DNA of 61,989 nucleotides from Actinomycetes bacterium (GTDB taxonomy: Bacteria; Actinomycetota; Thermoleophilia; Gaiellales; F1-60-MAGs149), in NCBI GenBank assembly GCA_025360225.1, contig JANYCN010000030.1:1-61989 (forward strand), in the 5' to 3' direction. The notes beneath the pieces are model-generated. The model was not told where the DNA came from and made no database searches. It worked only from the letters and a program-made list of their open reading frames with translations. The first letter of the stretch is position 1, and every line of letters starts with the position of its first letter. Positions 1 to 61,989 of the stretch are shown here, piece after piece. Both the position numbers and the translations under genes were made by a program.

Positions 1-1
1 T

Positions 2-958
2 GTGAGCGTGCCGCAGTTCGTCCGGGTTTTCGGTGGTGTGCGTTTCGATGGGTGGGACTGGCGGCCGGAGGCGGCGCCGCGGGTTGTTGACGAGCTGTTC
101 GCGGGCTGGCCGGAGCGTTTGTGTTTCTCGTTCACTGGGAAGGCGCACGTGGCGGCGTATTATCCGGGTGACACGCCAACGCGGGGGCGGGATTGTCGGC
201 CGGCGGATGTCCGATCGACGTTGGCGGGGATCGCGGCGAAGCATGGCGCGCTGCGGCATGCCTGGGTCTTTCTGCCTGTCCATATCGAGGGCTGGCGAGA
301 GGCGGCGGAGGCTGGCGTGCCGATGCCGGCGATCCAGTACTCCCTCGCCGCGGGTTGGAATGACTCTGGGCTCGCGATCACGGCGTGTGTGTTGCGTGAG
401 CACGTGGCGGAGGCGTTTGAGCGTGTTCGCTCGGCGCTGCACGATGTCGCTGGCGATCCCGCGTCTCGTGTTCGTTGCGGCTGGTTGGATACCGCCGAGC
501 CATGGTGGTGTGGTGGCGTGCATCAGGATGCGAACGGGCATACGAGTGCTCCTTTCCCGGTTTTCGCGGCGAGCCGGTCGGAGCCGACGGTGAGTGGCTA
601 CCACCCGTTCGTGATCCTCTCCGATAGTGCCACGCAGCGGCTGGGCTGGGTGTCGGGGCTGGCGCGGGAGCTTGGTGAGGGGTTCGCGGTCGCGCCGGCT
701 CGTTCTGGTGATTCGTCGCCGGCGACCGTTCGGTTCCTCGCTGGTGCGGAGCGGTTCGGTGTTGGCGAGCGACGGTTGCTGCGCTCCGTGCTGGCGAGCG
801 AGTTGAACCTTGACTTCGACCGGTCACGCACCTCGCCACGGGGGACGTTGTTACGGTTTGAGTTTCGTCCGTCGTGGGTCCTGGCGGAGGATTGGGTTGA
901 AGGGCCGGCGCCGACCTTTTCACCGCCGCCGCCGTGGATCGTCGCTGAGGAGGGTTGA
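2..958 (+). CDS. Hypothetical protein, possibly 5'-partial
   Basis: Open frame from a GTG at the window edge, so the true start may lie upstream. I do not recognise the 318-residue product. It has no obvious signal peptide or membrane segment, is rich in Trp and aromatic residues, and ends in a Pro-rich tail (SPPPPW). Codon use differs from most of the window, with many T-ending codons (GTT, GGT, CGT, TTC-GAT), which together with the transposase remnants just downstream suggests recent acquisition. The next gene begins 6 bp after its stop behind a GAGGAGG ribosome-binding site, so the two are probably co-transcribed. Function unknown. Confidence 0.6.
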   Translation: MSVPQFVRVFGGVRFDGWDWRPEAAPRVVDELFAGWPERLCFSFTGKAHVAAYYPGDTPTRGRDCRPADVRSTLAGIAAKHGALRHAWVFLPVHIEGWREAAEAGVPMPAIQYSLAAGWNDSGLAITACVLREHVAEAFERVRSALHDVAGDPASRVRCGWLDTAEPWWCGGVHQDANGHTSAPFPVFAASRSEPTVSGYHPFVILSDSATQRLGWVSGLARELGEGFAVAPARSGDSSPATVRFLAGAERFGVGERRLLRSVLASELNLDFDRSRTSPRGTLLRFEFRPSWVLAEDWVEGPAPTFSPPPPWIVAEEG

Positions 959-964
959 CGGGCG

Positions 965-1546
965 ATGGGTACGTCCTCTCGGAGCGTGACGCTCGTACGG
1001 TGCGACCGAGGTGGCGTCGCGGCGTTCTGGCGCTCTGCCGGCTGGCGCGCGTACGTCGTTGAGGGCGAGGCCGGTCAGGTGGTGGTGTTCGACGAGGCCG
1101 ATCGGTCCGGTGAGGAGGGCATGACCGCCGTCGTGGTCGGTGCGTCTGCTGCGTTGGCGACGGTCGTGATCGCGGCAGAGGTGATCGACTCTGACGTCCT
1201 GTCGTTCGTCGTCGCGTCGGGCGGCGTCGTTGTTGACCGGTACTGCTCCTGCCCCGGCTACTTCGACGAGGAGGGATCGTTCGAGCCGTCCGGCGGGGAC
1301 GCTCAGGCGCTCGCCGAGCTGTTTGCGGCGCCAACCCACTCCACCGATCCCGTGGTGATCGAGGAGATCCTCGACGACGTCGAGTACGTGTTCGCGGATG
1401 ATCGCCAGCGTGAGCTGTTCAACGCACTCGGCCTGCCGCGGTTCGCGACGAGCTCGACCTTCGAACGCCTCGCTTGGGCGTCTGATCCAGCAGGAGAGCT
1501 CGGCGTCTCGCCGTCGGCGGTCGTTGCATCGTTCGACCGGCCGTGA
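965..1546 (+). CDS. Hypothetical protein with VDRYxSCPGYF-type motif
   Basis: ATG preceded by GAGGAGGGTTG, a good ribosome-binding site. The 193-residue product resembles a scattered family of uncharacterised bacterial proteins whose core is an acidic DSDVLSF strand, then VDRYCSCPGYFDEE and a PSGGD turn (roughly residues 62-103). There is no signal peptide or membrane segment. It forms a two-gene unit with the preceding hypothetical gene in an accessory patch flanked by mobile-element debris. A toxin/immunity or defence role is conceivable from that setting but nothing in the sequence shows it. Confidence 0.65.
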   Translation: MGTSSRSVTLVRCDRGGVAAFWRSAGWRAYVVEGEAGQVVVFDEADRSGEEGMTAVVVGASAALATVVIAAEVIDSDVLSFVVASGGVVVDRYCSCPGYFDEEGSFEPSGGDAQALAELFAAPTHSTDPVVIEEILDDVEYVFADDRQRELFNALGLPRFATSSTFERLAWASDPAGELGVSPSAVVASFDRP

Positions 1547-1630
1547 CGGCACGAACGCCAAACCGACGCCGCCCCCGGCCTAACAGCGGGCGCCAGGCGC
1601 CGAACCAAGGAAGACATTCGTCGAGGGGCC

Positions 1631-1762
1631 GGTTCCAGGTCAGGGGCACGCAAAGCGGGCCGGAGCGTGGTCGCCGCAGCTTGCTGGCACAGCCACCCAA
1701 TGGGTGGCGCAGCCGGCAAGCGCAGGCAGTCGAACGATCATGCCATTTCACAATCAGACCAC
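1631..1762 (+). mobile_element. MITE-like repeat, copy A (left part missing)
   Basis: The right half of the repeat family described at 53256-53502. Shared segments are GCACGCAAAGCGGGCCGG, the internal inverted repeat CAGCCACCC...GGGTGGCGCAG, and the right terminal inverted repeat CCATTTCACAATCAGACCAC at 1743-1762, followed by TA at 1763-1764 in a CTAG context. No matching left terminus is found between the upstream gene and position 1631, so the copy is truncated or diverged. It sits directly beside an IS30-like transposase remnant. Confidence 0.75.
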
Positions 1763-1789
1763 TAGGCATATTATTAGTTCTGCCGCGCC

Positions 1790-2137
1790 CGTGCCGCCAC
1801 GCCACGTCCTCCGTCCACGCTCAGGCGGTTGGGAAGGAGTTCGCCGATCGTCCCGGTACTTCGTCATCAGCCGGCCACTGATCTGCTCCGGCGACCAGTC
1901 CGCCGAAATTTTCTCGGCGACCGCTGCACGAAGAGGACCATTGAGGCGCTGCGGCCGACGTACAGCAGCTTCGGCACGCTCCTCGCCACGCAGCGCGCGA
2001 TAGCCCTCACGACCACCGTCGCGCACGAGCTCGCGGGGTAGCGGCTCGCCGTCGACGGCGCACGGCGGAGGTTGGCGGCGAACAACCGAACCGATCTCGC
2101 GGCATCGACCCCGCGGCATTCCGCAGATGGTGGGCAC
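1790..2137 (-). pseudogene. IS30-family transposase remnant
   Basis: The minus-strand translation contains the IS30 hallmark stretch (YRALR...ERA...LNGPLRAAVAEKI followed by WSPEQISGRL), which belongs between the N-terminal helix-turn-helix and the DDE core. Both the N-terminal region and the whole catalytic domain are missing, and the upstream sequence drifts between frames. It is a decayed internal fragment. Exact ends are uncertain. Confidence 0.7.
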
Positions 2138-2204
2138 CAGGACGCCCGGCGATCGGGCATGGCGACAGGGTTTGCGGCCCTTCGGGCGTGGTGGGGCGTG
2201 GTGC

Positions 2205-2854
2205 CTACAGGGTGATCCGCCCAGGTTCGCCCACGTTTAGGCGGCTGAGCAGGTATTTCTGTTCGGTGTCGATCGTCGTGCGCTGGTTGAAGGCGTGATC
2301 TTTTGTCTGAAATCGTCCGACCTGGAGACGCCCGAGGACGGGTCGGATCTGCCGCCACGTCTGGCCCGTGCCGGTCTCGGCGATGCGGATGATGAGCAGC
2401 GCGAGGAAGCAGATCAGGACGTGGCTTCGGATCCGGTCTTCGAGGCGGTGGTAGACCGGGCGCAGAAGGAGCTGCCCCGTCGTGTCGCGGAAGGCGCGTT
2501 CGGCTTGGAGCAGGTTCTTGTAGCCGGTCGCAACGTCCGCAGCGCTCATCGCGAGATCGGACGTTTCGAGCAGGTGAGCAGGTACTCGCCGTCGAGGCGC
2601 TCCTCGGCCTTGATCTTGGTGCGGTCGATGACGAGCCGGCCGGACGGTGTCTGCGTCAGGTAGCGGCCCAGCGAGCGGTGCGCGACGAGCCGGCACTCCT
2701 GCTTGTGATGCGGCTCGCCGCTCAGCGACTTTCGGTCGCGAGCGCGGTCGTGAGCCGCTCGATCGTGTGGTCGCGGCGCGTCTTCGTGAGCGCTGCCTCG
2801 AGCGGGTTGTGGCAGATCACGTAGCGGTCGGCGGCTTGTGATGAACGCCATCAT
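2205..2854 (-). pseudogene. IS1634-like (IS4 superfamily) transposase, C-terminal remnant
   Basis: Minus-strand pieces in shifting frames read [11 protein letters not shown]-like, then RYLTQTPSGRLVIDRTKI and LDGEYLL, then (next frame) SAADVATGYKNLL, AFRDTTGQLLLRPVYHRLED and IRSHVLICFLALLIIR. This order is the C-terminal third of IS1634-family transposases, including the YREK-type region of the DDE fold. At least two frameshifts (near 2575 and 2725) break it and the N-terminal two thirds are absent. Its upstream edge runs into the small gene at 2817-2981, so insertion probably truncated that gene. Confidence 0.8.
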
Positions 2855-2981
2855 CCACCCACGCGCCGCGTGTGGGTGGCGCGAACGTCTGGTCCTCGGC
2901 GATTGCCTGCTCGATCGCCGCGACGAGGGCCGCGGCCTCGTCGGGCTCCGGGTCGGGGCTGATGTCGTAGTCGAGGCTCAC
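2817..2981 (-). CDS. Acyl-CoA carboxylase epsilon-like small subunit, probably truncated
   Basis: A 54-codon frame whose GTG overlaps the stop of the carboxyltransferase gene (GTGA). The protein is acidic with an amphipathic helix ([15 protein letters not shown]) followed by a GAWVDDG segment. In actinobacteria a short, poorly conserved epsilon subunit with an Ala-rich helix and a Trp commonly follows the carboxyltransferase beta gene and helps holoenzyme assembly. The last residues (HHKPPTAT) read into the IS1634-like remnant, so the native C-terminus appears lost. Identification rests on position and composition rather than on a strong motif. Confidence 0.5.
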
Positions 2982-4546
2982 AGCGGGATGTTGCCGTGGC
3001 GGCGCTTCGGTCGTTCGACGCGCTTGGTGAGCGACGCCTGGAGGGCCTCGCCGAGCACTCGCCGGGTCGTCCGCGGGGCGATCACGTCGTCGACGTAGCC
3101 GCGCTCGGCGGCGGTGTACGGGTTCGCGAAGCGAGCGCGGTACTCCTCGACCAGCTCGGCGCGCCGCGCTACCGGATCCTCCGCTTCCGCGAGCTCCTTG
3201 CGGAAGACGATGTTGACGGCGCCGTCCGGCCCCATCACTGCGACCTCCGCGGTCGGCCAGGCGAAGTTGAAGTCGGCCCGCAGGTGCTTTGATCCCATCA
3301 CGTCATAGGCCCCGCCGTAGGCCTTTCGCGTGATCACCGTCAGCTTCGGCACCGTCGCCTCGGCGTAGGCGTACAGAAGCTTGGCGCCGTGGCGGATGAT
3401 CCCGCCCCATTCCTGGCTCGTGCCGGGGAGGAAGCCTGGGACGTCGACGAACGTCACGACGGGGATGCCGAACGCGTCGCAGGTGCGCACGAAGCGCGCC
3501 GCCTTCTCCGACGAGGCGATGTCGAGGACGCCTGCAAGCTGGCCCGGCTGGTTACCGACAACGCCGATCGCGTGGCCGCCGAGCCGTGCGAAGCCGCAGA
3601 CGATGTTCATCGCAAAGCTCGGCTGCATCTCCAGGAAGTCACCATCGTCAACGACGAGCTCGATCACGCGCTTGATGTCGTACGGGCGGTTCGCGACGTC
3701 CGGGATGATCGTGTCCAGCTCCGGGACGTCGCGATCGACCGGGTCGCTGGAGCGCACCCAGGGCACGGCCTCGAGGTTGTTGTCGGGCAAGAACGACAGC
3801 AGCGCTCGCGTCTCGGCGATGCACTCCGCCTCGCTGTCGAACGCGAGGTGGGCGACGCCGGACTTCTCCGCGTGGGCGTCGGCGCCGCCAAGCTCCTCCA
3901 TCGAGACGTCCTCGCCGGTGACCGTCTTCACGACCTCCGGCCCGGTGATGAACATGTGCGAGGTGCCGCGCACCATCAGGACGAAGTCGGTGATCGCCGG
4001 CGAGTACACCGCACCACCGGCGCACGGCCCCATGATCAGTGAGATCTGCGGGATCACGCCCGAGGCGTCGACGTTGCGTGCGAAGATGTCGGCGTAGCCC
4101 GCGAGCGAGACGACTCCCTCTTGGATGCGCGCCCCACCCGAGTCGTTGATGCCGACGATCGGCGCGCCGAAACGCACCGCCATGTCCATCACCTTGCAGA
4201 TCTTCTCGGCGAACACCTCGCCGAGCGAGCCGCCGAAGACGCTGAAGTCCTGCGAGAAGGCGTAGACCCGTCGACCGTTGACGAGCCCGTGGCCTGTGAT
4301 CACGCCGTCGCCGTACGGCCGCTTGCGGGCCATCCCGAAGCTCGACGAGCGATGCTGCACGAACCGGTCGAGCTCCGTGAACGTGTTCGGGTCAAAGAGC
4401 GCGACGATGCGGTCACGCGCGGTGCCCTTACCACGAGCACGCTGCTTCGCGATGGCGGTCGCGTCACCCGCAGCTACCTTCGCGCCGAGCTCCTCGAGGT
4501 GGGCGAGCCGCTCGGCGGTCGTGTGCTGGGCGTGACGGTCGGTCAT
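2978..4546 (-). CDS. pccB: Acyl-CoA (propionyl/acetyl-CoA) carboxylase beta subunit, carboxyltransferase
   Basis: 522 residues, normal for the beta chain of biotin-dependent acyl-CoA carboxylases, which transfers the carboxyl group from carboxybiotin to an acyl-CoA. Crotonase-fold landmarks include [15 protein letters not shown] with GGARIQEG before it, the oxyanion-hole [21 protein letters not shown], and in the second half [17 protein letters not shown] and [16 protein letters not shown] chose ATG 4546 (MTDRHAQHT); a longer upstream frame lacks family similarity. It overlaps the small epsilon-like gene by 4 bp. The matching biotin carboxylase/BCCP chain is 27 kb away at 31234-32991. The substrate (acetyl or propionyl) is not decided by what I can see; the adjacent mutase favours propionyl-CoA. 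Confidence 0.93.
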
Positions 4547-4554
4547 AAGCGCAG

Positions 4555-4560
4555 ATCGTA
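4555..4560 (-). promoter_or_regulatory. Putative -10 box (TACGAT) for the carboxyltransferase gene
   Basis: TACGAT on the minus strand ends 8 bp before the ATG at 4546, with no ribosome-binding site between, predicting a leaderless or nearly leaderless transcript. Confidence 0.45.
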
Positions 4561-4782
4561 GCGATGAGGCGACCCTGTGCGCGGAGCGTGAACCTGTCCG
4601 TGCGCAGCGCGTTCGCCGTCGCACGGCACGATCCCGCCATGGTTGACCGCGTCTGGGCTCCGACCGTCAGCGCAACGGTACCGTTGGATCGGTGTCGAGC
4701 GGAGGAGGGGCGGATGGGCAGAGCGCGACGAAGGCGAGCGAGACCGTAGCACGGAGCTAACAGGGGTCAACGGTCGGTCACC

Positions 4783-6288
4783 TCACCCGTCGTGCGTGCC
4801 CCACTCGTCGCGCAGCACGCTGCAGACCTCCCCGATCGTCGTGCGCGCTGCTAGCGCGTCGCGCATCGCCTCGAGGAGGGGGGCGTCTGCGAGGCGGGCC
4901 GCGTCGCGGACCCGTCCGATCGCTGCTGCGACGGCCGTCGTGTCGCGGCCCGAGCGCACGGTGCGCGTGCGCTCGACCTGGCGGTCCTCGCTCGCCGGAT
5001 CGAGACGGTGGAGCTCGGGAGCGGCGGCGTCGCCGTCCGCAAAGCGGTTGACGCCGACGACGACGAGGGTGCCGTCCTCGATGCCGCGCTGGTGGCGGTA
5101 GGCGGCCTCCTCGATGTGGCCCTGCATCACGCCGGCCTCGATCGCGACCACCGCTCCGCCGAGGGCGTCGATCTCAGCGATCAGCGAGGCGGCGCCGCGC
5201 TCCAGCTCGTCCGTTAGCGCCTCGACGTAGTACGAGCCGCCGAACGGGTCGGGCTCGGCGACCAGCCCGGCCTCGTGTGCGAGCACCTGCTGGGTGCGCA
5301 ACGCGAGCGTCGCGGAGCGCTCCGTCGGCAGGGCGAGGGCCTCGTCGTACCCGTTCGTGTGTAGCGACTGGGCGCCGCCGGCGACGGCCGAGAACGCCTG
5401 CAACGCCACGCGGACGAGGTTCACCTCCGGCTGCTGCGCCGTCAGCGTCGACCCGCCCGTCTGCGCGTGGAAGCGCAACATCTGGCTTCGCTCGTCGCGC
5501 GCGCCGAAGCGATCGCGCATGATCGTCGCCCACATCCGCCGCGCCGCACGGAACTTCGCGACCTCGCAGAAGACGTCGTTGTGGGCGTTGAAGAAGAACG
5601 ACAGCCGCGACGCGAACGCGTCGACCGGCAGCCCGGCGTCGATCGCTGCCTGCACGTAGGCGATGCCGTTGGCGAGCGTGAAGGCGAGCTCCTGCTCGGC
5701 GGTCGAGCCGGCCTCGCGGATGTGGTAACCGGAGATCGAGATCGGGTTGAAGCGCGGTAAGCGGGCGCTCGCGTAGCGAAACGTCTCCGTCGTCAGACGC
5801 ATCGACGGGCGCGGTGGGAAGATGTAGTTTCCGCGGGAGCAGTACTCCTTGAGGATGTCGTTCTGGATCGTCCCCCGCAGGGATCCCGGTGCGACGCCCT
5901 GCGCCTCACCGACGAGCTCGTACATCAGGAGGAGCAGCGCGGCTGGCGCGTTGATCGTCATCGACGTCGACACCCCAGCGCCGAGATCGATGCCGGCAAA
6001 TAGGCGCGCCATGTCGTCGAGCGTGTCGATCGCCACGCCGGTGCGTCCGACCTCGCCAAGCGCGCGTGGATCGTCGGAGTCGAGCCCGAGCTGCGTCGGC
6101 AGGTCAAACGCCACCGACAGACCGGTCTGACCGCGGTCGAGGAGCAGACGGAACCGCTCGTTCGTCTCCTCCGCAGATGCGAACCCGGCGTACTGGCGCA
6201 TCGTCCATGGCCGCTGGCGATAGCCGTCGGCGCGGATCCCGCGCACGAAGGGGAACGTCCCGGCATCGGGCTGACGGCGCTCGCTCAC
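4783..6288 (-). CDS. Methylmalonyl-CoA mutase family, catalytic (large) subunit without B12 domain
   Basis: 501 residues covering only the TIM-barrel substrate domain of the adenosylcobalamin-dependent acyl-CoA mutases. Signatures seen are PWTMRQYAGFASAEETN, GLSVAFDLPTQLG, STSMTINAPAA, GTIQNDILKEY and the near-invariant FNPISISGYHIREAG. The cobalamin-binding C-terminal domain (DxHxxG) is absent, as in split mutases (2-hydroxyisobutyryl-CoA mutase, archaeal methylmalonyl-CoA mutase) that use a separate small subunit; none is present here. The Tyr of the substrate pocket is retained (GYRQRPW) but the usual PTM before it is ADG, so the substrate may not be methylmalonyl-CoA. GTG start, 501 aa, slightly shorter at the N-terminus than usual. 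Confidence 0.9.
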   Translation of the reverse strand: MSERRQPDAGTFPFVRGIRADGYRQRPWTMRQYAGFASAEETNERFRLLLDRGQTGLSVAFDLPTQLGLDSDDPRALGEVGRTGVAIDTLDDMARLFAGIDLGAGVSTSMTINAPAALLLLMYELVGEAQGVAPGSLRGTIQNDILKEYCSRGNYIFPPRPSMRLTTETFRYASARLPRFNPISISGYHIREAGSTAEQELAFTLANGIAYVQAAIDAGLPVDAFASRLSFFFNAHNDVFCEVAKFRAARRMWATIMRDRFGARDERSQMLRFHAQTGGSTLTAQQPEVNLVRVALQAFSAVAGGAQSLHTNGYDEALALPTERSATLALRTQQVLAHEAGLVAEPDPFGGSYYVEALTDELERGAASLIAEIDALGGAVVAIEAGVMQGHIEEAAYRHQRGIEDGTLVVVGVNRFADGDAAAPELHRLDPASEDRQVERTRTVRSGRDTTAVAAAIGRVRDAARLADAPLLEAMRDALAARTTIGEVCSVLRDEWGTHDG

Positions 6289-6295
6289 CGGGCGA

Positions 6296-6301
6296 AGCCT
6301 A
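6296..6301 (-). promoter_or_regulatory. Putative -10 box (TAGGCT) for the mutase gene
   Basis: TAGGCT on the minus strand lies 7 bp before the GTG at 6288, with no room for a Shine-Dalgarno sequence. Confidence 0.45.
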
Positions 6302-6324
6302 CTGGCTCGGCGACGTCGCCGGGA

Positions 6325-6330
6325 TACACT
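6325..6330 (+). promoter_or_regulatory. Putative -10 box (TACACT) for moaD-moaE
   Basis: GATACACT with TACACT ending 8 bp before the ATG at 6339. The same octamer precedes disA at 60756-60763 at the same spacing. A leaderless transcript is predicted. Confidence 0.5.
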
Positions 6331-6338
6331 AGCGTTCG

Positions 6339-6989
6339 ATGGTCGTCCGCGTCCGCCTGTTCGCCATGCTCCGCGAGCGCGCCGGCCGGTCCTCGTTTCA
6401 GATCGATCTCCCCGACGGCGCGACCGCCGGCGACGTCTGGGCGGCGCTCGATCTCGGCGTCGAGCCTCCCGGTCTCGCGGTGGCCGTGAACACCGCCTAC
6501 GCCGACCGGTCGATGGTGCTAGCCGCCGGCGACGAGGTCGCCTTGATCCCGCCGGTGTCCGGTGGAGCGCCGATGCCGTACGTGCTGCTGACCGAGGAGC
6601 CGATCGACCTCGCTGCCCTGGTGGCGCGGGTCGGCGACCCTGGCGCTGGCGCGATCGCGACGTTCTCCGGCACCGTGCGCGACCACTCGCGCGAGCGTGA
6701 CGTCGACCGCCTTGAGTACGAGATCTACGCCGAGATGGCGGTCGCTGAGCTGACCCGCATCGCCAGCGCGATCAGCGACCGGCATGGTCTGCTCGCGATC
6801 GGCGTCGTCCATCGCGGCGGTCGCTGCGAGATCGGCGAGACGACCGTCGCGATCGCCTGCTCGGCTGCGCACCGCGCCGAGGCGCTCGCTGCCTGCGCCG
6901 AGACGATCGACACCTTGAAGCAGCGGGTTCCGATCTGGAAGAAGGAGGTCTACGCCGACGGCGCAACCTGGATCGGACAGGGCTCGTGA
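6339..6989 (+). CDS. moaX: MoaD-MoaE fusion, molybdopterin synthase
   Basis: 216 residues. Residues 1-76 are MoaD, a ubiquitin-fold sulfur carrier (VRVRLFAMLRERAG...DEVALIPPVSGG) ending in the Gly-Gly that normally forms the thiocarboxylate. Residues about 79-216 are MoaE (GAIATFSGTVRDHSR, YEIYAEMA, VHRGGRCEIGETTVAIA, LKQRVPIWKKEVY with catalytic-site Lys residues). Together they convert cPMP to molybdopterin. Because the Gly-Gly is internal, proteolysis after it would be needed; the comparable mycobacterial fusion MoaX is known to be cleaved. No other molybdenum cofactor gene is in the window. The downstream protease gene overlaps its stop (GTGA). Confidence 0.93.
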   Translation: MVVRVRLFAMLRERAGRSSFQIDLPDGATAGDVWAALDLGVEPPGLAVAVNTAYADRSMVLAAGDEVALIPPVSGGAPMPYVLLTEEPIDLAALVARVGDPGAGAIATFSGTVRDHSRERDVDRLEYEIYAEMAVAELTRIASAISDRHGLLAIGVVHRGGRCEIGETTVAIACSAAHRAEALAACAETIDTLKQRVPIWKKEVYADGATWIGQGS

Positions 6990-8134
6990 ACGACCTCGGG
7001 ATGGTGCTCGTCCCGGTGCAGGGCGAGATCTTGCCGATGAGCGCGGAGCGCTGGCGTGAGACGGTCGACTACCTGGCGGAGAACGCCGCGCTGCACGACA
7101 GCGTGATCCACGGGTTGCGTCAGGCGCCTGGAGTGCAGGTTCGACCCGACCAGGCGGCGCACCTCGCGGCGTTCCTCGAGCGCCAGTCCGCGGACGAGGA
7201 GCTCACCGAGGACGACCGTGCTGGCCTCGCCCGGCTCGGTGCCTTCTGCCGATCGTCCGGCGGGTTTCTGATCGCCCGCAACCTCGTTGCGCCGGAGCCC
7301 GAACCCGCTCCGACGCCGGAGCCGGAGCCGCCGGCCACCCCGGCGGCGCCACCGCCGTGGCACGCAAAGGCGCGGCGGGTGCTTGGACCGTTCGCCTTCG
7401 TCGTCATTCTCGGCGCGAAGTGGCTCGTCAAGCTGAAGTTCCTTCTCGTCTTCATCAGCAAGGTGAAGTTCATCTCGATCTTCGCCAGCGCCGGCTGGTC
7501 GTTCATGCTCTACGCCTTCCTGCTGGGGCCGGCCGGCGGGCTTGCCCTTCTCACGCTCCTGTTCCTGCACGAGATCGGTCACACGATCGCGTACCGGATC
7601 TTCGGGCTCGGCGTTTCACGGATCGGCTTCATCCCGTTCTTCGGTGCCTACGCGATGGCGAAGAAGGCCCCTCCGAACCCGTGGGTGCACGCGTGGACGG
7701 CGCTCGCCGGGCCGGCGTTCGGCGGCCTCACCTCGGGTCTCATCTGGTTGCTGGGTGCGGGTTTCGGTCACCACGGGCTCGAGATCGCCGGCTGGTACGG
7801 CTTCCTGCTGAACCTGTTCAACCTCGTGCCGGCGCGGCCGTTCGACGGCGGTTGGATCGCCTCGTCGCAGCGGGTCGTGGTCTGGTTTCTCCTCTCCCTC
7901 GGCTGGTTCGCTGCCTCGCTCGTTCTGGGTCGTTCGCTCATCCTGATGCTCTTCGCGGGGCTCGGCGTCTACCAGGCGAACCGGGCACGGAAGGAGGTGG
8001 CTGCCGGCGACGTCCTCGCCCTGCGCCGCGTGCGCGGCACGGACGATCGGCGGAAGGCGATCATCCTCGCGAGCTACGTCGCTACCGCGACGCTCCTTGC
8101 CCTCGCCGTCACCGCCACCGTCCCCTGGCGGTGA
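6986..8134 (+). CDS. Site-2-protease-family (M50) zinc metallopeptidase
   Basis: 382 residues. The N-terminal about 100 residues are soluble and are followed by a Pro/Glu-rich linker (near residues 110-125), then several membrane segments. The zinc site HEIGHTIAYRIFG (HExxH) sits in the first core helix and the third ligand lies in NLFNLVPARPFDGG (NxxPxxxxDG), the S2P hallmark pair. Such enzymes cleave transmembrane substrates; the substrate here is unknown. The GTG start overlaps the moaD-moaE stop by 4 bp and the next gene overlaps its own stop, so these three are one transcription unit. Directly preceding moaX, it is a candidate but unproven processor of that fusion; a cytosolic cleavage site makes this unlikely. 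Confidence 0.85.
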   Translation: MNDLGMVLVPVQGEILPMSAERWRETVDYLAENAALHDSVIHGLRQAPGVQVRPDQAAHLAAFLERQSADEELTEDDRAGLARLGAFCRSSGGFLIARNLVAPEPEPAPTPEPEPPATPAAPPPWHAKARRVLGPFAFVVILGAKWLVKLKFLLVFISKVKFISIFASAGWSFMLYAFLLGPAGGLALLTLLFLHEIGHTIAYRIFGLGVSRIGFIPFFGAYAMAKKAPPNPWVHAWTALAGPAFGGLTSGLIWLLGAGFGHHGLEIAGWYGFLLNLFNLVPARPFDGGWIASSQRVVVWFLLSLGWFAASLVLGRSLILMLFAGLGVYQANRARKEVAAGDVLALRRVRGTDDRRKAIILASYVATATLLALAVTATVPWR

Positions 8135-8559
8135 GGCGCGTCGCGCCCACGGTCCTGGTCGCGGCCCTCCTCGCCGCCTGTGGAACGACGTCGTCGCCGG
8201 TTCCGACGACGGTCGAGCGGAGTCCGTCCACCCTTGCCGTCTCGGTCGAAGATCCGGCGCGTTCTGCACACCTGAGCGAGGCGATCGGAGCAATCGAGGC
8301 GTACACGAAGGCGATCGGCGCCGTGACGAAGCACAACCTTCGTGGCACCGCACCGCGCCTTGCGGCCGCTCACATGGCGTTCGCGACCGCGCTCGCGGCG
8401 GTCGAGGCCGATCAGTCCCTCGCCCGCGCCCGGCTCGTCGCGTGGCGCGGCCTCGATCGTGCGATGTCGGCCGTCGACGAGGCCGCAGCACGCGGCGACG
8501 CGAAGGCGTTCCTCGCGGCTGACCGGGAGCTGATCGCCGCGAGCGCCGCAGCCGGGTGA
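8131..8559 (+). CDS. Small lipoprotein, function unknown
   Basis: 142 residues from a GTG that overlaps the protease stop (GTGA). The N-terminus has Arg residues, a hydrophobic stretch and a lipobox (LLAACGTT), so it is predicted to be lipid-anchored outside the membrane. The mature part is Ala-rich and helical (AIEAYTKAIGAVTKHNL, AAAHMAFATALAAVEAD) and resembles small helical-bundle surface lipoproteins. I do not recognise a family. Confidence 0.7.
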   Translation: MRRVAPTVLVAALLAACGTTSSPVPTTVERSPSTLAVSVEDPARSAHLSEAIGAIEAYTKAIGAVTKHNLRGTAPRLAAAHMAFATALAAVEADQSLARARLVAWRGLDRAMSAVDEAAARGDAKAFLAADRELIAASAAAG

Positions 8560-8562
8560 GAG

Positions 8563-8568
8563 TAGGCT
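8563..8568 (+). promoter_or_regulatory. Putative -10 box (TAGGCT) for selA
   Basis: TAGGCT ends 7 bp before the selA ATG. A GTAGGAG sequence also abuts the start codon, but at zero spacing it is a poor ribosome-binding site. Confidence 0.4.
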
Positions 8569-8575
8569 GTAGGAG

Positions 8576-9913
8576 ATGACGAGCGAGCTTGGATGGCTGC
8601 CGTCGGTTGATCGCGTGTTACGCGAGCCCGCGGCGCAGCTGCTCGCGGCGCGTGCCGGTCACGACGTCGCCGCGGCGGCGATCCGACGCGCCCTCGACGC
8701 CGTCCGCCTCGACGGGGGGCAGGAGGAGGACCGCGACGCGCTCGCACGCTTGATCGCGCAGCGCGGGCTCGCCGAGGACCAGCCCGTGCTGCGCCCGGTG
8801 CTGAACGCGACCGGCGTGATCGTGCACACCAACCTCGGTCGGGCGCCGCTCCCGGTCGAGGCGGTGGACGCCGTGCAGCGCGTCGCGCGCGGCTACGCGA
8901 ACCTCGAGCTCGATCTGACGACGGGCCAGCGAGGCTCGCGTCAGGACGCGCTCGAGCCGCTGCTGCGCGAGCTGACGGGCGCTGAGGCCGGGATCGCCGT
9001 GACGAACAACGCCGCAGCGCTCGTCCTGTCGGTCGCTGCCCTGGCGGCCGGCCGAGAGGTGGTCGTCTCGCGCGGCCAGCTCGTCGAGATCGGTGATGGC
9101 TTCCGGATCGCCGAGCTCGTCGCGACGAGCGGCGCGCGGCTCGTCGAGGTCGGTTCGACGAACCGCACGACGCTCGCCGATTACGAGCGGGCGATCGGCC
9201 CCGAGACGGCGCTCCTGCTGCGCGTTCATCCGTCCAACTTCCGTGTTGTCGGGTTCACCGACGAGGTCGCGATCGTCGAGCTCGCCGCGCTCGGCCGTGA
9301 CCGCGGCGTCGCGGTGTTGGACGACGTCGGCTCGGGTCTGCTCCTCCCGGACCAGCTGTTCGCCGGCGAGCCGGCCGTGCGGCCGTCCGTCGAGGCGGGC
9401 GCGACGATCACCTGCTTCTCCGGGGACAAGCTGCTCGGCGGACCGCAGGCAGGATTGATCGTCGGGCGCGCTGCGCAGGTCGCCGCGATCCGCCGGCACC
9501 CGCTAGCGAGAGCGGTGCGGATCGGCAAGCTGGCGACGGCTGCGCTCGAGGCGACGTTGCGCCTGCACCGTGATCCTGTCCACGCCCGCGCGTCGATCCC
9601 GGTGTTGCGGATGGCGCACGAGCCGCTGGCAGCGGTGCGCGATCGCGCAACCCGGATCGCCGATGCTGTCGGCGGGACGGTCGTCGAGACCGAGGCGCGG
9701 ATCGGCGGCGGCGCGCTCCCGACGCTCGCGATCGCCAGCGCGGCCTGCGCCCTCGTCGATCCCCACGGCATGCTCGCCGCGAGCCTTCGCTCTGGCGCGA
9801 TCGTGGTCGTCGGCCGCACGAAAGATGGCGTGCTCCTGCTCGACGCGCGCACGCTCGACGACGCTGACGTCGACCTGGTCGTCGCCGCCGTGCTGGCGGC
9901 CAGCGCCCGATGA
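8576..9913 (+). CDS. selA: L-seryl-tRNA(Sec) selenium transferase
   Basis: 445 residues, normal length. PLP-dependent enzyme that converts Ser-tRNA(Sec) to Sec-tRNA(Sec) with selenophosphate. Seen are [21 protein letters not shown] near residue 75, [38 protein letters not shown], and the PLP-lysine segment [17 protein letters not shown]. It overlaps selB by ATGA, the standard selAB arrangement. No selD, tRNA(Sec) gene or evident selenoprotein was found in the window, so these must lie elsewhere. Confidence 0.97.
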
Positions 9914-11793
9914 TCCGCGCGACGCTCGGAACGGCCGGCCACATCGACCACGGCAAGACCTCGCTGGTCGAGGCGCTGACGGGGCGCAACACCGACCGGT
10001 TGCCGGAGGAGCGCGAGCGGGGGATCTCGATCGAGCTCGGCTACGCGCTGCTCGAGCTTGGCGGCGGCATGTCGTTCTCCGTCGTCGACGTGCCAGGCCA
10101 CGAGCGGTTCGTGCGGACGATGGTGGCAGGCGCCACGGGGATCGACGTCGCCCTCGTCTGCATCGCCTGCGATGACGGCGTGATGCCGCAGACGCGCGAG
10201 CACCTCGCGATCCTCGAGCTGCTCGGCGTCAGTCGTGGCGTGATCGCGCTCACCAAGCGCGATCTGGTGGACGCCGACGGCGCCGAGCTCGCGCGCCTGG
10301 ACGTCGATGACGCGCTCGCCGGGACGCTGCTCGAGGAGGCCGAGCGGGTGGAGGTGAGCGCGCGCACCGGCGCGGGCCTCCCGGCGCTCCGAGAGGCACT
10401 GCAGGCGGCTGCCAGGGCAGCGCCACCGCGAGGTGGAGGAAGGCGGGTCCGGCTGCCGATCGACCGCGCGTTCTCGCTCCGCGGCATCGGCACCGTCGTC
10501 ACGGGGACGCTCTGGTCAGGGGCGCTCTCGGTCGGCGATCACGTCCGGCTCGACCCGAGCGGCGTCGAGGGGCGCGTGCGCTCGCTCCAGGTGCACGACC
10601 GGGACATGGAGGTGGTGTCGGCGGGATCCCGGGTCGCGGCGTGTCTGACAGGGATCGACCGCGCCGACGCGCCGCGTGGCACGCTGCTCGTCGTCGGCAC
10701 GGCGCCGCCGACGAGCTACCGGCTCGACGTCCGCGTTCGTCCCGTGCCCGGCGCGTCGCTGCCGGCGACCGGCGACGAGCTCGAGGTGCTCCACGGCACC
10801 GCCGAGTCCCGCGGACGCGTCGTGCGCCTCGACGCGTCGGGATCGCTCGCGCAGCTGCGGCTCACGACGCCGCTCGCGACGCTTCGAGGAGACCGGCTCG
10901 TCCTCCGGACGCTCGCACGCCCGACGACCATCGCCGGTGCGACGATCGGCGAGCCGGCGCCGGCCCGCCACGGCCCATCGTTTGCCGTCGCGGCGCGGCT
11001 GGCGGCGCTGCTTGACGGCGACCCGTTCCTGGTCGTCACGACGGTCGCCGGAGCCGGACCGTTCCGGGCGACGGACGTCGCCGCGGCCGGGCTGCTCGAG
11101 CCCGAGGCGGCTGCCGCGGCGGTGGGCGATGCGATCGCGGCCGGCACGATCGTGGCGCTCGCAGACGGCTGGCTCGCCGAGCTTGGCTGGCTGACGGCGC
11201 GCGGCCAGGCGCTGACGCCGCTCCTGCGAGCGCGGGCCGCCGACCACCCGCTCGCACCGGGCGTGCCGTCGGCAGCCGTGGGTGGCGACGCCTCCTGGCG
11301 CGAGGCCGTGGTCGGCTGGCTCGAGCGAGCTGGCGTGCTCGAGCGACAGGGCGGCGAGGTGCTAGCGCCCGGCGCGCGTGCCTCGTCCGCGGCCGCCGAC
11401 GAGGCACGCAACGCGGTCCTCGTCGGTCTCGACGACGGCAGGTTCTCCCCACCGCGCGTCGAGGAGCTGCTGGCGCCGCTCGCGCTGGCGCCCACCGTGG
11501 CGAAGGCACTCGTGCTGGTCCTCGAGCGCGAGGGCACCCTCGTGCGCCTCCCGGACGACCTCGCCGTCTCTCGCGCCGTCTACGACGAGGCCTGCGCGAT
11601 CGTCGCCGCTGGCGCAGCAGACGGCGGGACGTACACGCTCGCCCAGCTACGTGACGCGACCGGGACGTCGCGGAAGTGGGCGCAGGCCCTGCTCGAGCGG
11701 ATGGACGCGGACGGGTTCACGCGCCGCGTCGGTGACCACCGCGTGCTGCGTCGCCGCGCGACGCCGAAGGCTCCCGAGGGGTTGGGACGCTGA
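9910..11793 (+). CDS. selB: Selenocysteine-specific elongation factor
   Basis: 627 residues. N-terminal EF-Tu-like GTPase with [16 protein letters not shown] (P-loop), [12 protein letters not shown] (G3) and TKRD in place of NKxD (G4), followed by EF-Tu domains 2 and 3 ([15 protein letters not shown]) and a C-terminal series of winged helices from about residue 390 (for example [20 protein letters not shown]). SelB brings Sec-tRNA to UGA codons followed by a SECIS hairpin, which the winged helices bind. ATG overlaps the selA stop. Confidence 0.96.
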
Positions 11794-11809
11794 CCACACC
11801 ATCTCGGCG

Positions 11810-12607
11810 TCAGTCGGGGTGGCTCGCGAGAAACGCGAGGACCGCGGCGTTGAACGCGTCCGGCAGCTCCCAGAGCATGGCGTGCCCGCCGGGCGTCTCC
11901 ACCCACGTCGACTGCGGCAGCTCCTCATGCATGCGCTGCGAGAGCGCCGGGTAGATGATCAGGTCGTGCGTCGCGACGAGGGTGAGCGCCGGGCACGTCA
12001 CGGCGGCGAGCCTGCCGCGCGTGTCGTGCGTCTCGATCGCCGAGAGCTGTGCGAGGTACGCGTCGGGATCCTGCTGGTTCGCGGCGAGCTCGCGCTCGAA
12101 GACCGCGCACTCCTCGGGCCGGTCCTCGACGAACCCCGTGGTGAAGGCCCAGAGCAGGATCTCGCGCTGGGTGAAGCCGACGCCGAGGTGCGGGATCATC
12201 TCGCGCCACAGCTGGAACATCCGCAGGCAGTACGGGCCGGGCCACGCGTAGGTGTTGCAGAGCGCGACGCTGCGCAGACGGTCAGCGTGGGCGATCGCGT
12301 ACTCCTGCGCGATCATGCCGCCCATCGAGGTACCGATGAGGTGGAAGCGGTCGAGCTCGAGCGCGTCGACGAGCGCGTGCAGGTCGGCGGCCATCTGGCG
12401 CGTGCTGTACGGCCCTGTGGTCACCGTGGTCGCGCCGACGCCGCGGTTGTCGTAGCTGATGACGCGGTAGCTTCCGGCGAACGCGGCGACCTGGGCCTCC
12501 CAGCTCTCCTTCGCGTCAGCGAGTCCGTTCACCAGCACGAGCGTCTTGGGGCCCGCGCCGTCGATGCGGTAGTCGATCTCGAGGTCACCCAGTGCGATGC
12601 GCGGCAT
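11810..12607 (-). CDS. Alpha/beta-fold hydrolase
   Basis: 265 residues with the full catalytic triad of the fold: nucleophile elbow GTSMGGM (Ser near residue 94), Asp in VATHDLI, and His in TPGGHAML. The N-terminal VLVNGLADAKESW and YDNRGVGAT strands match the 3-oxoadipate enol-lactonase/lipase-like subgroup; the substrate is not determined. It lies convergent to selB with 16 bp between stops. Confidence 0.88.
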   Translation of the reverse strand: MPRIALGDLEIDYRIDGAGPKTLVLVNGLADAKESWEAQVAAFAGSYRVISYDNRGVGATTVTTGPYSTRQMAADLHALVDALELDRFHLIGTSMGGMIAQEYAIAHADRLRSVALCNTYAWPGPYCLRMFQLWREMIPHLGVGFTQREILLWAFTTGFVEDRPEECAVFERELAANQQDPDAYLAQLSAIETHDTRGRLAAVTCPALTLVATHDLIIYPALSQRMHEELPQSTWVETPGGHAMLWELPDAFNAAVLAFLASHPD

Positions 12608-12613
12608 GCCGCA

Positions 12614-12619
12614 AGCGTA
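12614..12619 (-). promoter_or_regulatory. Putative -10 box (TACGCT) for the hydrolase gene
   Basis: TACGCT on the minus strand lies 6 bp before the ATG at 12607. Confidence 0.45.
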
Positions 12620-12671
12620 GCCCTCCGAGCGCGGGCTGCACCGGCGAGGCGCCCTTCGCGACAGAACGCTC

Positions 12672-12866
12672 CTAGTGCTTGTTGCCCTTGCGAACCTCGA
12701 AGGCGACGAGGATCGCGAGGATCGCGACCAGCGCGCCGATCAGGCCGAACATCGCCAGGGTCACCTGGTCCTCGGAGGTGGCCTTCGTCTCGGCCGCGAG
12801 GGCCATCGTCGGCAGGAGCAGGAGCAGGATGGCGGTCGCGCAGATGGCGCGGAGCGGCTTGGTCAC
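12672..12866 (-). CDS. Small secreted/membrane protein, 64 aa
   Basis: GTG start, 64 residues. A cleavable signal-like segment (AICATAILLLLLPTMALAA) is followed by a short polar stretch (ETKATSEDQ) and one transmembrane helix (LAMFGLIGALVAILAILVAF) ending in a basic tail (RKGNKH). It is divergent from carD, with 66 bp between the two start codons. Function unknown. An alternative ATG lies 12 codons upstream. Confidence 0.6.
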   Translation of the reverse strand: MTKPLRAICATAILLLLLPTMALAAETKATSEDQVTLAMFGLIGALVAILAILVAFEVRKGNKH

Positions 12867-12932
12867 GTGCAGAGCGTAGCGCAACCCAAGGTCGGCTACC
12901 ATGCACGGGCTGCGACGGAGGAAGGAGCTCGC

Positions 12933-13430
12933 TTGACGTCCGCTGTGACACCAGAGGTTGGCGAGGTGATGGTGTTCGGTTCCGAAGGGTTCGCCCGGGT
13001 GGAGTCGATCGCTGAGAAGACCATGCTCGGGCGTTCGATGGTCTGCGTTGAGCTGTTCGTGATCGACGCGAACATGCGCACGACGCTCCCAGTCGAGCGT
13101 GCGATCGAGCGCGGGCTGCGCCCGATCTCGTCGACCGATGAGCTTGACGCGGGCCTCGAGGCGCTCCCGGAGGGTCGCTACCAGTCGATCGCGTGGAATC
13201 GCGACGGCCGATTGGTGAAGGACCACTACGCGCATGGGCAGCTCGAGGCGATGTTCGACACGATCGGCTCGCTGCTCGAGGTCGCGGCCGTGAAGAAGCT
13301 GAACGATGCGCAGCGGACGCTGCTCGACCGCGCCCGCCGGGCCCTGACGATGGAGATCGCGACAGCGTTCGCGATCGAACAGGACGAGGCGAACGAGCGG
13401 CTCGAGGGCGTCATCGGCGCCCGCGTCTGA
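12933..13430 (+). CDS. carD: CarD-family RNA polymerase-binding regulator
   Basis: 165 residues from a TTG preceded by GGAGGAAGGAG with about 6 bp spacing, one of the best ribosome-binding sites in the window. The N-terminal Tudor-like domain (GEVMVFGSEGFARVESI, RSMVCVELFVID, TTLPVERA) binds the RNA polymerase beta lobe. The helical C-terminal half (KKLNDAQRTLLDRARRALTMEIA) binds DNA near the upstream edge of the bubble. CarD stabilises open complexes, particularly at rRNA promoters. The first residues (TSAVTPEV) are longer than in the mycobacterial protein. The last 20 bp overlap the convergent membrane-protein gene. Confidence 0.88.
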   Translation: MTSAVTPEVGEVMVFGSEGFARVESIAEKTMLGRSMVCVELFVIDANMRTTLPVERAIERGLRPISSTDELDAGLEALPEGRYQSIAWNRDGRLVKDHYAHGQLEAMFDTIGSLLEVAAVKKLNDAQRTLLDRARRALTMEIATAFAIEQDEANERLEGVIGARV

Positions 13431-14073
13431 ACCGTTCAACGCGGCCTACCGTCCAGAACCCGGCCTCCACCGCAGGTCCAACGCCAAGCGCGAAGAAGGC
13501 CGTGCCGACGCCGAGGCGGTCGTGGCCGGCCCCGCCGAGCGCTGCGCCGATTGCGAGCGCGCCAAGCTCCTGCAGGTTGCGGGAGATCGCCACGCGCCAG
13601 CCCGTGTGATCGCTGACGGCAAGCATGAGGCTGTCGCGCGGCCCGGACGATCGCCCGGCGCCGATGTAGATGCCTGAAGAGAGCCCGATCACGAGGATGC
13701 CGGCGACGTTCTCGGCGAGGCGCCGAGCGAGCCCGCAGCCGCCGCTGTCCGGCACCAGGTGCAGACGGATCGAGAGGTCGGCGACCGGGGTGATGACACC
13801 GATGTTGACGAGCGTCGCCCAGCCGGGCTTCCGTCCGAGCCGCCAGGCGACGACGGCGATGCCGAGGCCGACGATGACGCCGACGACGCCGAACGACGCG
13901 TGCATCGGGCCGCCGAGCCCGTAATGGAGCACGTCCCAAGGCGGGATGCCGAGGTGCGAGCCGATCATCAGGGCGATGCCCCAGCCGAACGCGACACACC
14001 CGAGCACGCAGATGACGATTCGGGTCGGCAGGCGCGCGTCGATCGTTGGAGCTTGAACCCTCGAGCGCGTCAC
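13411..14073 (-). CDS. YczE/YitT-like integral membrane protein
   Basis: 220 residues with about five hydrophobic segments. The segment WGIALMIGSHLGIPPWDVLHYGL near residue 30 is typical of the YczE family of uncharacterised membrane proteins, as is GPRDSLMLA near residue 143. GTG start chosen. It overlaps carD's 3' end by 20 bp in convergent orientation, and is divergent from the glycosylase gene with only 20 bp between starts. Confidence 0.8.
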   Translation of the reverse strand: MTRSRVQAPTIDARLPTRIVICVLGCVAFGWGIALMIGSHLGIPPWDVLHYGLGGPMHASFGVVGVIVGLGIAVVAWRLGRKPGWATLVNIGVITPVADLSIRLHLVPDSGGCGLARRLAENVAGILVIGLSSGIYIGAGRSSGPRDSLMLAVSDHTGWRVAISRNLQELGALAIGAALGGAGHDRLGVGTAFFALGVGPAVEAGFWTVGRVERFRRGRR

Positions 14074-14081
14074 CTGCGGGG

Positions 14082-14088
14082 TAGGCTA
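14082..14088. promoter_or_regulatory. Overlapping divergent -10 boxes (TAGGCTA)
   Basis: The palindrome GTAGGCTAC gives TAGGCT (14082-14087) on the plus strand, 6 bp before the ATG at 14094, and TAGCCT (14083-14088) on the minus strand, 9 bp before the GTG at 14073. Both genes would be leaderless and share one promoter core. Confidence 0.5.
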
Positions 14089-14093
14089 CCGGG

Positions 14094-14660
14094 ATGGCGA
14101 TGACGAGCATCCCGTGGACGGCCGACGAGGAGGCAAACACGCTGCTTGCCGCCGACCCGAACGCGCTCCTGATCGGCTTCGCGCTCGACCAGCAGGTCTC
14201 GGTGCAGAAGGCGTTCTCGGGTCCGAAGGTCCTCCTCGAGCGCCTCGGGCACCTCGATCCGGCCCGGATCGCGGCGCTCGACCCCGAAGCGTTCGCGGCG
14301 ATCTGCGCGGAGCGCCCAGCGATCCACCGCTTTCCGCGTGCGATGGCGGCACGCATCCAGGAGCTCTGCGCGGTGCTGGCGCGCGACTTCGCCGGTGATG
14401 GCGCTCGCGTCTGGAACGGTGCGACCGATGGCGAGGACCTCGTACGTCGACTTGCCGCTCTCCCCGGCTTCGGGCCGATGAAGGTCGCGTCGATGACGAC
14501 CGTGGTGCATCTCCACCTGGACATCGTCATACCAGGGATCGCCGCCGTGTTGCCGTCGGATCCGTGCCTCGGCGGGGTGCGCACGGCCGAGGAGCTCGCG
14601 ATCTACCAGGCTGGCAAGCGCGCCGTGAAGGCGGCGAAGCGCGCCGCGAAGGGCGCCTGA
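14094..14660 (+). CDS. HhH-GPD-type base-excision repair protein
   Basis: 188 residues. The N-terminal helices (LLIGFALDQQVSVQKAFSGP) match the start of the HhH-GPD glycosylase fold (compare LLIAxxLxQQ in AlkA/endonuclease III), and LPGFGPMKVASM near residue 125 is the helix-hairpin-helix with Gly-rich hairpin. The catalytic Asp expected about 18-20 residues after the hairpin is not clear (the segment reads HLDIVIPG, Asp present but shifted). Basic Lys/Arg-rich C-terminus. A short form known from actinobacteria; DNA lesion unknown. Confidence 0.8.
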   Translation: MAMTSIPWTADEEANTLLAADPNALLIGFALDQQVSVQKAFSGPKVLLERLGHLDPARIAALDPEAFAAICAERPAIHRFPRAMAARIQELCAVLARDFAGDGARVWNGATDGEDLVRRLAALPGFGPMKVASMTTVVHLHLDIVIPGIAAVLPSDPCLGGVRTAEELAIYQAGKRAVKAAKRAAKGA

Positions 14661-14896
14661 TGGGCAAGGGTTACGCTGAGGGGCCGGCCGCGGACGCCGC
14701 CGAGGAGGCGCGCGACCGGCTGCTCGAGGCCCCCCCTCCGCCGCGACCCACCCTCCGCCTGGCGCTGTTCGGCTCGACGCGCGAGGACGCGAGCGCCCAC
14801 TACCTCGGCTGGGCGGACGAGCACGACGCCGACGCCCTGTTCTCCACGGGCGCTGCGTGGGGCATCTCGCGCCGGCTGATCGCCGATGTCGGCTGA
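14660..14896 (+). CDS. Hypothetical protein, 78 aa
   Basis: ATG overlaps the preceding stop (TGATG), suggesting coupled translation with the glycosylase gene. The protein has an acidic N-terminal half, a Pro-rich middle (EAPPPPRPTLR) and a C-terminal segment rich in His, Asp and Ala (HYLGWADEHDADALF). It is Cys-free and predicted cytosolic. No family recognised. Confidence 0.5.
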   Translation: MGKGYAEGPAADAAEEARDRLLEAPPPPRPTLRLALFGSTREDASAHYLGWADEHDADALFSTGAAWGISRRLIADVG

Positions 14897-14900
14897 GACG

Positions 14901-16127
14901 TCACGCGAGGTCGGCGTGCCAGAGGCCGTCGGCGATCAGCGGCACCCGCGCACCGGCGGCGGTGACGCCGGTCACCTCGACATCTGGGGCGCCGAACATC
15001 ACGTCAACGTGGATCGCCGAACGGTTCACTGCTGACCCGCCTGCCGGGCGAGAGGCGTCGAACCCTGACCCGAACGCGACGTGACTGACGGCGTTCTCGT
15101 CCAGGAGCGTGATGCCGTACGTTCGTCCCGACTGACCGATGCGTGAGGTCGCGTCGACGAGGGCAAGCTCGCCGAGCCGTCCCGCGCCGCGGTCGCGTGC
15201 GAGGTAGCGCGCAAGATAGTCGCGGTCGTCAGCATCGTCGGCATCGATCTGGACGAGGCGTCCGCCGGCGAGGCGTCCGGCGATGCCAGTGATCCGTCGA
15301 CCGTCGAGCGTCAGCGGGCGGGTGCACCGGAACGCGCCGTCGACACGCCGCGGGTCGGGGCTCGTGAACACCTCCTCCGTTGGCAGGTTCGCCCGGAACC
15401 GGTCGCCGTAGACCGTGCGCTCGTCGGCCGCGAGGAACGCCGCGCCGGGGGCGAGGCCGACGACGAGGTCGGTCCCAGGGCCGCGAAGCTCGATGCGGTC
15501 GAGGATGAGCGTCGTCAACGCCTGAGCGCGGCGCGCGAGCCCCTCGACGTGGCGCTCCCAGGCGATGACGCCCTCGCCATCATCTGGCCCGATCCGACAG
15601 AAGCGGGCGAGGTCGGCCGCGACGAGGGCGGCGGCGTCGGTTGGCGAGCGGTCGGGGTACGCCACCGCGGCCCAGCCGGGGAGCGGGAAGGAGGCCACGC
15701 AGAACCGCAGCCGGTTCGCCATCATGGCGCGCAGGTACGGGCCCTGCCCGGGCACGCGCGTCGTGCGCTCTCGCGCGCTGCGGGCCGGATCGATGCCGTT
15801 CAGAAGCGTTGGCTCGGACGGCCCGCTGATCGAGATCGACGCGCCTCTGGCCGCGATCAGGTCGCGCATCCGCCGCTCGGCCCACGCAGGCTGACGCGCG
15901 AGCCCCTCCTCGGAGGCTTCGATCACCCGCGCGCGGCGCACCCGCGGCTCGACGAACTGCACGTCGACGAGGCCGGCGCCGTGGCGGTAGGCGGACGCCG
16001 TCAGCGCCACGATCAGGTCGCGGTGCGCAGGCTCGCCGTGGATCGCGATCGTGTCGTCCGATCGCACGGCCAGGCACGAGCGCAGCACGACGTCGGCGTA
16101 CCGCTCGAGCGTTGGCGCATCCCACAT
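14901..16127 (-). CDS. M29-family aminopeptidase
   Basis: 408 residues, normal for AmpS/PepS/AmpT metallo-aminopeptidases, which form dimers with a two-metal site. Conserved ligand segments are seen in order: NLPTEEVFTSPD (Glu pair), LGELALVD (Glu), RTYGITLLDENAVSHVAFG (Tyr, Glu, His) and AIHVDVMFG (His, Asp). The N-terminal half (DDTIAIHGEPAHRDL) also matches. ATG start; the divergent decarboxylase begins 23 bp away. Confidence 0.92.
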   Translation of the reverse strand: MWDAPTLERYADVVLRSCLAVRSDDTIAIHGEPAHRDLIVALTASAYRHGAGLVDVQFVEPRVRRARVIEASEEGLARQPAWAERRMRDLIAARGASISISGPSEPTLLNGIDPARSARERTTRVPGQGPYLRAMMANRLRFCVASFPLPGWAAVAYPDRSPTDAAALVAADLARFCRIGPDDGEGVIAWERHVEGLARRAQALTTLILDRIELRGPGTDLVVGLAPGAAFLAADERTVYGDRFRANLPTEEVFTSPDPRRVDGAFRCTRPLTLDGRRITGIAGRLAGGRLVQIDADDADDRDYLARYLARDRGAGRLGELALVDATSRIGQSGRTYGITLLDENAVSHVAFGSGFDASRPAGGSAVNRSAIHVDVMFGAPDVEVTGVTAAGARVPLIADGLWHADLA

Positions 16128-16134
16128 GCCGGGG

Positions 16135-16144
16135 ACTCTACACT
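16135..16144. promoter_or_regulatory. Overlapping divergent -10 boxes (TACACT / TAGAGT)
   Basis: Plus strand TACACT (16139-16144) is 6 bp before the GTG at 16151; minus strand TAGAGT (16135-16140) is 7 bp before the ATG at 16127. The two hexamers share two base pairs. Neither gene has space for a ribosome-binding site. Confidence 0.5.
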
Positions 16145-16150
16145 CGGGTC

Positions 16151-17509
16151 GTGCACCGCTACACTGACGAGACCGAGCAGCTCGCCCAGTCGATCCTGCG
16201 CTACACCCGGGACCGCCTGCGCCTCGATCCGGTACCGCTCGACGGGCCGAAGACGCCCGCCGAGCTGCGCGCGCTCGCCGGCGAGACGATCAACGCGGAC
16301 GGGATGGGCGGCGAGGCGGCGCTGCGGCTGTTCGAGACGGTGCTCGCGCCCGCCTGCATCTCGGTCGACCATCCGCGCTACCTGTCGTTCATCCCGGCCG
16401 CGCCGACCGAGGCGGCGTTCCTCTTCGACCTCGTCGTCGGCGCCTCCTCGATCTACGGCGGCAGCTGGCTGGAGGGATCGGGCGCGGTGTTCGCGGAGAA
16501 CGACGCCCTGCGCTACGTCGCCGATCTCGTTGGTTTGCCGGCGGCAGCGGGAGGCGTCTTCGTGTCGGGCGGTACGCAGGGCAACCTGTCGGCGCTGGTC
16601 GCGGCGCGGCACACCGCACGGATCGAACGCGCCGCGCGGGGAGAGGCACCCCCTGCCCGCTGGAAGGTCGCTGCCACCGCCGAGACGCACAGCTCGATCA
16701 AGACCGCCTGCGCGGTGATGGACGTCGAGTTCGTGGGCGTCGAGACCGACCACGAGGGGCGCCTGCGCGGCGAGGCGCTGAGCGCTGCGCTCGACGAGGC
16801 CGGGGACGGCGTGTTCGCGGTCGTCGCCACCGCCGGAACGACGAACTTCGGGATCGTCGATCGCCTCGACGAGATCGGCGACGTCTGCAGCGAGCGCGGG
16901 ATCTGGTTCCATGTCGACGGCGCCTACGGCGGAGCGGGCCTCTGTGCGCCCAGCGTGCGCCACCGGTTCGCGGGCATCGAGCGCTGCGACTCCTTCATCG
17001 TCGACCCGCACAAGTGGCTGTTCGCACCCTTCGACTGCTGCGCGCTCCTGTACCGGAACCCCGAGCTCGCGCGCGCTGCGCACTCGCAGTCCGCCGGCTA
17101 CCTCGACGTGATCAACGACCAGTCGGACTGGAACCCGTCCGACTACGCCGTCAACCTCTCCCGGCGCGCGCGTGGGCTGCCGTTCTGGTTCTCGCTCGCG
17201 ACGCATGGGACCCGGGCCTACACGGACGCGGTCGAGCACACGCTCTCGGTGGCGCGGGCAGCAGCCGAGGAGATCCGCTCGCGCACGTACGTCGAGCTGA
17301 TGCACGAGCCCGACCTCTCGGTCGTCGTGTTCCGCCGGCTCGGCTGGACGCACGAGCAGTACCTGGACTGGTCTGACCGCCTGATGAAGGCGAACTTCGC
17401 GTTCGTGATGCCGTCGGCGCACGATGGCGAGACGATCACCCGGTTCGCGATCATCAACCCTCGCACCACGCTCGGGGACATCCAGATGATCCTCGACACC
17501 ATGGCCTAG
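16151..17509 (+). CDS. PLP-dependent group II amino acid decarboxylase
   Basis: 452 residues of the aromatic-L-amino-acid/glutamate decarboxylase family. Seen are HPRYLSFIPAAPTEAAF, GVFVSGGTQGNLSALVAAR, VATAGTTNFGIVD, WFHVDGAYGGAG (Asp to the pyridine nitrogen) and SFIVDPHKWLFAPFDC with the PLP-binding Lys. GTG 16151 is preferred over an upstream ATG inside the promoter because the family similarity starts with HRYTDETEQL. The substrate is not decided. The dehydrogenase gene follows after 9 bp. Confidence 0.9.
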   Translation: MHRYTDETEQLAQSILRYTRDRLRLDPVPLDGPKTPAELRALAGETINADGMGGEAALRLFETVLAPACISVDHPRYLSFIPAAPTEAAFLFDLVVGASSIYGGSWLEGSGAVFAENDALRYVADLVGLPAAAGGVFVSGGTQGNLSALVAARHTARIERAARGEAPPARWKVAATAETHSSIKTACAVMDVEFVGVETDHEGRLRGEALSAALDEAGDGVFAVVATAGTTNFGIVDRLDEIGDVCSERGIWFHVDGAYGGAGLCAPSVRHRFAGIERCDSFIVDPHKWLFAPFDCCALLYRNPELARAAHSQSAGYLDVINDQSDWNPSDYAVNLSRRARGLPFWFSLATHGTRAYTDAVEHTLSVARAAAEEIRSRTYVELMHEPDLSVVVFRRLGWTHEQYLDWSDRLMKANFAFVMPSAHDGETITRFAIINPRTTLGDIQMILDTMA

Positions 17510-17518
17510 GAGTCACGC

Positions 17519-18676
17519 ATGTCCGAGTCGATCGCAGCCTTCGGCAACTTCCTTCCGGTCCGCATCCGCTTCGGCGACGGCGTCGCGCAGTCGCTGCGCG
17601 ACGTGCTCGCCGCCGACGGGTCGACCCGTCCGTTCCTCCTGATCGATGCCGGGCTCGACCGGATCCCGCAGGTCGCGAGCGCGATCGACGGGATCCCCTG
17701 GGCCGGACGGTACGACAAGACCCCGGGCGAGCCGACGAACACGCAGGTCGACGACGCCGCCGCGTCGCTGGTGGCGGCGGGAGCGGACGCGGTCGTCGCG
17801 ATCGGCGGCGGCTCGGTCATGGACACCGCGAAGGCGGCGCGCCTCTGCGGCGGGCAGGGCGGGCCGTACCTGCGGTTCGCGGCCGGCGGCGTCGCGTACG
17901 AGGCGCCGGAGGTGTCGCTGATCCTGGTGCCGACGACGGCTGGCACCGGCTCGGAGGTGTCCGGCGGCGCCGTGATCACCGACGAGGCGACGCACCTGAA
18001 GCGTGGCATCGCGAGCCCGCACCTGCGCGCCCGCCACGCTCTCGTCGACCCCGAGCTGACCTGGGGCCTGCCGCACAACCCGACCCGCGACGCGGGCGTG
18101 GACGCGCTGGCCCAGGCGATCGCCGGGGTCGTCGTGACGGCGCGCTCGCCGATCGGCAACGGGATCGGGCTGGAGGGCGTCCGCCTCGCTGCCCGTGCGC
18201 TCCCGGCCGTCTGCCGTGACGGGTCGGACCGTGCCGCGCGCAGCGAGATGATGTGCGCCAGCCTGCTTGCCGGCCTCGTCATGAACATCTCCGACTGCGG
18301 GTCGGAGCACTCGATCGCGCAGGCCCTCGGCGGCATGTTCGGCATCCCGCACGGGCTGACGATCGGCCTGATCCTGGCCGAGACGATGGAGCACGACCGC
18401 AGGGCGGTTCCGGAGCTGTTCGAGCGAATCGCGGACGCGCTCGGCGCGCCGGCCGATGGCACGAGCGACGGCTCGCGCGCCGTTCGCGCCGTCCGTGCGC
18501 TGCTGAAGGAGGTGGGGTTCCCGGTGATCTCGTCGATCGGGCTGACCGAGGAGCACCTCGACGAGCTGGCGACGAACGCCCTCGGCGACTACTTCATCAC
18601 CGTCTCACCGGAGCCGTGGACGCATGCCGACGTCGTTGCCTGCTACCGCGAGGCGCTCGCGATCACGGCGCGGTAG
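17519..18676 (+). CDS. Iron-type alcohol dehydrogenase family protein
   Basis: 385 residues. NAD-binding AIGGGSVMDTAKAA and LVPTTAGTGSEVSGG are clear group III ADH signatures. Of the four metal ligands of FucO-type enzymes, Asp (RDAGVDALAQA), His (SEHSIAQ) and His (IPHG) are present, but the His of the DALTH motif is Gln (DALAQ), and the next nicotinamide-site His is also Gln (IAQALGG). Cofactor may therefore differ from Fe(II). Co-transcribed with the decarboxylase, which suggests an amine-to-aldehyde-to-alcohol route, though no amine oxidase is in this operon. Confidence 0.88.
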   Translation: MSESIAAFGNFLPVRIRFGDGVAQSLRDVLAADGSTRPFLLIDAGLDRIPQVASAIDGIPWAGRYDKTPGEPTNTQVDDAAASLVAAGADAVVAIGGGSVMDTAKAARLCGGQGGPYLRFAAGGVAYEAPEVSLILVPTTAGTGSEVSGGAVITDEATHLKRGIASPHLRARHALVDPELTWGLPHNPTRDAGVDALAQAIAGVVVTARSPIGNGIGLEGVRLAARALPAVCRDGSDRAARSEMMCASLLAGLVMNISDCGSEHSIAQALGGMFGIPHGLTIGLILAETMEHDRRAVPELFERIADALGAPADGTSDGSRAVRAVRALLKEVGFPVISSIGLTEEHLDELATNALGDYFITVSPEPWTHADVVACYREALAITAR

Positions 18677-18679
18677 CGG

Positions 18680-20791
18680 TTAGCCGCGGGCGATCGCCTG
18701 CAGGGTGGGCGAGGAGGCAGGGCCGGTCGCGAGGTAGTACGCGAGGCCGGCGGCTCGGCCCGCTGTCCGCCAGTCGACGACGCCCTCGACCCGAACGCCC
18801 GCGCCGGAGGCCCCTCCGGCCCCGCCAAGGAAGCCGACGACGACCCCTCCCGAGGCGACCACGATCGAGCCGTCCGGGACGGGCCGGCCGCGCGGCGTCG
18901 AGAGCCCGGCGAGGACCAGGCTCACCGACTGCCCGTCGGCGACGCGCTCCGATCCGGGGAGGATGGCGTGGGCCCGGTAGCCCGTGACGGGCGCCGCGTC
19001 GGCGGGGATCCGCGTGCCGAGCAGGGCGCGGTAGGGCCCGCGAGCGAAGAACCGGTCCCAGCCGGGGCCCTGATCGCCGAACCAGGTCGCGTACGAGCTG
19101 ACGCGAGCGGAGATCGTCAGGCTAGCGGCGTCGAACGGGCGTCCGACCCCCGACGCCCAGACCGTCCGGGCGCGCGACGCCGGCACCGGAGCGGCGAGGT
19201 CGAGCCCCGCTGCCTCCTGGAGCGGTGGCGCGCCGAGGGCCGCGAGGAAGGTCGGGAGGATGTCGACGGTCGACACCGGCGCGTCCGACACGACCCCGGC
19301 GCGCTGGCCAGGGAGGCGGATGAAGAGCGGGACGCGGTAGAGCTCGTCGAGCTCGTCGCCGGCGCTCGGGGCGCGCGCGACCGTTCCGGGTGTGAAGTTG
19401 ATGCCATGGTCCGCCGTCACGATCAGGATCGCGGAGTCCCAGAGCCCCTCGGATCGGAGCCGGGCCACGACGCGCCCGACGACCGCGTCGGCGGCAGCGG
19501 CCTGGAGCGCGAACCGCGCGGCGAGGTCGTGCGCGAGCCACGGCGCCCTCGGCACCCGCGGCTGGGGCTGCTCGCTGTCGTCGTTGTCGTCGTAGGCCGT
19601 CTCGTCCGGGACCAGCTCCCAGGGGCGGTGGGGCAGCAGCAGGTGGACGAAGTGGAGGGTCGGTCGCTCATCGCGCGCGATCCGCGAGATCGCCTCCTCC
19701 GCCACCGCCAGCTGCTGGGCAGGGCCGTGGCTGAAACGGCGAAACTTCGCGAGCGTCGCGCGCCCCTGCGTCGTTCCCGTGCTCGAAGCGGTCGGCCCGG
19801 CCTGCGAGCCGAAGCCGCCCCAGACGTGGGTGATCGGCGGCAGGTGCCGGGCGAGCACGCCAGGGAGGACCATCGTCCCGTAGACGACTGCGGCGTCATC
19901 GAAGACCGACCACAGGCTGCGGGCGCCGGTGAGCATGTTCGGCAGGCAGGAGGGCGCCGCGCAGATGTCCGTCACCGGCTCGTACGCGTCGAGCCGGTAC
20001 GCATCCGCGAGCAGCGAGAAGGCGTTCACCGGGTAGTCGGCCGGCGTCGGCCAGGCCGTGCCGGAGCCATCCCGGCTCGCCAGCATGCCGGGCACGGCGC
20101 GCGGGGTCAGGCTGTCGATCCCGACCGCGTTCCGGTACCACGTCGCGCTGCCGGTGAGGGCCGCGAGGTTCGGGTATCGGAGGGCATCGATGTCGCCGTC
20201 TCTGTCGAGCAACAGCGGGAGGTTCGTCTCGTCGAACACCATCCAGACGATCGACGGGGTGTGCACCAGCCGGGTCGGAGGGATTGCGACGCTGGCGGAC
20301 GGCGCGGCCCACGCGACGCGGGCCACCGAGGACGTCGCAAGGAACAGCGCCACGGACACGGGTGCCAGGAGTCCCATCAGGGCCACGCCGGCACGCAGCG
20401 CCGTGAAGCGCGTGTAGGCGATCGCGGAGACCGAGAGGAGCGCGGCCGCGACCGGCATCGAGACGAACCCGGTGAGCGCGTGCTGTCGGGCGACGACGAG
20501 CCACGCGCCGGCGACGCCGGCCCCGACCGGGAGCGCTGTCCAGATCCGAAACGCCCGTGGCAGGCGCAGGAGCACAACGGCGATCGCCATCCAGGCGAGC
20601 GGCGCCGCGAACGCCACGAGCAGCGCGAACTCGATGATCGCGCCGCGCCCGAGCTTCGCAGCCGTGAGGACCGTCGCGTTCTTCCCGTACAGGTCGAGGA
20701 TCGGCTGGGAGACGCCCACCGTCCACCCCGCCGTGACCGCTGCCGCGGCGATCGCGAGCTCCGACCTCCCGACTCGTCCCCTTCGATTCAC
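18680..20791 (-). CDS. Membrane-anchored sulfatase/alkaline-phosphatase-superfamily protein
   Basis: About 700 residues. Four to six transmembrane helices fill roughly residues 10-190, followed by an extracytoplasmic hydrolase domain: SIVWMVFDE (metal-binding Asp), SLTPRAVPGML (Thr at the nucleophile position, not a Cys/Ser formylglycine motif), LHFVHLLLPHRPWEL and VTADHGINF. This resembles phosphoglycerol- or phosphoethanolamine-transferase-like enzymes acting on envelope glycans or lipids. I take GTG 20791 (NRRGRVGRSE then a helix); a TTG at 20839 would add 16 residues. Four bp separate its stop from the dehydrogenase stop (convergent). Confidence 0.85.
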   Translation of the reverse strand: MNRRGRVGRSELAIAAAAVTAGWTVGVSQPILDLYGKNATVLTAAKLGRGAIIEFALLVAFAAPLAWMAIAVVLLRLPRAFRIWTALPVGAGVAGAWLVVARQHALTGFVSMPVAAALLSVSAIAYTRFTALRAGVALMGLLAPVSVALFLATSSVARVAWAAPSASVAIPPTRLVHTPSIVWMVFDETNLPLLLDRDGDIDALRYPNLAALTGSATWYRNAVGIDSLTPRAVPGMLASRDGSGTAWPTPADYPVNAFSLLADAYRLDAYEPVTDICAAPSCLPNMLTGARSLWSVFDDAAVVYGTMVLPGVLARHLPPITHVWGGFGSQAGPTASSTGTTQGRATLAKFRRFSHGPAQQLAVAEEAISRIARDERPTLHFVHLLLPHRPWELVPDETAYDDNDDSEQPQPRVPRAPWLAHDLAARFALQAAAADAVVGRVVARLRSEGLWDSAILIVTADHGINFTPGTVARAPSAGDELDELYRVPLFIRLPGQRAGVVSDAPVSTVDILPTFLAALGAPPLQEAAGLDLAAPVPASRARTVWASGVGRPFDAASLTISARVSSYATWFGDQGPGWDRFFARGPYRALLGTRIPADAAPVTGYRAHAILPGSERVADGQSVSLVLAGLSTPRGRPVPDGSIVVASGGVVVGFLGGAGGASGAGVRVEGVVDWRTAGRAAGLAYYLATGPASSPTLQAIARG

Positions 20792-20843
20792 GCCCCATAG
20801 GATTGCAAAGCGGCGAAGGTATGGTGGATTCCAGGACAACGGC

Positions 20844-21413
20844 CTACGCCACGAGCCCGCGGGTACGACCCTCGACGACCGCCTGCAGCATCGAGTGGAC
20901 GCCGAAGGCGACGAGGATCCCGCGAACGTGATTGCGAACCGTTGACTGCGAGAGGACCAGGTCGTCGGCGATCGAGCTGACGCTCCGTCCGACCGCCAGG
21001 AGCGTGAGCACGTCGCGCTGGCGGGGCGTGATCGACGAGTCGATCACACACGGGTCGTCCTCGACCTCGGGACCGGTCGGCGCCACGAGGTGCAGCACCC
21101 CGCCGGGGTCGCCCGGGGCAGAGATCGTCAGCAGCTCCGCCGGCCGGCGCGTCCCGTTCCGGGTCAGGAGCAGCGGGGTCGAGCGGGCGGACCACCCGGC
21201 TCTGACCTGGCGCAGGACGACGCAATCGCGTCGGCAGCGCCGGGCGTTCAGGTCACCGACCTCGCCCATCACTTCGTGGCACGGCTGGCCGACGGCGTCG
21301 CAGGCGGCGATGCCGGTCAGCTCGACCATCGCGGCGTTCCACGAGGCGACCCTCTGGCCCGGGCCGACGACGAAGGCGGGGCTACCCGTCGCGAGACTCT
21401 CGAACGTACCCAT
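20844..21413 (-). CDS. PAS-LuxR family transcriptional regulator
   Basis: 189 residues from ATG 21413, chosen because GGGAGGA lies 4 bp upstream; a longer frame to 21488 lacks this. Residues about 5-100 form a PAS-like sensor (FVVGPGQRVASWNAAMVELTGI), with four Cys between residues 45 and 75 (ACDAVGQPCHEVMGE, ARRCRRDCVVL) that could bind a metal or respond to redox. Residues about 125-189 are a LuxR-type helix-turn-helix (ITPRQRDVLTLLAVGRS, LSQSTVRNHVRGIL). Target genes are unknown; the sulfatase gene downstream is on the same strand with 52 bp between. Confidence 0.88.
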   Translation of the reverse strand: MGTFESLATGSPAFVVGPGQRVASWNAAMVELTGIAACDAVGQPCHEVMGEVGDLNARRCRRDCVVLRQVRAGWSARSTPLLLTRNGTRRPAELLTISAPGDPGGVLHLVAPTGPEVEDDPCVIDSSITPRQRDVLTLLAVGRSVSSIADDLVLSQSTVRNHVRGILVAFGVHSMLQAVVEGRTRGLVA

Positions 21414-21511
21414 CAGGTCCTCCCATCGGAAACGACCGTTGTCGGCCCTCGTTTCCCTATGGGTTCGAACAGCTGCGCTATCGGCCATTGCGAGCGCGGA
21501 CTTGAGCAGGA

Positions 21512-22531
21512 CTACTCAACCCCGACGGCCGCGCGCCAGCGATCGAGCGTGCGGAGGTTCGCGAGGCTGTCCTCCCAGCTCGGGTGGCAGCTCTCCGCTC
21601 CCTCTGCGAGCATCGCCGCGACGCCATCGACCTGGTAGGTGAAGGTGCTCGTGCCGCCGCGGATCGGGTAGGAGCGCCGGTGCCCGTCGTTGTCGATCAC
21701 CTCGACGGTCGAGTCCGCCGTGCGCCAGCGGTCGTGCCAGCACGGTCGCGAGACGACGATCCGCCCCGTCGATCCATGCACCCAGACGTGGTCGTCCTGC
21801 TGGAGGTCGACGCCACAGGAGACCTGCGCGATCACGTCGCCGTCGAAGCGAAGGATGCCCATCGCGTAGCGATCCGTTCCCTCCGCCCGATCGCGCGCCG
21901 CGATCCCGACGACGTCCGTCGGCTCCGGTGCGCGGCGACCGGTAGCCGCCTCGACGACCAGCTGCGCCATCGAGGTGCAGTAGCAGCCGACGTCGAGGAT
22001 CCCACCGCCGGCGAGCTCCCGGTCCAGGGCGCGCGGCAGCGGCGACTCGTCGATCCACGAGAACGAGACGTCGATCGCGCGCACCTCTCCGACGGAACCG
22101 GTGCCGATCAGGTCGAGCAGAAGCGCCGTCTGCGGGTGGAAGCGATACGCGAACGCTTCCAGGAGGAACGTGCCGTGGCGCCGGGCCGCGTCGACCATCG
22201 TCTGCGCGTCGCGCGCGTTGGTTGCGAGCGGCTTCTCGCAGAGCACGTGGCGCCCGGCCTCGGCGGCCCGGATCGCGAGCCCCGCGTGCTGCGGGTGGGT
22301 GACGGCGACGTAGAGCACGTCGACGTCGTCGTCGGAGATCAGGTCATCGTAGGAGGCGTGGGAGACCGCGACGCGGTGGCGTGCGGCGAACGCCGCGGCG
22401 CGCGCCGGATCGCGTGCGGCGACGGCGTACGGCTCGCAGCGCTCGCTCGCTCGGAGCGCGCCGGCGACCTCCGCCGCGATCGCGCCGGCGCCCAGGATCC
22501 CGAACCGGAGGCGGCGGGAGGACGCCCTCAC
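21512..22531 (-). CDS. Gfo/Idh/MocA-family oxidoreductase
   Basis: 339 residues. The N-terminal Rossmann fold starts FGILGAGAIAAEVAGAL, followed by HVLCEKPLATNARDAQ with the catalytic-site EKP Lys, FLLEAFAYRFHPQ, and GGGILDVGCYCTSM. Most similar in layout to dimeric dihydrodiol/xylose (sugar) dehydrogenases. The GTG start overlaps the topoisomerase stop (GTGA), so it is translationally coupled to topB, an unrelated function. Substrate unknown. Confidence 0.9.
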   Translation of the reverse strand: MRASSRRLRFGILGAGAIAAEVAGALRASERCEPYAVAARDPARAAAFAARHRVAVSHASYDDLISDDDVDVLYVAVTHPQHAGLAIRAAEAGRHVLCEKPLATNARDAQTMVDAARRHGTFLLEAFAYRFHPQTALLLDLIGTGSVGEVRAIDVSFSWIDESPLPRALDRELAGGGILDVGCYCTSMAQLVVEAATGRRAPEPTDVVGIAARDRAEGTDRYAMGILRFDGDVIAQVSCGVDLQQDDHVWVHGSTGRIVVSRPCWHDRWRTADSTVEVIDNDGHRRSYPIRGGTSTFTYQVDGVAAMLAEGAESCHPSWEDSLANLRTLDRWRAAVGVE

Positions 22532-25245
22532 GCCGCGTCGGTCGACTCGGCCGGCGGCTCGCTGAGGCCCCGACGGACGAGATCGGCCGCTTCCGCGTCC
22601 GTCAGCTCGCGCCCCAGGGCGCGGTTGCGCCGCCAGATGACGAAGCCGCAACCCGCGTTCTTCTTCGACTTCCACGAGCTGCAGCCCCAGCCCAGCCGCG
22701 TCGCGCGGATCTCGCCACCGCAGCCCTCGGTCGGGCATGGCCCGATCGGCTCGCGCACGGCCGGGGCGGCAGCGGCGAGCGTCAGGTCGCCGGTCGCCAG
22801 CATCTCGATCGCTCGCTCGCGGCTCACCGGCTCCTTGCCGCGCGCCGTCTTCCAGATGACGAAACCGCAGCCGGTCTCCGACCTGCTCTTCCAGGAGGTG
22901 CAGCCAAAGGCGCGCGAGTTCTCGACGATCTGCCCGCCACAGCTTGCGGTCGGGCACGCGCCGATCGGCTCCTTCGACGGTGCCGCGACCGCCGCCGGCA
23001 GCGTGCCGGTCGCGAGCATCTCCCGCGCCATCTCGGCGGTCACGGCGGCTCGTCCACGGGCCGTCTTCCAGATCACGAAGCCGCACCCGGCGTCGGTCCG
23101 TGACTGCCAGGACGTGCAGCCGAACGACTTCGCTCGTTCGATGATCTCGCCGCCACACCCTTCGGTCGGGCACGCACCGACGACGTCGCGCACGGTCTCG
23201 ATCTCGTCACCCGACACGTTCTGAGCGACGTAGTCGACCGCCTCCTCCGGCGTGATCGTGCGGCTGCCGACCTGCTTCCAGATCTGGAAGCCACAGCCTG
23301 CGTCAGACTTCGACCTCCAGGACGTGCAGGAGTACGACTTCGGCCGCTCGACGATCTCGCCCTCACACCGTGGGCAGGCGCCGATCACGCGGCGGTGGGC
23401 ACGCATCGCCGCCTGGTCCTTGTCGGCGAACCAGGCGACCGTCTCCGTCGTGAACGCACGGATGTCGCGCATGAAGGACTCGCGGTCGCCGCTTCCCGCC
23501 TCGATCTGACCGAGCCGCTTCTCCCACTCGCCGGTCAGCGCCGGCGATGCGATCGCGTGATCGCCGAGCGCCGTGATCAGGCCAACTGCCTTGTCCGTGG
23601 CGCGCAGCGACTTGCCGACGCGCTCGAGGTACTCCTTGTCGATCAACCGCTCGATCGTCGCCGCGCGCGTCGCTGGCGTGCCGAGTCCGGAGTCCTTCAT
23701 CGCCTCGGCCGCCTCGTCGTCCTCGACGAGCTTGCCGGCAGTCTCCATCGCCCGCAAGAGGGCGCCCTCCGAGTAGTACGCCGGCGGTTTCGTCTGCTTC
23801 GCCATGACCTCGACCGAGCTCGGCGTTACCGCCTCGCCTTCGACGAGAGCCGGCAGGTCCTGCTCGCGGTCGTCGTCCTCTGATCGCTCGCGATCAGCCT
23901 CGGCGACGGCACCGTACGCAGCACGCCAACCGGCATCGATCAACACCTTGCCGCGCGAGCGGTAGCGCTCGCCGGACGCGTCCGTCTCGACGATCGTCGC
24001 CTCGAAGCGAGCGTCCGGGTGGAACACCGCGAGGAACCGGCGGACGACCAGGTCGTAGATCCTCCGTTCATCCGCGGAAAGGCGTGAAAGGGCGTGCGTG
24101 TCGTCGGTCGGGATGATCGCGTGGTGATCGGTGACCTTTGCGTCGTTCACGACGCGACCAAGCGGCAGCTTGTCGAGGCCGGCGACGTATGCCGCAGCGG
24201 CTGCGTAGTCGGCGGACGCCTTGCCGACCCGCTGCGCGGTCGACCGGATCGTTCCGATCAGGTCGGTGGAGAGGAACCGCGACGCGGTGCGCGGGTAGGT
24301 CAGCACCTTGTGCGCCTCGTAACAGGCCTGGGCAGCGGCGAGGGTGCGGTTCGCGGTGAAGCCGAACCGCGCGTTCGCGTCGCGCTGCAGCGAGGTCAGG
24401 TCGTACAGCAGCGGCGCCTGCTCGACGACCGGCTTTCGCTCGACGGACGCCACCACGGCTGTGCCAGCGCGGGTTGAGGCGGCGACGCGCTCGGCCTCGT
24501 CGCCGGAGTCGAGGCGATCCTTCGTGCCCCGGCGCCACGTGCCCTCGTAGCTCGCCCCACTGGCCGTGGCGAACGTGGCGCGAACCTGCCAGTAGGCCTC
24601 GGGGCGGAACGCGCCGATCTCGAGGTCGCGGCGCACGATCAGCGCCAGCGTCGGCGTCTGCACCCGGCCGAGCGACAGCGCAGCGCGTCGCGACCCGATC
24701 CGCGTCGTTGCAGCCCGGCTCGCGTTCATCCCGACGAGCCAGTCGGCCTCCGACCGCGCGCGGGCGGCGTGCTCGAGCGGCAGCATCTCCGCGTCGTCGC
24801 GCAGGTGCGAGAACGCGTCCTTGATCGCCTTCTGCGTCATCGACGAGAACCAGGCGCGCTTCACCGGCTTCGTCGCGCCCGACGTCTCGAGCACGAGCTT
24901 GAAGATCAGCTCGCCTTCGCGCCCGGCGTCGCAGGCGTTGACGACGGTCTCGACGTCCTTACGCTTGATCGCCTTGTGCAACAGCGTCAGCTGCTTCTTT
25001 GAGCGCGCGTCCCGCGCCTCGTAGCGGAACGCATCAGGCACGATCGGCAGGTCCTCAAAGCGCCACGTCTTGTAGCGCGCGTCGTAGGCCTCCGGGTCGA
25101 CCTGCTCGACGAGGTGGCCGACGGCGAACCCGACGACGACGTCGTCCGACTCGAAGAAGCCGTCAGCAACGCCCTTCGCGCCAAGCGCTTTCGCGACGTC
25201 AGCGGCGACGCTTGGCTTCTCGCAGATGACGAGGTTCTTTCCCAT
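22528..25245 (-). CDS. topB: DNA topoisomerase III-type (type IA) with four C-terminal zinc repeats
   Basis: 905 residues. The Toprim domain opens with NLVICEKPSVAADVAKALG and has DAGREGELIF. The gate domains include SLGRVQTPTLALIV and the active-site Tyr in VLTYPRTASRFLS. The lack of an N-terminal topA-type extension and this motif set point to TopB. From about residue 630 there are four repeats of about 60-80 residues, each with CPxC/CPTxxC, CTSWxS and GCGFxIWK, probable single-strand-DNA-binding zinc ribbons; the first has CPRC, the others CPTEGC/CPTASC. Divergent from sucA. Confidence 0.93.
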   Translation of the reverse strand: MGKNLVICEKPSVAADVAKALGAKGVADGFFESDDVVVGFAVGHLVEQVDPEAYDARYKTWRFEDLPIVPDAFRYEARDARSKKQLTLLHKAIKRKDVETVVNACDAGREGELIFKLVLETSGATKPVKRAWFSSMTQKAIKDAFSHLRDDAEMLPLEHAARARSEADWLVGMNASRAATTRIGSRRAALSLGRVQTPTLALIVRRDLEIGAFRPEAYWQVRATFATASGASYEGTWRRGTKDRLDSGDEAERVAASTRAGTAVVASVERKPVVEQAPLLYDLTSLQRDANARFGFTANRTLAAAQACYEAHKVLTYPRTASRFLSTDLIGTIRSTAQRVGKASADYAAAAAYVAGLDKLPLGRVVNDAKVTDHHAIIPTDDTHALSRLSADERRIYDLVVRRFLAVFHPDARFEATIVETDASGERYRSRGKVLIDAGWRAAYGAVAEADRERSEDDDREQDLPALVEGEAVTPSSVEVMAKQTKPPAYYSEGALLRAMETAGKLVEDDEAAEAMKDSGLGTPATRAATIERLIDKEYLERVGKSLRATDKAVGLITALGDHAIASPALTGEWEKRLGQIEAGSGDRESFMRDIRAFTTETVAWFADKDQAAMRAHRRVIGACPRCEGEIVERPKSYSCTSWRSKSDAGCGFQIWKQVGSRTITPEEAVDYVAQNVSGDEIETVRDVVGACPTEGCGGEIIERAKSFGCTSWQSRTDAGCGFVIWKTARGRAAVTAEMAREMLATGTLPAAVAAPSKEPIGACPTASCGGQIVENSRAFGCTSWKSRSETGCGFVIWKTARGKEPVSRERAIEMLATGDLTLAAAAPAVREPIGPCPTEGCGGEIRATRLGWGCSSWKSKKNAGCGFVIWRRNRALGRELTDAEAADLVRRGLSEPPAESTDAA

Positions 25246-25333
25246 TGCCTCTCTGAAGCTAGCACCTTCGGCAAGAGATCAAGCGGGTGGGGTGCTGTGC
25301 CGATACGAGCGCTACCCTCTCGGAAGCTGCCTG

Positions 25334-27988
25334 GTGTCTGCCGTTCCCGACAAGGAACTACCCGTACGACCGTACCTCGAGCCGCTTGACGGTGGGGCGG
25401 ATCCCACCGCAAGCGCCCTGCTCGACTACACCAGCGCGGGCACGTCGCTGGTGGCTGCATACCGCACGCACGGTCACCTGGCGGCGAGACTTGACCCGCT
25501 TGGCACGCCGCCCCCGGACGATCCTGCGCTCCACCCTGCCTACCACGGACTGACCGCCGACGCGATGGCGATGATCCCGTCTCGAGCGTTGCGGGTGTAC
25601 GTCGAAGGTGACACCCTCGCCGAGGCGCTGCCGCACCTGCAAGACATCTACTGCGGCACCGTCGCCTACGAGATCGAGCATCTCTCGAGCCACGAGCAAC
25701 GGCGCTGGCTGCGGGAGGCGATCGAGTCGCGGCGCTACTGGGTGGCGACCGCCGACGACGAGAAGCCTGGCCTGCTGATCCGCCTGCTCCGTGTGGAGGG
25801 CTTCGAGCAGTACGTCCGCCGAGGGTTCCTCGGCGCGAAGACGTTCTCGATCGAGGGCCTCGACATGATGATCCTCATGCTCGACGAGGCCGTCATGCTG
25901 GCCGCCGAGGAGGGGATCGAGGAGGCCGTCTTCGGCATGGCCCACCGCGGTCGCCTGAACGTGCTCGCCCACGTCCTGCGACGACCGTACCGTGACCTGT
26001 TCGCGGAGTTCGAGGCGGAGCACGCCGTCGACGTCGACACGGCGCAACCCGACGATGGGCTCGGTGACGTCAAGTACCACCACGGGGCGACGACGGAGCG
26101 GTTCTTCCAGATCGACAACGACACGCGCTCGATCCGTCTCTCGCTCCTGCCGAACCCGTCCCACCTGGAGTTCGTCAACCCCGTCGTGATGGGCCGTACC
26201 CGTGCCTTGCAGACCGTCTACCGCGCGCCGGCGGCGGTTGCGCAGGACCGCCATCGCGGGCTCAGCATCGTCATCCACGGCGACTCGGCGTTCTCTGGCC
26301 AGGGCATCGTCTCCGAGTCGCTCAACCTCGGCGTGCTCGCCGGCTACACCGTCGGCGGAGCCCTACACCTGATCGCTAACAACCAGGTTGGCTTCACGAC
26401 CGATCCGCGCGATAGCCGCTCGACGCGGCACTCCTCCGACCTGGCGAAGGGCTTCAACGTCCCGATCATCCACGTCAATGCCGACCACCTCGCCGGCTGC
26501 CGAGCCGCGGTGCGCCTGGCGATGGCGTTCCGCGCCCGCTTCGGGCGTGACGTGTTGATCGACCTCGTCGGCTACCGCCGCTGGGGTCACAACGAGGGAG
26601 ACGAGCCGGCCTACACGCAGCCACGCATGTACGAGCGGGTGCGTGAGCACCCGTCGATCTCGACGCGCTACGCCCAGGAGATCATCGACGAGGGCGTCAT
26701 CACGGAGGACGACCTGAAGGCGATGCGCGAGCACATCGCGCGGCGCCTGAAGGAGGAGCATGGCCGCGTACGCGAGCCAAAGCCGCACGAGGCAACGCCG
26801 GACGTCGTCGAGTGGGCGGCTGTCACGGCGGTGAGCGAGGATCGCCTGCGGCGGTTGAACGACGAGCTGCTCGAGGTGCCCGAGTCGTTCACGGTGCACC
26901 CGAAGCTCGCGGGACAGCTGCAGCGGCGGATCACGGCGTTCGGCGACAACGGTCGGATCGACTGGGGACACGGCGAGGCGCTCGCCTTCGCATCGCTGCT
27001 CTGTGACGGCGTCCACGTTCGCCTCACCGGACAGGACACCGAGCGCGGCACGTTCTCGCACCGGCACGCCGTGCTGCATGACATCGAGACCGGCGCAACC
27101 TACACCCCGATCGAGCACCTGAAAGGTGCTCGGGCTGGCTTCGAGATCCACAACTCGCCGCTCACCGAGGCGGCCTGCATGGGCTTCGAGCACGGGTACT
27201 CCGTTACGCGGCCGGACGCGTTGGTGCTGTGGGAGGCGCAGTACGGTGACTTCGCGAACGGCGCACAGGTGATCATCGACCAGTTCGTGATGTCGAGCGC
27301 GTCGAAGTGGGGCCAGACCTCCCGGCTGACGCTGCTGCTCCCACACGGCTACGAAGGCAACGGTCCTGAGCACTCCTCGGCGCGGCTCGAGCGGTTCCTC
27401 AAGCTCGGTGCGGAGGGGAACGCCACGGTCGTGACGCCGACGACGCCTGCGAACTACTTCCACCTCCTGCGCACCCAGGCGCTGTCGAAGCTGCGCCGTC
27501 CGCTGATCGTGATGACACCGAAGGGCCTCCTGCGGGCGAAGGACGCGACGTCCACCCTGGACGAGCTCGTGCACGGCTCGTTCCAGGCAACGATCGACGA
27601 CCCTGTTACGTCGGCGTGGCGCGAGGACGTCACCCGGCTCGTGCTGTGCTCCGGCAAGGTGTACTACGACCTGCAACGCCACCCCTTGCGGGCGGCAGCT
27701 GACACCACGTCGATCGCCCGCATCGAGCGGCTCTACCCGTTCCCGAAGGACGAGGTGCAGCGGCTCGTTGCGAGCTATCCCTACCTGCGGTCGATCGTCT
27801 GGGTGCAGGAGGAGCCCCAGAACATGGGGGCGTGGCGGTCGATCCGCCACCGTCTCGAGCAGGCGGCCAGTGCCGTCCCGTTGCGCTACGAGGGACGGCC
27901 GTGGCGGGCAAGCTCGTCAGAGGGCTACCCGGTCGCGCACGAGCGCGAGCAGGAACGCATCGTCTCCTCCGCTCTCGCGCCCGAGTGA
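25334..27988 (+). CDS. sucA: 2-oxoglutarate dehydrogenase E1 component
   Basis: 884 residues. Thiamine-diphosphate-dependent decarboxylase of the TCA cycle. Motifs: SLVAAYRTHGHLAARLDPLG, FGMAHRGRLNVLAHVL, HGDSAFSGQGIVSESLN, LIANNQVGFTTDPRDSRST, and the C-terminal transketolase-like half with LLLPHGYEGNGPEHSSARLE and QEEPQNMGAW. GTG 25334 is chosen because GGAAG precedes it by 8 bp and because an upstream in-frame extension is not family-like. The N-terminal acyltransferase domain of the mycobacterial Kgd type is absent, and no E2 (sucB) follows; the overlapping next gene is a peptidase. Confidence 0.93.
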   Translation: MSAVPDKELPVRPYLEPLDGGADPTASALLDYTSAGTSLVAAYRTHGHLAARLDPLGTPPPDDPALHPAYHGLTADAMAMIPSRALRVYVEGDTLAEALPHLQDIYCGTVAYEIEHLSSHEQRRWLREAIESRRYWVATADDEKPGLLIRLLRVEGFEQYVRRGFLGAKTFSIEGLDMMILMLDEAVMLAAEEGIEEAVFGMAHRGRLNVLAHVLRRPYRDLFAEFEAEHAVDVDTAQPDDGLGDVKYHHGATTERFFQIDNDTRSIRLSLLPNPSHLEFVNPVVMGRTRALQTVYRAPAAVAQDRHRGLSIVIHGDSAFSGQGIVSESLNLGVLAGYTVGGALHLIANNQVGFTTDPRDSRSTRHSSDLAKGFNVPIIHVNADHLAGCRAAVRLAMAFRARFGRDVLIDLVGYRRWGHNEGDEPAYTQPRMYERVREHPSISTRYAQEIIDEGVITEDDLKAMREHIARRLKEEHGRVREPKPHEATPDVVEWAAVTAVSEDRLRRLNDELLEVPESFTVHPKLAGQLQRRITAFGDNGRIDWGHGEALAFASLLCDGVHVRLTGQDTERGTFSHRHAVLHDIETGATYTPIEHLKGARAGFEIHNSPLTEAACMGFEHGYSVTRPDALVLWEAQYGDFANGAQVIIDQFVMSSASKWGQTSRLTLLLPHGYEGNGPEHSSARLERFLKLGAEGNATVVTPTTPANYFHLLRTQALSKLRRPLIVMTPKGLLRAKDATSTLDELVHGSFQATIDDPVTSAWREDVTRLVLCSGKVYYDLQRHPLRAAADTTSIARIERLYPFPKDEVQRLVASYPYLRSIVWVQEEPQNMGAWRSIRHRLEQAASAVPLRYEGRPWRASSSEGYPVAHEREQERIVSSALAPE

Positions 27989-29052
27989 GGCTTGCGCGCG
28001 TTCAGCGGGCGCTCGCTGCGCTCGGCATCGACGCCCTGATCGCCGGGCCCTCGGCCGACTATCGTTGGCTGACGGGCCTCGAGCCGCCACTCCCAACGCG
28101 CCTGACGCTCGCCGTCGTGCCGGCCGTCGGCGAGACGGTGATCGTGACGCCCCTGTTCGAGGCGCCGACCGCGACCCCGCTCGCGGTGGCGACCTGGCAG
28201 GATGGCGAGGACCCGACGCTGCTCGTCGCCGAGGCGCTGGTACGCAGCCGGCCGATGACCGTCGCGGTGTCTGACCGAACCTGGGCGCGCTACCTCGTCG
28301 CGCTCCAGGACCTGTTGCCGGAGGTGCGGTTCGTGTCCGCCGCCGAGGTGCTCGAGCCGCTTCGTGCCTGCAAGGAACCGGCCGAGCTAGCGTCGTTGCG
28401 GCGCGCTGGCGCGGCCGTCGACGCGACCCTTGCCCGTCTCGCCGACCTGCGTTGGGAGGGACGCTCCGAGCGCGACGTGGCCCGTGAGATCAGCGAGCTG
28501 ATGCTTGCCTGTGGTCACGATGCGATCCATGACGTGATCGTCGGCTCCGGCTCCCAAGGCGCGTTGCCGCACGCGTCCCCGAGCGATCGTGTGATCGTCG
28601 CTGGCGACGCGATCGTCGTCGACATCGGCGGCGAGGTCGACGGCTACGCCTCCGACGTGACGCGGATGGTCGTCGTTGGCGAGCCTGGAGATCGCTACCG
28701 GCTCGTGCACGACGCGGTCGCTCGCGCGCATGCCGCTGGCCGAGCGGCGGCGCAGGTCGGCGCGGCGACCGGCGACGTCGATGCGGCCGCGCGGGCGGTG
28801 CTCGTCGCTGCCGGTCTCGGTGATGCGTTCACGCACCGGCTCGGACACGGGATCGGGCTCGACACGCACGAGAGCCCGTACCTCGCGCCGGGCGCGACGA
28901 CAGCTCTGCAGGAGGGGATGGCGTTCTCGATCGAGCCTGGCGCCTACCTGGCCGGCCGCTTCGGCGTTCGGATCGAGGACATCTACCTGATGAGCGCCGA
29001 CGGTCCCGAGCCGGTGACGAGAGCCCCGCACGCCGCGATCGTCGTTCGGTGA
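27985..29052 (+). CDS. M24-family (Xaa-Pro-type) peptidase
   Basis: 355 residues, GTG overlapping the sucA stop. N-terminal creatinase/prolidase domain (LGIDALIAGPSADYRWLTG) and pita-bread catalytic domain with dinuclear metal ligands: Asp in VVDIGGEVDGYASDVTRM, His in HRLGHGIGLDTHESPY, Glu in FSIEPGAYL and Glu in VRIEDIYLM. The catalytic HDVIVGSG segment is present. Probably releases N-terminal residues before Pro from peptides in the cytosol. Confidence 0.9.
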   Translation: MRLARVQRALAALGIDALIAGPSADYRWLTGLEPPLPTRLTLAVVPAVGETVIVTPLFEAPTATPLAVATWQDGEDPTLLVAEALVRSRPMTVAVSDRTWARYLVALQDLLPEVRFVSAAEVLEPLRACKEPAELASLRRAGAAVDATLARLADLRWEGRSERDVAREISELMLACGHDAIHDVIVGSGSQGALPHASPSDRVIVAGDAIVVDIGGEVDGYASDVTRMVVVGEPGDRYRLVHDAVARAHAAGRAAAQVGAATGDVDAAARAVLVAAGLGDAFTHRLGHGIGLDTHESPYLAPGATTALQEGMAFSIEPGAYLAGRFGVRIEDIYLMSADGPEPVTRAPHAAIVVR

Positions 29053-30257
29053 CCCGGGTCGTCGTCGTCGGCGCCGGTTATGCCGGCCTCGTTGCTGCCC
29101 ACCGGCTGATCGCCGGTGGTGCCGACGTGACCGTGCTTGAGGCGCGTGACCGTGTCGGCGGGCGCGTCCACACGACCCGCCTTGGGGAGCACGGTCTCGT
29201 CGAGCGTGGCGCCGAGTACGTCGAGGCGGAGCACGTCGCGCTTCGCGGGCTCGTTAGCGAGCTCGGGCTGACGATGCACCGCAAGGGAATGGCCTACGGC
29301 GACCGCACGCCGCGCGGCGGCATCGGCACCGACCGCGAGCGGATCCTCGCCGCGCTTTTGCTGATCGACGCCGCGTTGCCCGACGCTGACGAGGAGACGC
29401 TCGACGGGTTCCTCTCGCGGCTGCCGATCGGCGACGGCGAGCGGGAGGCGATCATCGCGCGGATCGAGGTCTCGTTCGCTGCGCCGGCGACGACGATCGC
29501 GGCGCGCGCGCTCGGCAAGACCGGCGGCTCGTTCACCGCCGTCGAGTCGGAGTCGATCGCCGAGGGCAACGACGCGGTGCCACGGGCGATCGCAGCGCTG
29601 CTCGGCGACCGGCTGTGCCTTTCCTCGCCGGTGACCCGGATCGCGTGGCACCCGGCCGGTGCGACGGTCTGGACCGGCGAGGGTGAGCACCACGGCGACG
29701 CCGTTGTCGTCGCGGTGGCGGTCACGGTTCTCGGGCAGATCGCCTTCGAGCCAGCGCTCCCGTCGGCGGTCGGTGATGCGCTCGCCTCTGTCCGCTACGG
29801 CCAGGCGGCGAAGCTCTTCGTTCCCCTCGCCACGCCCTCGCCGCCGGGCGCCTGGCTCGCCGTGCCCGACCGGTTCTGGACGTGGACGGCGAACGGCCCG
29901 GACGGTGCCGTGCAACAGGTCGCCCACTGCTTCGCCGGATCGACGCCGGCCCTCGCGCGGCTCGGCGTCGACGATGGCCCGGCCCTCTGGCTCGAGCGCC
30001 TCGCGGCGCTCCGCCCCGAGGTCTCGCTCCGTCACGACGAGGCGCTGCTTCAGACCTGGCACGACGACCGGTGGGCGCGTGGTGCCTACTCCGTCTACGC
30101 CGCTGACCAGTCCGACGCCGACCGCGCAACCCTCACGCGCCCGATCGGCCCGATCCACCTTGCCGGCGAGCACACCGCCGGGCTCTGGTCGGCGACGATG
30201 GAGGGTGCGACGCGGAGCGGCGAGCGCGTGGCCCGGACGATCCTCGGGGCCGCGTGA
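29049..30257 (+). CDS. Flavin-containing amine oxidase
   Basis: 402 residues, GTG overlapping the peptidase stop. FAD-binding VVVVGAGYAGLVAAHRLIAGG followed by LEARDRVGGRVHT is the classic dinucleotide fold plus GG motif of monoamine/polyamine oxidases; the C-terminus closes with GPIHLAGEHTAGLWSATMEGA, the second FAD-contact motif. No signal peptide. The physiological amine is unknown. It sits in a tightly overlapping run from sucA to the phosphoesterase. Confidence 0.92.
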   Translation: MTRVVVVGAGYAGLVAAHRLIAGGADVTVLEARDRVGGRVHTTRLGEHGLVERGAEYVEAEHVALRGLVSELGLTMHRKGMAYGDRTPRGGIGTDRERILAALLLIDAALPDADEETLDGFLSRLPIGDGEREAIIARIEVSFAAPATTIAARALGKTGGSFTAVESESIAEGNDAVPRAIAALLGDRLCLSSPVTRIAWHPAGATVWTGEGEHHGDAVVVAVAVTVLGQIAFEPALPSAVGDALASVRYGQAAKLFVPLATPSPPGAWLAVPDRFWTWTANGPDGAVQQVAHCFAGSTPALARLGVDDGPALWLERLAALRPEVSLRHDEALLQTWHDDRWARGAYSVYAADQSDADRATLTRPIGPIHLAGEHTAGLWSATMEGATRSGERVARTILGAA

Positions 30258-31198
30258 GACGGCGCCCCCACCGAAAGCTCCTGCTCCTGCTCCTGCTCCT
30301 GCTCCTCGCCACGGCGACGGCCTGCGGCGACCAGTCGTCGCGGCCGTCGACCGGTCAGCTGAGCGTGCCGCCGCCGGTCATCAACACGACGCCGGTCTCG
30401 CTCAGGGCGTCGGCGGCGAAGCACGTGATCGTCGTGGTGCTCGAGAACCAGGAGGCGAAGGCGGTGACCGGCAGCGTGCAGGGCGGGATCTTCCGATCGC
30501 TTGAGGAGCGCTACGCGTCCCTGACGAGCTACGACGCCGTCTCGCACCCGAGCCTGCCGAACTACCTCGCGTTGCTCTCCGGGTCGACGCTTGGCATCAC
30601 GCGCAACTGCCTTGACTGCGTGTTCACCTCGCCGAGCCTCCCCGACACCCTCGCCGCCGCTGGGCAGACGTGGAAGGAGTACGTCGAGGGATTGCCCGCG
30701 AAGGCGAGCGACATCGACCAGATGGCGACCAAGGTGCGCATCCCGTTCCTCTTCTTCCGCACCGTCACGTCGCGCCCGTCGCAGGTCGCGGACGTCGTAC
30801 CGATCTCCCAGTTACAGACCGACCTGCTGGCCGGCAGCCTGCCGTCGTTCTCGATCGTCGTGCCGAGCCTCTGCCACGCGATGCACGACTGCCCGATCGC
30901 AGCTGGGGACGCGTGGCTTGCGGGGTTCATCCGACCGCTTCTGCGCAGCCCGGCGATCCGAGACACCGTGATCTACATCACCTTCGACGAGTCGGAGCGC
31001 CAGGATCGCCGTGGTGGCGGTGGACACATCGTCACGCTCGTCCTCGGGCCGCTCGTGCGTCCTGACGCCGTCTCGAACGCCCGGTTGAACCACTACAGCC
31101 TGTTGCGCGCGATCGAGGACAACCTCGGCCTGCCCTATCTTGGCCAGTCCGCGACCGCGACGCCGATCACGGGGATCTGGGAGCCGGCGAGCGGCTGA
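30254..31198 (+). CDS. Lipoprotein acid-phosphatase/phosphoesterase-family protein
   Basis: 314 residues, GTG overlapping the amine-oxidase stop. The signal peptide is RRRPHRK then ten consecutive Leu encoded by a CTCCTG hexamer repeat, then a lipobox (ATACGD). The mature domain is of the phosphoesterase (phospholipase C/acid phosphatase) family: VIVVVLENQEAKAV with metal-site Glu-Asn, SHPSLPNYLALLSG, SIVVPSLCHAMHDC, YITFDESERQD and a GGHIVTLVLGP motif. Predicted to act outside the cell on phosphate esters. Confidence 0.88.
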   Translation: MRRRPHRKLLLLLLLLLLATATACGDQSSRPSTGQLSVPPPVINTTPVSLRASAAKHVIVVVLENQEAKAVTGSVQGGIFRSLEERYASLTSYDAVSHPSLPNYLALLSGSTLGITRNCLDCVFTSPSLPDTLAAAGQTWKEYVEGLPAKASDIDQMATKVRIPFLFFRTVTSRPSQVADVVPISQLQTDLLAGSLPSFSIVVPSLCHAMHDCPIAAGDAWLAGFIRPLLRSPAIRDTVIYITFDESERQDRRGGGGHIVTLVLGPLVRPDAVSNARLNHYSLLRAIEDNLGLPYLGQSATATPITGIWEPASG

Positions 31199-31233
31199 CG
31201 CGCGCGCGGGGGCAGATCAGGCACGATCCGGCG

Positions 31234-32991
31234 GTGGCGGTAGAGGCGTTCTCCAAGGTGCTCGTCGCGAACCGCGGCGAGATCGCGCTGCGCGTGTTCC
31301 GTGCGCTGCGCGAGCTTGGCATCGGCTGCGTGGCGGTCTACTCCGAGGCTGATCGCGACGCGCTCCACGTGCGCCGCGCGGACGAGGCCTACCTGCTTGG
31401 CCCGGGGATCCCAGCGCGGTCATACCTCGACCACGACCGCGTCATCGAGGCGGCGCAAAGGGCGGGCGTCGACGCGATCCACCCGGGCTACGGGTTCCTC
31501 GCGGAGAACGCCGCGTTCGCACGCCGCTGCCTCGCGGAGGGGCTCGTCTGGATTGGCCCGCCGCCGGACGCGATCGACGCGATGGGGTCGAAGATCCGCG
31601 CGCGGGAGATCATGCTGGCCGCAGGCGTGCCGATCGTGCCGGGCACCACCGAGCGCGTCACCGACCCGGCGCGGGTGATCGCGCTCGCGGAGGAGTTCGG
31701 CTGGCCGATCGCGCTGAAGGCCGCCGCTGGCGGCGGTGGCAAGGGCCTGAAGGTCGTCAGTGCCCCTGGCGAGGTCGAGCGAGCCCTCGAGGCAGCCCAG
31801 CGGGAAGGGCTCGCGTACTTCGGTGATGCCGCGGTGTACGTCGAGAAGTACCTCGAGGATCCGCGTCACGTCGAGGTGCAGCTGATGGCCGACACGCAGG
31901 GGACGGTCGTCTCGTTGCACGAGCGTGACTGCACGCTGCAGCGGCGCCACCAGAAGATCGTCGAGGAGGCACCGTCGCCAGCGGTCACGCCGGACGTGCG
32001 GGCACGGCTCGACGCGATGGCGATCGCCGCCGCGCGCGCCGTCGGCTACGTCGGCGCCGGCACGATCGAGTGTCTGATGGATCGCCGGGGCGACGTGTTC
32101 TTCCTCGAGATGAACACGCGGATCCAGGTTGAGCACACGATCACGGAGGCCGTCACCGGCATCGACCTGGTGCGCGAGCAGGTGTTGGTCGCGCAGGGCG
32201 CGCCGCTGTCGTTCGCCCAGGGGGACGTCGTGATCCGTGGGCACGCGATCGAGTGCCGGATCAACGCGGAGGATCCTCGTAACGGCTTCCTGCCCTCGCC
32301 CGGTCGGGTGACGCGCTACCGCGAGCCGGCCGGGCCCGGCGTGCGCGTTGACTCCGCTCTCGAGGAGGGTGGCGAGATCGTGGCGCTCTACGACCCGATG
32401 GTCGCGAAGCTCGTGGTGTGGGACCGCACGCGCGACGCCGCCCGTGCGCGCATGCACCGGGCGCTTGGCGAGATGGTCGTCGAGGGGGTGCGGACGCTGA
32501 TCCCGCTGCACCGGCTGATCATGGAGGCGCCGGAGTTCGCGCGCGGCGAGACCTGCGCCGGCCTCGTCGAGGAGGGCTGGCCGGCGCTCCTCGGGCCCGC
32601 CGAGGACCTTGTACCGGCCGGCCATGTCGCCGGCACGTTCGCCCGCCGGTACGTGTCGGAGGTGGACGGGAAGCGCTTCGAGGTCGTCGTGCACGCGCCG
32701 GAAGATCCGGTGGTCGTCGAGGCGCGGGCCCGACGCGAGGCGCGGCGGGCGGCCGTTCGCGGTGGTGGTGCTGCTGGCGCGGTGAAGAGCCCGATGCAGG
32801 GGACGGTGGTGAAGGTCGAGGTCGTCGCCGGCGACGTTGTCGCGGCCGGTGCGGTGCTCGCGATCGTGGAGGCGATGAAGATGGAGAACGAGATCGTCGC
32901 GCCGCGTGCCGGCGTCGTCGGCGTCATCGCCGTTGCCGCCGGCCAGGCGGTCGCGGCCGGCCAGGCGATCTGTGAGATCGGCGACGCCTGA
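31234..32991 (+). CDS. accA3: Acyl-CoA carboxylase alpha chain (biotin carboxylase plus biotin carboxyl carrier)
   Basis: 585 residues from GTG 31234. Biotin carboxylase domain: KVLVANRGEIALRVFRAL, HPGYGFLAEN, ALKAAAGGGGKGLKVV (ATP grasp), LHERDCTLQRRHQKIVEEAP, FFLEMNTRIQVEHTITE. The carrier domain at the C-terminus has VEAMKMENEI, with the Lys that is biotinylated. Together with the beta chain at 2978-4546 it would make an acetyl/propionyl-CoA carboxylase. The dienelactone hydrolase gene overlaps its stop. Confidence 0.94.
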   Translation: MAVEAFSKVLVANRGEIALRVFRALRELGIGCVAVYSEADRDALHVRRADEAYLLGPGIPARSYLDHDRVIEAAQRAGVDAIHPGYGFLAENAAFARRCLAEGLVWIGPPPDAIDAMGSKIRAREIMLAAGVPIVPGTTERVTDPARVIALAEEFGWPIALKAAAGGGGKGLKVVSAPGEVERALEAAQREGLAYFGDAAVYVEKYLEDPRHVEVQLMADTQGTVVSLHERDCTLQRRHQKIVEEAPSPAVTPDVRARLDAMAIAAARAVGYVGAGTIECLMDRRGDVFFLEMNTRIQVEHTITEAVTGIDLVREQVLVAQGAPLSFAQGDVVIRGHAIECRINAEDPRNGFLPSPGRVTRYREPAGPGVRVDSALEEGGEIVALYDPMVAKLVVWDRTRDAARARMHRALGEMVVEGVRTLIPLHRLIMEAPEFARGETCAGLVEEGWPALLGPAEDLVPAGHVAGTFARRYVSEVDGKRFEVVVHAPEDPVVVEARARREARRAAVRGGGAAGAVKSPMQGTVVKVEVVAGDVVAAGAVLAIVEAMKMENEIVAPRAGVVGVIAVAAGQAVAAGQAICEIGDA

Positions 32992-33719
32992 TGGTGATCG
33001 AGACGACGACGGTTGACGTACCGGTCGGCTCGCTCCGGATGCGGTGCGTGATGCTTCGCCCACGTGCCGTCGGGCGATATCCGGGTGTCGCCTTCTACTC
33101 CGACATCTTCCAGCTGACGGACTGCACGTTACGGTGGGCTGCACGGCTCGCCGGACACGGGTTCGTCGTACTCGCTCCCGAGATCTACCACCGTGTGGAG
33201 CCGCCGGGCACCGTGCTCGGCTTCGACGAGGACGGGAAGGTGCGCGGCCAGGCCGACGTCGAGTCACTCGGCGTGGCCGAGTTCGACGTCGACATCCGCG
33301 CGGCGCTCGACCACCTCGCCGCCGATCCCCAGGTCGATGGGCTACGCGCTGCTGGTCACTGCACCGGAGGGCACCTCGCGTTCCGGGCAGCGTTCCAGCC
33401 TGACGTGCAGGCGACCGCGCTCTGGTACCCGACCGGGCTACATGACGGCAAGCTCGGTGCCGACGCGGACGCCGGCTCGCTCGCACGGGCCGGCGAGATC
33501 GAGGGCGAGCTGTTGCTGGCCTTCGGGGAGCGTGACCCGCACACGCCGCCGGCCTCGCGGGTCGTCGTGCGTGAGGCGCTCGAGGCCGCCGGGACCCGGT
33601 TCCGGTGGCAAACCTACGACGCCGAGCACGCCTTCGGGCGCGACGTTGGGCCGCGCTACGACCCGGCCGCGACGGACGCGGCGTTCGCCGCGACCGTGGC
33701 CGTGCTGCGCAGGGCGTGA
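32991..33719 (+). CDS. Dienelactone hydrolase family protein
   Basis: 242 residues, ATG overlapping the preceding TGA. Alpha/beta hydrolase of the DLH type with a Cys nucleophile in GHCTGGHLA, Asp in GERDPHTP and His in DAEHAFGRD. N-terminal PGVAFYSDIFQ and VLAPEIYHR match the family. DLH hydrolyses the lactone in chlorocatechol breakdown, but many homologues act on other esters; the substrate here is unclear. Confidence 0.9.
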   Translation: MVIETTTVDVPVGSLRMRCVMLRPRAVGRYPGVAFYSDIFQLTDCTLRWAARLAGHGFVVLAPEIYHRVEPPGTVLGFDEDGKVRGQADVESLGVAEFDVDIRAALDHLAADPQVDGLRAAGHCTGGHLAFRAAFQPDVQATALWYPTGLHDGKLGADADAGSLARAGEIEGELLLAFGERDPHTPPASRVVVREALEAAGTRFRWQTYDAEHAFGRDVGPRYDPAATDAAFAATVAVLRRA

Positions 33720-33827
33720 CTGGCGCATTCCGGCATCAGTGCTCGTCCGTCTGACCGTTGCTCCTGGGCGGCCGGCGCGGAGGCGGGTACGAGCTCGTCC
33801 AATGCACGGCCCTGTTCGAGCCGCACT

Positions 33828-34292
33828 CTACCCCCGTGGCGAGGGCCTGCCACGGCGGCGGAGGGCCGTGCGCCGCTCGCGTGTCGGGGCGTTGGCGACG
33901 GGAAACACGACCGGGCTGTCGCCGTCCCACGTGTCCGCAGCTTCCTCGACGACCCGCCCGCGCCGCTCGTATGCCTCTGCCAGGAGGCGTAGGAGCCACT
34001 CCCCGACGGCGAACGGCAGCACGACGGTGAGGAAGAAGAACAGGTACTGGAACAGGCCGAGCGGGCGAAGCCGTACGAGCGGGTCAGTCCGCCCGTGGGC
34101 GCGCATCCGGGTGACGGTGCGAAACGGGTTCGCGACGAGAGCGCCGAGGGCCATCAGGAAGATGCCGATCAGCACCACCTCGACGCCGCCGCCGAGCACC
34201 TTCATCGAGGCCAGGGGCACGAGCAGGCCGATGCCGACGAGCCACGCACCGACGCGCCAGCGGATCTGGGCGGCGGACGCCCCCGGGTTCAC
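33828..34292 (-). CDS. Uncharacterised membrane protein, 154 aa
   Basis: Three hydrophobic segments (VGAWLVGIGLLVPLASM, VVLIGIFLMALGALVA, LFQYLFFFLTVVLPFAVGEWLL) with a basic C-terminal tail. GTG overlaps the stop of the small gene upstream (GTGA). About 100 bp between its stop and the preceding hydrolase gene shows nothing I recognise. No family assigned. Confidence 0.65.
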   Translation of the reverse strand: MNPGASAAQIRWRVGAWLVGIGLLVPLASMKVLGGGVEVVLIGIFLMALGALVANPFRTVTRMRAHGRTDPLVRLRPLGLFQYLFFFLTVVLPFAVGEWLLRLLAEAYERRGRVVEEAADTWDGDSPVVFPVANAPTRERRTALRRRGRPSPRG

Positions 34293-34489
34293 GGCGTGGT
34301 CGTGCTCGGGATCGTCGCGAGCTGGTTGTACTTCTGCACGGACTTGTTGTCGACCAGGTGCAGCCCGTCGCCGTTGATCATCATGCAGCCGTGGTCTGAG
34401 CCGAGGCAGAACGTGCCGCTCAACCCGTGTGACGTTGCGATCACCAGCGCGACGGCCGAGAACCCGATCAGGAGAAGGAGGGAGCGCAT
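34289..34489 (-). CDS. Small single-pass or secreted protein, 66 aa
   Basis: ATG start, one N-terminal hydrophobic segment (LLLLIGFSAVALVIATS) and a short extracellular part with two Cys (FCLGSDHGCM) that could form a disulfide. Operon with the membrane protein that overlaps its stop. Divergent from the ETF:quinone oxidoreductase gene. Function unknown. Confidence 0.55.
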   Translation of the reverse strand: MRSLLLLIGFSAVALVIATSHGLSGTFCLGSDHGCMMINGDGLHLVDNKSVQKYNQLATIPSTTTP

Positions 34490-34530
34490 TCCAGAGCGAT
34501 CTACTGCGCCACGGGCAAGACTCCTTCCTC

Positions 34531-34536
34531 TACGCT
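34531..34536 (+). promoter_or_regulatory. Putative -10 box (TACGCT) for the ETF:QO gene
   Basis: CTCTACGCTAG with TACGCT ending 7 bp before the ATG at 34544, so a leaderless mRNA is expected. Confidence 0.5.
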
Positions 34537-34543
34537 AGCCGGC

Positions 34544-36244
34544 ATGGCCGCCCTCCCCTCGGCGTTCCCGCCGCCGTTCCGCTCCGCCGACCACGTGAGC
34601 AGGCCGGCCGGTCCGGTTGACCTGCGGATCGACGTCGGCGTCGCGATCGTCGGCGCCGGGCCGGGTGGCCTCGCCTGCGCGACCCGCCTCGGTCAGCTCC
34701 TTGCCGACGACCGAGCGACGATGGAGCGCCTCGGAGACGTGCCGATCGCGGTGCTTGAGAAAGGGAAGGCGCCCGGGTCGCACGCGCTCTCGGGCGCGAT
34801 CGTCAACCCGTCAGCGCTCCGCGACCTCTATCCTGGCGTGGCGCTCGAGAGCATGCCGACGTTCGGGCCGGTGACGCGCGAGGCGGTCTACTTCGCACCG
34901 TCGGCGCGTCGCGCGCTGCGCCTGCCGACGCCGCCGCCGTTTCACAACAAGGGCAACTGGATCTTCTCGCTCTCGCGGCTGACTCGGTGGATGGCCGAGC
35001 AGGCGGAGGAGCTCGGCGTGATGGTGCTGCCGGAGACGTCGGCGGAGACGCTGCTGGTCGCCGACGGCGGCGTACGCGGTGTCCGCACAGCAGCGATGGG
35101 ACTCGGCAGGGCCGGTGAGCAGCGTTCCGGGTCGGCACCGCCGACCGAGGTGATGGCGCGCGCGACGGTCCTCGCCGAGGGCACGCAGGGGCACCTACGG
35201 GGCGTCGCGCTCGACCACTTCGGCGTCACCTCGCGCTTCCCGCAGATCTACGCCCTCGGCGTCAAGGAGGTGTGGAGGGTCGCCCGCCCGCTCGACCGGA
35301 TCATCCACACGCTTGGCTGGCCGCTGCGGTTCTCCGCCCGTTACGGCGAGGTCGGCGGCTCGTTCATCTACCCGATGGGCCCGGAGCACATCTGCATCGG
35401 GTTCGTCACTGGGCTCGAGTACAGCGACTACAACCTCTCACCGCACGACCTGCTGCAGGAGCTGAAGACGCACCCGCTCGTGGCGCGGCTGATCGATGGC
35501 GGCGAGCGCGTCTCCTGGGGCGCGAAGACGATCCCCGAAGGCGGCTGGTTCTCGGTGCCTGACACGCTGGCGCTCCCGGGAGCGGTCGTCGTCGGCGACT
35601 CCGCCGGCCTCGTGAACGTGCCGAAGCTGAAGGGCGTGCACTACGCGATGCGCTCGGGGATGCTCGCCGCCGAAGCGATCTACGCCGCGCTGAAGGGCGG
35701 TGGTGACCTCTCCCAGCCGGGTGCGCTCGCGAGCTACGACACCGCCGTGCGTTCGAGCCACATCAAGCGCGACCTGTGGAAGGTGCGCAACATGCGCCAG
35801 GCCCTCTCGCGCGGGCTGATCGCCGGAGGGCAGTACGCGGGAGCGATGGACGCGACGCGTGGGGTCCTCCCCGGCGGTGCTTGGGGGCACCACGCGGACG
35901 CGGCGATCGACATGGTCGATCACGGTCGCGCGTTCGCAGCGCCGGACGGCAAGGTGACGTTCGACAAGCTCTCGAGCGTGTTCGCGTCGGGAAACCGCAC
36001 CCGTGACGACCAGCCAAACCACATCCGCATCGTCGAGCGCGTCCCCGTCGACCTCGCCCGCACGTGGGTGAACATGTGCCCGGCGGCGGTGTACGAGATC
36101 GTCGAGGGCTCGGAGACGACCGACGGCATGGTGCGCGTCGCGACGGCACCGTCGAACTGCGTGCAGTGCGGGGCGATCACCGCCAAGGGAGGACGCCTGA
36201 CCCCTCCCGAAGGTGGCTCAGGCCCCGAGTACTCGTTGATGTAA
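34544..36244 (+). CDS. etfD: Electron-transfer-flavoprotein:quinone oxidoreductase
   Basis: 566 residues. FAD fold VAIVGAGPGGLACATRLG, then LEKGKAPGSHALSGAIVN, HNKGNWIFSLSRLTRWMAEQ, GVKEVWRV and GDSAGLVNVPKLKGVHYAMRSG match ETF:QO, which passes electrons from acyl-CoA and amine dehydrogenases via ETF to the quinone pool. The C-terminal iron-sulfur region is modified: MCPAAVYE keeps the first Cys, but the CVxCxxC motif reads CVQCGAI, losing the last Cys, before LTPPEGGSGPEY. It may carry a 3Cys or altered cluster. It is the likely acceptor for the amine dehydrogenases downstream. Confidence 0.88.
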   Translation: MAALPSAFPPPFRSADHVSRPAGPVDLRIDVGVAIVGAGPGGLACATRLGQLLADDRATMERLGDVPIAVLEKGKAPGSHALSGAIVNPSALRDLYPGVALESMPTFGPVTREAVYFAPSARRALRLPTPPPFHNKGNWIFSLSRLTRWMAEQAEELGVMVLPETSAETLLVADGGVRGVRTAAMGLGRAGEQRSGSAPPTEVMARATVLAEGTQGHLRGVALDHFGVTSRFPQIYALGVKEVWRVARPLDRIIHTLGWPLRFSARYGEVGGSFIYPMGPEHICIGFVTGLEYSDYNLSPHDLLQELKTHPLVARLIDGGERVSWGAKTIPEGGWFSVPDTLALPGAVVVGDSAGLVNVPKLKGVHYAMRSGMLAAEAIYAALKGGGDLSQPGALASYDTAVRSSHIKRDLWKVRNMRQALSRGLIAGGQYAGAMDATRGVLPGGAWGHHADAAIDMVDHGRAFAAPDGKVTFDKLSSVFASGNRTRDDQPNHIRIVERVPVDLARTWVNMCPAAVYEIVEGSETTDGMVRVATAPSNCVQCGAITAKGGRLTPPEGGSGPEYSLM

Positions 36245-36245
36245 C

Positions 36246-36932
36246 GTGATCGCCGAGGTTCGCGACTCTGACCGGTTCGGTCGTCACGGCTGGTTCGACG
36301 GCCCTGCCGCCGGCTACCCCGAGGCCGCCGCCCGCTGGGTCGACGACGGGGTGGTCGATCACTACGCCTACGTCGGCGCCGACGACCTGTGGGACTGGCT
36401 CCGGCTCTCGTTCGCGATCCAGCAGGTCTACGCAGAGATCGCGACGCGGGACGTCGAGGACGCGATCGTCCCGGTCGGCGTCGAGATCCGTGAGGGCGGG
36501 GTGGAGGACATCGAGCACGCGCTCGCGCTCGCTAACCTGATTCACGACGTACAGGTCGCCTCGCCGGTCCTCTCGTGGTATCCCGATGAGGACGACGCGA
36601 CGATGCGCGCCGACTGGCTCGCGTCGCTCGATCGCGACCACTACCTGCTCGCGCTCCGCTCGGGCCGCCCTGTCGGCATGGCGCTCGTCGCGACGCGCGC
36701 ACCGGTGGCAGAGCTGGTCGTCATGGCAACCGTCCCCGACGAGCGCGGGGTCGGCTCGGGCCTCGCACTCCTCGCCCTCGTCGCGGAGGTCGCGGCGCGG
36801 GAGGACTGCACGAGCATCGAGACGGACTGGCGGATTGCGAACCCGTACGCCTCGCGCTTCTGGCCCGCGCGCGGGTTCGAGACCGTCGCCTATCGCATGG
36901 TACGTCATGTGCGTGGTATACCCATTTCATGA
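36246..36932 (+). CDS. GNAT-family N-acetyltransferase
   Basis: 228 residues from GTG 36246. The N-terminal about 75 residues are an extra region not typical of GNAT; the acetyltransferase fold follows, with AELVVMATVPDERGVGSGLALLALV carrying the acetyl-CoA-binding V(P)xxRGxGxGxxL motif and a C-terminal NPYASRFWPARGFETVAYRM strand. Substrate unknown. Its stop overlaps the start of the frameshifted antitoxin gene (ATGA). Confidence 0.85.
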   Translation: MIAEVRDSDRFGRHGWFDGPAAGYPEAAARWVDDGVVDHYAYVGADDLWDWLRLSFAIQQVYAEIATRDVEDAIVPVGVEIREGGVEDIEHALALANLIHDVQVASPVLSWYPDEDDATMRADWLASLDRDHYLLALRSGRPVGMALVATRAPVAELVVMATVPDERGVGSGLALLALVAEVAAREDCTSIETDWRIANPYASRFWPARGFETVAYRMVRHVRGIPIS

Positions 36933-37188
36933 GTACGCGCCTGCAGGTCGTGATCGATGAGGAGGAGCTCGCGCGGTACCAGGGCTCAGCCGCAGCGAGC
37001 GGGCTGAACTCTCCGAGTGGGTGCGTCGCGCTCTTCGCGACGCCGCGGCGAGCCGGTCGCCGACGTCGCCCGAGCGACGGCTTGCTGTGATTCGCGCCGC
37101 GCTCGAGGTGAACGGCGAGGATCCGCCCGACATCGCGCAGATGCCGAGCGAGATCGAGGCCGGGTATCGCACGGGGCCGCAGGCGTGA
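36929..37188 (+). pseudogene. VapB-like ribbon-helix-helix antitoxin with an apparent frameshift
   Basis: ATG overlaps the GNAT stop. The first frame gives MSTRLQVVIDEEELARYQG, the N-terminal strand of a ribbon-helix-helix antitoxin, then goes astray. The family-like continuation SRSERAELSEWVRRALRDA, ERRLAVIRAALE and DIAQMPSEIEAGY lies in another frame, ending at the TGA 37186-37188. Adding one G in the run at 36981-36983 restores a single frame. The reconstructed protein would be about 86 aa and would overlap the toxin start by GTGA. Real frameshift or base-call error cannot be told from sequence. Confidence 0.7.
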
Positions 37189-37580
37189 GCGTCTTCGTCG
37201 ACTGCAACGTCCCGATGTACCTGATCGGCAGACCCCACCCGCGTCGCGACGACGTTGAGCTCGCGCTGCGCCGGCTCACGACCGGGAGCGTCCGGCTCGT
37301 GACGAGCGCCGCGGTCTTCCAGGAGGTCCTGCAGCGCTACAGCGGCCTCGGGCGCCTCGACCTCCTGCAGCGCGCCTTTGACACCCTGCTCGGCCTCGTC
37401 GACGACGTGTTTGACGTCACGCTCGACGATGTCGACGTCGCGCGTGACGTGGTTCGCTCGTATCCGGTCTCGGCACGAGACGCGCTCCACGTCGGCGTCA
37501 TGCGCCGCCATCGCGTGACCCGTATCCTGTCGCTCGACCGTGGCTTCGACGCGGTTCCGGGAATCGATCGGCTCGGCTGA
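37185..37580 (+). CDS. PIN-domain (VapC-type) ribonuclease toxin
   Basis: 131 residues. Four acidic PIN residues are present: Asp in VFVDCNV, Glu in AVFQEVLQRY, Asp in SARDALHVGVM and Asp in LSLDRGFD. These bind Mg for RNA cleavage. GTG overlaps the antitoxin stop. If the upstream frameshift is real, an intact toxin would stand beside a broken antitoxin, so its activity or neutralisation by another antitoxin is an open question. Confidence 0.85.
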   Translation: MSVFVDCNVPMYLIGRPHPRRDDVELALRRLTTGSVRLVTSAAVFQEVLQRYSGLGRLDLLQRAFDTLLGLVDDVFDVTLDDVDVARDVVRSYPVSARDALHVGVMRRHRVTRILSLDRGFDAVPGIDRLG

Positions 37581-37584
37581 CGGC

Positions 37585-38913
37585 ATGCTGAGCGGCGGGC
37601 CGAGCTACTGGTTCCACGCGATCGGCGGGCTTCCCGTGCCGCGTCCGGCGCTGCCTGGGGCGATCGACGTCGACGTCGCGATCGTCGGCGGTGGTCTCAC
37701 CGGGCTGTGGACGGCGTACGAGCTGAAGCGTGCTGATCCCGCCCTGCGGATCGCGATCCTCGAGGCGCGGGTCGCCGGGTATGGCGCGTCGGGACGCAAC
37801 GGCGGCTGGCTCTGCGGCGCCCTCGCCGGCGCCTCAGACGACCGGTCGCGGCGGGCGATCGAGGAGACGGTGGTGGAGGTTGGCCGCGTCTGCCGCGCTG
37901 AGGAGATCGACGCCGACTACGTGCACGCCGGCGCGATCACCGTCGCAACGACGCCGGTGCAGCTCGCGCACCTGCGCCGCGATCCTCTGCGGGATGGCGA
38001 CGTCTGGCTGACGCCGGGCGAGCTCGGCCAGCGCGTCCGGGTCGCCGGCGCGCTCGGCGCGGTGTTCCGACCCCACTACGCCCGCGCGCAGCCCGCGAAG
38101 CTCAGCGTCGGGCTCGCGCAGGTCGTCGAACGCCTCGGCGTCGTGATCTACGAGGATACCGCCGCCGTGGCGATTGCGCCAGGGCGGGTGCACACGCTCC
38201 GCGGCGACGTGCGCGCGAGCTGGGTCGTGTGCGCCACGGAGGGATACACCGGCTCGCTCGCAGGAATGGCGCGTCGGCTCGCGCCGATCCGCTCGACGAT
38301 GGTCGTCACCGATCCGCTCTCTGACGCCGCGTGGGCGGAGATCGGCTGGTCGGCGAACGAGCTCATCGACGACTGCTCGAACACGTTCGTCTACATCCAG
38401 CGCACCGCCGACGGGCGGATCGCCCTCGGTGGTCGGGCGAAACCGATCCACTTCCGCTCGCGTACGGACGCATTCGGCGAGGTTGAGGGATGGGCGATCC
38501 GCCGGAACACCGCCAGGCTGCATGAGCTGTTCCCCGCGGCACGGTGCACCAGGATCGCCCATGCATGGTCGGGGGTGATCGGCGCGCCGCGCAACTGGAC
38601 GCTCGGCGTCAACGCCGATCCCGTGACACGGATCGCGACGGCAGGCGGCTACGTCGGGCTCGGCTTCGCTGCTACCAACCTCGGCGGGCGGATCCTCTCC
38701 GACCTGATCCGTGGCGAGCGAAGCGACCTGACGACGCTGCCGTTCGTCAACCAGCCTCCTTCCCGTCGCTGGGAACCGGAGCCGTTGCGCTACGTCGGCG
38801 CCGGAGTCGTCTACGCACTGATGCGCCAGGCCGAACGCAACGAGACACGCACCGGGCGATCATCGCAGCTCGCCCGCCTCGCCTACGCCCTGTCGGGATG
38901 GCACCGGCACTGA
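37585..38913 (+). CDS. FAD-dependent oxidase, PuuB-like (gamma-glutamylputrescine oxidase family)
   Basis: 442 residues from ATG 37585. MLSGGPSYWFHAIGG, then VDVAIVGGGLTGLWTAYELK (FAD fold) and YGASGRNGGWLCG match the DAO family branch typified by PuuB. The C-terminal FAD contact is TAGGYVGLGFAATNLGG. It is paralogous to 47615-49000 over its full length, including the SYWFHA start and RRWEPEP near the end. Likely oxidises a secondary or glutamylated amine. Confidence 0.88.
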   Translation: MLSGGPSYWFHAIGGLPVPRPALPGAIDVDVAIVGGGLTGLWTAYELKRADPALRIAILEARVAGYGASGRNGGWLCGALAGASDDRSRRAIEETVVEVGRVCRAEEIDADYVHAGAITVATTPVQLAHLRRDPLRDGDVWLTPGELGQRVRVAGALGAVFRPHYARAQPAKLSVGLAQVVERLGVVIYEDTAAVAIAPGRVHTLRGDVRASWVVCATEGYTGSLAGMARRLAPIRSTMVVTDPLSDAAWAEIGWSANELIDDCSNTFVYIQRTADGRIALGGRAKPIHFRSRTDAFGEVEGWAIRRNTARLHELFPAARCTRIAHAWSGVIGAPRNWTLGVNADPVTRIATAGGYVGLGFAATNLGGRILSDLIRGERSDLTTLPFVNQPPSRRWEPEPLRYVGAGVVYALMRQAERNETRTGRSSQLARLAYALSGWHRH

Positions 38914-38933
38914 TCGTCGTGGACGCCATGTGC

Positions 38934-38939
38934 TACGCT
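38934..38939 (+). promoter_or_regulatory. Putative -10 box (TACGCT) for the Phd-VapC pair
   Basis: GCTACGCTT with TACGCT ending 9 bp before the TTG at 38949. GTGCTACGCTTGAAGCAC at 38931-38947 is also an imperfect inverted repeat (GTGCT...AGCAC), possibly the antitoxin's operator. Confidence 0.4.
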
Positions 38940-38948
38940 TGAAGCACA

Positions 38949-39212
38949 TTGCGTTCGGTCGGGATCAGATCGCTCAAACAGAACGCCTCGCGTGTCGTGG
39001 CGGACGTTGTGGCGGGCGAGACGATCGTCGTCACCGACCACGGAAGGCCTGTCGCGCAGCTCGTGCCTTGGCGTCCATCCACCCTGGACACGCTCCGCGC
39101 AACCGGGCGCGTGTCGACGCCGGTCGGGCACGTGTGCGATCTCCCGTCACCGTCCGAGGGCGGGAACCTGACCGAGGCGCTCCTTGCGATGCGCGCCGAG
39201 GATGAACGCTGA
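38949..39212 (+). CDS. Phd/YefM-type antitoxin
   Basis: 87 residues from a TTG. SVGIRSLKQNASRVVADVVAGE followed by IVVTDHGRPVAQLVPW is the standard Phd/YefM DNA-binding and dimerisation domain; the C-terminal tail (LTEALLAMRAEDE) would wrap the toxin. Its stop overlaps the toxin start. It is predicted to repress its own promoter. Confidence 0.88.
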   Translation: MRSVGIRSLKQNASRVVADVVAGETIVVTDHGRPVAQLVPWRPSTLDTLRATGRVSTPVGHVCDLPSPSEGGNLTEALLAMRAEDER

Positions 39213-39625
39213 CCGCGCTGTACCTCGACAGCTCGGCTGCGACGAAACTCGTCCTCCGCGAGCCGGAGACCGACGCGCTTCGTTCGGCACTCGTCCAGCG
39301 AACCCTCGTCTCATCGACGCTCCTTCGCGTCGAGCTCGTTCGCGCGGTGCGGCGTCACCGCCCCGACCTGCTCGCCTACGTGCGCGACCTGATCGCGCGG
39401 ATCGAGCTGGTTGAGCCTGCCGAGCGGGTGTGGGAGGTGGCGGCGAGTCTCGAGCCCTCGACCATGCGGACGCTCGAATCGCTGCACCTTGCCACGGCGG
39501 TCGAGCTCGGCACCTCGATCGAGGCGGTGGTCACCTACGATACGCGGATGGTTGTCGCCGCTCGTGGAGCAGGGTTCCACGTCCTGCACCCCGGCGTGGA
39601 GCATGCCGGCGCACCGTTCGCGTGA
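39209..39625 (+). CDS. vapC: VapC-type PIN toxin, apparent CTG start
   Basis: 138 residues. PIN acidic residues: Asp in ALYLDSSAATKL near the N-terminus, Glu in LRVELVRAV, Glu in TLESLHLATA (usually Asp), Asp in VTYDTRM. An in-frame stop at 39203-39205 leaves no ATG, GTG or TTG before the catalytic Asp, so the start is probably the CTG at 39209 overlapping the antitoxin TGA (CTGA). The downstream FAD-GcvT gene overlaps its stop (GTGA), placing the module inside the amine-catabolism operon. Confidence 0.8.
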   Translation: MTALYLDSSAATKLVLREPETDALRSALVQRTLVSSTLLRVELVRAVRRHRPDLLAYVRDLIARIELVEPAERVWEVAASLEPSTMRTLESLHLATAVELGTSIEAVVTYDTRMVVAARGAGFHVLHPGVEHAGAPFA

Positions 39626-42111
39626 GCGTCGTGGACAACCTTCTCGAGAAGGGCCTGAGCGCAACCGCTTTCGACCCTGACGCGGCAAGGCGACCACTGC
39701 CGGGACGGGCGCGTACGGTCGTGATCGGCGCCGGCATCGTCGGCTCGAGCGTCGCGCACCACCTCGCGGCGCTCGGCGAGCGTGACGTGGTCCTGCTCGA
39801 GAGGCACTCGGTCGCTGCCGGCACGAGCTGGCACGCGGCAGGGCTCGTCTCGCGCGGTCGCGGCACGCGGATGCTCACTGCCCTCGCGGACTACGGGATG
39901 GGCTTCTACCGCCAGCTCTCGACGGTGTCCGGGATCGATGTAGGTCTGCGCCAGCCCGGCTCGATCCTGCTCGCACGGACGCCGGAGCGCGTCACCGAGC
40001 TGCGCTACGCCGACGGCGTCGCGCGACACGCAGGGATCCCGAGCGAGATGATCACGCCCGAACGCGTCGCCGAGCTGCACCCGCTTGCGAGCACGACCAG
40101 GCTCGTCGGCGGTCTCCACCAGCCCGACGACGGTCACCTCAATCCCGGCCGCGCCGCGCTCGCGATCGCGGCGCTCGCCCACCGCGGCGGCGTGACGATC
40201 CGTGAAGGGGTGACCGTCACCGGCATCGCCGCCTCCGCCGGCCGGATCCGCGCCGTGCTCACGACCGACGGTGAGGTCGAGTGCGAGACGGTCGTCCTCG
40301 CCACCGGGCTGTGGACACGCGACCTCGCAGCGACCTGCGGTGCAGCCGTGCCGATCTGGCCCGCCGCCCACCTCCACGTGCGCACCGCTCCCGTTGCCGG
40401 CGCCGAGGAGCCGCTCCCGGTGCTGCGCGACCTCGACGGCTACCTGTACGTGCGGACGCACGCCGGCTCGCTGCTCGTCGGCGCGTTCGAGTCGAACGGC
40501 AAGCCGCTCGACCCGCAGAGCCTGCCAGGGTCGTTCGCGTTCGGCGAGCTCGCCCCCGACTGGGATCACTTCGCGCCGATCCGGGCTCTTGCGGAGGAAC
40601 GCGTGCCGGTGCTGCGCGACAGCGAGTACGTGCGCTTCCTCAACGCGCCCGAGTCGTTCACGCCAGACACCGCCTTCTGCCTCGGCGAGACCGCCGAGGT
40701 CGCGGGCCTCTACGTCGCCGCCGGCTTCAACAGCCAGGGCATCATCTACGCGCCCGGTGCCGGGCGAGCGCTCGCCGAGTGGATCGTCGAGGGTGCGCCG
40801 ACGTTCGACGCGGGTAGCGTCGACGTGCAGCGATTCTCGCCACTGCAGGCGACGCGGCGCTACCTCCACGCTCGCACGGTCGAGAGCCTCGGCAACCTCT
40901 ACGCGATGCACTGGCCCCACCTCCAGCCAACGACCGCGCGTGATCTGCGCCGGACGCCGCTTCACGACCGCGTCGACGCCGCCGGCGCGGTGTTCGGCGA
41001 GATGACCGGGTACGAGCGCGCGAACTGGTACGCCATCCCGGGTCAGCCGCGGGAGTACGTGTACAGCTACGGCCGTCAGAGCTGGTTCGAGCGGGCCGGG
41101 GAGGAGCACCGGGCGGCGCGCGAGTCGGTTGCCGTGTTCGACCTCTCGACCTTCAGCAAGGTCGAGATCGCCGGCCCCGAGGCCCTCGCGTTGCTCCAGC
41201 ACCTCTGCACCGCCAACGTCGACGTCGCCGTCGGGCGCGTGGTGTACACGCTGATGCTGAACGCGCGTGGCGGCATCGTCCTTGACGGCACGATCACCCG
41301 GCTTACAGAGGACCGCTTCCTCGTCGTCACGCCGACCGCCGCCCACACGAGGACCCTGGCGCTGCTGCAGCGCGCCGCGAGCGGGCGTGCGGTGAGCGTG
41401 GTCGACCGAACGGCAGGCCTTGCGACGATCGCGGTGATGGGGCCCTCCTCGCGCGAGCTGCTCGCCCGTATCACCGACGCCGACCTGTCGACAGGGGCGC
41501 TGCCGTGGGGACGCGCCGCGGAGATCGAGGTGGGCCGCGGTCGCGCCCTCTGCCTGCGCGTCAGCTTCGTCGGTGAGCTCGGCTACGAGCTGTACCCGAC
41601 CTCTGACCTCGCGGTCGCGCTCTACGACGACGTCGTCGTTGCTGGCGTCGGGCTCGGGCTCCGCGCCGCTGGCTATCACGCGCTTGACAGCCTCCGCTGC
41701 GAGAAGGGCTACCGCCACCTCGGACACGACATCGGTCCGACCGACGACCCGTACCAGGCGAGCCTCGGTTCCACCGTGCGGCTCGAGAAGGACGGCGGAT
41801 TCGTCGGTCGCGACGCCATCGCCGATCGCGCGGAGGAGCGCCCCGACCGCCGACAGGTATACGTTCGCCTCGACGACCCGGAGCCGTTGCTCCACCACGA
41901 GGAGACGATCTTCCGCGACGGTGAGGCGGTCGGACACGTCACGTCGGGTGCGTATGGACACACGATCGGCGGGGCGTGCGGGCTGGCCTACGTCCGCGGC
42001 GACGTCGCGGCCGGGTCGAGCTTCACGGTCGACTGCGGCGGGCGACCGACGTCGGCGACGGTATCCGACACCCCGTTCTACGACCCGCAGAACGCCCGTC
42101 TCAAGGCGTGA
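39622..42111 (+). CDS. FAD-GcvT fusion, dimethylglycine/sarcosine dehydrogenase-like
   Basis: 829 residues, GTG overlapping the toxin stop. N-terminal FAD oxidoreductase domain: RTVVIGAGIVGSSVAHHLA, then GTSWHAAGLVSRGRG, where the His is at the position covalently flavinylated in dimethylglycine/sarcosine dehydrogenases. From about residue 480 a GcvT-like aminomethyltransferase domain follows (FDLSTFSKVEIAGPEAL, SFVGELGYELY, LRCEKGYRHLGHDI), which moves the released one-carbon unit to tetrahydrofolate. Electrons would go to ETF and ETF:QO (34544). Its 3' end overlaps the XPB gene by 11 bp. Confidence 0.9.
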   Translation: MSVVDNLLEKGLSATAFDPDAARRPLPGRARTVVIGAGIVGSSVAHHLAALGERDVVLLERHSVAAGTSWHAAGLVSRGRGTRMLTALADYGMGFYRQLSTVSGIDVGLRQPGSILLARTPERVTELRYADGVARHAGIPSEMITPERVAELHPLASTTRLVGGLHQPDDGHLNPGRAALAIAALAHRGGVTIREGVTVTGIAASAGRIRAVLTTDGEVECETVVLATGLWTRDLAATCGAAVPIWPAAHLHVRTAPVAGAEEPLPVLRDLDGYLYVRTHAGSLLVGAFESNGKPLDPQSLPGSFAFGELAPDWDHFAPIRALAEERVPVLRDSEYVRFLNAPESFTPDTAFCLGETAEVAGLYVAAGFNSQGIIYAPGAGRALAEWIVEGAPTFDAGSVDVQRFSPLQATRRYLHARTVESLGNLYAMHWPHLQPTTARDLRRTPLHDRVDAAGAVFGEMTGYERANWYAIPGQPREYVYSYGRQSWFERAGEEHRAARESVAVFDLSTFSKVEIAGPEALALLQHLCTANVDVAVGRVVYTLMLNARGGIVLDGTITRLTEDRFLVVTPTAAHTRTLALLQRAASGRAVSVVDRTAGLATIAVMGPSSRELLARITDADLSTGALPWGRAAEIEVGRGRALCLRVSFVGELGYELYPTSDLAVALYDDVVVAGVGLGLRAAGYHALDSLRCEKGYRHLGHDIGPTDDPYQASLGSTVRLEKDGGFVGRDAIADRAEERPDRRQVYVRLDDPEPLLHHEETIFRDGEAVGHVTSGAYGHTIGGACGLAYVRGDVAAGSSFTVDCGGRPTSATVSDTPFYDPQNARLKA

Positions 42112-43768
42112 CGCCGAGGTCCGAGGCGTCGACGATCGTGTATGCGTACCCCTGCTCGGCGAGGAATCGCTGCCGGTTCGCGGCGAAGCTCTGATCAGAG
42201 GTGTCGCGGGCGACGACGGCGTAGAAGCGGGCCTGCCGGGCGTCCGCCTTCGGACGGAGGATCCGGCCGAGACGCTGCGCCTCCTCCTGTCGCGAGCCGA
42301 ACGTGCCCGACACCTGGATCGCGACGGACGCGTCCGGCAGGTCGATCGAGAAGTTCGCGACCTTCGACACCACGAGCAGGCGCTCCTCACCCGCGCGGAA
42401 CGCGGCGAACAGGCGTTCCCGCTCGCGGTTCGGCGTCTTTCCGGTGATCAGCGGCGCACCGAGACGCCTCGCGATCTGATCCAGCTGGTCGAGGTACTGG
42501 CCGATCACGAGCGTCGGCTCGTTGTGGTGACGGCGCACGAGCGCAGCCGCGACGTCGAGCTTCGCGACCGGTGTCGCGCCGAGCCGGTGACGGTCGGCGT
42601 CCTCGGCGATCGCGTAGGTCATCTGTTCGTCCGCGGTGAGCGAGACTCGCACCTCCATGCACGTCACCGGCGCGATCCACCCCTGCGCCTCGATCTCCCG
42701 CCACGGGGCGTCGTAGCGTTTCGGGCCGATCAGCCCGAAGACCTCGCCCTCCTTCCCGTCCTCGCGCACCAGCGTCGCCGTTAGACCGAGACGCCGCTTC
42801 GCCTGGATCTCCGCGGTCATCCGGAACACCGGTGCCGGCAGGAGATGGACCTCGTCATAGACGACGAGTCCCCACTCCTCGCGTTCGAACAGGGCGAGGT
42901 GGGCGTTCTCTCCCGCACGGTTTCGCGACACCATGATCTGGTAGCTCGCGATCGTGACCGGGCGCACCTCCTTCACCGTCCCGGAGTACACCCCGATCTC
43001 CTCCTCGGTGAGCGTCGTGCGCGCGACGAGCTCGCGTCGCCACTGGGTCGCGGCGACGGTGCTCGTGACGAGGATCAGCGTCCGCGAACCGACGAGGGCG
43101 ATCGTCGCCGCGCCGACGATCGTCTTGCCGGCGCCGCACGGCAGCACGACGACGCCGCTTCCCGCCGCGTGCACCGCCTCAGCGGCGTGGCGCTGGTAGT
43201 CGCGCAGGTCGAAGTCGTCGCGTAACGCGACCGCGAGCGCCGTCCCGGAGACGTACCCAGCCTGGTCGTCCGCAGGCCAGCCGAGGCGGACGAGCGCGTG
43301 CTTCACCGACCCGCGGGCGCCGCCGGGAACGCGGACGGAGCCCGGGCTGATGCGCGCTCCGAGCAACGGCCCGACGAGCTTCGATCGGACGACCTCCTCG
43401 AGGATCGCCGGCTCGGTCGTCTCCAGCACGAGCCCATCCGCGTCGGCTCGCAGAACGAGCCGCCCGTAGCGTGCCATCGTCTCGCGCACGTCGACCAGCA
43501 CCGACTGTGGGACGGGGAACCGCGAGAAGGTGGTTAACGCCTCGACGACGGCCTGTGGCGTGTGCCCAGCCGCACCGGCGTTCCACAGCCCGAGCGAGGT
43601 GAGCCGGTACGTGTGCACGTGCTCGGGAGCTCGCTCCAGCTCCGCGAACGGTGCGATCGCGGCGCGGCACGCCTCCGACGACGGGTGATCGACCTCCAGG
43701 AGGAGCGTGCGGTCGGACTGCACGATCAGCGGACCACTCGTGGTCTGATGGTGAGATGGCGTGGTCAT
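42101..43768 (-). CDS. xpb: XPB/Ssl2-type DNA helicase; start codon supplied by a repeat element
   Basis: 555 residues. Superfamily 2 helicase: after an N-terminal DRD-like region (GPLIVQSDRTLLLEVDH, PFAELERAPEHVHTYRLT), motif I VLPCGAGKTIVGA, motif II VYDEVHLLP, motif III LTATLVRE, and C-terminal GTFGSRQEEAQRLGRILRPK. Close in layout to mycobacterial XPB, whose N-terminus is a short MTDGPLIVQSD. Here it begins MTTPSHHQTTSGPLI: the extra residues are the translation of the terminal repeat of the element at 43740-44051. Roles in repair/recombination are inferred from the family. Confidence 0.93.
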   Translation of the reverse strand: MTTPSHHQTTSGPLIVQSDRTLLLEVDHPSSEACRAAIAPFAELERAPEHVHTYRLTSLGLWNAGAAGHTPQAVVEALTTFSRFPVPQSVLVDVRETMARYGRLVLRADADGLVLETTEPAILEEVVRSKLVGPLLGARISPGSVRVPGGARGSVKHALVRLGWPADDQAGYVSGTALAVALRDDFDLRDYQRHAAEAVHAAGSGVVVLPCGAGKTIVGAATIALVGSRTLILVTSTVAATQWRRELVARTTLTEEEIGVYSGTVKEVRPVTIASYQIMVSRNRAGENAHLALFEREEWGLVVYDEVHLLPAPVFRMTAEIQAKRRLGLTATLVREDGKEGEVFGLIGPKRYDAPWREIEAQGWIAPVTCMEVRVSLTADEQMTYAIAEDADRHRLGATPVAKLDVAAALVRRHHNEPTLVIGQYLDQLDQIARRLGAPLITGKTPNRERERLFAAFRAGEERLLVVSKVANFSIDLPDASVAIQVSGTFGSRQEEAQRLGRILRPKADARQARFYAVVARDTSDQSFAANRQRFLAEQGYAYTIVDASDLGVTP

Positions 43769-44051
43769 CCGGCCGCCTGGATCGTCCTGCGCTTGCCGGC
43801 TCCGCCACCCGTCGGGTGGCTCTGCCAGCCAGCTCCGGCGCCCACGTTCCGGCCCGCTCTGCGTGCCGGATCGCGGGCTTCGCGGGAGCGTCGCGCGCCG
43901 CTTGCACTTAGCGTGTCAAGGCGAACCGCCTTGACACGCGTGCGAGCGGGCGTGCTACCAGCACGCCCGCGTTCGGCAAGCCCTACGCGACGCGCAACGC
44001 TCCCGCTCGCTCCAGACACCCGATGACGATGCCATTTGACAGTCAGACCAC
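43740..44051 (-). mobile_element. MITE-like repeat, copy B (312 bp), inserted between the helicase-associated gene and xpb
   Basis: Opposite orientation to copy C. The left terminal inverted repeat ends at 44051 in a CTAG; the right one starts at 43740, where the flanking TA has become TC (GA on the minus strand). The interior carries two perfect palindromes (see 43911-43970). The stop of the 44051-46126 gene is the TAG at this junction, and the first 29 bp of xpb lie within the element. No open frame for a transposase. Confidence 0.85.
43911..43970. repeat. Pair of perfect hairpins inside repeat copy B
   Basis: GCGTGTCAAGGCG (43911-43923), loop AAC, then its exact complement to 43939; and GCGGGCGTGCT (43946-43956), loop ACC, then AGCACGCCCGC to 43970. 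Both stems recur in copy E (61935-61960 and onward) with different loops, while copy C lacks them. They could form stable RNA stems or act as terminators; no U-tract follows. Confidence 0.8.
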
Positions 44052-46126
44052 TAGCCACGGGTGAACAGCTTGCGTGCGACAGCGGTGCTATCGAGAAGGA
44101 GGGGAGGCGACGGCTCGTACGTCGGCCCGCGGCTCGGGTAGGCCGCCCGCTCGTGTGCCGGTCGCGTCACCTCGACCTTCCCCCCGGCGGACTCGCCGAC
44201 GGGAAGGAAGCCGGCGTCGCGAAGCGCTGCGAGGACCTCCTTGCTCGTCCTCGCCGACACCAGGACCGTCGGCGCGATCGCCACCAGGCCGAGCTTCCCC
44301 AGGCGTTTGGTGCGCGCGATCTCGGCGATCAACGTGACGTCGTCGGCACGCACGAACGTCCGGGTGCTTCCCACCCTGACGCCGCCGTGACGGCGTGCGA
44401 CGTCATCAATGAGGTACCCGAGCGCCTGCGGCAGGCCCTTCGTTGCGTGCGTCTCGAGGAACGCCCGGATCGTCATCGACGTCTCGCCCGCGTCGAGGGC
44501 GCGTCGGAGCGAGCCTTGGGAGATCCGCAGCACCGTCGCCTGTCCGCGTGACTCGACGTCGGCGAGCAGGCGCAGCGTGCGGTCAACCTCGTCGGCGAGT
44601 GCGCCGGCAACGACGACGGTCTGGTCGGCCTGCAGGGTGAAGCCGGCCACCGCCGCGACGGTGTGTGCGGCGATCGCCTTCGCTGCACCCTCGAGACCGC
44701 CTGCCGCCACGAGCCGGCCGGCCGTCGTCGCGGCAGACAGCGCGACGAGACCGAGCATCTCCATCTCGCGGAGGTGCAGCTCGATCAGCAGGCCGACCGG
44801 CACCTTGTTCTCGCTGTGTAGCGCAGGCTTCCGCCAGAGCAGCGCTTCGATCAAGCGGCTCGGTTCGATCGAGGTGCCGACGGGAAGCTCGCACAGGGTC
44901 TCGAGAACGGTGCGCCGCGCGGCGATGTTCTCGCGCAGGCCGTCGTCGTAGACCAGCGCGCCCTGTCGGCGACCGTCGAGCGTCACACCCGCAATGCTCG
45001 GGAACCGTGGACTCGTCAACCACGTCTGGACCAGCGCGCGCCATCGCTCCGCTGTGGTCCTCTCAAGCCATCCGTCCGCGGCCTTCGTCGGCACGAGGCG
45101 GTCGATCGAGCTGGCGTGTCCGACGAGTCCGAGCTCCCCCGCCAGGTTCAACAGGCGGCCGGCATCGACGTCGGTCTTGTCGACGCCCGCGCCGACCTGC
45201 GCCAGCTCGCGCACGCCGACGGCCGCGGTCTTGAGCAGCGGCAGCGGCGTCAGGTCGAGGCCGCGAAGGATCGATCCGATCGCCCGGACGGTCGCATCCG
45301 CCGCGGCGCTCGCGGCGACGTCGATGTCGGCGACGGGAACGCTCCCGGCGGCACATGCCGGCTGCTCCCTCTGCGTCTTGATCGTCCAGCCGGGGCCGCG
45401 GAGGATCAGGCCGATCTCGCGCGGGAGCTCGAGGAGGTGCGCGTCGAGCGGCAGGAGAAGCGCGTGCCGCTCGAGCCAGGCAGCAGGCCCGGGGATCTTC
45501 CGGTCGGGCCAGTAGACCCAGCTGCCAGCGCTGTAGCTCTCGATCGTTGGGCTCCAGGTGAGCTCCTCGAGCAGGGCGCGCGCGTCGTCGGGCGCTGTCG
45601 CGAGGACGGCGAGGACGCGGTCGCGGTCGCCGAGCACCGCCGCGATCTTGCCCGTCACCTCTCCCTTGCGGCCAGCCGTGTCGACGCCGAGCAGCCTTCC
45701 GAGGTCGGTGCAGAACCTCGCGGGCCGGTCGTCGAGCAGCTGCACGGCGGACGCGCCGAGGCCGAGCGGCCGCCCGAAGACGTTCTGCAGCGACCGCGTC
45801 GTCTCGATGAAGTCGCCGTCAAGGCCGACGATCGCTCGCTGGGCGAGCGCCGTCAGCGGCGCCACGAGGTGTTCGATCTCAACATCCTCGAGCACCGCCG
45901 CGAGCTCCTCGCGCGTCACGAGAGGCCCGAGACCGACAGCGGCCGCGCACACCTGGGCGACGAACAGGTCGAGGTCCGCGAACGCCGCCAACACCGAGGA
46001 TGGCGAGGCCGACCGCTGGGCGAGTGACTCGAGCGTCTGCGGGATCACCTGCCGGAGGTCGGGGCGCAGCTCGAGCAGGTGTGCGACGCCGTCGCGCCCG
46101 AGCTCCTGGAGCCAGCGAAGTCTCAT
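44051..46126 (-). CDS. Helicase-associated protein (XPB-partner family)
   Basis: 691 residues from ATG 46126 (MRLRWLQELGRDGVAHLLELR). In actinobacteria a large protein with a C-terminal helicase-associated winged-helix region (here VLRISQGSLRRALDAGETS...YLIDDVARRHGGVRVGS... near residues 555-620) is encoded directly before XPB, as for Rv0862c-Rv0861c in M. tuberculosis. The middle is rich in Ala/Leu helices and the exact function is unknown. Its stop TAG lies in the repeat-element junction CTAG. Confidence 0.85.
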   Translation of the reverse strand: MRLRWLQELGRDGVAHLLELRPDLRQVIPQTLESLAQRSASPSSVLAAFADLDLFVAQVCAAAVGLGPLVTREELAAVLEDVEIEHLVAPLTALAQRAIVGLDGDFIETTRSLQNVFGRPLGLGASAVQLLDDRPARFCTDLGRLLGVDTAGRKGEVTGKIAAVLGDRDRVLAVLATAPDDARALLEELTWSPTIESYSAGSWVYWPDRKIPGPAAWLERHALLLPLDAHLLELPREIGLILRGPGWTIKTQREQPACAAGSVPVADIDVAASAAADATVRAIGSILRGLDLTPLPLLKTAAVGVRELAQVGAGVDKTDVDAGRLLNLAGELGLVGHASSIDRLVPTKAADGWLERTTAERWRALVQTWLTSPRFPSIAGVTLDGRRQGALVYDDGLRENIAARRTVLETLCELPVGTSIEPSRLIEALLWRKPALHSENKVPVGLLIELHLREMEMLGLVALSAATTAGRLVAAGGLEGAAKAIAAHTVAAVAGFTLQADQTVVVAGALADEVDRTLRLLADVESRGQATVLRISQGSLRRALDAGETSMTIRAFLETHATKGLPQALGYLIDDVARRHGGVRVGSTRTFVRADDVTLIAEIARTKRLGKLGLVAIAPTVLVSARTSKEVLAALRDAGFLPVGESAGGKVEVTRPAHERAAYPSRGPTYEPSPPLLLDSTAVARKLFTRG

Positions 46127-46133
46127 CGCCGAC

Positions 46134-46139
46134 AGTCTA
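46134..46139 (-). promoter_or_regulatory. Putative -10 box (TAGACT) for the helicase-associated gene
   Basis: TAGACT on the minus strand lies 7 bp before the ATG at 46126; no ribosome-binding site between. Confidence 0.45.
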
Positions 46140-46730
46140 CGACGCCGGCCGAGCCCGAGCGATGGCTCTCGTCGGGATAGGTCTCGGGCTCGCGCGCGTT
46201 GTTGTGTGTTCCGAGCAGGACGAGTCGCCGGCGACCGAGACCGGTCGTCAATCACGCGGGTTCGAGCTTCAGACGCCGCTCGGAGCTACGTCAGCTGGTC
46301 GTATGCGCCGCCGACCAAGGCAACGTGGCGGTCGACGGAACGAGGCACCGCCGCCCGGGCGGTAGGAGACCGTCAAAAGCTCGGTGCTGTCGGATCGGAT
46401 GGGAGAGACCTCCGCCCGCGGGTGGGTGTGCCGTTACGTCGGTGCACCACGGTGTCGCTCGAGAGCACAACGCCCACGCGTCCGGCACCGCGAAGCGCAC
46501 GACGCAGCTGCCGGACGAACTGCGGACGAGCGGATCGGGACGCGCGACCCACGGCAGCTGAGGCCCGGCAACGGAGACGGGTACGCCGCCAGGCCGGCGG
46601 CTCCACTCGACCTGGAGACCGAACATGTGCGGATGGCTCGCCGCGCTGGCGAACGCTGCGACGAGCTAGCGCCGACCCGCCGGTACCCTCGGGAGACGTC
46701 CCGATCCGTCGAGCCGGCATTCCTGCGCCG
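46140..46730. other. About 600 bp without a recognisable gene
   Basis: Between the divergently placed start of the helicase-associated gene and the stop of the EamA transporter. Several frames are open by high GC (for example about 110 codons on the minus strand and 150 on the plus strand), but none has a family motif, a good start or codon-position bias that I can see. No repeat-element terminus, tRNA or known structured RNA was recognised. Confidence 0.5.
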
Positions 46731-46735
46731 CCGGG

Positions 46736-47563
46736 CTACGACGCGACGATCGCCATCACGCCACCGACCGCGAGCACCGCGCCGACGCGCTGCCACGCTG
46801 TCAGCCGCTCGTGCAGCTTCAGGTGGGCGAGGGCGACGGTGATCAGCGGAAAGGCGCTCGAGAGGGTCGCAACGACGCTCAGCAGGCCCCGTGTCGTAGC
46901 GAGCGTGAAGGTCACGTTACCCATGGTATCGAGCACGCCGACGGAGGCGACACCGCCGATGCTCGTGCCGCGGAGCGGTGGCCGGCGGTAGAGCAGGAAC
47001 AGCCCAAAGCCGGTCGCCGTGACGAGGCGAGCGGCGAACACCCCGGCGAGCGCGTCGCTCGTGCTGGCACGGTCAAAGACGACGAGCTGGGCGCCGATCA
47101 CGAGGGCGGCGATCGTCGCGAGGATCACCGCCTGGCGCGCGTTGGCAGGTCGACCGTGTTCCGGCTCCCGCGATACCAGGATGACGCCGACGAGGGCGGC
47201 CCCGATGCCTGCCCACACGATCGGCGGTGGACGGTCACCGAGCAGGATCCCCGCGATCACTGGCACCGCCGCGCTCGTCGAGACGATCGGCGCGACGACG
47301 CTCACGGTGCCGACCGCGAGGGAGCGGTAGAGACACGAGATCGATGCGAGGCCGAGCGCGCCAGCGAGCGCGCCCCAGACGAGTGCGTGGGTCGGAAGCG
47401 CCGTCCCGCGAGCCACCAGCACCAGCACCATCATCACGAGACCGGCGGACTGCGTGCCAGCGAGCATGATCGGCAACGCCGTCCGGCGGCCAACCAGACC
47501 GGCGATGAAGTCTGCACCACCCCAGGAGAGGGCAGCGAGGAACGCGAGGCCGATGCCGCTCAT
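46736..47563 (-). CDS. EamA/DMT-superfamily transporter
   Basis: 275 residues with ten predicted transmembrane helices in two repeated halves of five (first repeat ends near IVWAGIGAALVGVILVS, second near QRVGAVLAVGGVMAIVAS), the layout of drug/metabolite transporters. The N-terminus (GLAFLAALSWGGADFIAGL) is typical. Direction of transport and substrate are unknown; the neighbouring amine oxidase invites an amine or amino acid guess. Confidence 0.88.
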   Translation of the reverse strand: MSGIGLAFLAALSWGGADFIAGLVGRRTALPIMLAGTQSAGLVMMVLVLVARGTALPTHALVWGALAGALGLASISCLYRSLAVGTVSVVAPIVSTSAAVPVIAGILLGDRPPPIVWAGIGAALVGVILVSREPEHGRPANARQAVILATIAALVIGAQLVVFDRASTSDALAGVFAARLVTATGFGLFLLYRRPPLRGTSIGGVASVGVLDTMGNVTFTLATTRGLLSVVATLSSAFPLITVALAHLKLHERLTAWQRVGAVLAVGGVMAIVAS

Positions 47564-47570
47564 GCAGCTG

Positions 47571-47576
47571 ACGGTA
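47571..47576 (-). promoter_or_regulatory. Putative -10 box (TACCGT) for the EamA transporter
   Basis: TACCGT on the minus strand is 7 bp before the ATG at 47563. Confidence 0.4.
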
Positions 47577-47601
47577 CCGGATCACCGAACGGCCGACGTA
47601 G

Positions 47602-47607
47602 TACTGT
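47602..47607 (+). promoter_or_regulatory. Putative -10 box (TACTGT) for the PuuB-like gene
   Basis: TACTGT ends 7 bp before the ATG at 47615. Confidence 0.4.
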
Positions 47608-47614
47608 GCTGGCG

Positions 47615-49000
47615 ATGCTCGTTGGCGGCCCGAGCTACTGGTTTCATGCCCTCGGCGGGCTCCCGTCGGCGCGCCCTGCCTTGCCCGGATCCGTCGACTG
47701 CGACGTGGCGATCGTCGGCGCTGGCTACACCGGCCTCTGGACGGCTTACTACCTGAAGCGGGCTGACCCGACGCTGCGCATCGTCGTGCTCGAGCAGCAC
47801 GTTGCCGGCTATGGCGCGTCCGGACGCAACGGCGGCTGGTGCGCGGGCGAGCTCGCTGGCAACCGCGAGGCGTACGCGCGCGGCCCCGAAGGACGTCCCG
47901 GCGTCACGCGCGCGTTGCGGGCGATGTTCGACACCGTGGACGAGGTAGGGCGTGTCGCGTCCGCCGAGGGCATCGACTGCGACTACGTCAAAGGTGGTTG
48001 CGTGTTCGTCGCCGCGAACGAGGCGCAGCTCGCGCACCTGCGCTCCTACCGGGACCACGCCACGGCGTGGGGGCTCTCGCCGGAGGACGACGTCTGGCTC
48101 GAGCCAGAAGAGCTCGCCGAGCGCCACCTCCGAGTCGACGGGGCGCGGGCGGGCATGTTCACGCCGCACTGCGCGCGGATCCAGCCGGCGAAGCTCGTGC
48201 GCGGGCTGGCTGACGTCGTGGAGCGGATGGGCGTGATGATCTACGAGGGGACGACGGTCTCAGAGATCCTTCCTCGGCTGGCGCGCACGGCGCAGGGCGA
48301 CGTGCACGCGCCATGGGTCGTACGCGCCACCGAGGGCTACACCGCTCGTCTGCGGGGTCATCGACGCGACGTGCTGCCGATGAACTCGTCGATGATCATC
48401 ACCGCGCCGCTGCCGCGCTCCGCGTGGGACGAGATCGGCTGGGACGGGATGGAGACGCTCGGCGACACCGCCCACACCTACATCTACGCACAGCGAACGG
48501 CGGACGGACGGATCGCGATCGGTGGGCGTGGCGTCCCGTATCGCTTCGGCTCGGGCACCGACAACGACGGCGAGATCGCGCCGTCGACCGTTGCGAGCCT
48601 CGAGCGTCGCCTGCACGCGATGTTCCCGACAACCCGCGGCGTGGCGATCGATCATGGCTGGTCGGGCGTCCTCGGCGTCCCGCGCGACTGGTCGACGTCG
48701 GTCGGTGCTGACCCGGCGACCGGGCTCGCGTGGGCGGGGTGCTACGTCGGCGTCGGCGTCGCCGCAGCGAACCTCTCGGCGCGGATCATCGCCGACCTGG
48801 TGCGCGGCGAGCGATCGGACATCACGACGCTGCCGTTCGTGCAGCACGTCGCGAAGCGCCGCTGGGAGCCTGAGCCGATCCGCTGGCTGAGCGTGAACGG
48901 GATGTATGCGCTGTACCGCAGAGCCGACGTCATCGAACGGCGAACCGGTCGACCATCGCCGATGGCGCGGCTCGCGAACGCCCTCACCGGGCGCCACTGA
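47615..49000 (+). CDS. FAD-dependent oxidase, PuuB-like, paralogue of 37585-38913
   Basis: 461 residues. MLVGGPSYWFHALGG, CDVAIVGAGYTGLWTAYYLK, YGASGRNGGWCAGEL and AGCYVGVGVAAANLSA mirror the paralogue. It keeps a longer middle (FVAANEAQLAHLRSYRDHATAWG). The glutamine-synthetase-type gene follows after 24 bp, so the pair looks like puuB-puuA of the gamma-glutamyl polyamine route: an amine is glutamylated, then oxidised. Amine identity is inference. Confidence 0.9.
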   Translation: MLVGGPSYWFHALGGLPSARPALPGSVDCDVAIVGAGYTGLWTAYYLKRADPTLRIVVLEQHVAGYGASGRNGGWCAGELAGNREAYARGPEGRPGVTRALRAMFDTVDEVGRVASAEGIDCDYVKGGCVFVAANEAQLAHLRSYRDHATAWGLSPEDDVWLEPEELAERHLRVDGARAGMFTPHCARIQPAKLVRGLADVVERMGVMIYEGTTVSEILPRLARTAQGDVHAPWVVRATEGYTARLRGHRRDVLPMNSSMIITAPLPRSAWDEIGWDGMETLGDTAHTYIYAQRTADGRIAIGGRGVPYRFGSGTDNDGEIAPSTVASLERRLHAMFPTTRGVAIDHGWSGVLGVPRDWSTSVGADPATGLAWAGCYVGVGVAAANLSARIIADLVRGERSDITTLPFVQHVAKRRWEPEPIRWLSVNGMYALYRRADVIERRTGRPSPMARLANALTGRH

Positions 49001-49024
49001 CAGGGTGTTCGACAGGCCGCGCCG

Positions 49025-50368
49025 ATGATCGTCGATGATGCCGGCGTGACCACCGTTGACGACATCCTTGACGTATGGGAGGCCGCCGGCATCAGCTGGG
49101 TGCGGTTCGAGCTCCCCGACCTGCACGGCACCGCCCGCACGAAGCTCGCCCCTCTCGCCGCTGCGCGCGACTACGCGCGGACCGGCATGAACATGTACGG
49201 CGGTGCCGCGGTCCTCGACTCACGCTCGGACGTCGTCGGTGACTCGCTCTACAACACCGAGGTGAGCTACGCCGATCAGCTGCTCTTCCCCGACCCGGCG
49301 ACGGCGCAGATCGTGCCGTGGGCCGCGAACACCGGGCGGTTCATCTGCGACGCGCGGCGTCTCGACGGCAGGCCCCAGGCCGCGTCCCCGCGGCAGGTGC
49401 TGCTGCGCGTGCTCGAGCAGGCCGCGGCGATGGGGTTCACGATCCGTTCTGGCGCCGAGTACGAGAACTACTTCCTCACGCCAGAGGGCGAGCCGCTGTT
49501 CGACGGGTACCACATCTTCAACCCCGTCCGCAACACGTTTCATCCGGTCGTCCGCGACCTGCTCGACCAGCTGCCGCGCGTCGGCGTCGACCTGATCAGC
49601 GCCAACTGCGAGTACGGGCCGAGCCAGTTCGAGATCAACTTCGGACCGGGCGACGGCGTCGCGGGGCCCGACAAGGCCTACACGTTCAAGAACGCCGTGA
49701 AGGAGATCGCCCACACGCACGGGCTGATCGGCACCTTCATGTCAAAGCCGTTCGTCGGAGCGGCTGGTTGCGGCGCGCACCTTCACGTCTCCCTGCTCGA
49801 CGCCGTGACCGGCACGCCGCTGATGGGCGACGACGCCACGGCGGACGGCCTGACGCCGCTCGCGCGACACTTCATCGGCGGCAACCTGCGCTACGCGCGG
49901 GCGTCGTACTCGCTGCTCGCGCCGACGGTCAACTGCTTCAAGCGCCGGCGGCCGCACTCGTTCGCGCCAACGAACGTCTCCTGGGGTCTCGAGGATCGTT
50001 CCGCCCTGATCCGCATCAAGGGCGGCTCGCAGGCATCGCGCCACGTCGAGCATCGCGCGCCGTCGGGCCTGTCGAACCCCTACATCGTCGCGGCGACGGT
50101 GCTCGCCTGCGGGCTGCTCGGGATCCGCGACGCGATCAATCCCGGCCTGCCCTCCGGCCCGCTGCCGGCCGAGGACGACGCGCGGCACGCGCAGCTGCCG
50201 TGGACGCTGCGCGAGGCGCTCGACGCCTTCGAGCAGTGCGATCCGTTGCGCGATCTCCTCGGTGAGGAGTTCGCGCACATCTGGCTCGCCGTTCGTCGCA
50301 ACGAGCTCGCCCGGTTCGAGGACCACGTCACGGACTGGGAGCGCGCCGAGTACCAGTCGGTGTACTGA
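49025..50368 (+). CDS. Glutamine synthetase family, gamma-glutamyl-amine synthetase-like
   Basis: 447 residues. N-terminal beta-grasp (VRFELPDLHGTARTK) and catalytic domain with Glu ligands in GAEYENYFL and NCEYGPSQFEINFGPG, the HLHVSLLD metal His and VEHRAPSG near the ATP/Glu site. It lacks the classical GS adenylylation tail and resembles PuuA and gamma-glutamylmethylamide synthetases rather than GlnA. With the PuuB-like oxidase upstream it suggests catabolism of putrescine or another primary amine. Confidence 0.9.
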   Translation: MIVDDAGVTTVDDILDVWEAAGISWVRFELPDLHGTARTKLAPLAAARDYARTGMNMYGGAAVLDSRSDVVGDSLYNTEVSYADQLLFPDPATAQIVPWAANTGRFICDARRLDGRPQAASPRQVLLRVLEQAAAMGFTIRSGAEYENYFLTPEGEPLFDGYHIFNPVRNTFHPVVRDLLDQLPRVGVDLISANCEYGPSQFEINFGPGDGVAGPDKAYTFKNAVKEIAHTHGLIGTFMSKPFVGAAGCGAHLHVSLLDAVTGTPLMGDDATADGLTPLARHFIGGNLRYARASYSLLAPTVNCFKRRRPHSFAPTNVSWGLEDRSALIRIKGGSQASRHVEHRAPSGLSNPYIVAATVLACGLLGIRDAINPGLPSGPLPAEDDARHAQLPWTLREALDAFEQCDPLRDLLGEEFAHIWLAVRRNELARFEDHVTDWERAEYQSVY

Positions 50369-50390
50369 TTGCGACCCGCTCGAGGACGGG

Positions 50391-50792
50391 TTACAGGAGG
50401 CGAATGCGAGCGCCGCACGCCGCGTACGTCGGTAACGCTCGCTGGTCGCACGTCACGAGTTCGAGGCCGGCTCGGGCGGCACAGGAGGCGATCACCGCGT
50501 CGTAGATCGCACCGCCAACGATGCCGATCTCGGGCCAGCGATCAACCATCTCCCACGAGGCGCTGGGTTGGACATCAAGCCACGGTTCAGCGAAACGCTC
50601 GCGGAGGAACTCTGCAGCGACCCGCGCCGGCACCCGGTGCGGGGCGGGTAGGCGGGTGAGGACCGAGTAGGCCTCGTACGCCGCGTGTACCGGAAGGTGG
50701 GGGCGTACGTTGACGATGGCCCGCGCGGCGTCATGTCGCTCGTGCCACGATGCGAGAGCGGCGACGACGACGCTCGTGTCGACCGCGATCAT
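50391..50792 (-). CDS. vapC: VapC-type PIN toxin
   Basis: 133 residues, ATG overlapping the antitoxin stop (ATGA). Acidic PIN residues: Asp in MIAVDTSVVV, Glu in AAYEAYSVLTRL, Asp in GGAIYDAVIA and Asp in VTCDQRALP. Convergent with the glutamine-synthetase-type gene, 22 bp between stops. Endoribonuclease by family. Confidence 0.9.
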   Translation of the reverse strand: MIAVDTSVVVAALASWHERHDAARAIVNVRPHLPVHAAYEAYSVLTRLPAPHRVPARVAAEFLRERFAEPWLDVQPSASWEMVDRWPEIGIVGGAIYDAVIASCAARAGLELVTCDQRALPTYAACGARIRLL

Positions 50793-51034
50793 CGCCGGGT
50801 TGACTCGAGCGTCTCTCGCACCAGCGCCGAGGTCAAGATGGGTAGCGGTTCGTCCGGCACCGCCACGAGCGCCCCGTCGCGCTCGACGAGCCGCATCGGG
50901 GTGGCTGGTACGTCGATCTCGATGTGGCCGCCGACGACCCGGATATCGACCGGCGACCCGGCCGTCAGGCCCGCGGCGTCCCGGAGCGCCTTGGGAATGA
51001 CAATGCGTCCGGCACCGTCCATGGTAGATAGCAT
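50789..51034 (-). CDS. vapB: AbrB/MazE-type antitoxin
   Basis: 81 residues. MLSTMDGAGRIVIPKALRD followed by GLTAGSPVDIRV is the swapped-hairpin AbrB DNA-binding domain; the C-terminal part (LPILTSALVRETLESTR) would bind the toxin. Its start codon lies inside a perfect inverted repeat, so self-repression is likely. Confidence 0.9.
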   Translation of the reverse strand: MLSTMDGAGRIVIPKALRDAAGLTAGSPVDIRVVGGHIEIDVPATPMRLVERDGALVAVPDEPLPILTSALVRETLESTRR

Positions 51035-51052
51035 GGTAGAAGAATACCATGC
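51031..51052. promoter_or_regulatory. Operator-promoter of the AbrB-VapC module
   Basis: Perfect inverted repeat GCATGGTA, GAAGAA, TACCATGC. A minus-strand -10-like TATTCT (51041-51046) sits within it, 6 bp before the ATG at 51034, so binding would block a leaderless promoter. An extra half-site ATGGTA lies at 51021-51026 inside the gene. Confidence 0.65.
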
Positions 51053-51061
51053 TCGTCGCCG

Positions 51062-51976
51062 CTACCGGTGCCCGTCCGCCAGCTCAGCGAGCCCTGGGCC
51101 GGCCACGCCACGCCAGGCATTGCGGGCCTGCAGTCGTTGCGCGCTGGCGCCGGGGCGCCGCAGGACGAGCATCGCGAGCGCGCGGAGCGCGTGCTGGAGC
51201 CCGGACGCGAGCGCCGCGACGCGGGCGCCGAAGCGCGAGTGGTGGGTGCGCCAGTAGCGCTGCCGTGAGCGCCACAGCTCGTTCAACCGCCGCTCCGGGA
51301 TCGCGGTGGACGTGGCGCTGCCGACGTGCACGACCGTGACGTCGGGGAGGTAGACGCTGGCGTGCCCTGCACGCGCCAGGCGTCGTTGCAGGTCGGTCTC
51401 CTCGCAGTACATGAAGTAGCCCTCGTCAAACGCTCCGACCTCTGCGAGCGCCGAGCGGCGCAGGAGAAGCGCGGCGCCCGTCAGCCAGTCGACCCGCCGG
51501 GCCTTCGCGCCGCCGGACTGCACGACGCCGGCCTTCCCGAGGGTCGGGACGCCGACAAGGCAGCGCCACGGCGTTGGGAAGCGCCACGCGCTTGGCTGCT
51601 CACGCCCGTCGGGAAACACGACGTGCGGCCCGAGCGCGGCGACGTCCCCGTTGGCGTCGAGGTAGGCGACCATCCGTCCCAGCCCGCCTGGCTCGACCAG
51701 GGTGTCGTCGTTCAGCACGTAGACGTAGCGGCCCGTCGTCGATCTGATGATCGCGTTCTGGTTCGCGCCGAAACCGGCGCGGTGGTGCTGCGCGATGACG
51801 CGGACGCCTGGGAACCGTCGCGCGATCCTCTCGAGCGAGCCGTCGCTCGAGAGGTTGTCGAGCACCACGACCTCCACCGCGAGGACGCCCGTGTCGCGTT
51901 CGATGCTCGCCAGGCAAGGCTCCAGGTGGTGCCAGCTCGAGTGGTTCACGATCGAGACCGTCACGTCGGGCGTCAC
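51062..51976 (-). CDS. Family 2 glycosyltransferase
   Basis: 304 residues from GTG 51976. GT-A fold of rhamnosyl-transferase-like enzymes: VTVSIVNHSSW, VVVLDNLSSDGS, VLNDDTLVEPGGLGRMVAYL (Asp-x-Asp-like NDD), FDEGYFMYCEETDLQRRL. The C-terminal helices are basic. Divergent from the metallopeptidase gene with 23 bp between starts. Acceptor unknown, presumably cell-envelope polysaccharide. Confidence 0.88.
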   Translation of the reverse strand: MTPDVTVSIVNHSSWHHLEPCLASIERDTGVLAVEVVVLDNLSSDGSLERIARRFPGVRVIAQHHRAGFGANQNAIIRSTTGRYVYVLNDDTLVEPGGLGRMVAYLDANGDVAALGPHVVFPDGREQPSAWRFPTPWRCLVGVPTLGKAGVVQSGGAKARRVDWLTGAALLLRRSALAEVGAFDEGYFMYCEETDLQRRLARAGHASVYLPDVTVVHVGSATSTAIPERRLNELWRSRQRYWRTHHSRFGARVAALASGLQHALRALAMLVLRRPGASAQRLQARNAWRGVAGPGLAELADGHR

Positions 51977-51983
51977 GACCGAC

Positions 51984-51993
51984 GTTGTACCAT
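51984..51993. promoter_or_regulatory. Overlapping divergent -10 boxes (TACCAT / TACAAC)
   Basis: Plus strand TACCAT (51988-51993) ends 6 bp before the ATG at 52000; minus strand TACAAC (51984-51989) is 7 bp before the GTG at 51976. They share two base pairs and both genes would be leaderless. TACAAC is the weakest match of the set. Confidence 0.4.
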
Positions 51994-51999
51994 GCCCCG

Positions 52000-53256
52000 A
52001 TGCGGCGGGGTGCGCAGGCGGTGCTGGTTGGCGTCCTGGTGGCGGTGACGCCCGCCGCTGCCGTCGCGGCGCCAACGGGCGTTCCGGCAAACCGCGCTCT
52101 CGTGCCGGCGAACGCGGCGTTCGCCCGCGCCGCGATCCCCTGCACGGCGACGACCGCGCGCTTCCGTGTCTGGTGGGACGAGCGGAAGGGATCGCCCGAC
52201 GCACCGCCGGGGGTTGACGGGCGCTGCCGGACGCTGCCGCCGCTCGTCGCGCGGCTGCTCGCAGACGTTGAGCGCGTTCGTGTTGCCGAGCTGGCCCTCG
52301 GCTTCACCGACGCGCCCGACGATCGCGCGCTCTCGCGCAACGGCGGTGACGCGCGCCACGACGTGTACGTGCACCACTCCTCGGGGCGAGGTGAGACGGG
52401 CAGCGAGTGGTGCTCGTACCTGTCGCGCGGCTCCACGATCCTCCGCACGTCGAGCTACACGATCGTCTCGCCCGGCGCCGGCGCCGGCATCGATCTCGAC
52501 GAGACCGTCGCGCACGAGTACTTCCACGCAATCCAATGCCGCTACGTGCCGCGCATCACGCGCCTGCCTCCCTGGATCGCTGAGGGCACCGCGAACTGGA
52601 TGGCGGCGCTCGTCACGCCAGGCGTGTTCGCGCCGAGCCCAACACGGATCGGCAACCTGATGGGCCGGCTGGCGAGCAGCGCCTCGAGCACCCTCCCGCT
52701 GACCGGGCAGGGATACGACGCCTGGGGCTTCTGGTACTCGGCGACCGGCGGCGCCGCACGCCCGGGGATCGTCCGTCAGATCCTCCAGCGTGTCGGCTCC
52801 GGCACCGGCGCGCTCGCCGCGACGCGCCTCGCGATCCCAGCGCTCGCCGAGGCGCTGCGCACGTACGCGACGGAGGTCGGACGAGGCACGATGATCGGTG
52901 GCACGACGCTGCCGTTGGCGTTCCCGAACTGGTTCGCCGACCCGCCGTCCGTGGTGATCGGTCCGGACGCGCCAACCGACGCGCTCACCCTCGAACCCCT
53001 CGGCTACGGCTACCGGGCGGTTTCCTGGACCGGCGGGTCGGTCGGCGGGAACCTCACGCTCGTCGGTGCTGGTCCGCTCGCCACCAGTTGCGCACTCGTC
53101 GGTGCTGACGGCACGCCACTCGCGCCGACCGTCGTCGGAGGCGATCTGCTGTTCGCGCTGCCAACGTCCGACGGCACCGCGCTGCTGGTCGTCACGAACC
53201 CGAGCGCCGTGGCGGTGCGCGTCGGGGTCACGACCCGCGTGGCCACCGTTGGCTAG
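52000..53256 (+). CDS. Secreted putative zinc metallopeptidase
   Basis: 418 residues from ATG 52000. Signal peptide (RRGAQAVLVGVLVAVTPAAAVAA), then a domain with HEYFHAIQCRYVP (HExxH) about 180 residues in, and WIAEGTANWMA with a downstream Glu, the gluzincin arrangement. The C-terminal third is beta-rich (GGNLTLVGAGPLATS, TALLVVTNPSAVAV) and may be a binding domain. No family name is certain. Its stop codon TAG lies in the CTAG junction with repeat copy C. Confidence 0.75.
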   Translation: MRRGAQAVLVGVLVAVTPAAAVAAPTGVPANRALVPANAAFARAAIPCTATTARFRVWWDERKGSPDAPPGVDGRCRTLPPLVARLLADVERVRVAELALGFTDAPDDRALSRNGGDARHDVYVHHSSGRGETGSEWCSYLSRGSTILRTSSYTIVSPGAGAGIDLDETVAHEYFHAIQCRYVPRITRLPPWIAEGTANWMAALVTPGVFAPSPTRIGNLMGRLASSASSTLPLTGQGYDAWGFWYSATGGAARPGIVRQILQRVGSGTGALAATRLAIPALAEALRTYATEVGRGTMIGGTTLPLAFPNWFADPPSVVIGPDAPTDALTLEPLGYGYRAVSWTGGSVGGNLTLVGAGPLATSCALVGADGTPLAPTVVGGDLLFALPTSDGTALLVVTNPSAVAVRVGVTTRVATVG

Positions 53257-53502
53257 TGGTCTGATTGTCAAAGAGCGGCGTCATCGGGTGTCTGGAGCGA
53301 GCGGGGGCGTTGCGCGTCGCGCAGGGCACGCTAAGCTCATGCGGCGCGCGACGTTCCCGCGAAGCCCACGATCCGGCACGCAGAGCGGGCCGGGGCGCGG
53401 TCGCCGGAGCTGAGCGGCGCAGCCACCCGACGGGTGGCAGAGCCGACCAGCGCAGGACGATCCAGGCAGTCGGATGACCACGCCATTTCACAATCAGACC
53501 AC
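53256..53502 (+). mobile_element. MITE-like repeat, copy C (247 bp), reference copy
   Basis: Begins GTGGTCTGATTGTCAAAG and ends CCATTTCACAATCAGACCAC, imperfect terminal inverted repeats extending about 44 bp (the left continues CGTCATCGGGTGTCTGGA, the right is its approximate complement). TA duplications at 53254-53255 and 53503-53504, both within CTAG. Internal inverted repeat CAGCCACCC...GGGTGGCAGAG. It lacks the two large hairpins of copy B. The right end holds an outward-reading ATG. Confidence 0.9.
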
Positions 53503-53553
53503 TAGGAGCCCGACCTCTGCCGCGCTGCCGCGAACCCCTGTGGCGGGGCACTA

Positions 53554-53625
53554 GTGGTGTGATTGCGAGCTGGCGCGTTCATCGAGTGGCAGCCGAATGA
53601 CCACGCCATTTCACAATCAGACCAC
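53554..53625 (+). mobile_element. MITE-like repeat, copy D (72 bp, terminal repeats only)
   Basis: GTGGTGTGATTGCGAGCTGG joined through a short centre to the usual right terminus CCATTTCACAATCAGACCAC, with TA at 53552-53553 and 53626-53627 in CTAG. It is essentially two terminal repeats back to back, only about 50 bp from copy C. The intervening 45 bp (53506-53550) hold a short GC hairpin and nothing else I recognise. Confidence 0.85.
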
Positions 53626-53726
53626 TAGCGCGACCAGCCGTTGTCCTGCCAGGTGTCGACGCCGCCGGCGATCGCGGCGACGGGGATGATGACGAAGAGC
53701 ACGATGACGAGTCCGAGGATGAGCAT
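53625..53726 (-). CDS. Very small membrane protein, 33 aa
   Basis: ATG start, one long hydrophobic segment (MLILGLVIVLFVIIPVAAIAGG) and a short tail ending DTWQDNGWSR; its TAG stop is in the junction of repeat copy D. AAAGGG lies about 7 bp upstream. Hydrophobic composition and the intact start-to-stop layout support it, but it is too short to be sure. Divergent from the LysR gene. Confidence 0.5.
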   Translation of the reverse strand: MLILGLVIVLFVIIPVAAIAGGVDTWQDNGWSR

Positions 53727-53795
53727 TGGAGCCCTTTCCGTTTCGGGGTGTGGTTCCAGTATCGGTGCCAGCGTCTATCATCACAACGCAGGTTC

Positions 53796-54737
53796 ATGGT
53801 GGAGAGCATCGATAAAGGTGATAGCTCTTGGAGCGTCGAGATCAGACAGCTTCGAGCGCTGGTGACGATCGGATCGACCCGATCGTTCTCGCGTGCCGCC
53901 GAACACCTCGGTTACGCCCAGTCTGCGGTCTCCGCTCAGATCGCAGCGCTTGAGCGCGCCTGTGGCGTCGCGCTCGTCGTCCGACCAGGCGGCCCGCGTC
54001 CCGTCTCCCTCACCGAGGCGGGGCGGGTGATGGCGCGTCATGGTGAGCGCGTGCTCGCGCGGTTGGAGGTGGCACGCGGCGACCTTCTCGCCCTCGCCGC
54101 AGGTGAGGCGGGGACGCTGCGCATCGGCACGTTCCAGTCCGTCGGCGCGAACCTCCTGCCGGACGTGCTGCGGCGCTTCCGCGCCGCCTGGCCAGGCGTC
54201 GACGTCCGGATCGTCGAGGACCAGCACGAGCGCGCCCTTCTCGACCTCGTCCTCGCGGGCGAGCTCGACGCGACGTTTGCCCTTACCGGTCGCCTCGATC
54301 CGCGGTTTCAGTGGGTCGACCTGATCTCCGACCCGTGGGTGTTGCTTGCGCCACCGGACTCTCCGTTGGCGGCGTTCAGCCACGTGCCGTTCCGCGCGCT
54401 CGACGGCTTGCCGCTGATCGAGTGGGAGAACCGCAGCCACCTCGACCTCGTGCGCGAGCAGCTGCGACGGCGTGGAGCGAGCCCTCAGGTCGTGTTCCGG
54501 ACGGATGACAACCTCACGCTGCAGCACTTCGTCAGCGCCGGACTCGGCCACGCGATCGTCGGCGCGCTCGTCGTCGAGCACGGCAACGTCGAGTGGCCGG
54601 TGCGGGTGCTCACGATGGAGGAGGGTCTCGACCCGCGACCGATCGGCATCGTCTGGGCGAGCGATCGCGTGCGTCGACGCGCGGTGACGTCGTTCGTCGA
54701 CCTCGCACGGCAGGTCGCTGCGACGCTTACCGGCTGA
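53796..54737 (+). CDS. LysR-family transcriptional regulator
   Basis: 313 residues from ATG 53796. N-terminal winged helix-turn-helix (VEIRQLRALVTIGSTRSFSRAAEHLGYAQSAVSAQIAALE), then a periplasmic-binding-like effector domain starting LRIGTFQSVGANLLPDVL. The TATCAT at 53776-53781 may be its -10, 14 bp upstream. A 6-bp half-site pair CTATCA/TGATAG flanks the start. The regulated gene is probably the divergent small membrane gene or an adjacent one. Confidence 0.9.
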   Translation: MVESIDKGDSSWSVEIRQLRALVTIGSTRSFSRAAEHLGYAQSAVSAQIAALERACGVALVVRPGGPRPVSLTEAGRVMARHGERVLARLEVARGDLLALAAGEAGTLRIGTFQSVGANLLPDVLRRFRAAWPGVDVRIVEDQHERALLDLVLAGELDATFALTGRLDPRFQWVDLISDPWVLLAPPDSPLAAFSHVPFRALDGLPLIEWENRSHLDLVREQLRRRGASPQVVFRTDDNLTLQHFVSAGLGHAIVGALVVEHGNVEWPVRVLTMEEGLDPRPIGIVWASDRVRRRAVTSFVDLARQVAATLTG

Positions 54738-55749
54738 CGACGACCTTGCCGAACTGCTCGCCGCGCTCGAGCGATTGCAGCGCGTCTGGAACCTCCTCGA
54801 GCGGCACGGTGCGGTCGATCACGGGGCGGAGGTTCTCGCGCACCACCATCCGAAGGGCAGCAGCGAACTCGGCGTCGGTCGCCATCGTCGAGCCAAGGAT
54901 CTCAAGCTGACGCCAGAACAGGTGAGCGACGGGCACCTCCGCGACCCGTCCACCACCGGCGCCGCAGTTCACGAGACGTCCATCCGCGTTCAAGACGCGC
55001 AGGCTCGCCTCCCAGACCGCGGCGCCGATCGGGTCGATCACGATGTCGACGCCGCCGACGGCCTTGCGGACATCGGCAACGACGTCGTCGGTGCGGTAGT
55101 TGAACGCGTGTGCGGCCCCCATCGTCCGTGCCCGCGCAAGCTTCTGATCGTCCGACGACGTGACGATGCACGTCAGGCCGCGCGCGTGTGCCATCTGCAG
55201 GGCGGCGGTCGCGAGCCCGCCGCCGATCCCGTGGATCAGGCAGACGTCGCCTGCCTCGGCTCGACCCTTCGTGAACAGCATCCGGTATGCGGTCGCGTAG
55301 ACGACGCCGCCTGCGGCCGCCTCAAAAGGGGACAGGAGGGTGGGTCGCGGCACGGCGCCGACATCGGGCACGAGCACGGCGTCGGCGTGGGTGCCGTTCC
55401 GGTGCTCGCCGAGCATCCCGAACGAGCGGCACAGCGGGCGCAATCCGGCGGCGCAGCGGGGGCACGCGCCGCAGGAGAGGACCGGGTTGATCACGACCTC
55501 CTCACCGACCCGCTCAGGCGCGACGCCTTCGCCGACCGCGTCGATCGTCCCGGCGCCGTCCGCGCCGAGGACGAACGGGAAGGTCGGCGTGACACCGGGG
55601 ATTCCGCGCGCTGCCCAGAGATCAAGGTGGTTCAGTGCGGATGCCGCGAGCCGCACGCGCACCTCCCCAGCGCCTGGCTTCGGGTCGGGTAGGTCGAGGA
55701 GCGCTGCGCCGGCTGCGCCGGCCGTGTCGTGAATGGCGATCGCGCGCAC
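54727..55749 (-). CDS. MDR-superfamily zinc-binding dehydrogenase/quinone oxidoreductase-like
   Basis: 340 residues from GTG 55749. Structural-zinc loop SCGACPRCAAGLRPLC is intact (four Cys). The catalytic-zinc ligands of alcohol dehydrogenases are not: the CxxxH position reads ALNHLDLWAARGIPG and GHE reads GADGAG. NAD(P)-binding is present (IHGIGGGLATAALQMA, AAHAFNYR). So it is probably not a typical zinc alcohol dehydrogenase. It overlaps the LysR 3' end by 11 bp. Confidence 0.88.
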   Translation of the reverse strand: MRAIAIHDTAGAAGAALLDLPDPKPGAGEVRVRLAASALNHLDLWAARGIPGVTPTFPFVLGADGAGTIDAVGEGVAPERVGEEVVINPVLSCGACPRCAAGLRPLCRSFGMLGEHRNGTHADAVLVPDVGAVPRPTLLSPFEAAAGGVVYATAYRMLFTKGRAEAGDVCLIHGIGGGLATAALQMAHARGLTCIVTSSDDQKLARARTMGAAHAFNYRTDDVVADVRKAVGGVDIVIDPIGAAVWEASLRVLNADGRLVNCGAGGGRVAEVPVAHLFWRQLEILGSTMATDAEFAAALRMVVRENLRPVIDRTVPLEEVPDALQSLERGEQFGKVVVSR

Positions 55750-55839
55750 CCCGGAATCGTTCCACACTCCCCCCTCGGGGTGTGGTGCGTCGGGCGCTCG
55801 CCGCCGATCTTGATGGGTGCCCCCCCGAAGGAGGATCGA

Positions 55840-55980
55840 TTGAGCACCGTCCCGTCCGCGCCGTCTGACCACGCACCGTCCGAGCCCCGGAGCGCGTGGC
55901 ACGTCCCTGCCCTGGCCTTTCGCCCGCTCGTCGCAGCGCCGCCACCGAAGCGCGCGGACGAGCTCCACGGCCCCGGCTGA
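55840..55980 (+). CDS. Small ORF, 46 aa, with strong ribosome-binding site
   Basis: TTG preceded by CGAAGGAGGATCGA, close to the ideal Shine-Dalgarno. The peptide is Pro/Ala-rich with no motif (SAPSDHAPSEPRSAWHVPAL). It lies in a 400-bp stretch before radA that otherwise shows no gene. The signal is good but the product is unrecognised. Confidence 0.4.
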   Translation: MSTVPSAPSDHAPSEPRSAWHVPALAFRPLVAAPPPKRADELHGPG

Positions 55981-56135
55981 GCGTTCCTGGATGCCGCGCC
56001 GTGTCGGGCACCGAGCACGTGCGGCCGTGACACGGATCGCCGCATAGCGCGACGGTTCGCCCCACGCCGCAGCGCAGTTGCGGGACACCCCGGCGCGGAG
56101 GCGAACTAACGTTCGTTGCCGCCCGACCTGCCGGC

Positions 56136-56141
56136 TACGCT
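56136..56141 (+). promoter_or_regulatory. Putative -10 box (TACGCT) for radA
   Basis: GGCTACGCTGC with TACGCT ending 9 bp before the ATG at 56151. Confidence 0.5.
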
Positions 56142-56150
56142 GCACGTCCA

Positions 56151-57506
56151 ATGCTTGCCACGAGAACCCGATATGTCTGTCAGGAGTGCGGTGGCGCGCA
56201 GTCGAAGTGGCACGGGCGCTGCCCGTCGTGTGAGGCGTGGGGGTCGCTCGTCGAGGAGGTCGTGAAGGCGGGTGGGACGCGCGGACGGGGCGAGGTGACC
56301 GTGCCGGGAGCGAGGCGCCCGGTGGCGCTCGCAGAGGTCGAGGCGACGCGGCACGACCGGCTCGCGACCGGCATCAACGAGTTCGACCGGGTGCTCGGTG
56401 GTGGGCTCGTCCCTGGATCGATCGTCCTTGTCGGTGGCGACCCGGGCGTCGGTAAGTCAACGCTCACGACGATGGCGCTCGCCCGACTCGCGCACCACCA
56501 CGGGGTGCTGATGGTGTGCGGCGAGGAGTCGCCTGCTCAGGTGCGCATGCGGGCCGAGCGCATCGGCGGCGCCGGTCGCATCGGTGTCGTCGCGGAGACC
56601 GACCTCGACATCGTCTGTGCGACGCTCATCGCGGAGCGACCAGCGGTCGCGGTCATCGACTCCGTGCAGACGCTCTGGTCGTCAGAGCTCTCCTCTGCGC
56701 CGGGCTCGGTTGCCCAGGTTCGCGAGGCCGCCGGACGGCTGATGCGTGTGGCCAAGGAGCACGCGATCACGATCATCCTTGTCGGCCACGTGACCAAGGA
56801 CGGGGCCGTCGCGGGGCCAAGGGTGCTTGAGCACCTCGTTGATGCGGTGCTCGTCTTTGAAGGTGAGCGAACGAGCGAGCTGCGGGTGCTCCGCGCAACC
56901 AAGAACCGGTTCGGATCGACCAGTGAGATCGGCGTGTTCGAGATGACCGGCGCCGGGCTCGGCCAGGTCTCTGATCCGTCGGCGCTCCTTGGACGGGGCG
57001 ATCTGGGCGGCCCTGGTTCCGTCGTCGCTTGCTCGGTCGAAGGGTCGCGCCCGTTGTTGCTCGAGGTGCAGGCACTCGTCGCTCCGTCGGAGCTTGCGAT
57101 GCCACGCCGCCTGGCGACGGGCTTCGATCGGAACCGGCTCGCGATGATCCTTGCGGTCCTCTCCCGTCACGCGGGGATCCCCGTGGCGAGCGCCGACGTG
57201 TTCGTGAACGTCGCAGGCGGCGTCTCGATCGAGGAGCCGGCAGCTGATCTGGCCGTCGCGATCGCGATCGCATCGGCCGCGCGTGGGGCGCCGACCGGCC
57301 CGCTCGTCGTCTTCGGTGAGCTTGGTTTGACCGGACGCCTCCGCATCGTTGCTCAGGCCGAGCGACGGCTGAGGGAGGCGCAACGGCTTGGTCTGACGCA
57401 TGCGATCGCGCCAGCGGGCACCGCGGCGGTCTCCGGCACGAGCCTTCGAACTGCGGCGACGATCGCCGACGCGCTCGCGATCGCGCTGCCAGCAGGCGCG
57501 CCATAG
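56151..57506 (+). CDS. radA: DNA repair protein RadA/Sms
   Basis: 451 residues. N-terminal four-Cys zinc finger (YVCQECGGAQSKWHGRCPSCEAW), RecA-like ATPase with Walker A GGDPGVGKSTLTT and the RadA-specific KNRFGSTSEIGVFEM, then a Lon-like C-terminal domain (NVAGGVSIEEPAADLAVAIAIAS, GELGLTGRLR). RadA drives branch migration in recombination. In many actinobacteria and firmicutes disA follows radA; here three other genes intervene. Confidence 0.95.
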   Translation: MLATRTRYVCQECGGAQSKWHGRCPSCEAWGSLVEEVVKAGGTRGRGEVTVPGARRPVALAEVEATRHDRLATGINEFDRVLGGGLVPGSIVLVGGDPGVGKSTLTTMALARLAHHHGVLMVCGEESPAQVRMRAERIGGAGRIGVVAETDLDIVCATLIAERPAVAVIDSVQTLWSSELSSAPGSVAQVREAAGRLMRVAKEHAITIILVGHVTKDGAVAGPRVLEHLVDAVLVFEGERTSELRVLRATKNRFGSTSEIGVFEMTGAGLGQVSDPSALLGRGDLGGPGSVVACSVEGSRPLLLEVQALVAPSELAMPRRLATGFDRNRLAMILAVLSRHAGIPVASADVFVNVAGGVSIEEPAADLAVAIAIASAARGAPTGPLVVFGELGLTGRLRIVAQAERRLREAQRLGLTHAIAPAGTAAVSGTSLRTAATIADALAIALPAGAP

Positions 57507-58294
57507 GCGAGGTTGACGGCCTGTGGTACGAGGTCGCCGGAGAGGGACCAGCGGTGGTCCTGCTGCACGCTGGCATCGCCGACTCCCGCATGTGGGAAGG
57601 GCAGCGCGCAGCCTTCGAGTCCGCGCACACGGTTGTTCGCTTTGACGCTCGCGGGTTCGGGCGATCGGCTGATGCGACGAGGCCGTTCCGCCCAATCGAC
57701 GACGTCACGATGGTGCTCGACGCTGTCGGGATCGACCGCGCCGCGCTCGTTGGTGTCTCGTTTGGCGCGATGACCGCGATCGATGTCGCGATCACGAACC
57801 CCGAGCGAGTCGTGGCCGTGGTCGCGGCCGGGATGGGGGCAGCGGGCCAGGTGTCTCCGTCGGACGAGGTTCAGACGTGTTGGGACGCGTGCGGTGCGTT
57901 GTGGGAAGCGGGCGACATCGACGGTGCGTGCGAGGTCGAGATCCGCGCCTGGGTCGATGGGCCGTTCCGTGCATCGCAGGACGTTGATCCGGCTGTCCGA
58001 TCGCTCGCGTACGAGATGAACCGTGCACTGCTTGGGCGCAGCAGCGATGAGGATCTCGCGATCCCGCTTGAGCCACTTGCTGGCCTTCGTGTCGAACAGA
58101 TCGTCTGCCCGCTACTGGCGATCACCGGGTTACTTGACCAACCGTACGCCGTCGCCTCGAGCCGGGCCCTCGCGGCTTCCGTGCGTGGCGCACAGCTCGT
58201 CGAGATCGCCGACGCGGCACACCTGGTGAACATGGAGCGGCCTGGGGCGTTCAACGCTGCGGCGTTGGCGTTCCTACGACCACGCGTGTCCTGA
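57503..58294 (+). CDS. Alpha/beta-fold hydrolase, start codon unusual
   Basis: 263 residues. Triad candidates: Ser in GVSFGAMTA, Asp in ITGLLDQPY and His in ADAAHLVNMERP. The family-like N-terminus (GEVDGLWYEVAGEGPAVVLLHAG) begins at 57506, so the start must lie before the GTG at 57554; the only codon in position is ATA at 57503, overlapping the radA stop (ATAG). Upstream in-frame codons in radA are open but contain no ATG/GTG/TTG for at least 28 codons. Confidence 0.75.
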   Translation: MGEVDGLWYEVAGEGPAVVLLHAGIADSRMWEGQRAAFESAHTVVRFDARGFGRSADATRPFRPIDDVTMVLDAVGIDRAALVGVSFGAMTAIDVAITNPERVVAVVAAGMGAAGQVSPSDEVQTCWDACGALWEAGDIDGACEVEIRAWVDGPFRASQDVDPAVRSLAYEMNRALLGRSSDEDLAIPLEPLAGLRVEQIVCPLLAITGLLDQPYAVASSRALAASVRGAQLVEIADAAHLVNMERPGAFNAAALAFLRPRVS

Positions 58295-58714
58295 CGTCGA
58301 GCCGGACGTCGGCGCCGTCGCGCCGGCGCCTCCGCTGATGGTGATCGTCGTGTCCATGCCCAGCGACCGGTGGCCGCCGATCGGGCAGTACAGGTGGTAC
58401 GTTCCCGCTGGTAGCACGACGGAGAGCGTTGACGAGACGCCGGGAGCGAGCGAGCCCGTTGCCGCTCCGGCGAAGCCGGGGCCATCGATCGCCAACGCGT
58501 GCGTGCCGGGACCGGCGTTCGTCACTGCGAACGTGACGGCGCCGGAGCGAACCGTCAGCGGCGTCGCCGTGATCGCGAAGTCCTTCAGCGCCGCGGCGAC
58601 CGATCCACCCGGCCCGGTGCTCGCTGGAGCACCGGGTGCCGCCGGCTCCGAGACGCCCCCGCAGGCTGTCGCGAGAGCGAGGAGGACGAGGGTCGGGAGG
58701 GCGTACGCGCGCAT
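58274..58714 (-). CDS. Cupredoxin-like lipoprotein
   Basis: 146 residues from ATG 58714, with AAAGGA 5 bp before it. Lipobox LALATACGG near residue 19. Cupredoxin fold: His in GPGTHALAID, and the C-terminal loop YHLYCPIGGHRSLGM with Cys, His and Met, the type-1 copper set. It probably carries electrons outside the cell. It overlaps the hydrolase gene's 3' end by 21 bp. Confidence 0.85.
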   Translation of the reverse strand: MRAYALPTLVLLALATACGGVSEPAAPGAPASTGPGGSVAAALKDFAITATPLTVRSGAVTFAVTNAGPGTHALAIDGPGFAGAATGSLAPGVSSTLSVVLPAGTYHLYCPIGGHRSLGMDTTITISGGAGATAPTSGSTSGHAWS

Positions 58715-58776
58715 GGTGGTCCTTTCGGGTCTGACTACCGGTACGCGTTGGCGCCGGGACTGGTTTGCGGCAGACT

Positions 58777-58806
58777 CCAAGTGCACATGTCGCACCGTGC
58801 ACTTGG
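58777..58806 (+). repeat. Perfect inverted repeat spanning the permease start codon
   Basis: CCAAGTGCAC (58777-58786) and GTGCACTTGG (58797-58806), a 10-bp perfect inverted repeat whose 10-nt loop carries the ATG at 58787. It could be an operator or an RNA hairpin that exposes or hides the start. Confidence 0.7.
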
Positions 58807-59923
58807 GCCTGCTGTCGCACTCGCCTCGCTCGGCGGGCCGTTGGCGCTCGTCGTTCTGTACCTCCCGGCTGGCGCTGAGGCTGATCGTTCGAGCGCCGCA
58901 ACGATGGTTGTCGCTGGCGCCGCGGTGTTCGCCGCGACGCTGCTTGTCTGGTGGCGATTTCTCGGCGAGAAGACGGCCGACGGCGGGCTTGTCTCGTTCG
59001 TTGAGCGCGGGTTCGGGCGTCGCGCGAGCCTCGCGTTCGCGGCGCTTTGGGCGGTCGCGTACGTGCTGTACCTGCCGTACACCGCCGTCGAGCTCGGGTA
59101 CGGTGACGTCGCGACCGTCCTGCCGGCCACCGCCGCCTTCTCGGGGTGGACGTCGCTTGGCATCGCGGCGATCGTCGTTCTTGTGGCGCTCCTTCCGTTC
59201 CGCGCGGTGGCGATCGGACTGGCGATCTTCGTTGTCGTCGAGGTTGCGTTGTTGGTTGCGCTCGGGCTCGTTGACGTCGACCGTGCGGGGTTCGATCCGG
59301 TCGTCCCTCCGCACGGAGCGCTCGCGTTCGTCCGCGGAGCAGGCGGTGTCGCGCTCCTGTACGTCTGTCTCAGCCTGCCGACCTTCCTCGGCGCTGACCT
59401 GCCGCACGTCCGGCGCGCGCTCCTCGTCGGTGGCGCGGCATTCGTGCCCGTGGCGACGTTCGCTGCGCTCGGTTACGGTGGAGCGCTCGCGGCGATCGGT
59501 GGGGGAGGGGATGCGCCCGGCTACGCCGTGCTCCTTGCGGCGGGGCACGCGACGATCGCGCGGGCGGTCGGCATCGCGGCGATCGGTGCCGAGGTGGCGC
59601 TCGGCGTGCTCGAGTACGTGGTGTTGACGCGGGTCGCCCGCTACGTCCTCGGCTGGGCGCCGAGGCGCACCGTTCTCGCGCTCGCTCCGTTCGTGTTCGT
59701 TGCGACCGCGCTCGCGCCGCTCGACCCTGGGCGGGTTACCCGTGCGATCCTCGTTCCGGCGCTCTTCTCGCTCTACGGTTCGTTGCTCGTCGTAGCGGTG
59801 GCCTACCCGGCGTGGCGGTGGCGGCGAGGGACGCTCTCGGTCGGTGACGTTCCGGTTACCACGCTTGCGATCGCGCTACCGGCCTGGGGGATCTGGCTCG
59901 CGGTCTCCGGCCAGGTTGGCTAG
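58787..59923 (+). CDS. Multi-pass permease-like membrane protein
   Basis: 378 residues, about ten or eleven hydrophobic segments, from ATG 58787 (an in-frame GTG lies 6 bp upstream). The N-terminal segments (LGGPLALVVLYLPAG; YVLYLPYTAVELGYGD) and overall layout resemble amino acid-polyamine-organocation (APC) or spore-germination-type permeases. I cannot assign a substrate. It lies next to the cupredoxin on the opposite strand. Confidence 0.7.
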   Translation: MSHRALGPAVALASLGGPLALVVLYLPAGAEADRSSAATMVVAGAAVFAATLLVWWRFLGEKTADGGLVSFVERGFGRRASLAFAALWAVAYVLYLPYTAVELGYGDVATVLPATAAFSGWTSLGIAAIVVLVALLPFRAVAIGLAIFVVVEVALLVALGLVDVDRAGFDPVVPPHGALAFVRGAGGVALLYVCLSLPTFLGADLPHVRRALLVGGAAFVPVATFAALGYGGALAAIGGGGDAPGYAVLLAAGHATIARAVGIAAIGAEVALGVLEYVVLTRVARYVLGWAPRRTVLALAPFVFVATALAPLDPGRVTRAILVPALFSLYGSLLVVAVAYPAWRWRRGTLSVGDVPVTTLAIALPAWGIWLAVSGQVG

Positions 59924-60751
59924 CGCGGTTGCTCGGGTTCGCAGGCGTTCGGCGAGACGGTGCATGCCACGCGTCTCGGCCGCGTCGGCACCGCCGAGTA
60001 GGTCGAGCACGCCGTCTGCGGGCAACGTCAACGCCAGGTCGCGCCGCATCGTCGCCACGTCGAGGAACGTTCGGATCGCGATCGCGTCGATGTCCGGCCG
60101 CGCGGCCAGCACGCCGCCCAGGTCGCCGTGCGTTGCCAGGAGCTTCGCCGCGGTCTTGACGCCGATCCCCCGCGCACCGGGGATGTTGTCGGACGGGTCG
60201 CCGCGGAGCGCGATCAATGCCGGGACCTGCTCGGGAAGAACACCATAACGCTCAACTACACCCTGAATGTCTACTCGCTCGAGGGCCGAGACGCCCGTCG
60301 TCGGGCGCAGGACGGTGACGACCGCCGAGACGAGCTGGTAGGCGTCCCGGTCGGACGTCAGCACGAGCGCGGTGCCACCCGCCGCCTCCTCGAGCGTCGC
60401 AAGCGTTGCGATGACGTCGTCGGCCTCCTCCGTCCCGACGACCGGCGCCTGCACGCCGAAGGCGGCGAGGAAGGCCGGCAGGTCGTCGAGCTGCTCGACG
60501 ATCTCCGCGTCGAACGGCGGACGCTGCGCTTGGTAGTCGGGCCAAAGACCGTTGCGGTAGCCTGGCCGACGCGAGTCGAGCCCGACGATCGTGGCGCGCG
60601 GCCGCTCCGCTGCGACGAGCGTCACGAGCATGTTCGCGACCCCGAGCAGCGCTCCGACCGGCCGCCCGTCTGAGCCCTTCACCGGGCCCATGCCGTGGTA
60701 GGCGCGGTGGGCGAGGGCGTCGCCATCGACGATCAGGAGCGGGCTCGGCAT
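59876..60751 (-). CDS. 5'-3' exonuclease (Pol I N-terminal-type, stand-alone)
   Basis: 291 residues from ATG 60751 (MPSPLLIVDGDALAHRAYHGM). FEN-like nuclease: N-terminal Asp in VDGDAL, GTEEADDVIATLA, TSDRDAYQLVS (metal-binding Asp) and the helix-three-turn GDPSDNIPGARGIGVKTAAKLL. There is no polymerase domain, so it is a stand-alone exonuclease of the kind that complements Pol I. It overlaps the permease 3' end by 48 bp and is divergent from disA. Confidence 0.93.
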   Translation of the reverse strand: MPSPLLIVDGDALAHRAYHGMGPVKGSDGRPVGALLGVANMLVTLVAAERPRATIVGLDSRRPGYRNGLWPDYQAQRPPFDAEIVEQLDDLPAFLAAFGVQAPVVGTEEADDVIATLATLEEAAGGTALVLTSDRDAYQLVSAVVTVLRPTTGVSALERVDIQGVVERYGVLPEQVPALIALRGDPSDNIPGARGIGVKTAAKLLATHGDLGGVLAARPDIDAIAIRTFLDVATMRRDLALTLPADGVLDLLGGADAAETRGMHRLAERLRTRATALANLAGDREPDPPGR

Positions 60752-60757
60752 GCCCGA

Positions 60758-60764
60758 TACACTA
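60758..60764. promoter_or_regulatory. Overlapping divergent -10 boxes (TACACTA)
   Basis: Plus strand TACACT (60758-60763), 8 bp before the GTG at 60772; minus strand TAGTGT (60759-60764), 7 bp before the ATG at 60751. Starts are 20 bp apart. Confidence 0.5.
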
Positions 60765-60771
60765 CGACAAG

Positions 60772-61854
60772 GTGATCGGAGACGACCCAAGACGCGACCC
60801 GGCCCTCGTAGCGGCGCTTCGGCGGATCGCGCCGGGGACGGAGCTGCGCCACGGGATCGACGACATCATCCGCGGTCATCTAGGGGCGCTCATCGTCATC
60901 GGTGATCCGTCTGAGCTCCAGTTCCTCTTCTCGGGTGGTTTGAACCTCGAGAACCCGTTCTCTGCGCAGTTCCTCTACGAGCTAGCGAAGATGGACGGCG
61001 CGATCATCCTGAACGCGAACGCGACCCGAATCGTCTCCGCGAACGTGCAGCTGATGCCCGACCCAACGATCGCGTCGTCGGAGACCGGCACGCGTCACCG
61101 CACGGCGGAGCGGGTGGCGAAACAAACCGGTGCGCTCGTCATCTCGATCTCCCAGGCGCGGGATACGGTCTCGGTATACGTTCGCGACATGCGCTACCAG
61201 CTCGACTCGATCGCAGAGGTTCTCGCGAAGACGAACCAGGCTGTCGCGACGCTGGAGACCTACCGCAATCGGCTTGACCAGGTGTCGAACCGGCTCACGG
61301 TTCTCGAGTTCCAGAACGCCGCAACCCTCGACGACGTCCTCGTCGTGCTCCAGCGTGCCGAGATGGCGACGAGGATGGGGGACGAGATCGAGCGAAACGT
61401 CGTCGAGCTCGGCCGCGAGGGTCGGCTGATCGACATGCAGCTCGCCGAGCTGATGGAGTCGGTTCCGTCTGATCGGTCAAACGTCGTGCGCGACTACGTC
61501 GCACCAGGCGCGATCGACGCCGCGGCCGTTCTCGCCCGCCTCGCGGCGTTACCGTACAAGCGGCTCCTCGACTTCTCGGAGCTCGCAGAGGTCCTTGGGT
61601 ACGGCGCGATCAACCCCCTCGACCAGCCGGTGACGCCGCGTGGCTTTCGAGCCCTCGCACGGGTGCCGCGCATCCCACCAGACGCCGTCACGACGGTCGT
61701 CGAGGCATTCTCGGGTCTCGAGCCGTTGATGCGTGCGTCGCTCCGCGAGCTCGAGGCGCTGCCCGGCGTCGGGCCCACGCAGGCGCGCGACATCCGGGAG
61801 GGGCTGCGGCGCCTCCAGGAGCACAACCTGATGGATCGATATTCCCAGATCTAG
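60772..61854 (+). CDS. disA: DNA integrity scanning diadenylate cyclase DisA
   Basis: 360 residues from GTG 60772. N-terminal DAC domain with MDGAIIL and TGTRHRTAERVA, which make c-di-AMP from two ATP; coiled linker in the middle; C-terminal HhH (LPGVGPTQARDI) that scans DNA. DisA activity stops on branched DNA and RadA is its partner. Its TAG stop overlaps the repeat-element junction at 61852-61854. Confidence 0.95.
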   Translation: MIGDDPRRDPALVAALRRIAPGTELRHGIDDIIRGHLGALIVIGDPSELQFLFSGGLNLENPFSAQFLYELAKMDGAIILNANATRIVSANVQLMPDPTIASSETGTRHRTAERVAKQTGALVISISQARDTVSVYVRDMRYQLDSIAEVLAKTNQAVATLETYRNRLDQVSNRLTVLEFQNAATLDDVLVVLQRAEMATRMGDEIERNVVELGREGRLIDMQLAELMESVPSDRSNVVRDYVAPGAIDAAAVLARLAALPYKRLLDFSELAEVLGYGAINPLDQPVTPRGFRALARVPRIPPDAVTTVVEAFSGLEPLMRASLRELEALPGVGPTQARDIREGLRRLQEHNLMDRYSQI

Positions 61855-61989
61855 TGGTCTGATTGTCAAATAGCGGCGTCATCGGGTGTCTGGAGCGAGC
61901 GGGAGCGTTGCGCGTCGCGCAGGGCTTGCTGATCGCGGGCGTGCTGGATAGCACGCCCGCTCGCACGCGTGTCAAGGCGAAGGCCTTGA
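61854..61989 (+). mobile_element. MITE-like repeat, copy E (left part, cut by window end)
   Basis: GTGGTCTGATTGTCAAATAG then CGGCGTCATCGGGTGTCTGG, as in copy C, with TA at 61852-61853. The stem GCGGGCGTGCT...AGCACGCCCGC (61935-61960) has loop GGAT where copy B has GGT in the same orientation, and the second stem (TCAAGGC...GCCTTGA) follows. The right end lies beyond the window. Confidence 0.85.

Follow-up and report, generated by a model that had tools for sequence, protein, structure and literature searches.

A high-copy family of miniature elements, probably of IS630 type, inserted at CTAG in a G+C-rich bacterial genome

The window, i.e. the whole 61,989-nt stretch of DNA analysed here, is exactly one contig (C41, positions 1-61989) of a 3.24-Mb genome assembled in 89 contigs with 70% G+C (called G000 in our contig lists, its contigs C followed by a number), of which 2.31 Mb (71%) was surveyed as sequence. 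Along with disA and helicase genes it carries short repeats (Table 1), and inspection of the sequence confirmed all five full or partial copies that an earlier note, made from the letters alone, had claimed. Their ends are oriented 1762(-), 43740(+)/44051(-), 53256(+)/53502(-), 53554(+)/53625(-) and 61854(+), and a search of the window with GTGGTCTGATTG, allowing up to two mismatches, gave 10 matches versus 2.8 expected, a number reached by none of the shuffles. The 247-bp copy shows 86-92% identity to full-length copies from other parts of the genome, and the 312-bp copy, which sits between two minus-strand helicase genes (window 42101-44054), is 92-94% identical to other copies of its length. 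The imperfect terminal inverted repeats, described earlier as about 44 bp long, hold over about 30 bp, where the left and right consensus ends agree at 28 of 30 bases, but are weak beyond (31/44 ungapped). Likewise, the reported TA flank in a CTAG context is present as CTA outside seven of the eight window ends, the eighth, at 43740, having CTC instead (ccactc directly before GTGG). The absence of a transposase from the copies was upheld in that the consensus showed neither transposase homology nor a coding remnant. An Rfam search of the window gave no match. Separately, a minus-strand frame at window 2394-2642, without Pfam matches, gave a weak hit to DDE_Tnp_1 (15 bits, below cut-off) and is possibly a decayed transposase or a chance match.

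Table 1. Repeat copies and abutting stop codons in the window (positions in the window), and the nested IS5-type element elsewhere in the genome (contig:position)
Feature	Position	Strand	Flanks and basis
5'-truncated copy, right end kept	1643..1762 (start approximate)	+	TAG flank; sequence and alignment
Complete 312-bp copy	43740..44051	-	right end 43740, left end 44051; CTC left, TAG right
TAG stop of helicase-associated gene (44051-46255, minus)	44051..44053	-	TA flank plus element's first G; Pfam Helicase_C_3
TAG stop of frame 51985-53256	53254..53256	+	TA flank plus element's first G; ORF list
Complete 247-bp copy	53256..53502	+	left end 53256, right end 53502; CTA 53253-53255, TAG 53503-53505
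Minimal 72-bp copy, nearly nothing but two ends	53554..53625	+	CTA and TAG flanks; sequence and alignment
TAG stop of disA (60772-61854)	61852..61854	+	TA flank plus element's first G; Pfam DisA-linker, DAC
Left part of a 312-bp-class copy, cut by contig end	61854..61989	+	CTA flank; sequence
Nested IS5-type element (G000)	C53:1-137, C26:1-442, C84:1-132, C75:14717		at CTAAG or CTTAG

A genome search for the family ends (CTAGTGGTCTGATTG, up to two mismatches) returned 271 matches compared to 2 for the reversed control pattern, and blastn with a 251-bp element returned at least 72 (40 of 321 first-look candidates scored). In the 2.31 Mb surveyed we delineated 242 left- or right-type ends, 56 complete pairs and about 196 family-like places, the latter making up 1.46% of bases. 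Complete copies mostly measure 70-313 bp and fall into main classes of ~250 and 312 bp that have in common a left part (~75 bp) and a right part (~170-178 bp), between which the 312-bp class carries an extra two-hairpin insert; members of the 312-bp class are on average 92% identical to one another, those of the 250-bp class 87%. The MITE strand is predicted to fold into a single long hairpin that carries side stems (z = -13.4 and -9.3 versus shuffles). Short, bounded by inverted repeats, devoid of a transposase and dispersed in many copies over the surveyed 71% of the genome, these repeats have the attributes of MITEs. As 85 of 178 contig ends lie within a copy, the assembly evidently breaks at the MITE repeats. 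Two longer end pairs, of 1093 bp (C47) and 1975 bp (C22), were discarded as full-length elements because they enclose host genes, and unusual ends enclosing foreign sequence (C49, C60, C82, C87, C68 and C17) were discarded as drivers because their inner frames are host-like, no transposase being recognised by eye among these frames. A very small palindrome at C75:35033, GTGGTCTGATCGTCACAGACCAC with TAG after it, resembles two ends with almost no interior. Neither a DNA match to the MITE in the plasmid collection nor its end sequence in the literature searched in this context was found, and the 16-mer CTAGTGGTCTGATTGT turned up in seven IMG/VR contigs that show no paired ends and were set aside as chance matches. 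Judged by these searches, the family appears to be undescribed, no similar element having been found in the collections covered.

The provenance of the ends emerged through a 165-bp MITE from another family of the same class (genome G121), which is flanked by CTA and TAG and has GTGGTCTGATTCAGAAGTT ends, resembling our MITE in the flanks and terminal bases only. When its end was searched for in 72,556 plasmids, two places were hit in a single record, Deinococcus sp. KNUC1210 plasmid NZ_CP092196.1, where a complete 1179-bp IS630 element occupies 448582-449760, reads GTGGTCTGATTCAGAAG directly after CTA and ends directly before TAG, in the same register as the MITE, and encodes a 373-aa transposase above the cut-offs for PF13358 and NF033545. 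Both of its sides have CTA followed by GTGGTCTGATT, with the TAG flank, and 14 of the 16 terminal bases equal those of the MITE right end; unlike the MITE, it is 1179 bp long and encodes a transposase, and it has an unrelated interior and comes from another phylum. The IS630/Tc1-mariner origin that the note had favoured is thereby supported at the level of ends, register and CTA/TAG flanks. The MITE right end also equals that of a Roseomonas IS630 element and of ISMex18 at 12-13 of 16 bases in the same register; ISMex18, a named IS630 element of Methylorubrum, has GTGG(C/T)CTGAGTTGGAAGTT ends after CTA and a TAG flank like the MITE but is autonomous and alphaproteobacterial. More broadly, 11 of 12 IS630 relatives of the Deinococcus element have a recognisable end pair, nearly all flanked by CTA/TAG, in the styles GTGG(T/C/A)(C/A/G)(T/C)GA and GTG(T/A)C(C/G)TGA, and those of Roseomonas, ISMex18, Microvirga and others have ends of the MITE type at CTAG. 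Within the same taxonomic family, genome G003 harbours a sister MITE with CTA/TAG flanks, GTGGTTCGACACGGAAATGGCG ends and similar subterminal sequence, which differs in its diverged ends and its 14 matches versus 271, and a complete IS630 element lies against one copy of it. With its GTGTC-style end, this IS630 element documents the family and the CTAG target, but its role as a driver is unproven.

A same-genome autonomous partner is not required of every MITE. Here, a PF13358 profile search of the whole genome was empty and no complete IS630 element with the MITE ends was found in the assembly, 71% of which was read as sequence; since the assembly breaks at MITE repeats, this absence is weak evidence. 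The sole IS630-like scrap, 37 codons at a contig end (C81:11660-11770, E 0.02, below NCBIfam detection), has a different terminus, GTGCAGTGTCC, and the MITE interior has nothing in common with IS630. On the basis of terminal bases and flanks, with the interior unshared, we consider it probable (roughly 85%) that the repeats are MITEs of IS630 type.

An IS5 ancestry, which the note had raised as an alternative, drew our attention because C26 opens with a 143-codon piece of an IS5-family transposase gene (PF01609, PF13586, NF033580) that stops a few bases before a MITE right part, with a second case on C84. If this transposase were the driver, the MITEs would be its deletion derivatives, and there is precedent in that IS5/IS427-group elements often give 2-bp duplications (PMC3281130) and that MITEPsy1 of Pseudomonas syringae, tentatively tied to IS5, uses CTAG or YTAA (PMC3189936). 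However, the IS5-type element has ends of its own, GGGTCCGTCTCAGTAGC and GAGTCCGTTTCAGTAGG, which equal the MITE end at only 5 of 16 bases, and it is inserted at a CTAAG in the MITE interior, where a 3-bp TAA is repeated, as seen at the left junction on C53 and the right junctions on C26 and C84; a further copy, on C75, lies outside MITE sequence. In the same class, ends of the kind GGGCCTATCC at CTTAG/CTAAG accompany related transposases. Moreover, between C26 and C84 the IS part is identical at 124 of 128 positions (97%) and the MITE part at 154 of 178 (87%), so the IS5-type element entered two diverged copies separately. Own ends, a different duplication and separate entries make it a nested passenger rather than the driver, and we regard an IS5 origin of the MITEs as very improbable. 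A degenerate IS5-group orfA near a contig end (C22:71094-71321, PF13340, one in-frame TGA) is not continuous with the nested element.

No more credible is that a resident IS701 element moves the MITEs with a 4-bp CTAG duplication, even though the genome has an IS701 transposase gene (NF033540, 277 bits; PF13546) and three IS701 copies start directly after CTAG (C22, 71752; C25, 141; C35, 1335): the IS701 end TAGTGCTTTGTTGG agrees with the MITE end at no more than 5-7 of 16 bases, whichever register is used, and duplications of 4-9 bp without clear consensus are reported for IS701 members (PMC8024623). We rate this reading as extremely unlikely. An IS701-family element is also found at the end of C87. 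IS3-type ends (as in ISPsy24, TGTAGTGGTCTAATG), which would place TGTA before GTGG, were rejected on the grounds that position -3 is C in ~90% of ends and -4 is variable.

Returning to the IS630 reading, insertion into TA with duplication of the TA is established for IS630 elements, and work on ISY100 showed cleavage that is precise at the 3' ends but shifted two bases inward at the 5' ends, and reported a few junctions where the TA is incomplete on one side (PMC2170065); IS630 itself is reported to prefer TA within CTAG (Tenzen & Ohtsubo 1991, as cited in PMC2170065). By analogy, the non-coding MITEs of this Tc1/mariner-like type would be recognised at their GTGGTCTGATTG ends by an IS630-type transposase acting in trans, excised, and pasted into the TA of a CTAG with the TA duplicated; some copies would then have been shortened internally after insertion. 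The driver itself would be absent from the binned assembly or already lost.

The flanks fit such a target. Reading across all 242 ends, the bases outside are C in ~90%, T in ~88% and A in 72%, and 142 ends have exactly CTA before the element's first G, which matches the IS630 feature of insertion into TA, preferably in CTAG. Among the 56 pairs, CTA and TAG flank both sides in 22 and at least one side in most; 22% have C beside the element. No usable empty sites were found within the genome, and because CTAG is a palindrome, duplication of TA and of CTAG are inseparable here. Two sets of abutting copies have one common TA (C17:2264/2267 and C73:24295/24298), which is what one would predict if elements can also insert into the CTAG at the end of another element.

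One irregularity is CTC in place of CTA before GTGG, seen at 49 of the 242 ends, left and right alike, G or T occurring at only a few. Copies with CTC junctions tend to be more diverged, and the junction is associated with element variants (G at position 16, P ~1e-4 to 3e-3). We rejected CTCG as the target behind it, since CTC/CGA pairs are absent, and likewise a mutation hotspot in the CTAG palindrome, since the mirror change, CGA, is five times rarer. The CTC junction may stem from an earlier wave, from mutation or from a junction base that is inherited. We also considered a genuine departure from the clean IS630 TA duplication, with a heritable or mechanism-coupled junction base produced by an undescribed variant transposase or end-processing, but think it unlikely.

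CTAG is about ten-fold rarer in this genome than base composition predicts (616 sites off element ends versus ~6300 expected in 2.31 Mb), and we compared the use of these sites with respect to coding-like frames (at least 80 codons with high third-position G+C, thresholds that we set ourselves). CTA-flanked ends lie on the TAG stop of such a frame in 52 of 141 cases (37%), compared to 149 of 1204 (12%) for other CTAG sites counted in both orientations (P = 5e-12). Conversely, only 4 of the 141 fall within a coding-like frame in another phase, versus 242 of the 1204 (P = 7e-9). This enrichment of CTA-flanked ends on TAG stops is a new observation. Approximately 26% of coding-like frames ending in CTAG (52/201, over the surveyed 71% of the genome) carry a copy at the stop. 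With G as its first base and C as its last, the element restores CTAG on either side upon insertion, and the stop TAG within it is kept; copies at TAG stops thus do little harm to the gene. The frequency of such copies is explained by this rebuilding of the stop combined with selection against gene-internal insertions.

It could be argued instead that the copies are kept for a function behind genes, as a 3'-UTR hairpin or transcription terminator, rather than being plain selfish elements. Consistent with this, the folding is very strong by the z-scores given above, and in 26 of the 43 complete copies tested one side or both lie on a TAG stop. On the other hand, a long hairpin is the outcome of any inverted-repeat element, left and right ends occur at stops about equally (28 and 24), and CTAG targeting with selection against gene disruption already accounts for the position at stops, so that we give retention for function almost no weight.

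The selfish IS630-type insertion that we favour may have altered one gene start in the window. When the flanks of the 312-bp copy are joined, the sequence alone suggests GTG-GCT-AGT-GGT as the original first codons of the XPB-like gene, which would have overlapped the TAG stop upstream of it. The reading frame of this gene now continues into the MITE, where translation could start anew from an in-frame ATG (43768). Across the family, outward in-frame ATGs leading from the element into downstream genes are a weak signal (10 of 188 ends versus 7 and 3 in the other frames).

Among known systems, MITEPsy1 resembles the present family in being short, located at CTAG (or YTAA) and without a transposase, but it is 100 bp long, has GGAAGGTCTG ends and 6 copies, and is thought to derive from the IS5-type ISPsy2 (PMC3189936). 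Correia and ERIC, with more than 120 and up to 711 copies, respectively, are likewise high-copy palindromic intergenic elements (reviewed in PMC10969869); they are families of other taxa, and the likeness is one of description.

Taken as IS630-type MITEs, a repeat that makes up ~1.5% of the surveyed sequence and underlies about half of all contig ends is given a family assignment. The nested IS5 case is a warning that a transposase adjoining a MITE end does not prove a driver role. In a CTAG-poor genome of 70% G+C, the CTAG preference steers the elements to TAG stops, which insertion rebuilds.
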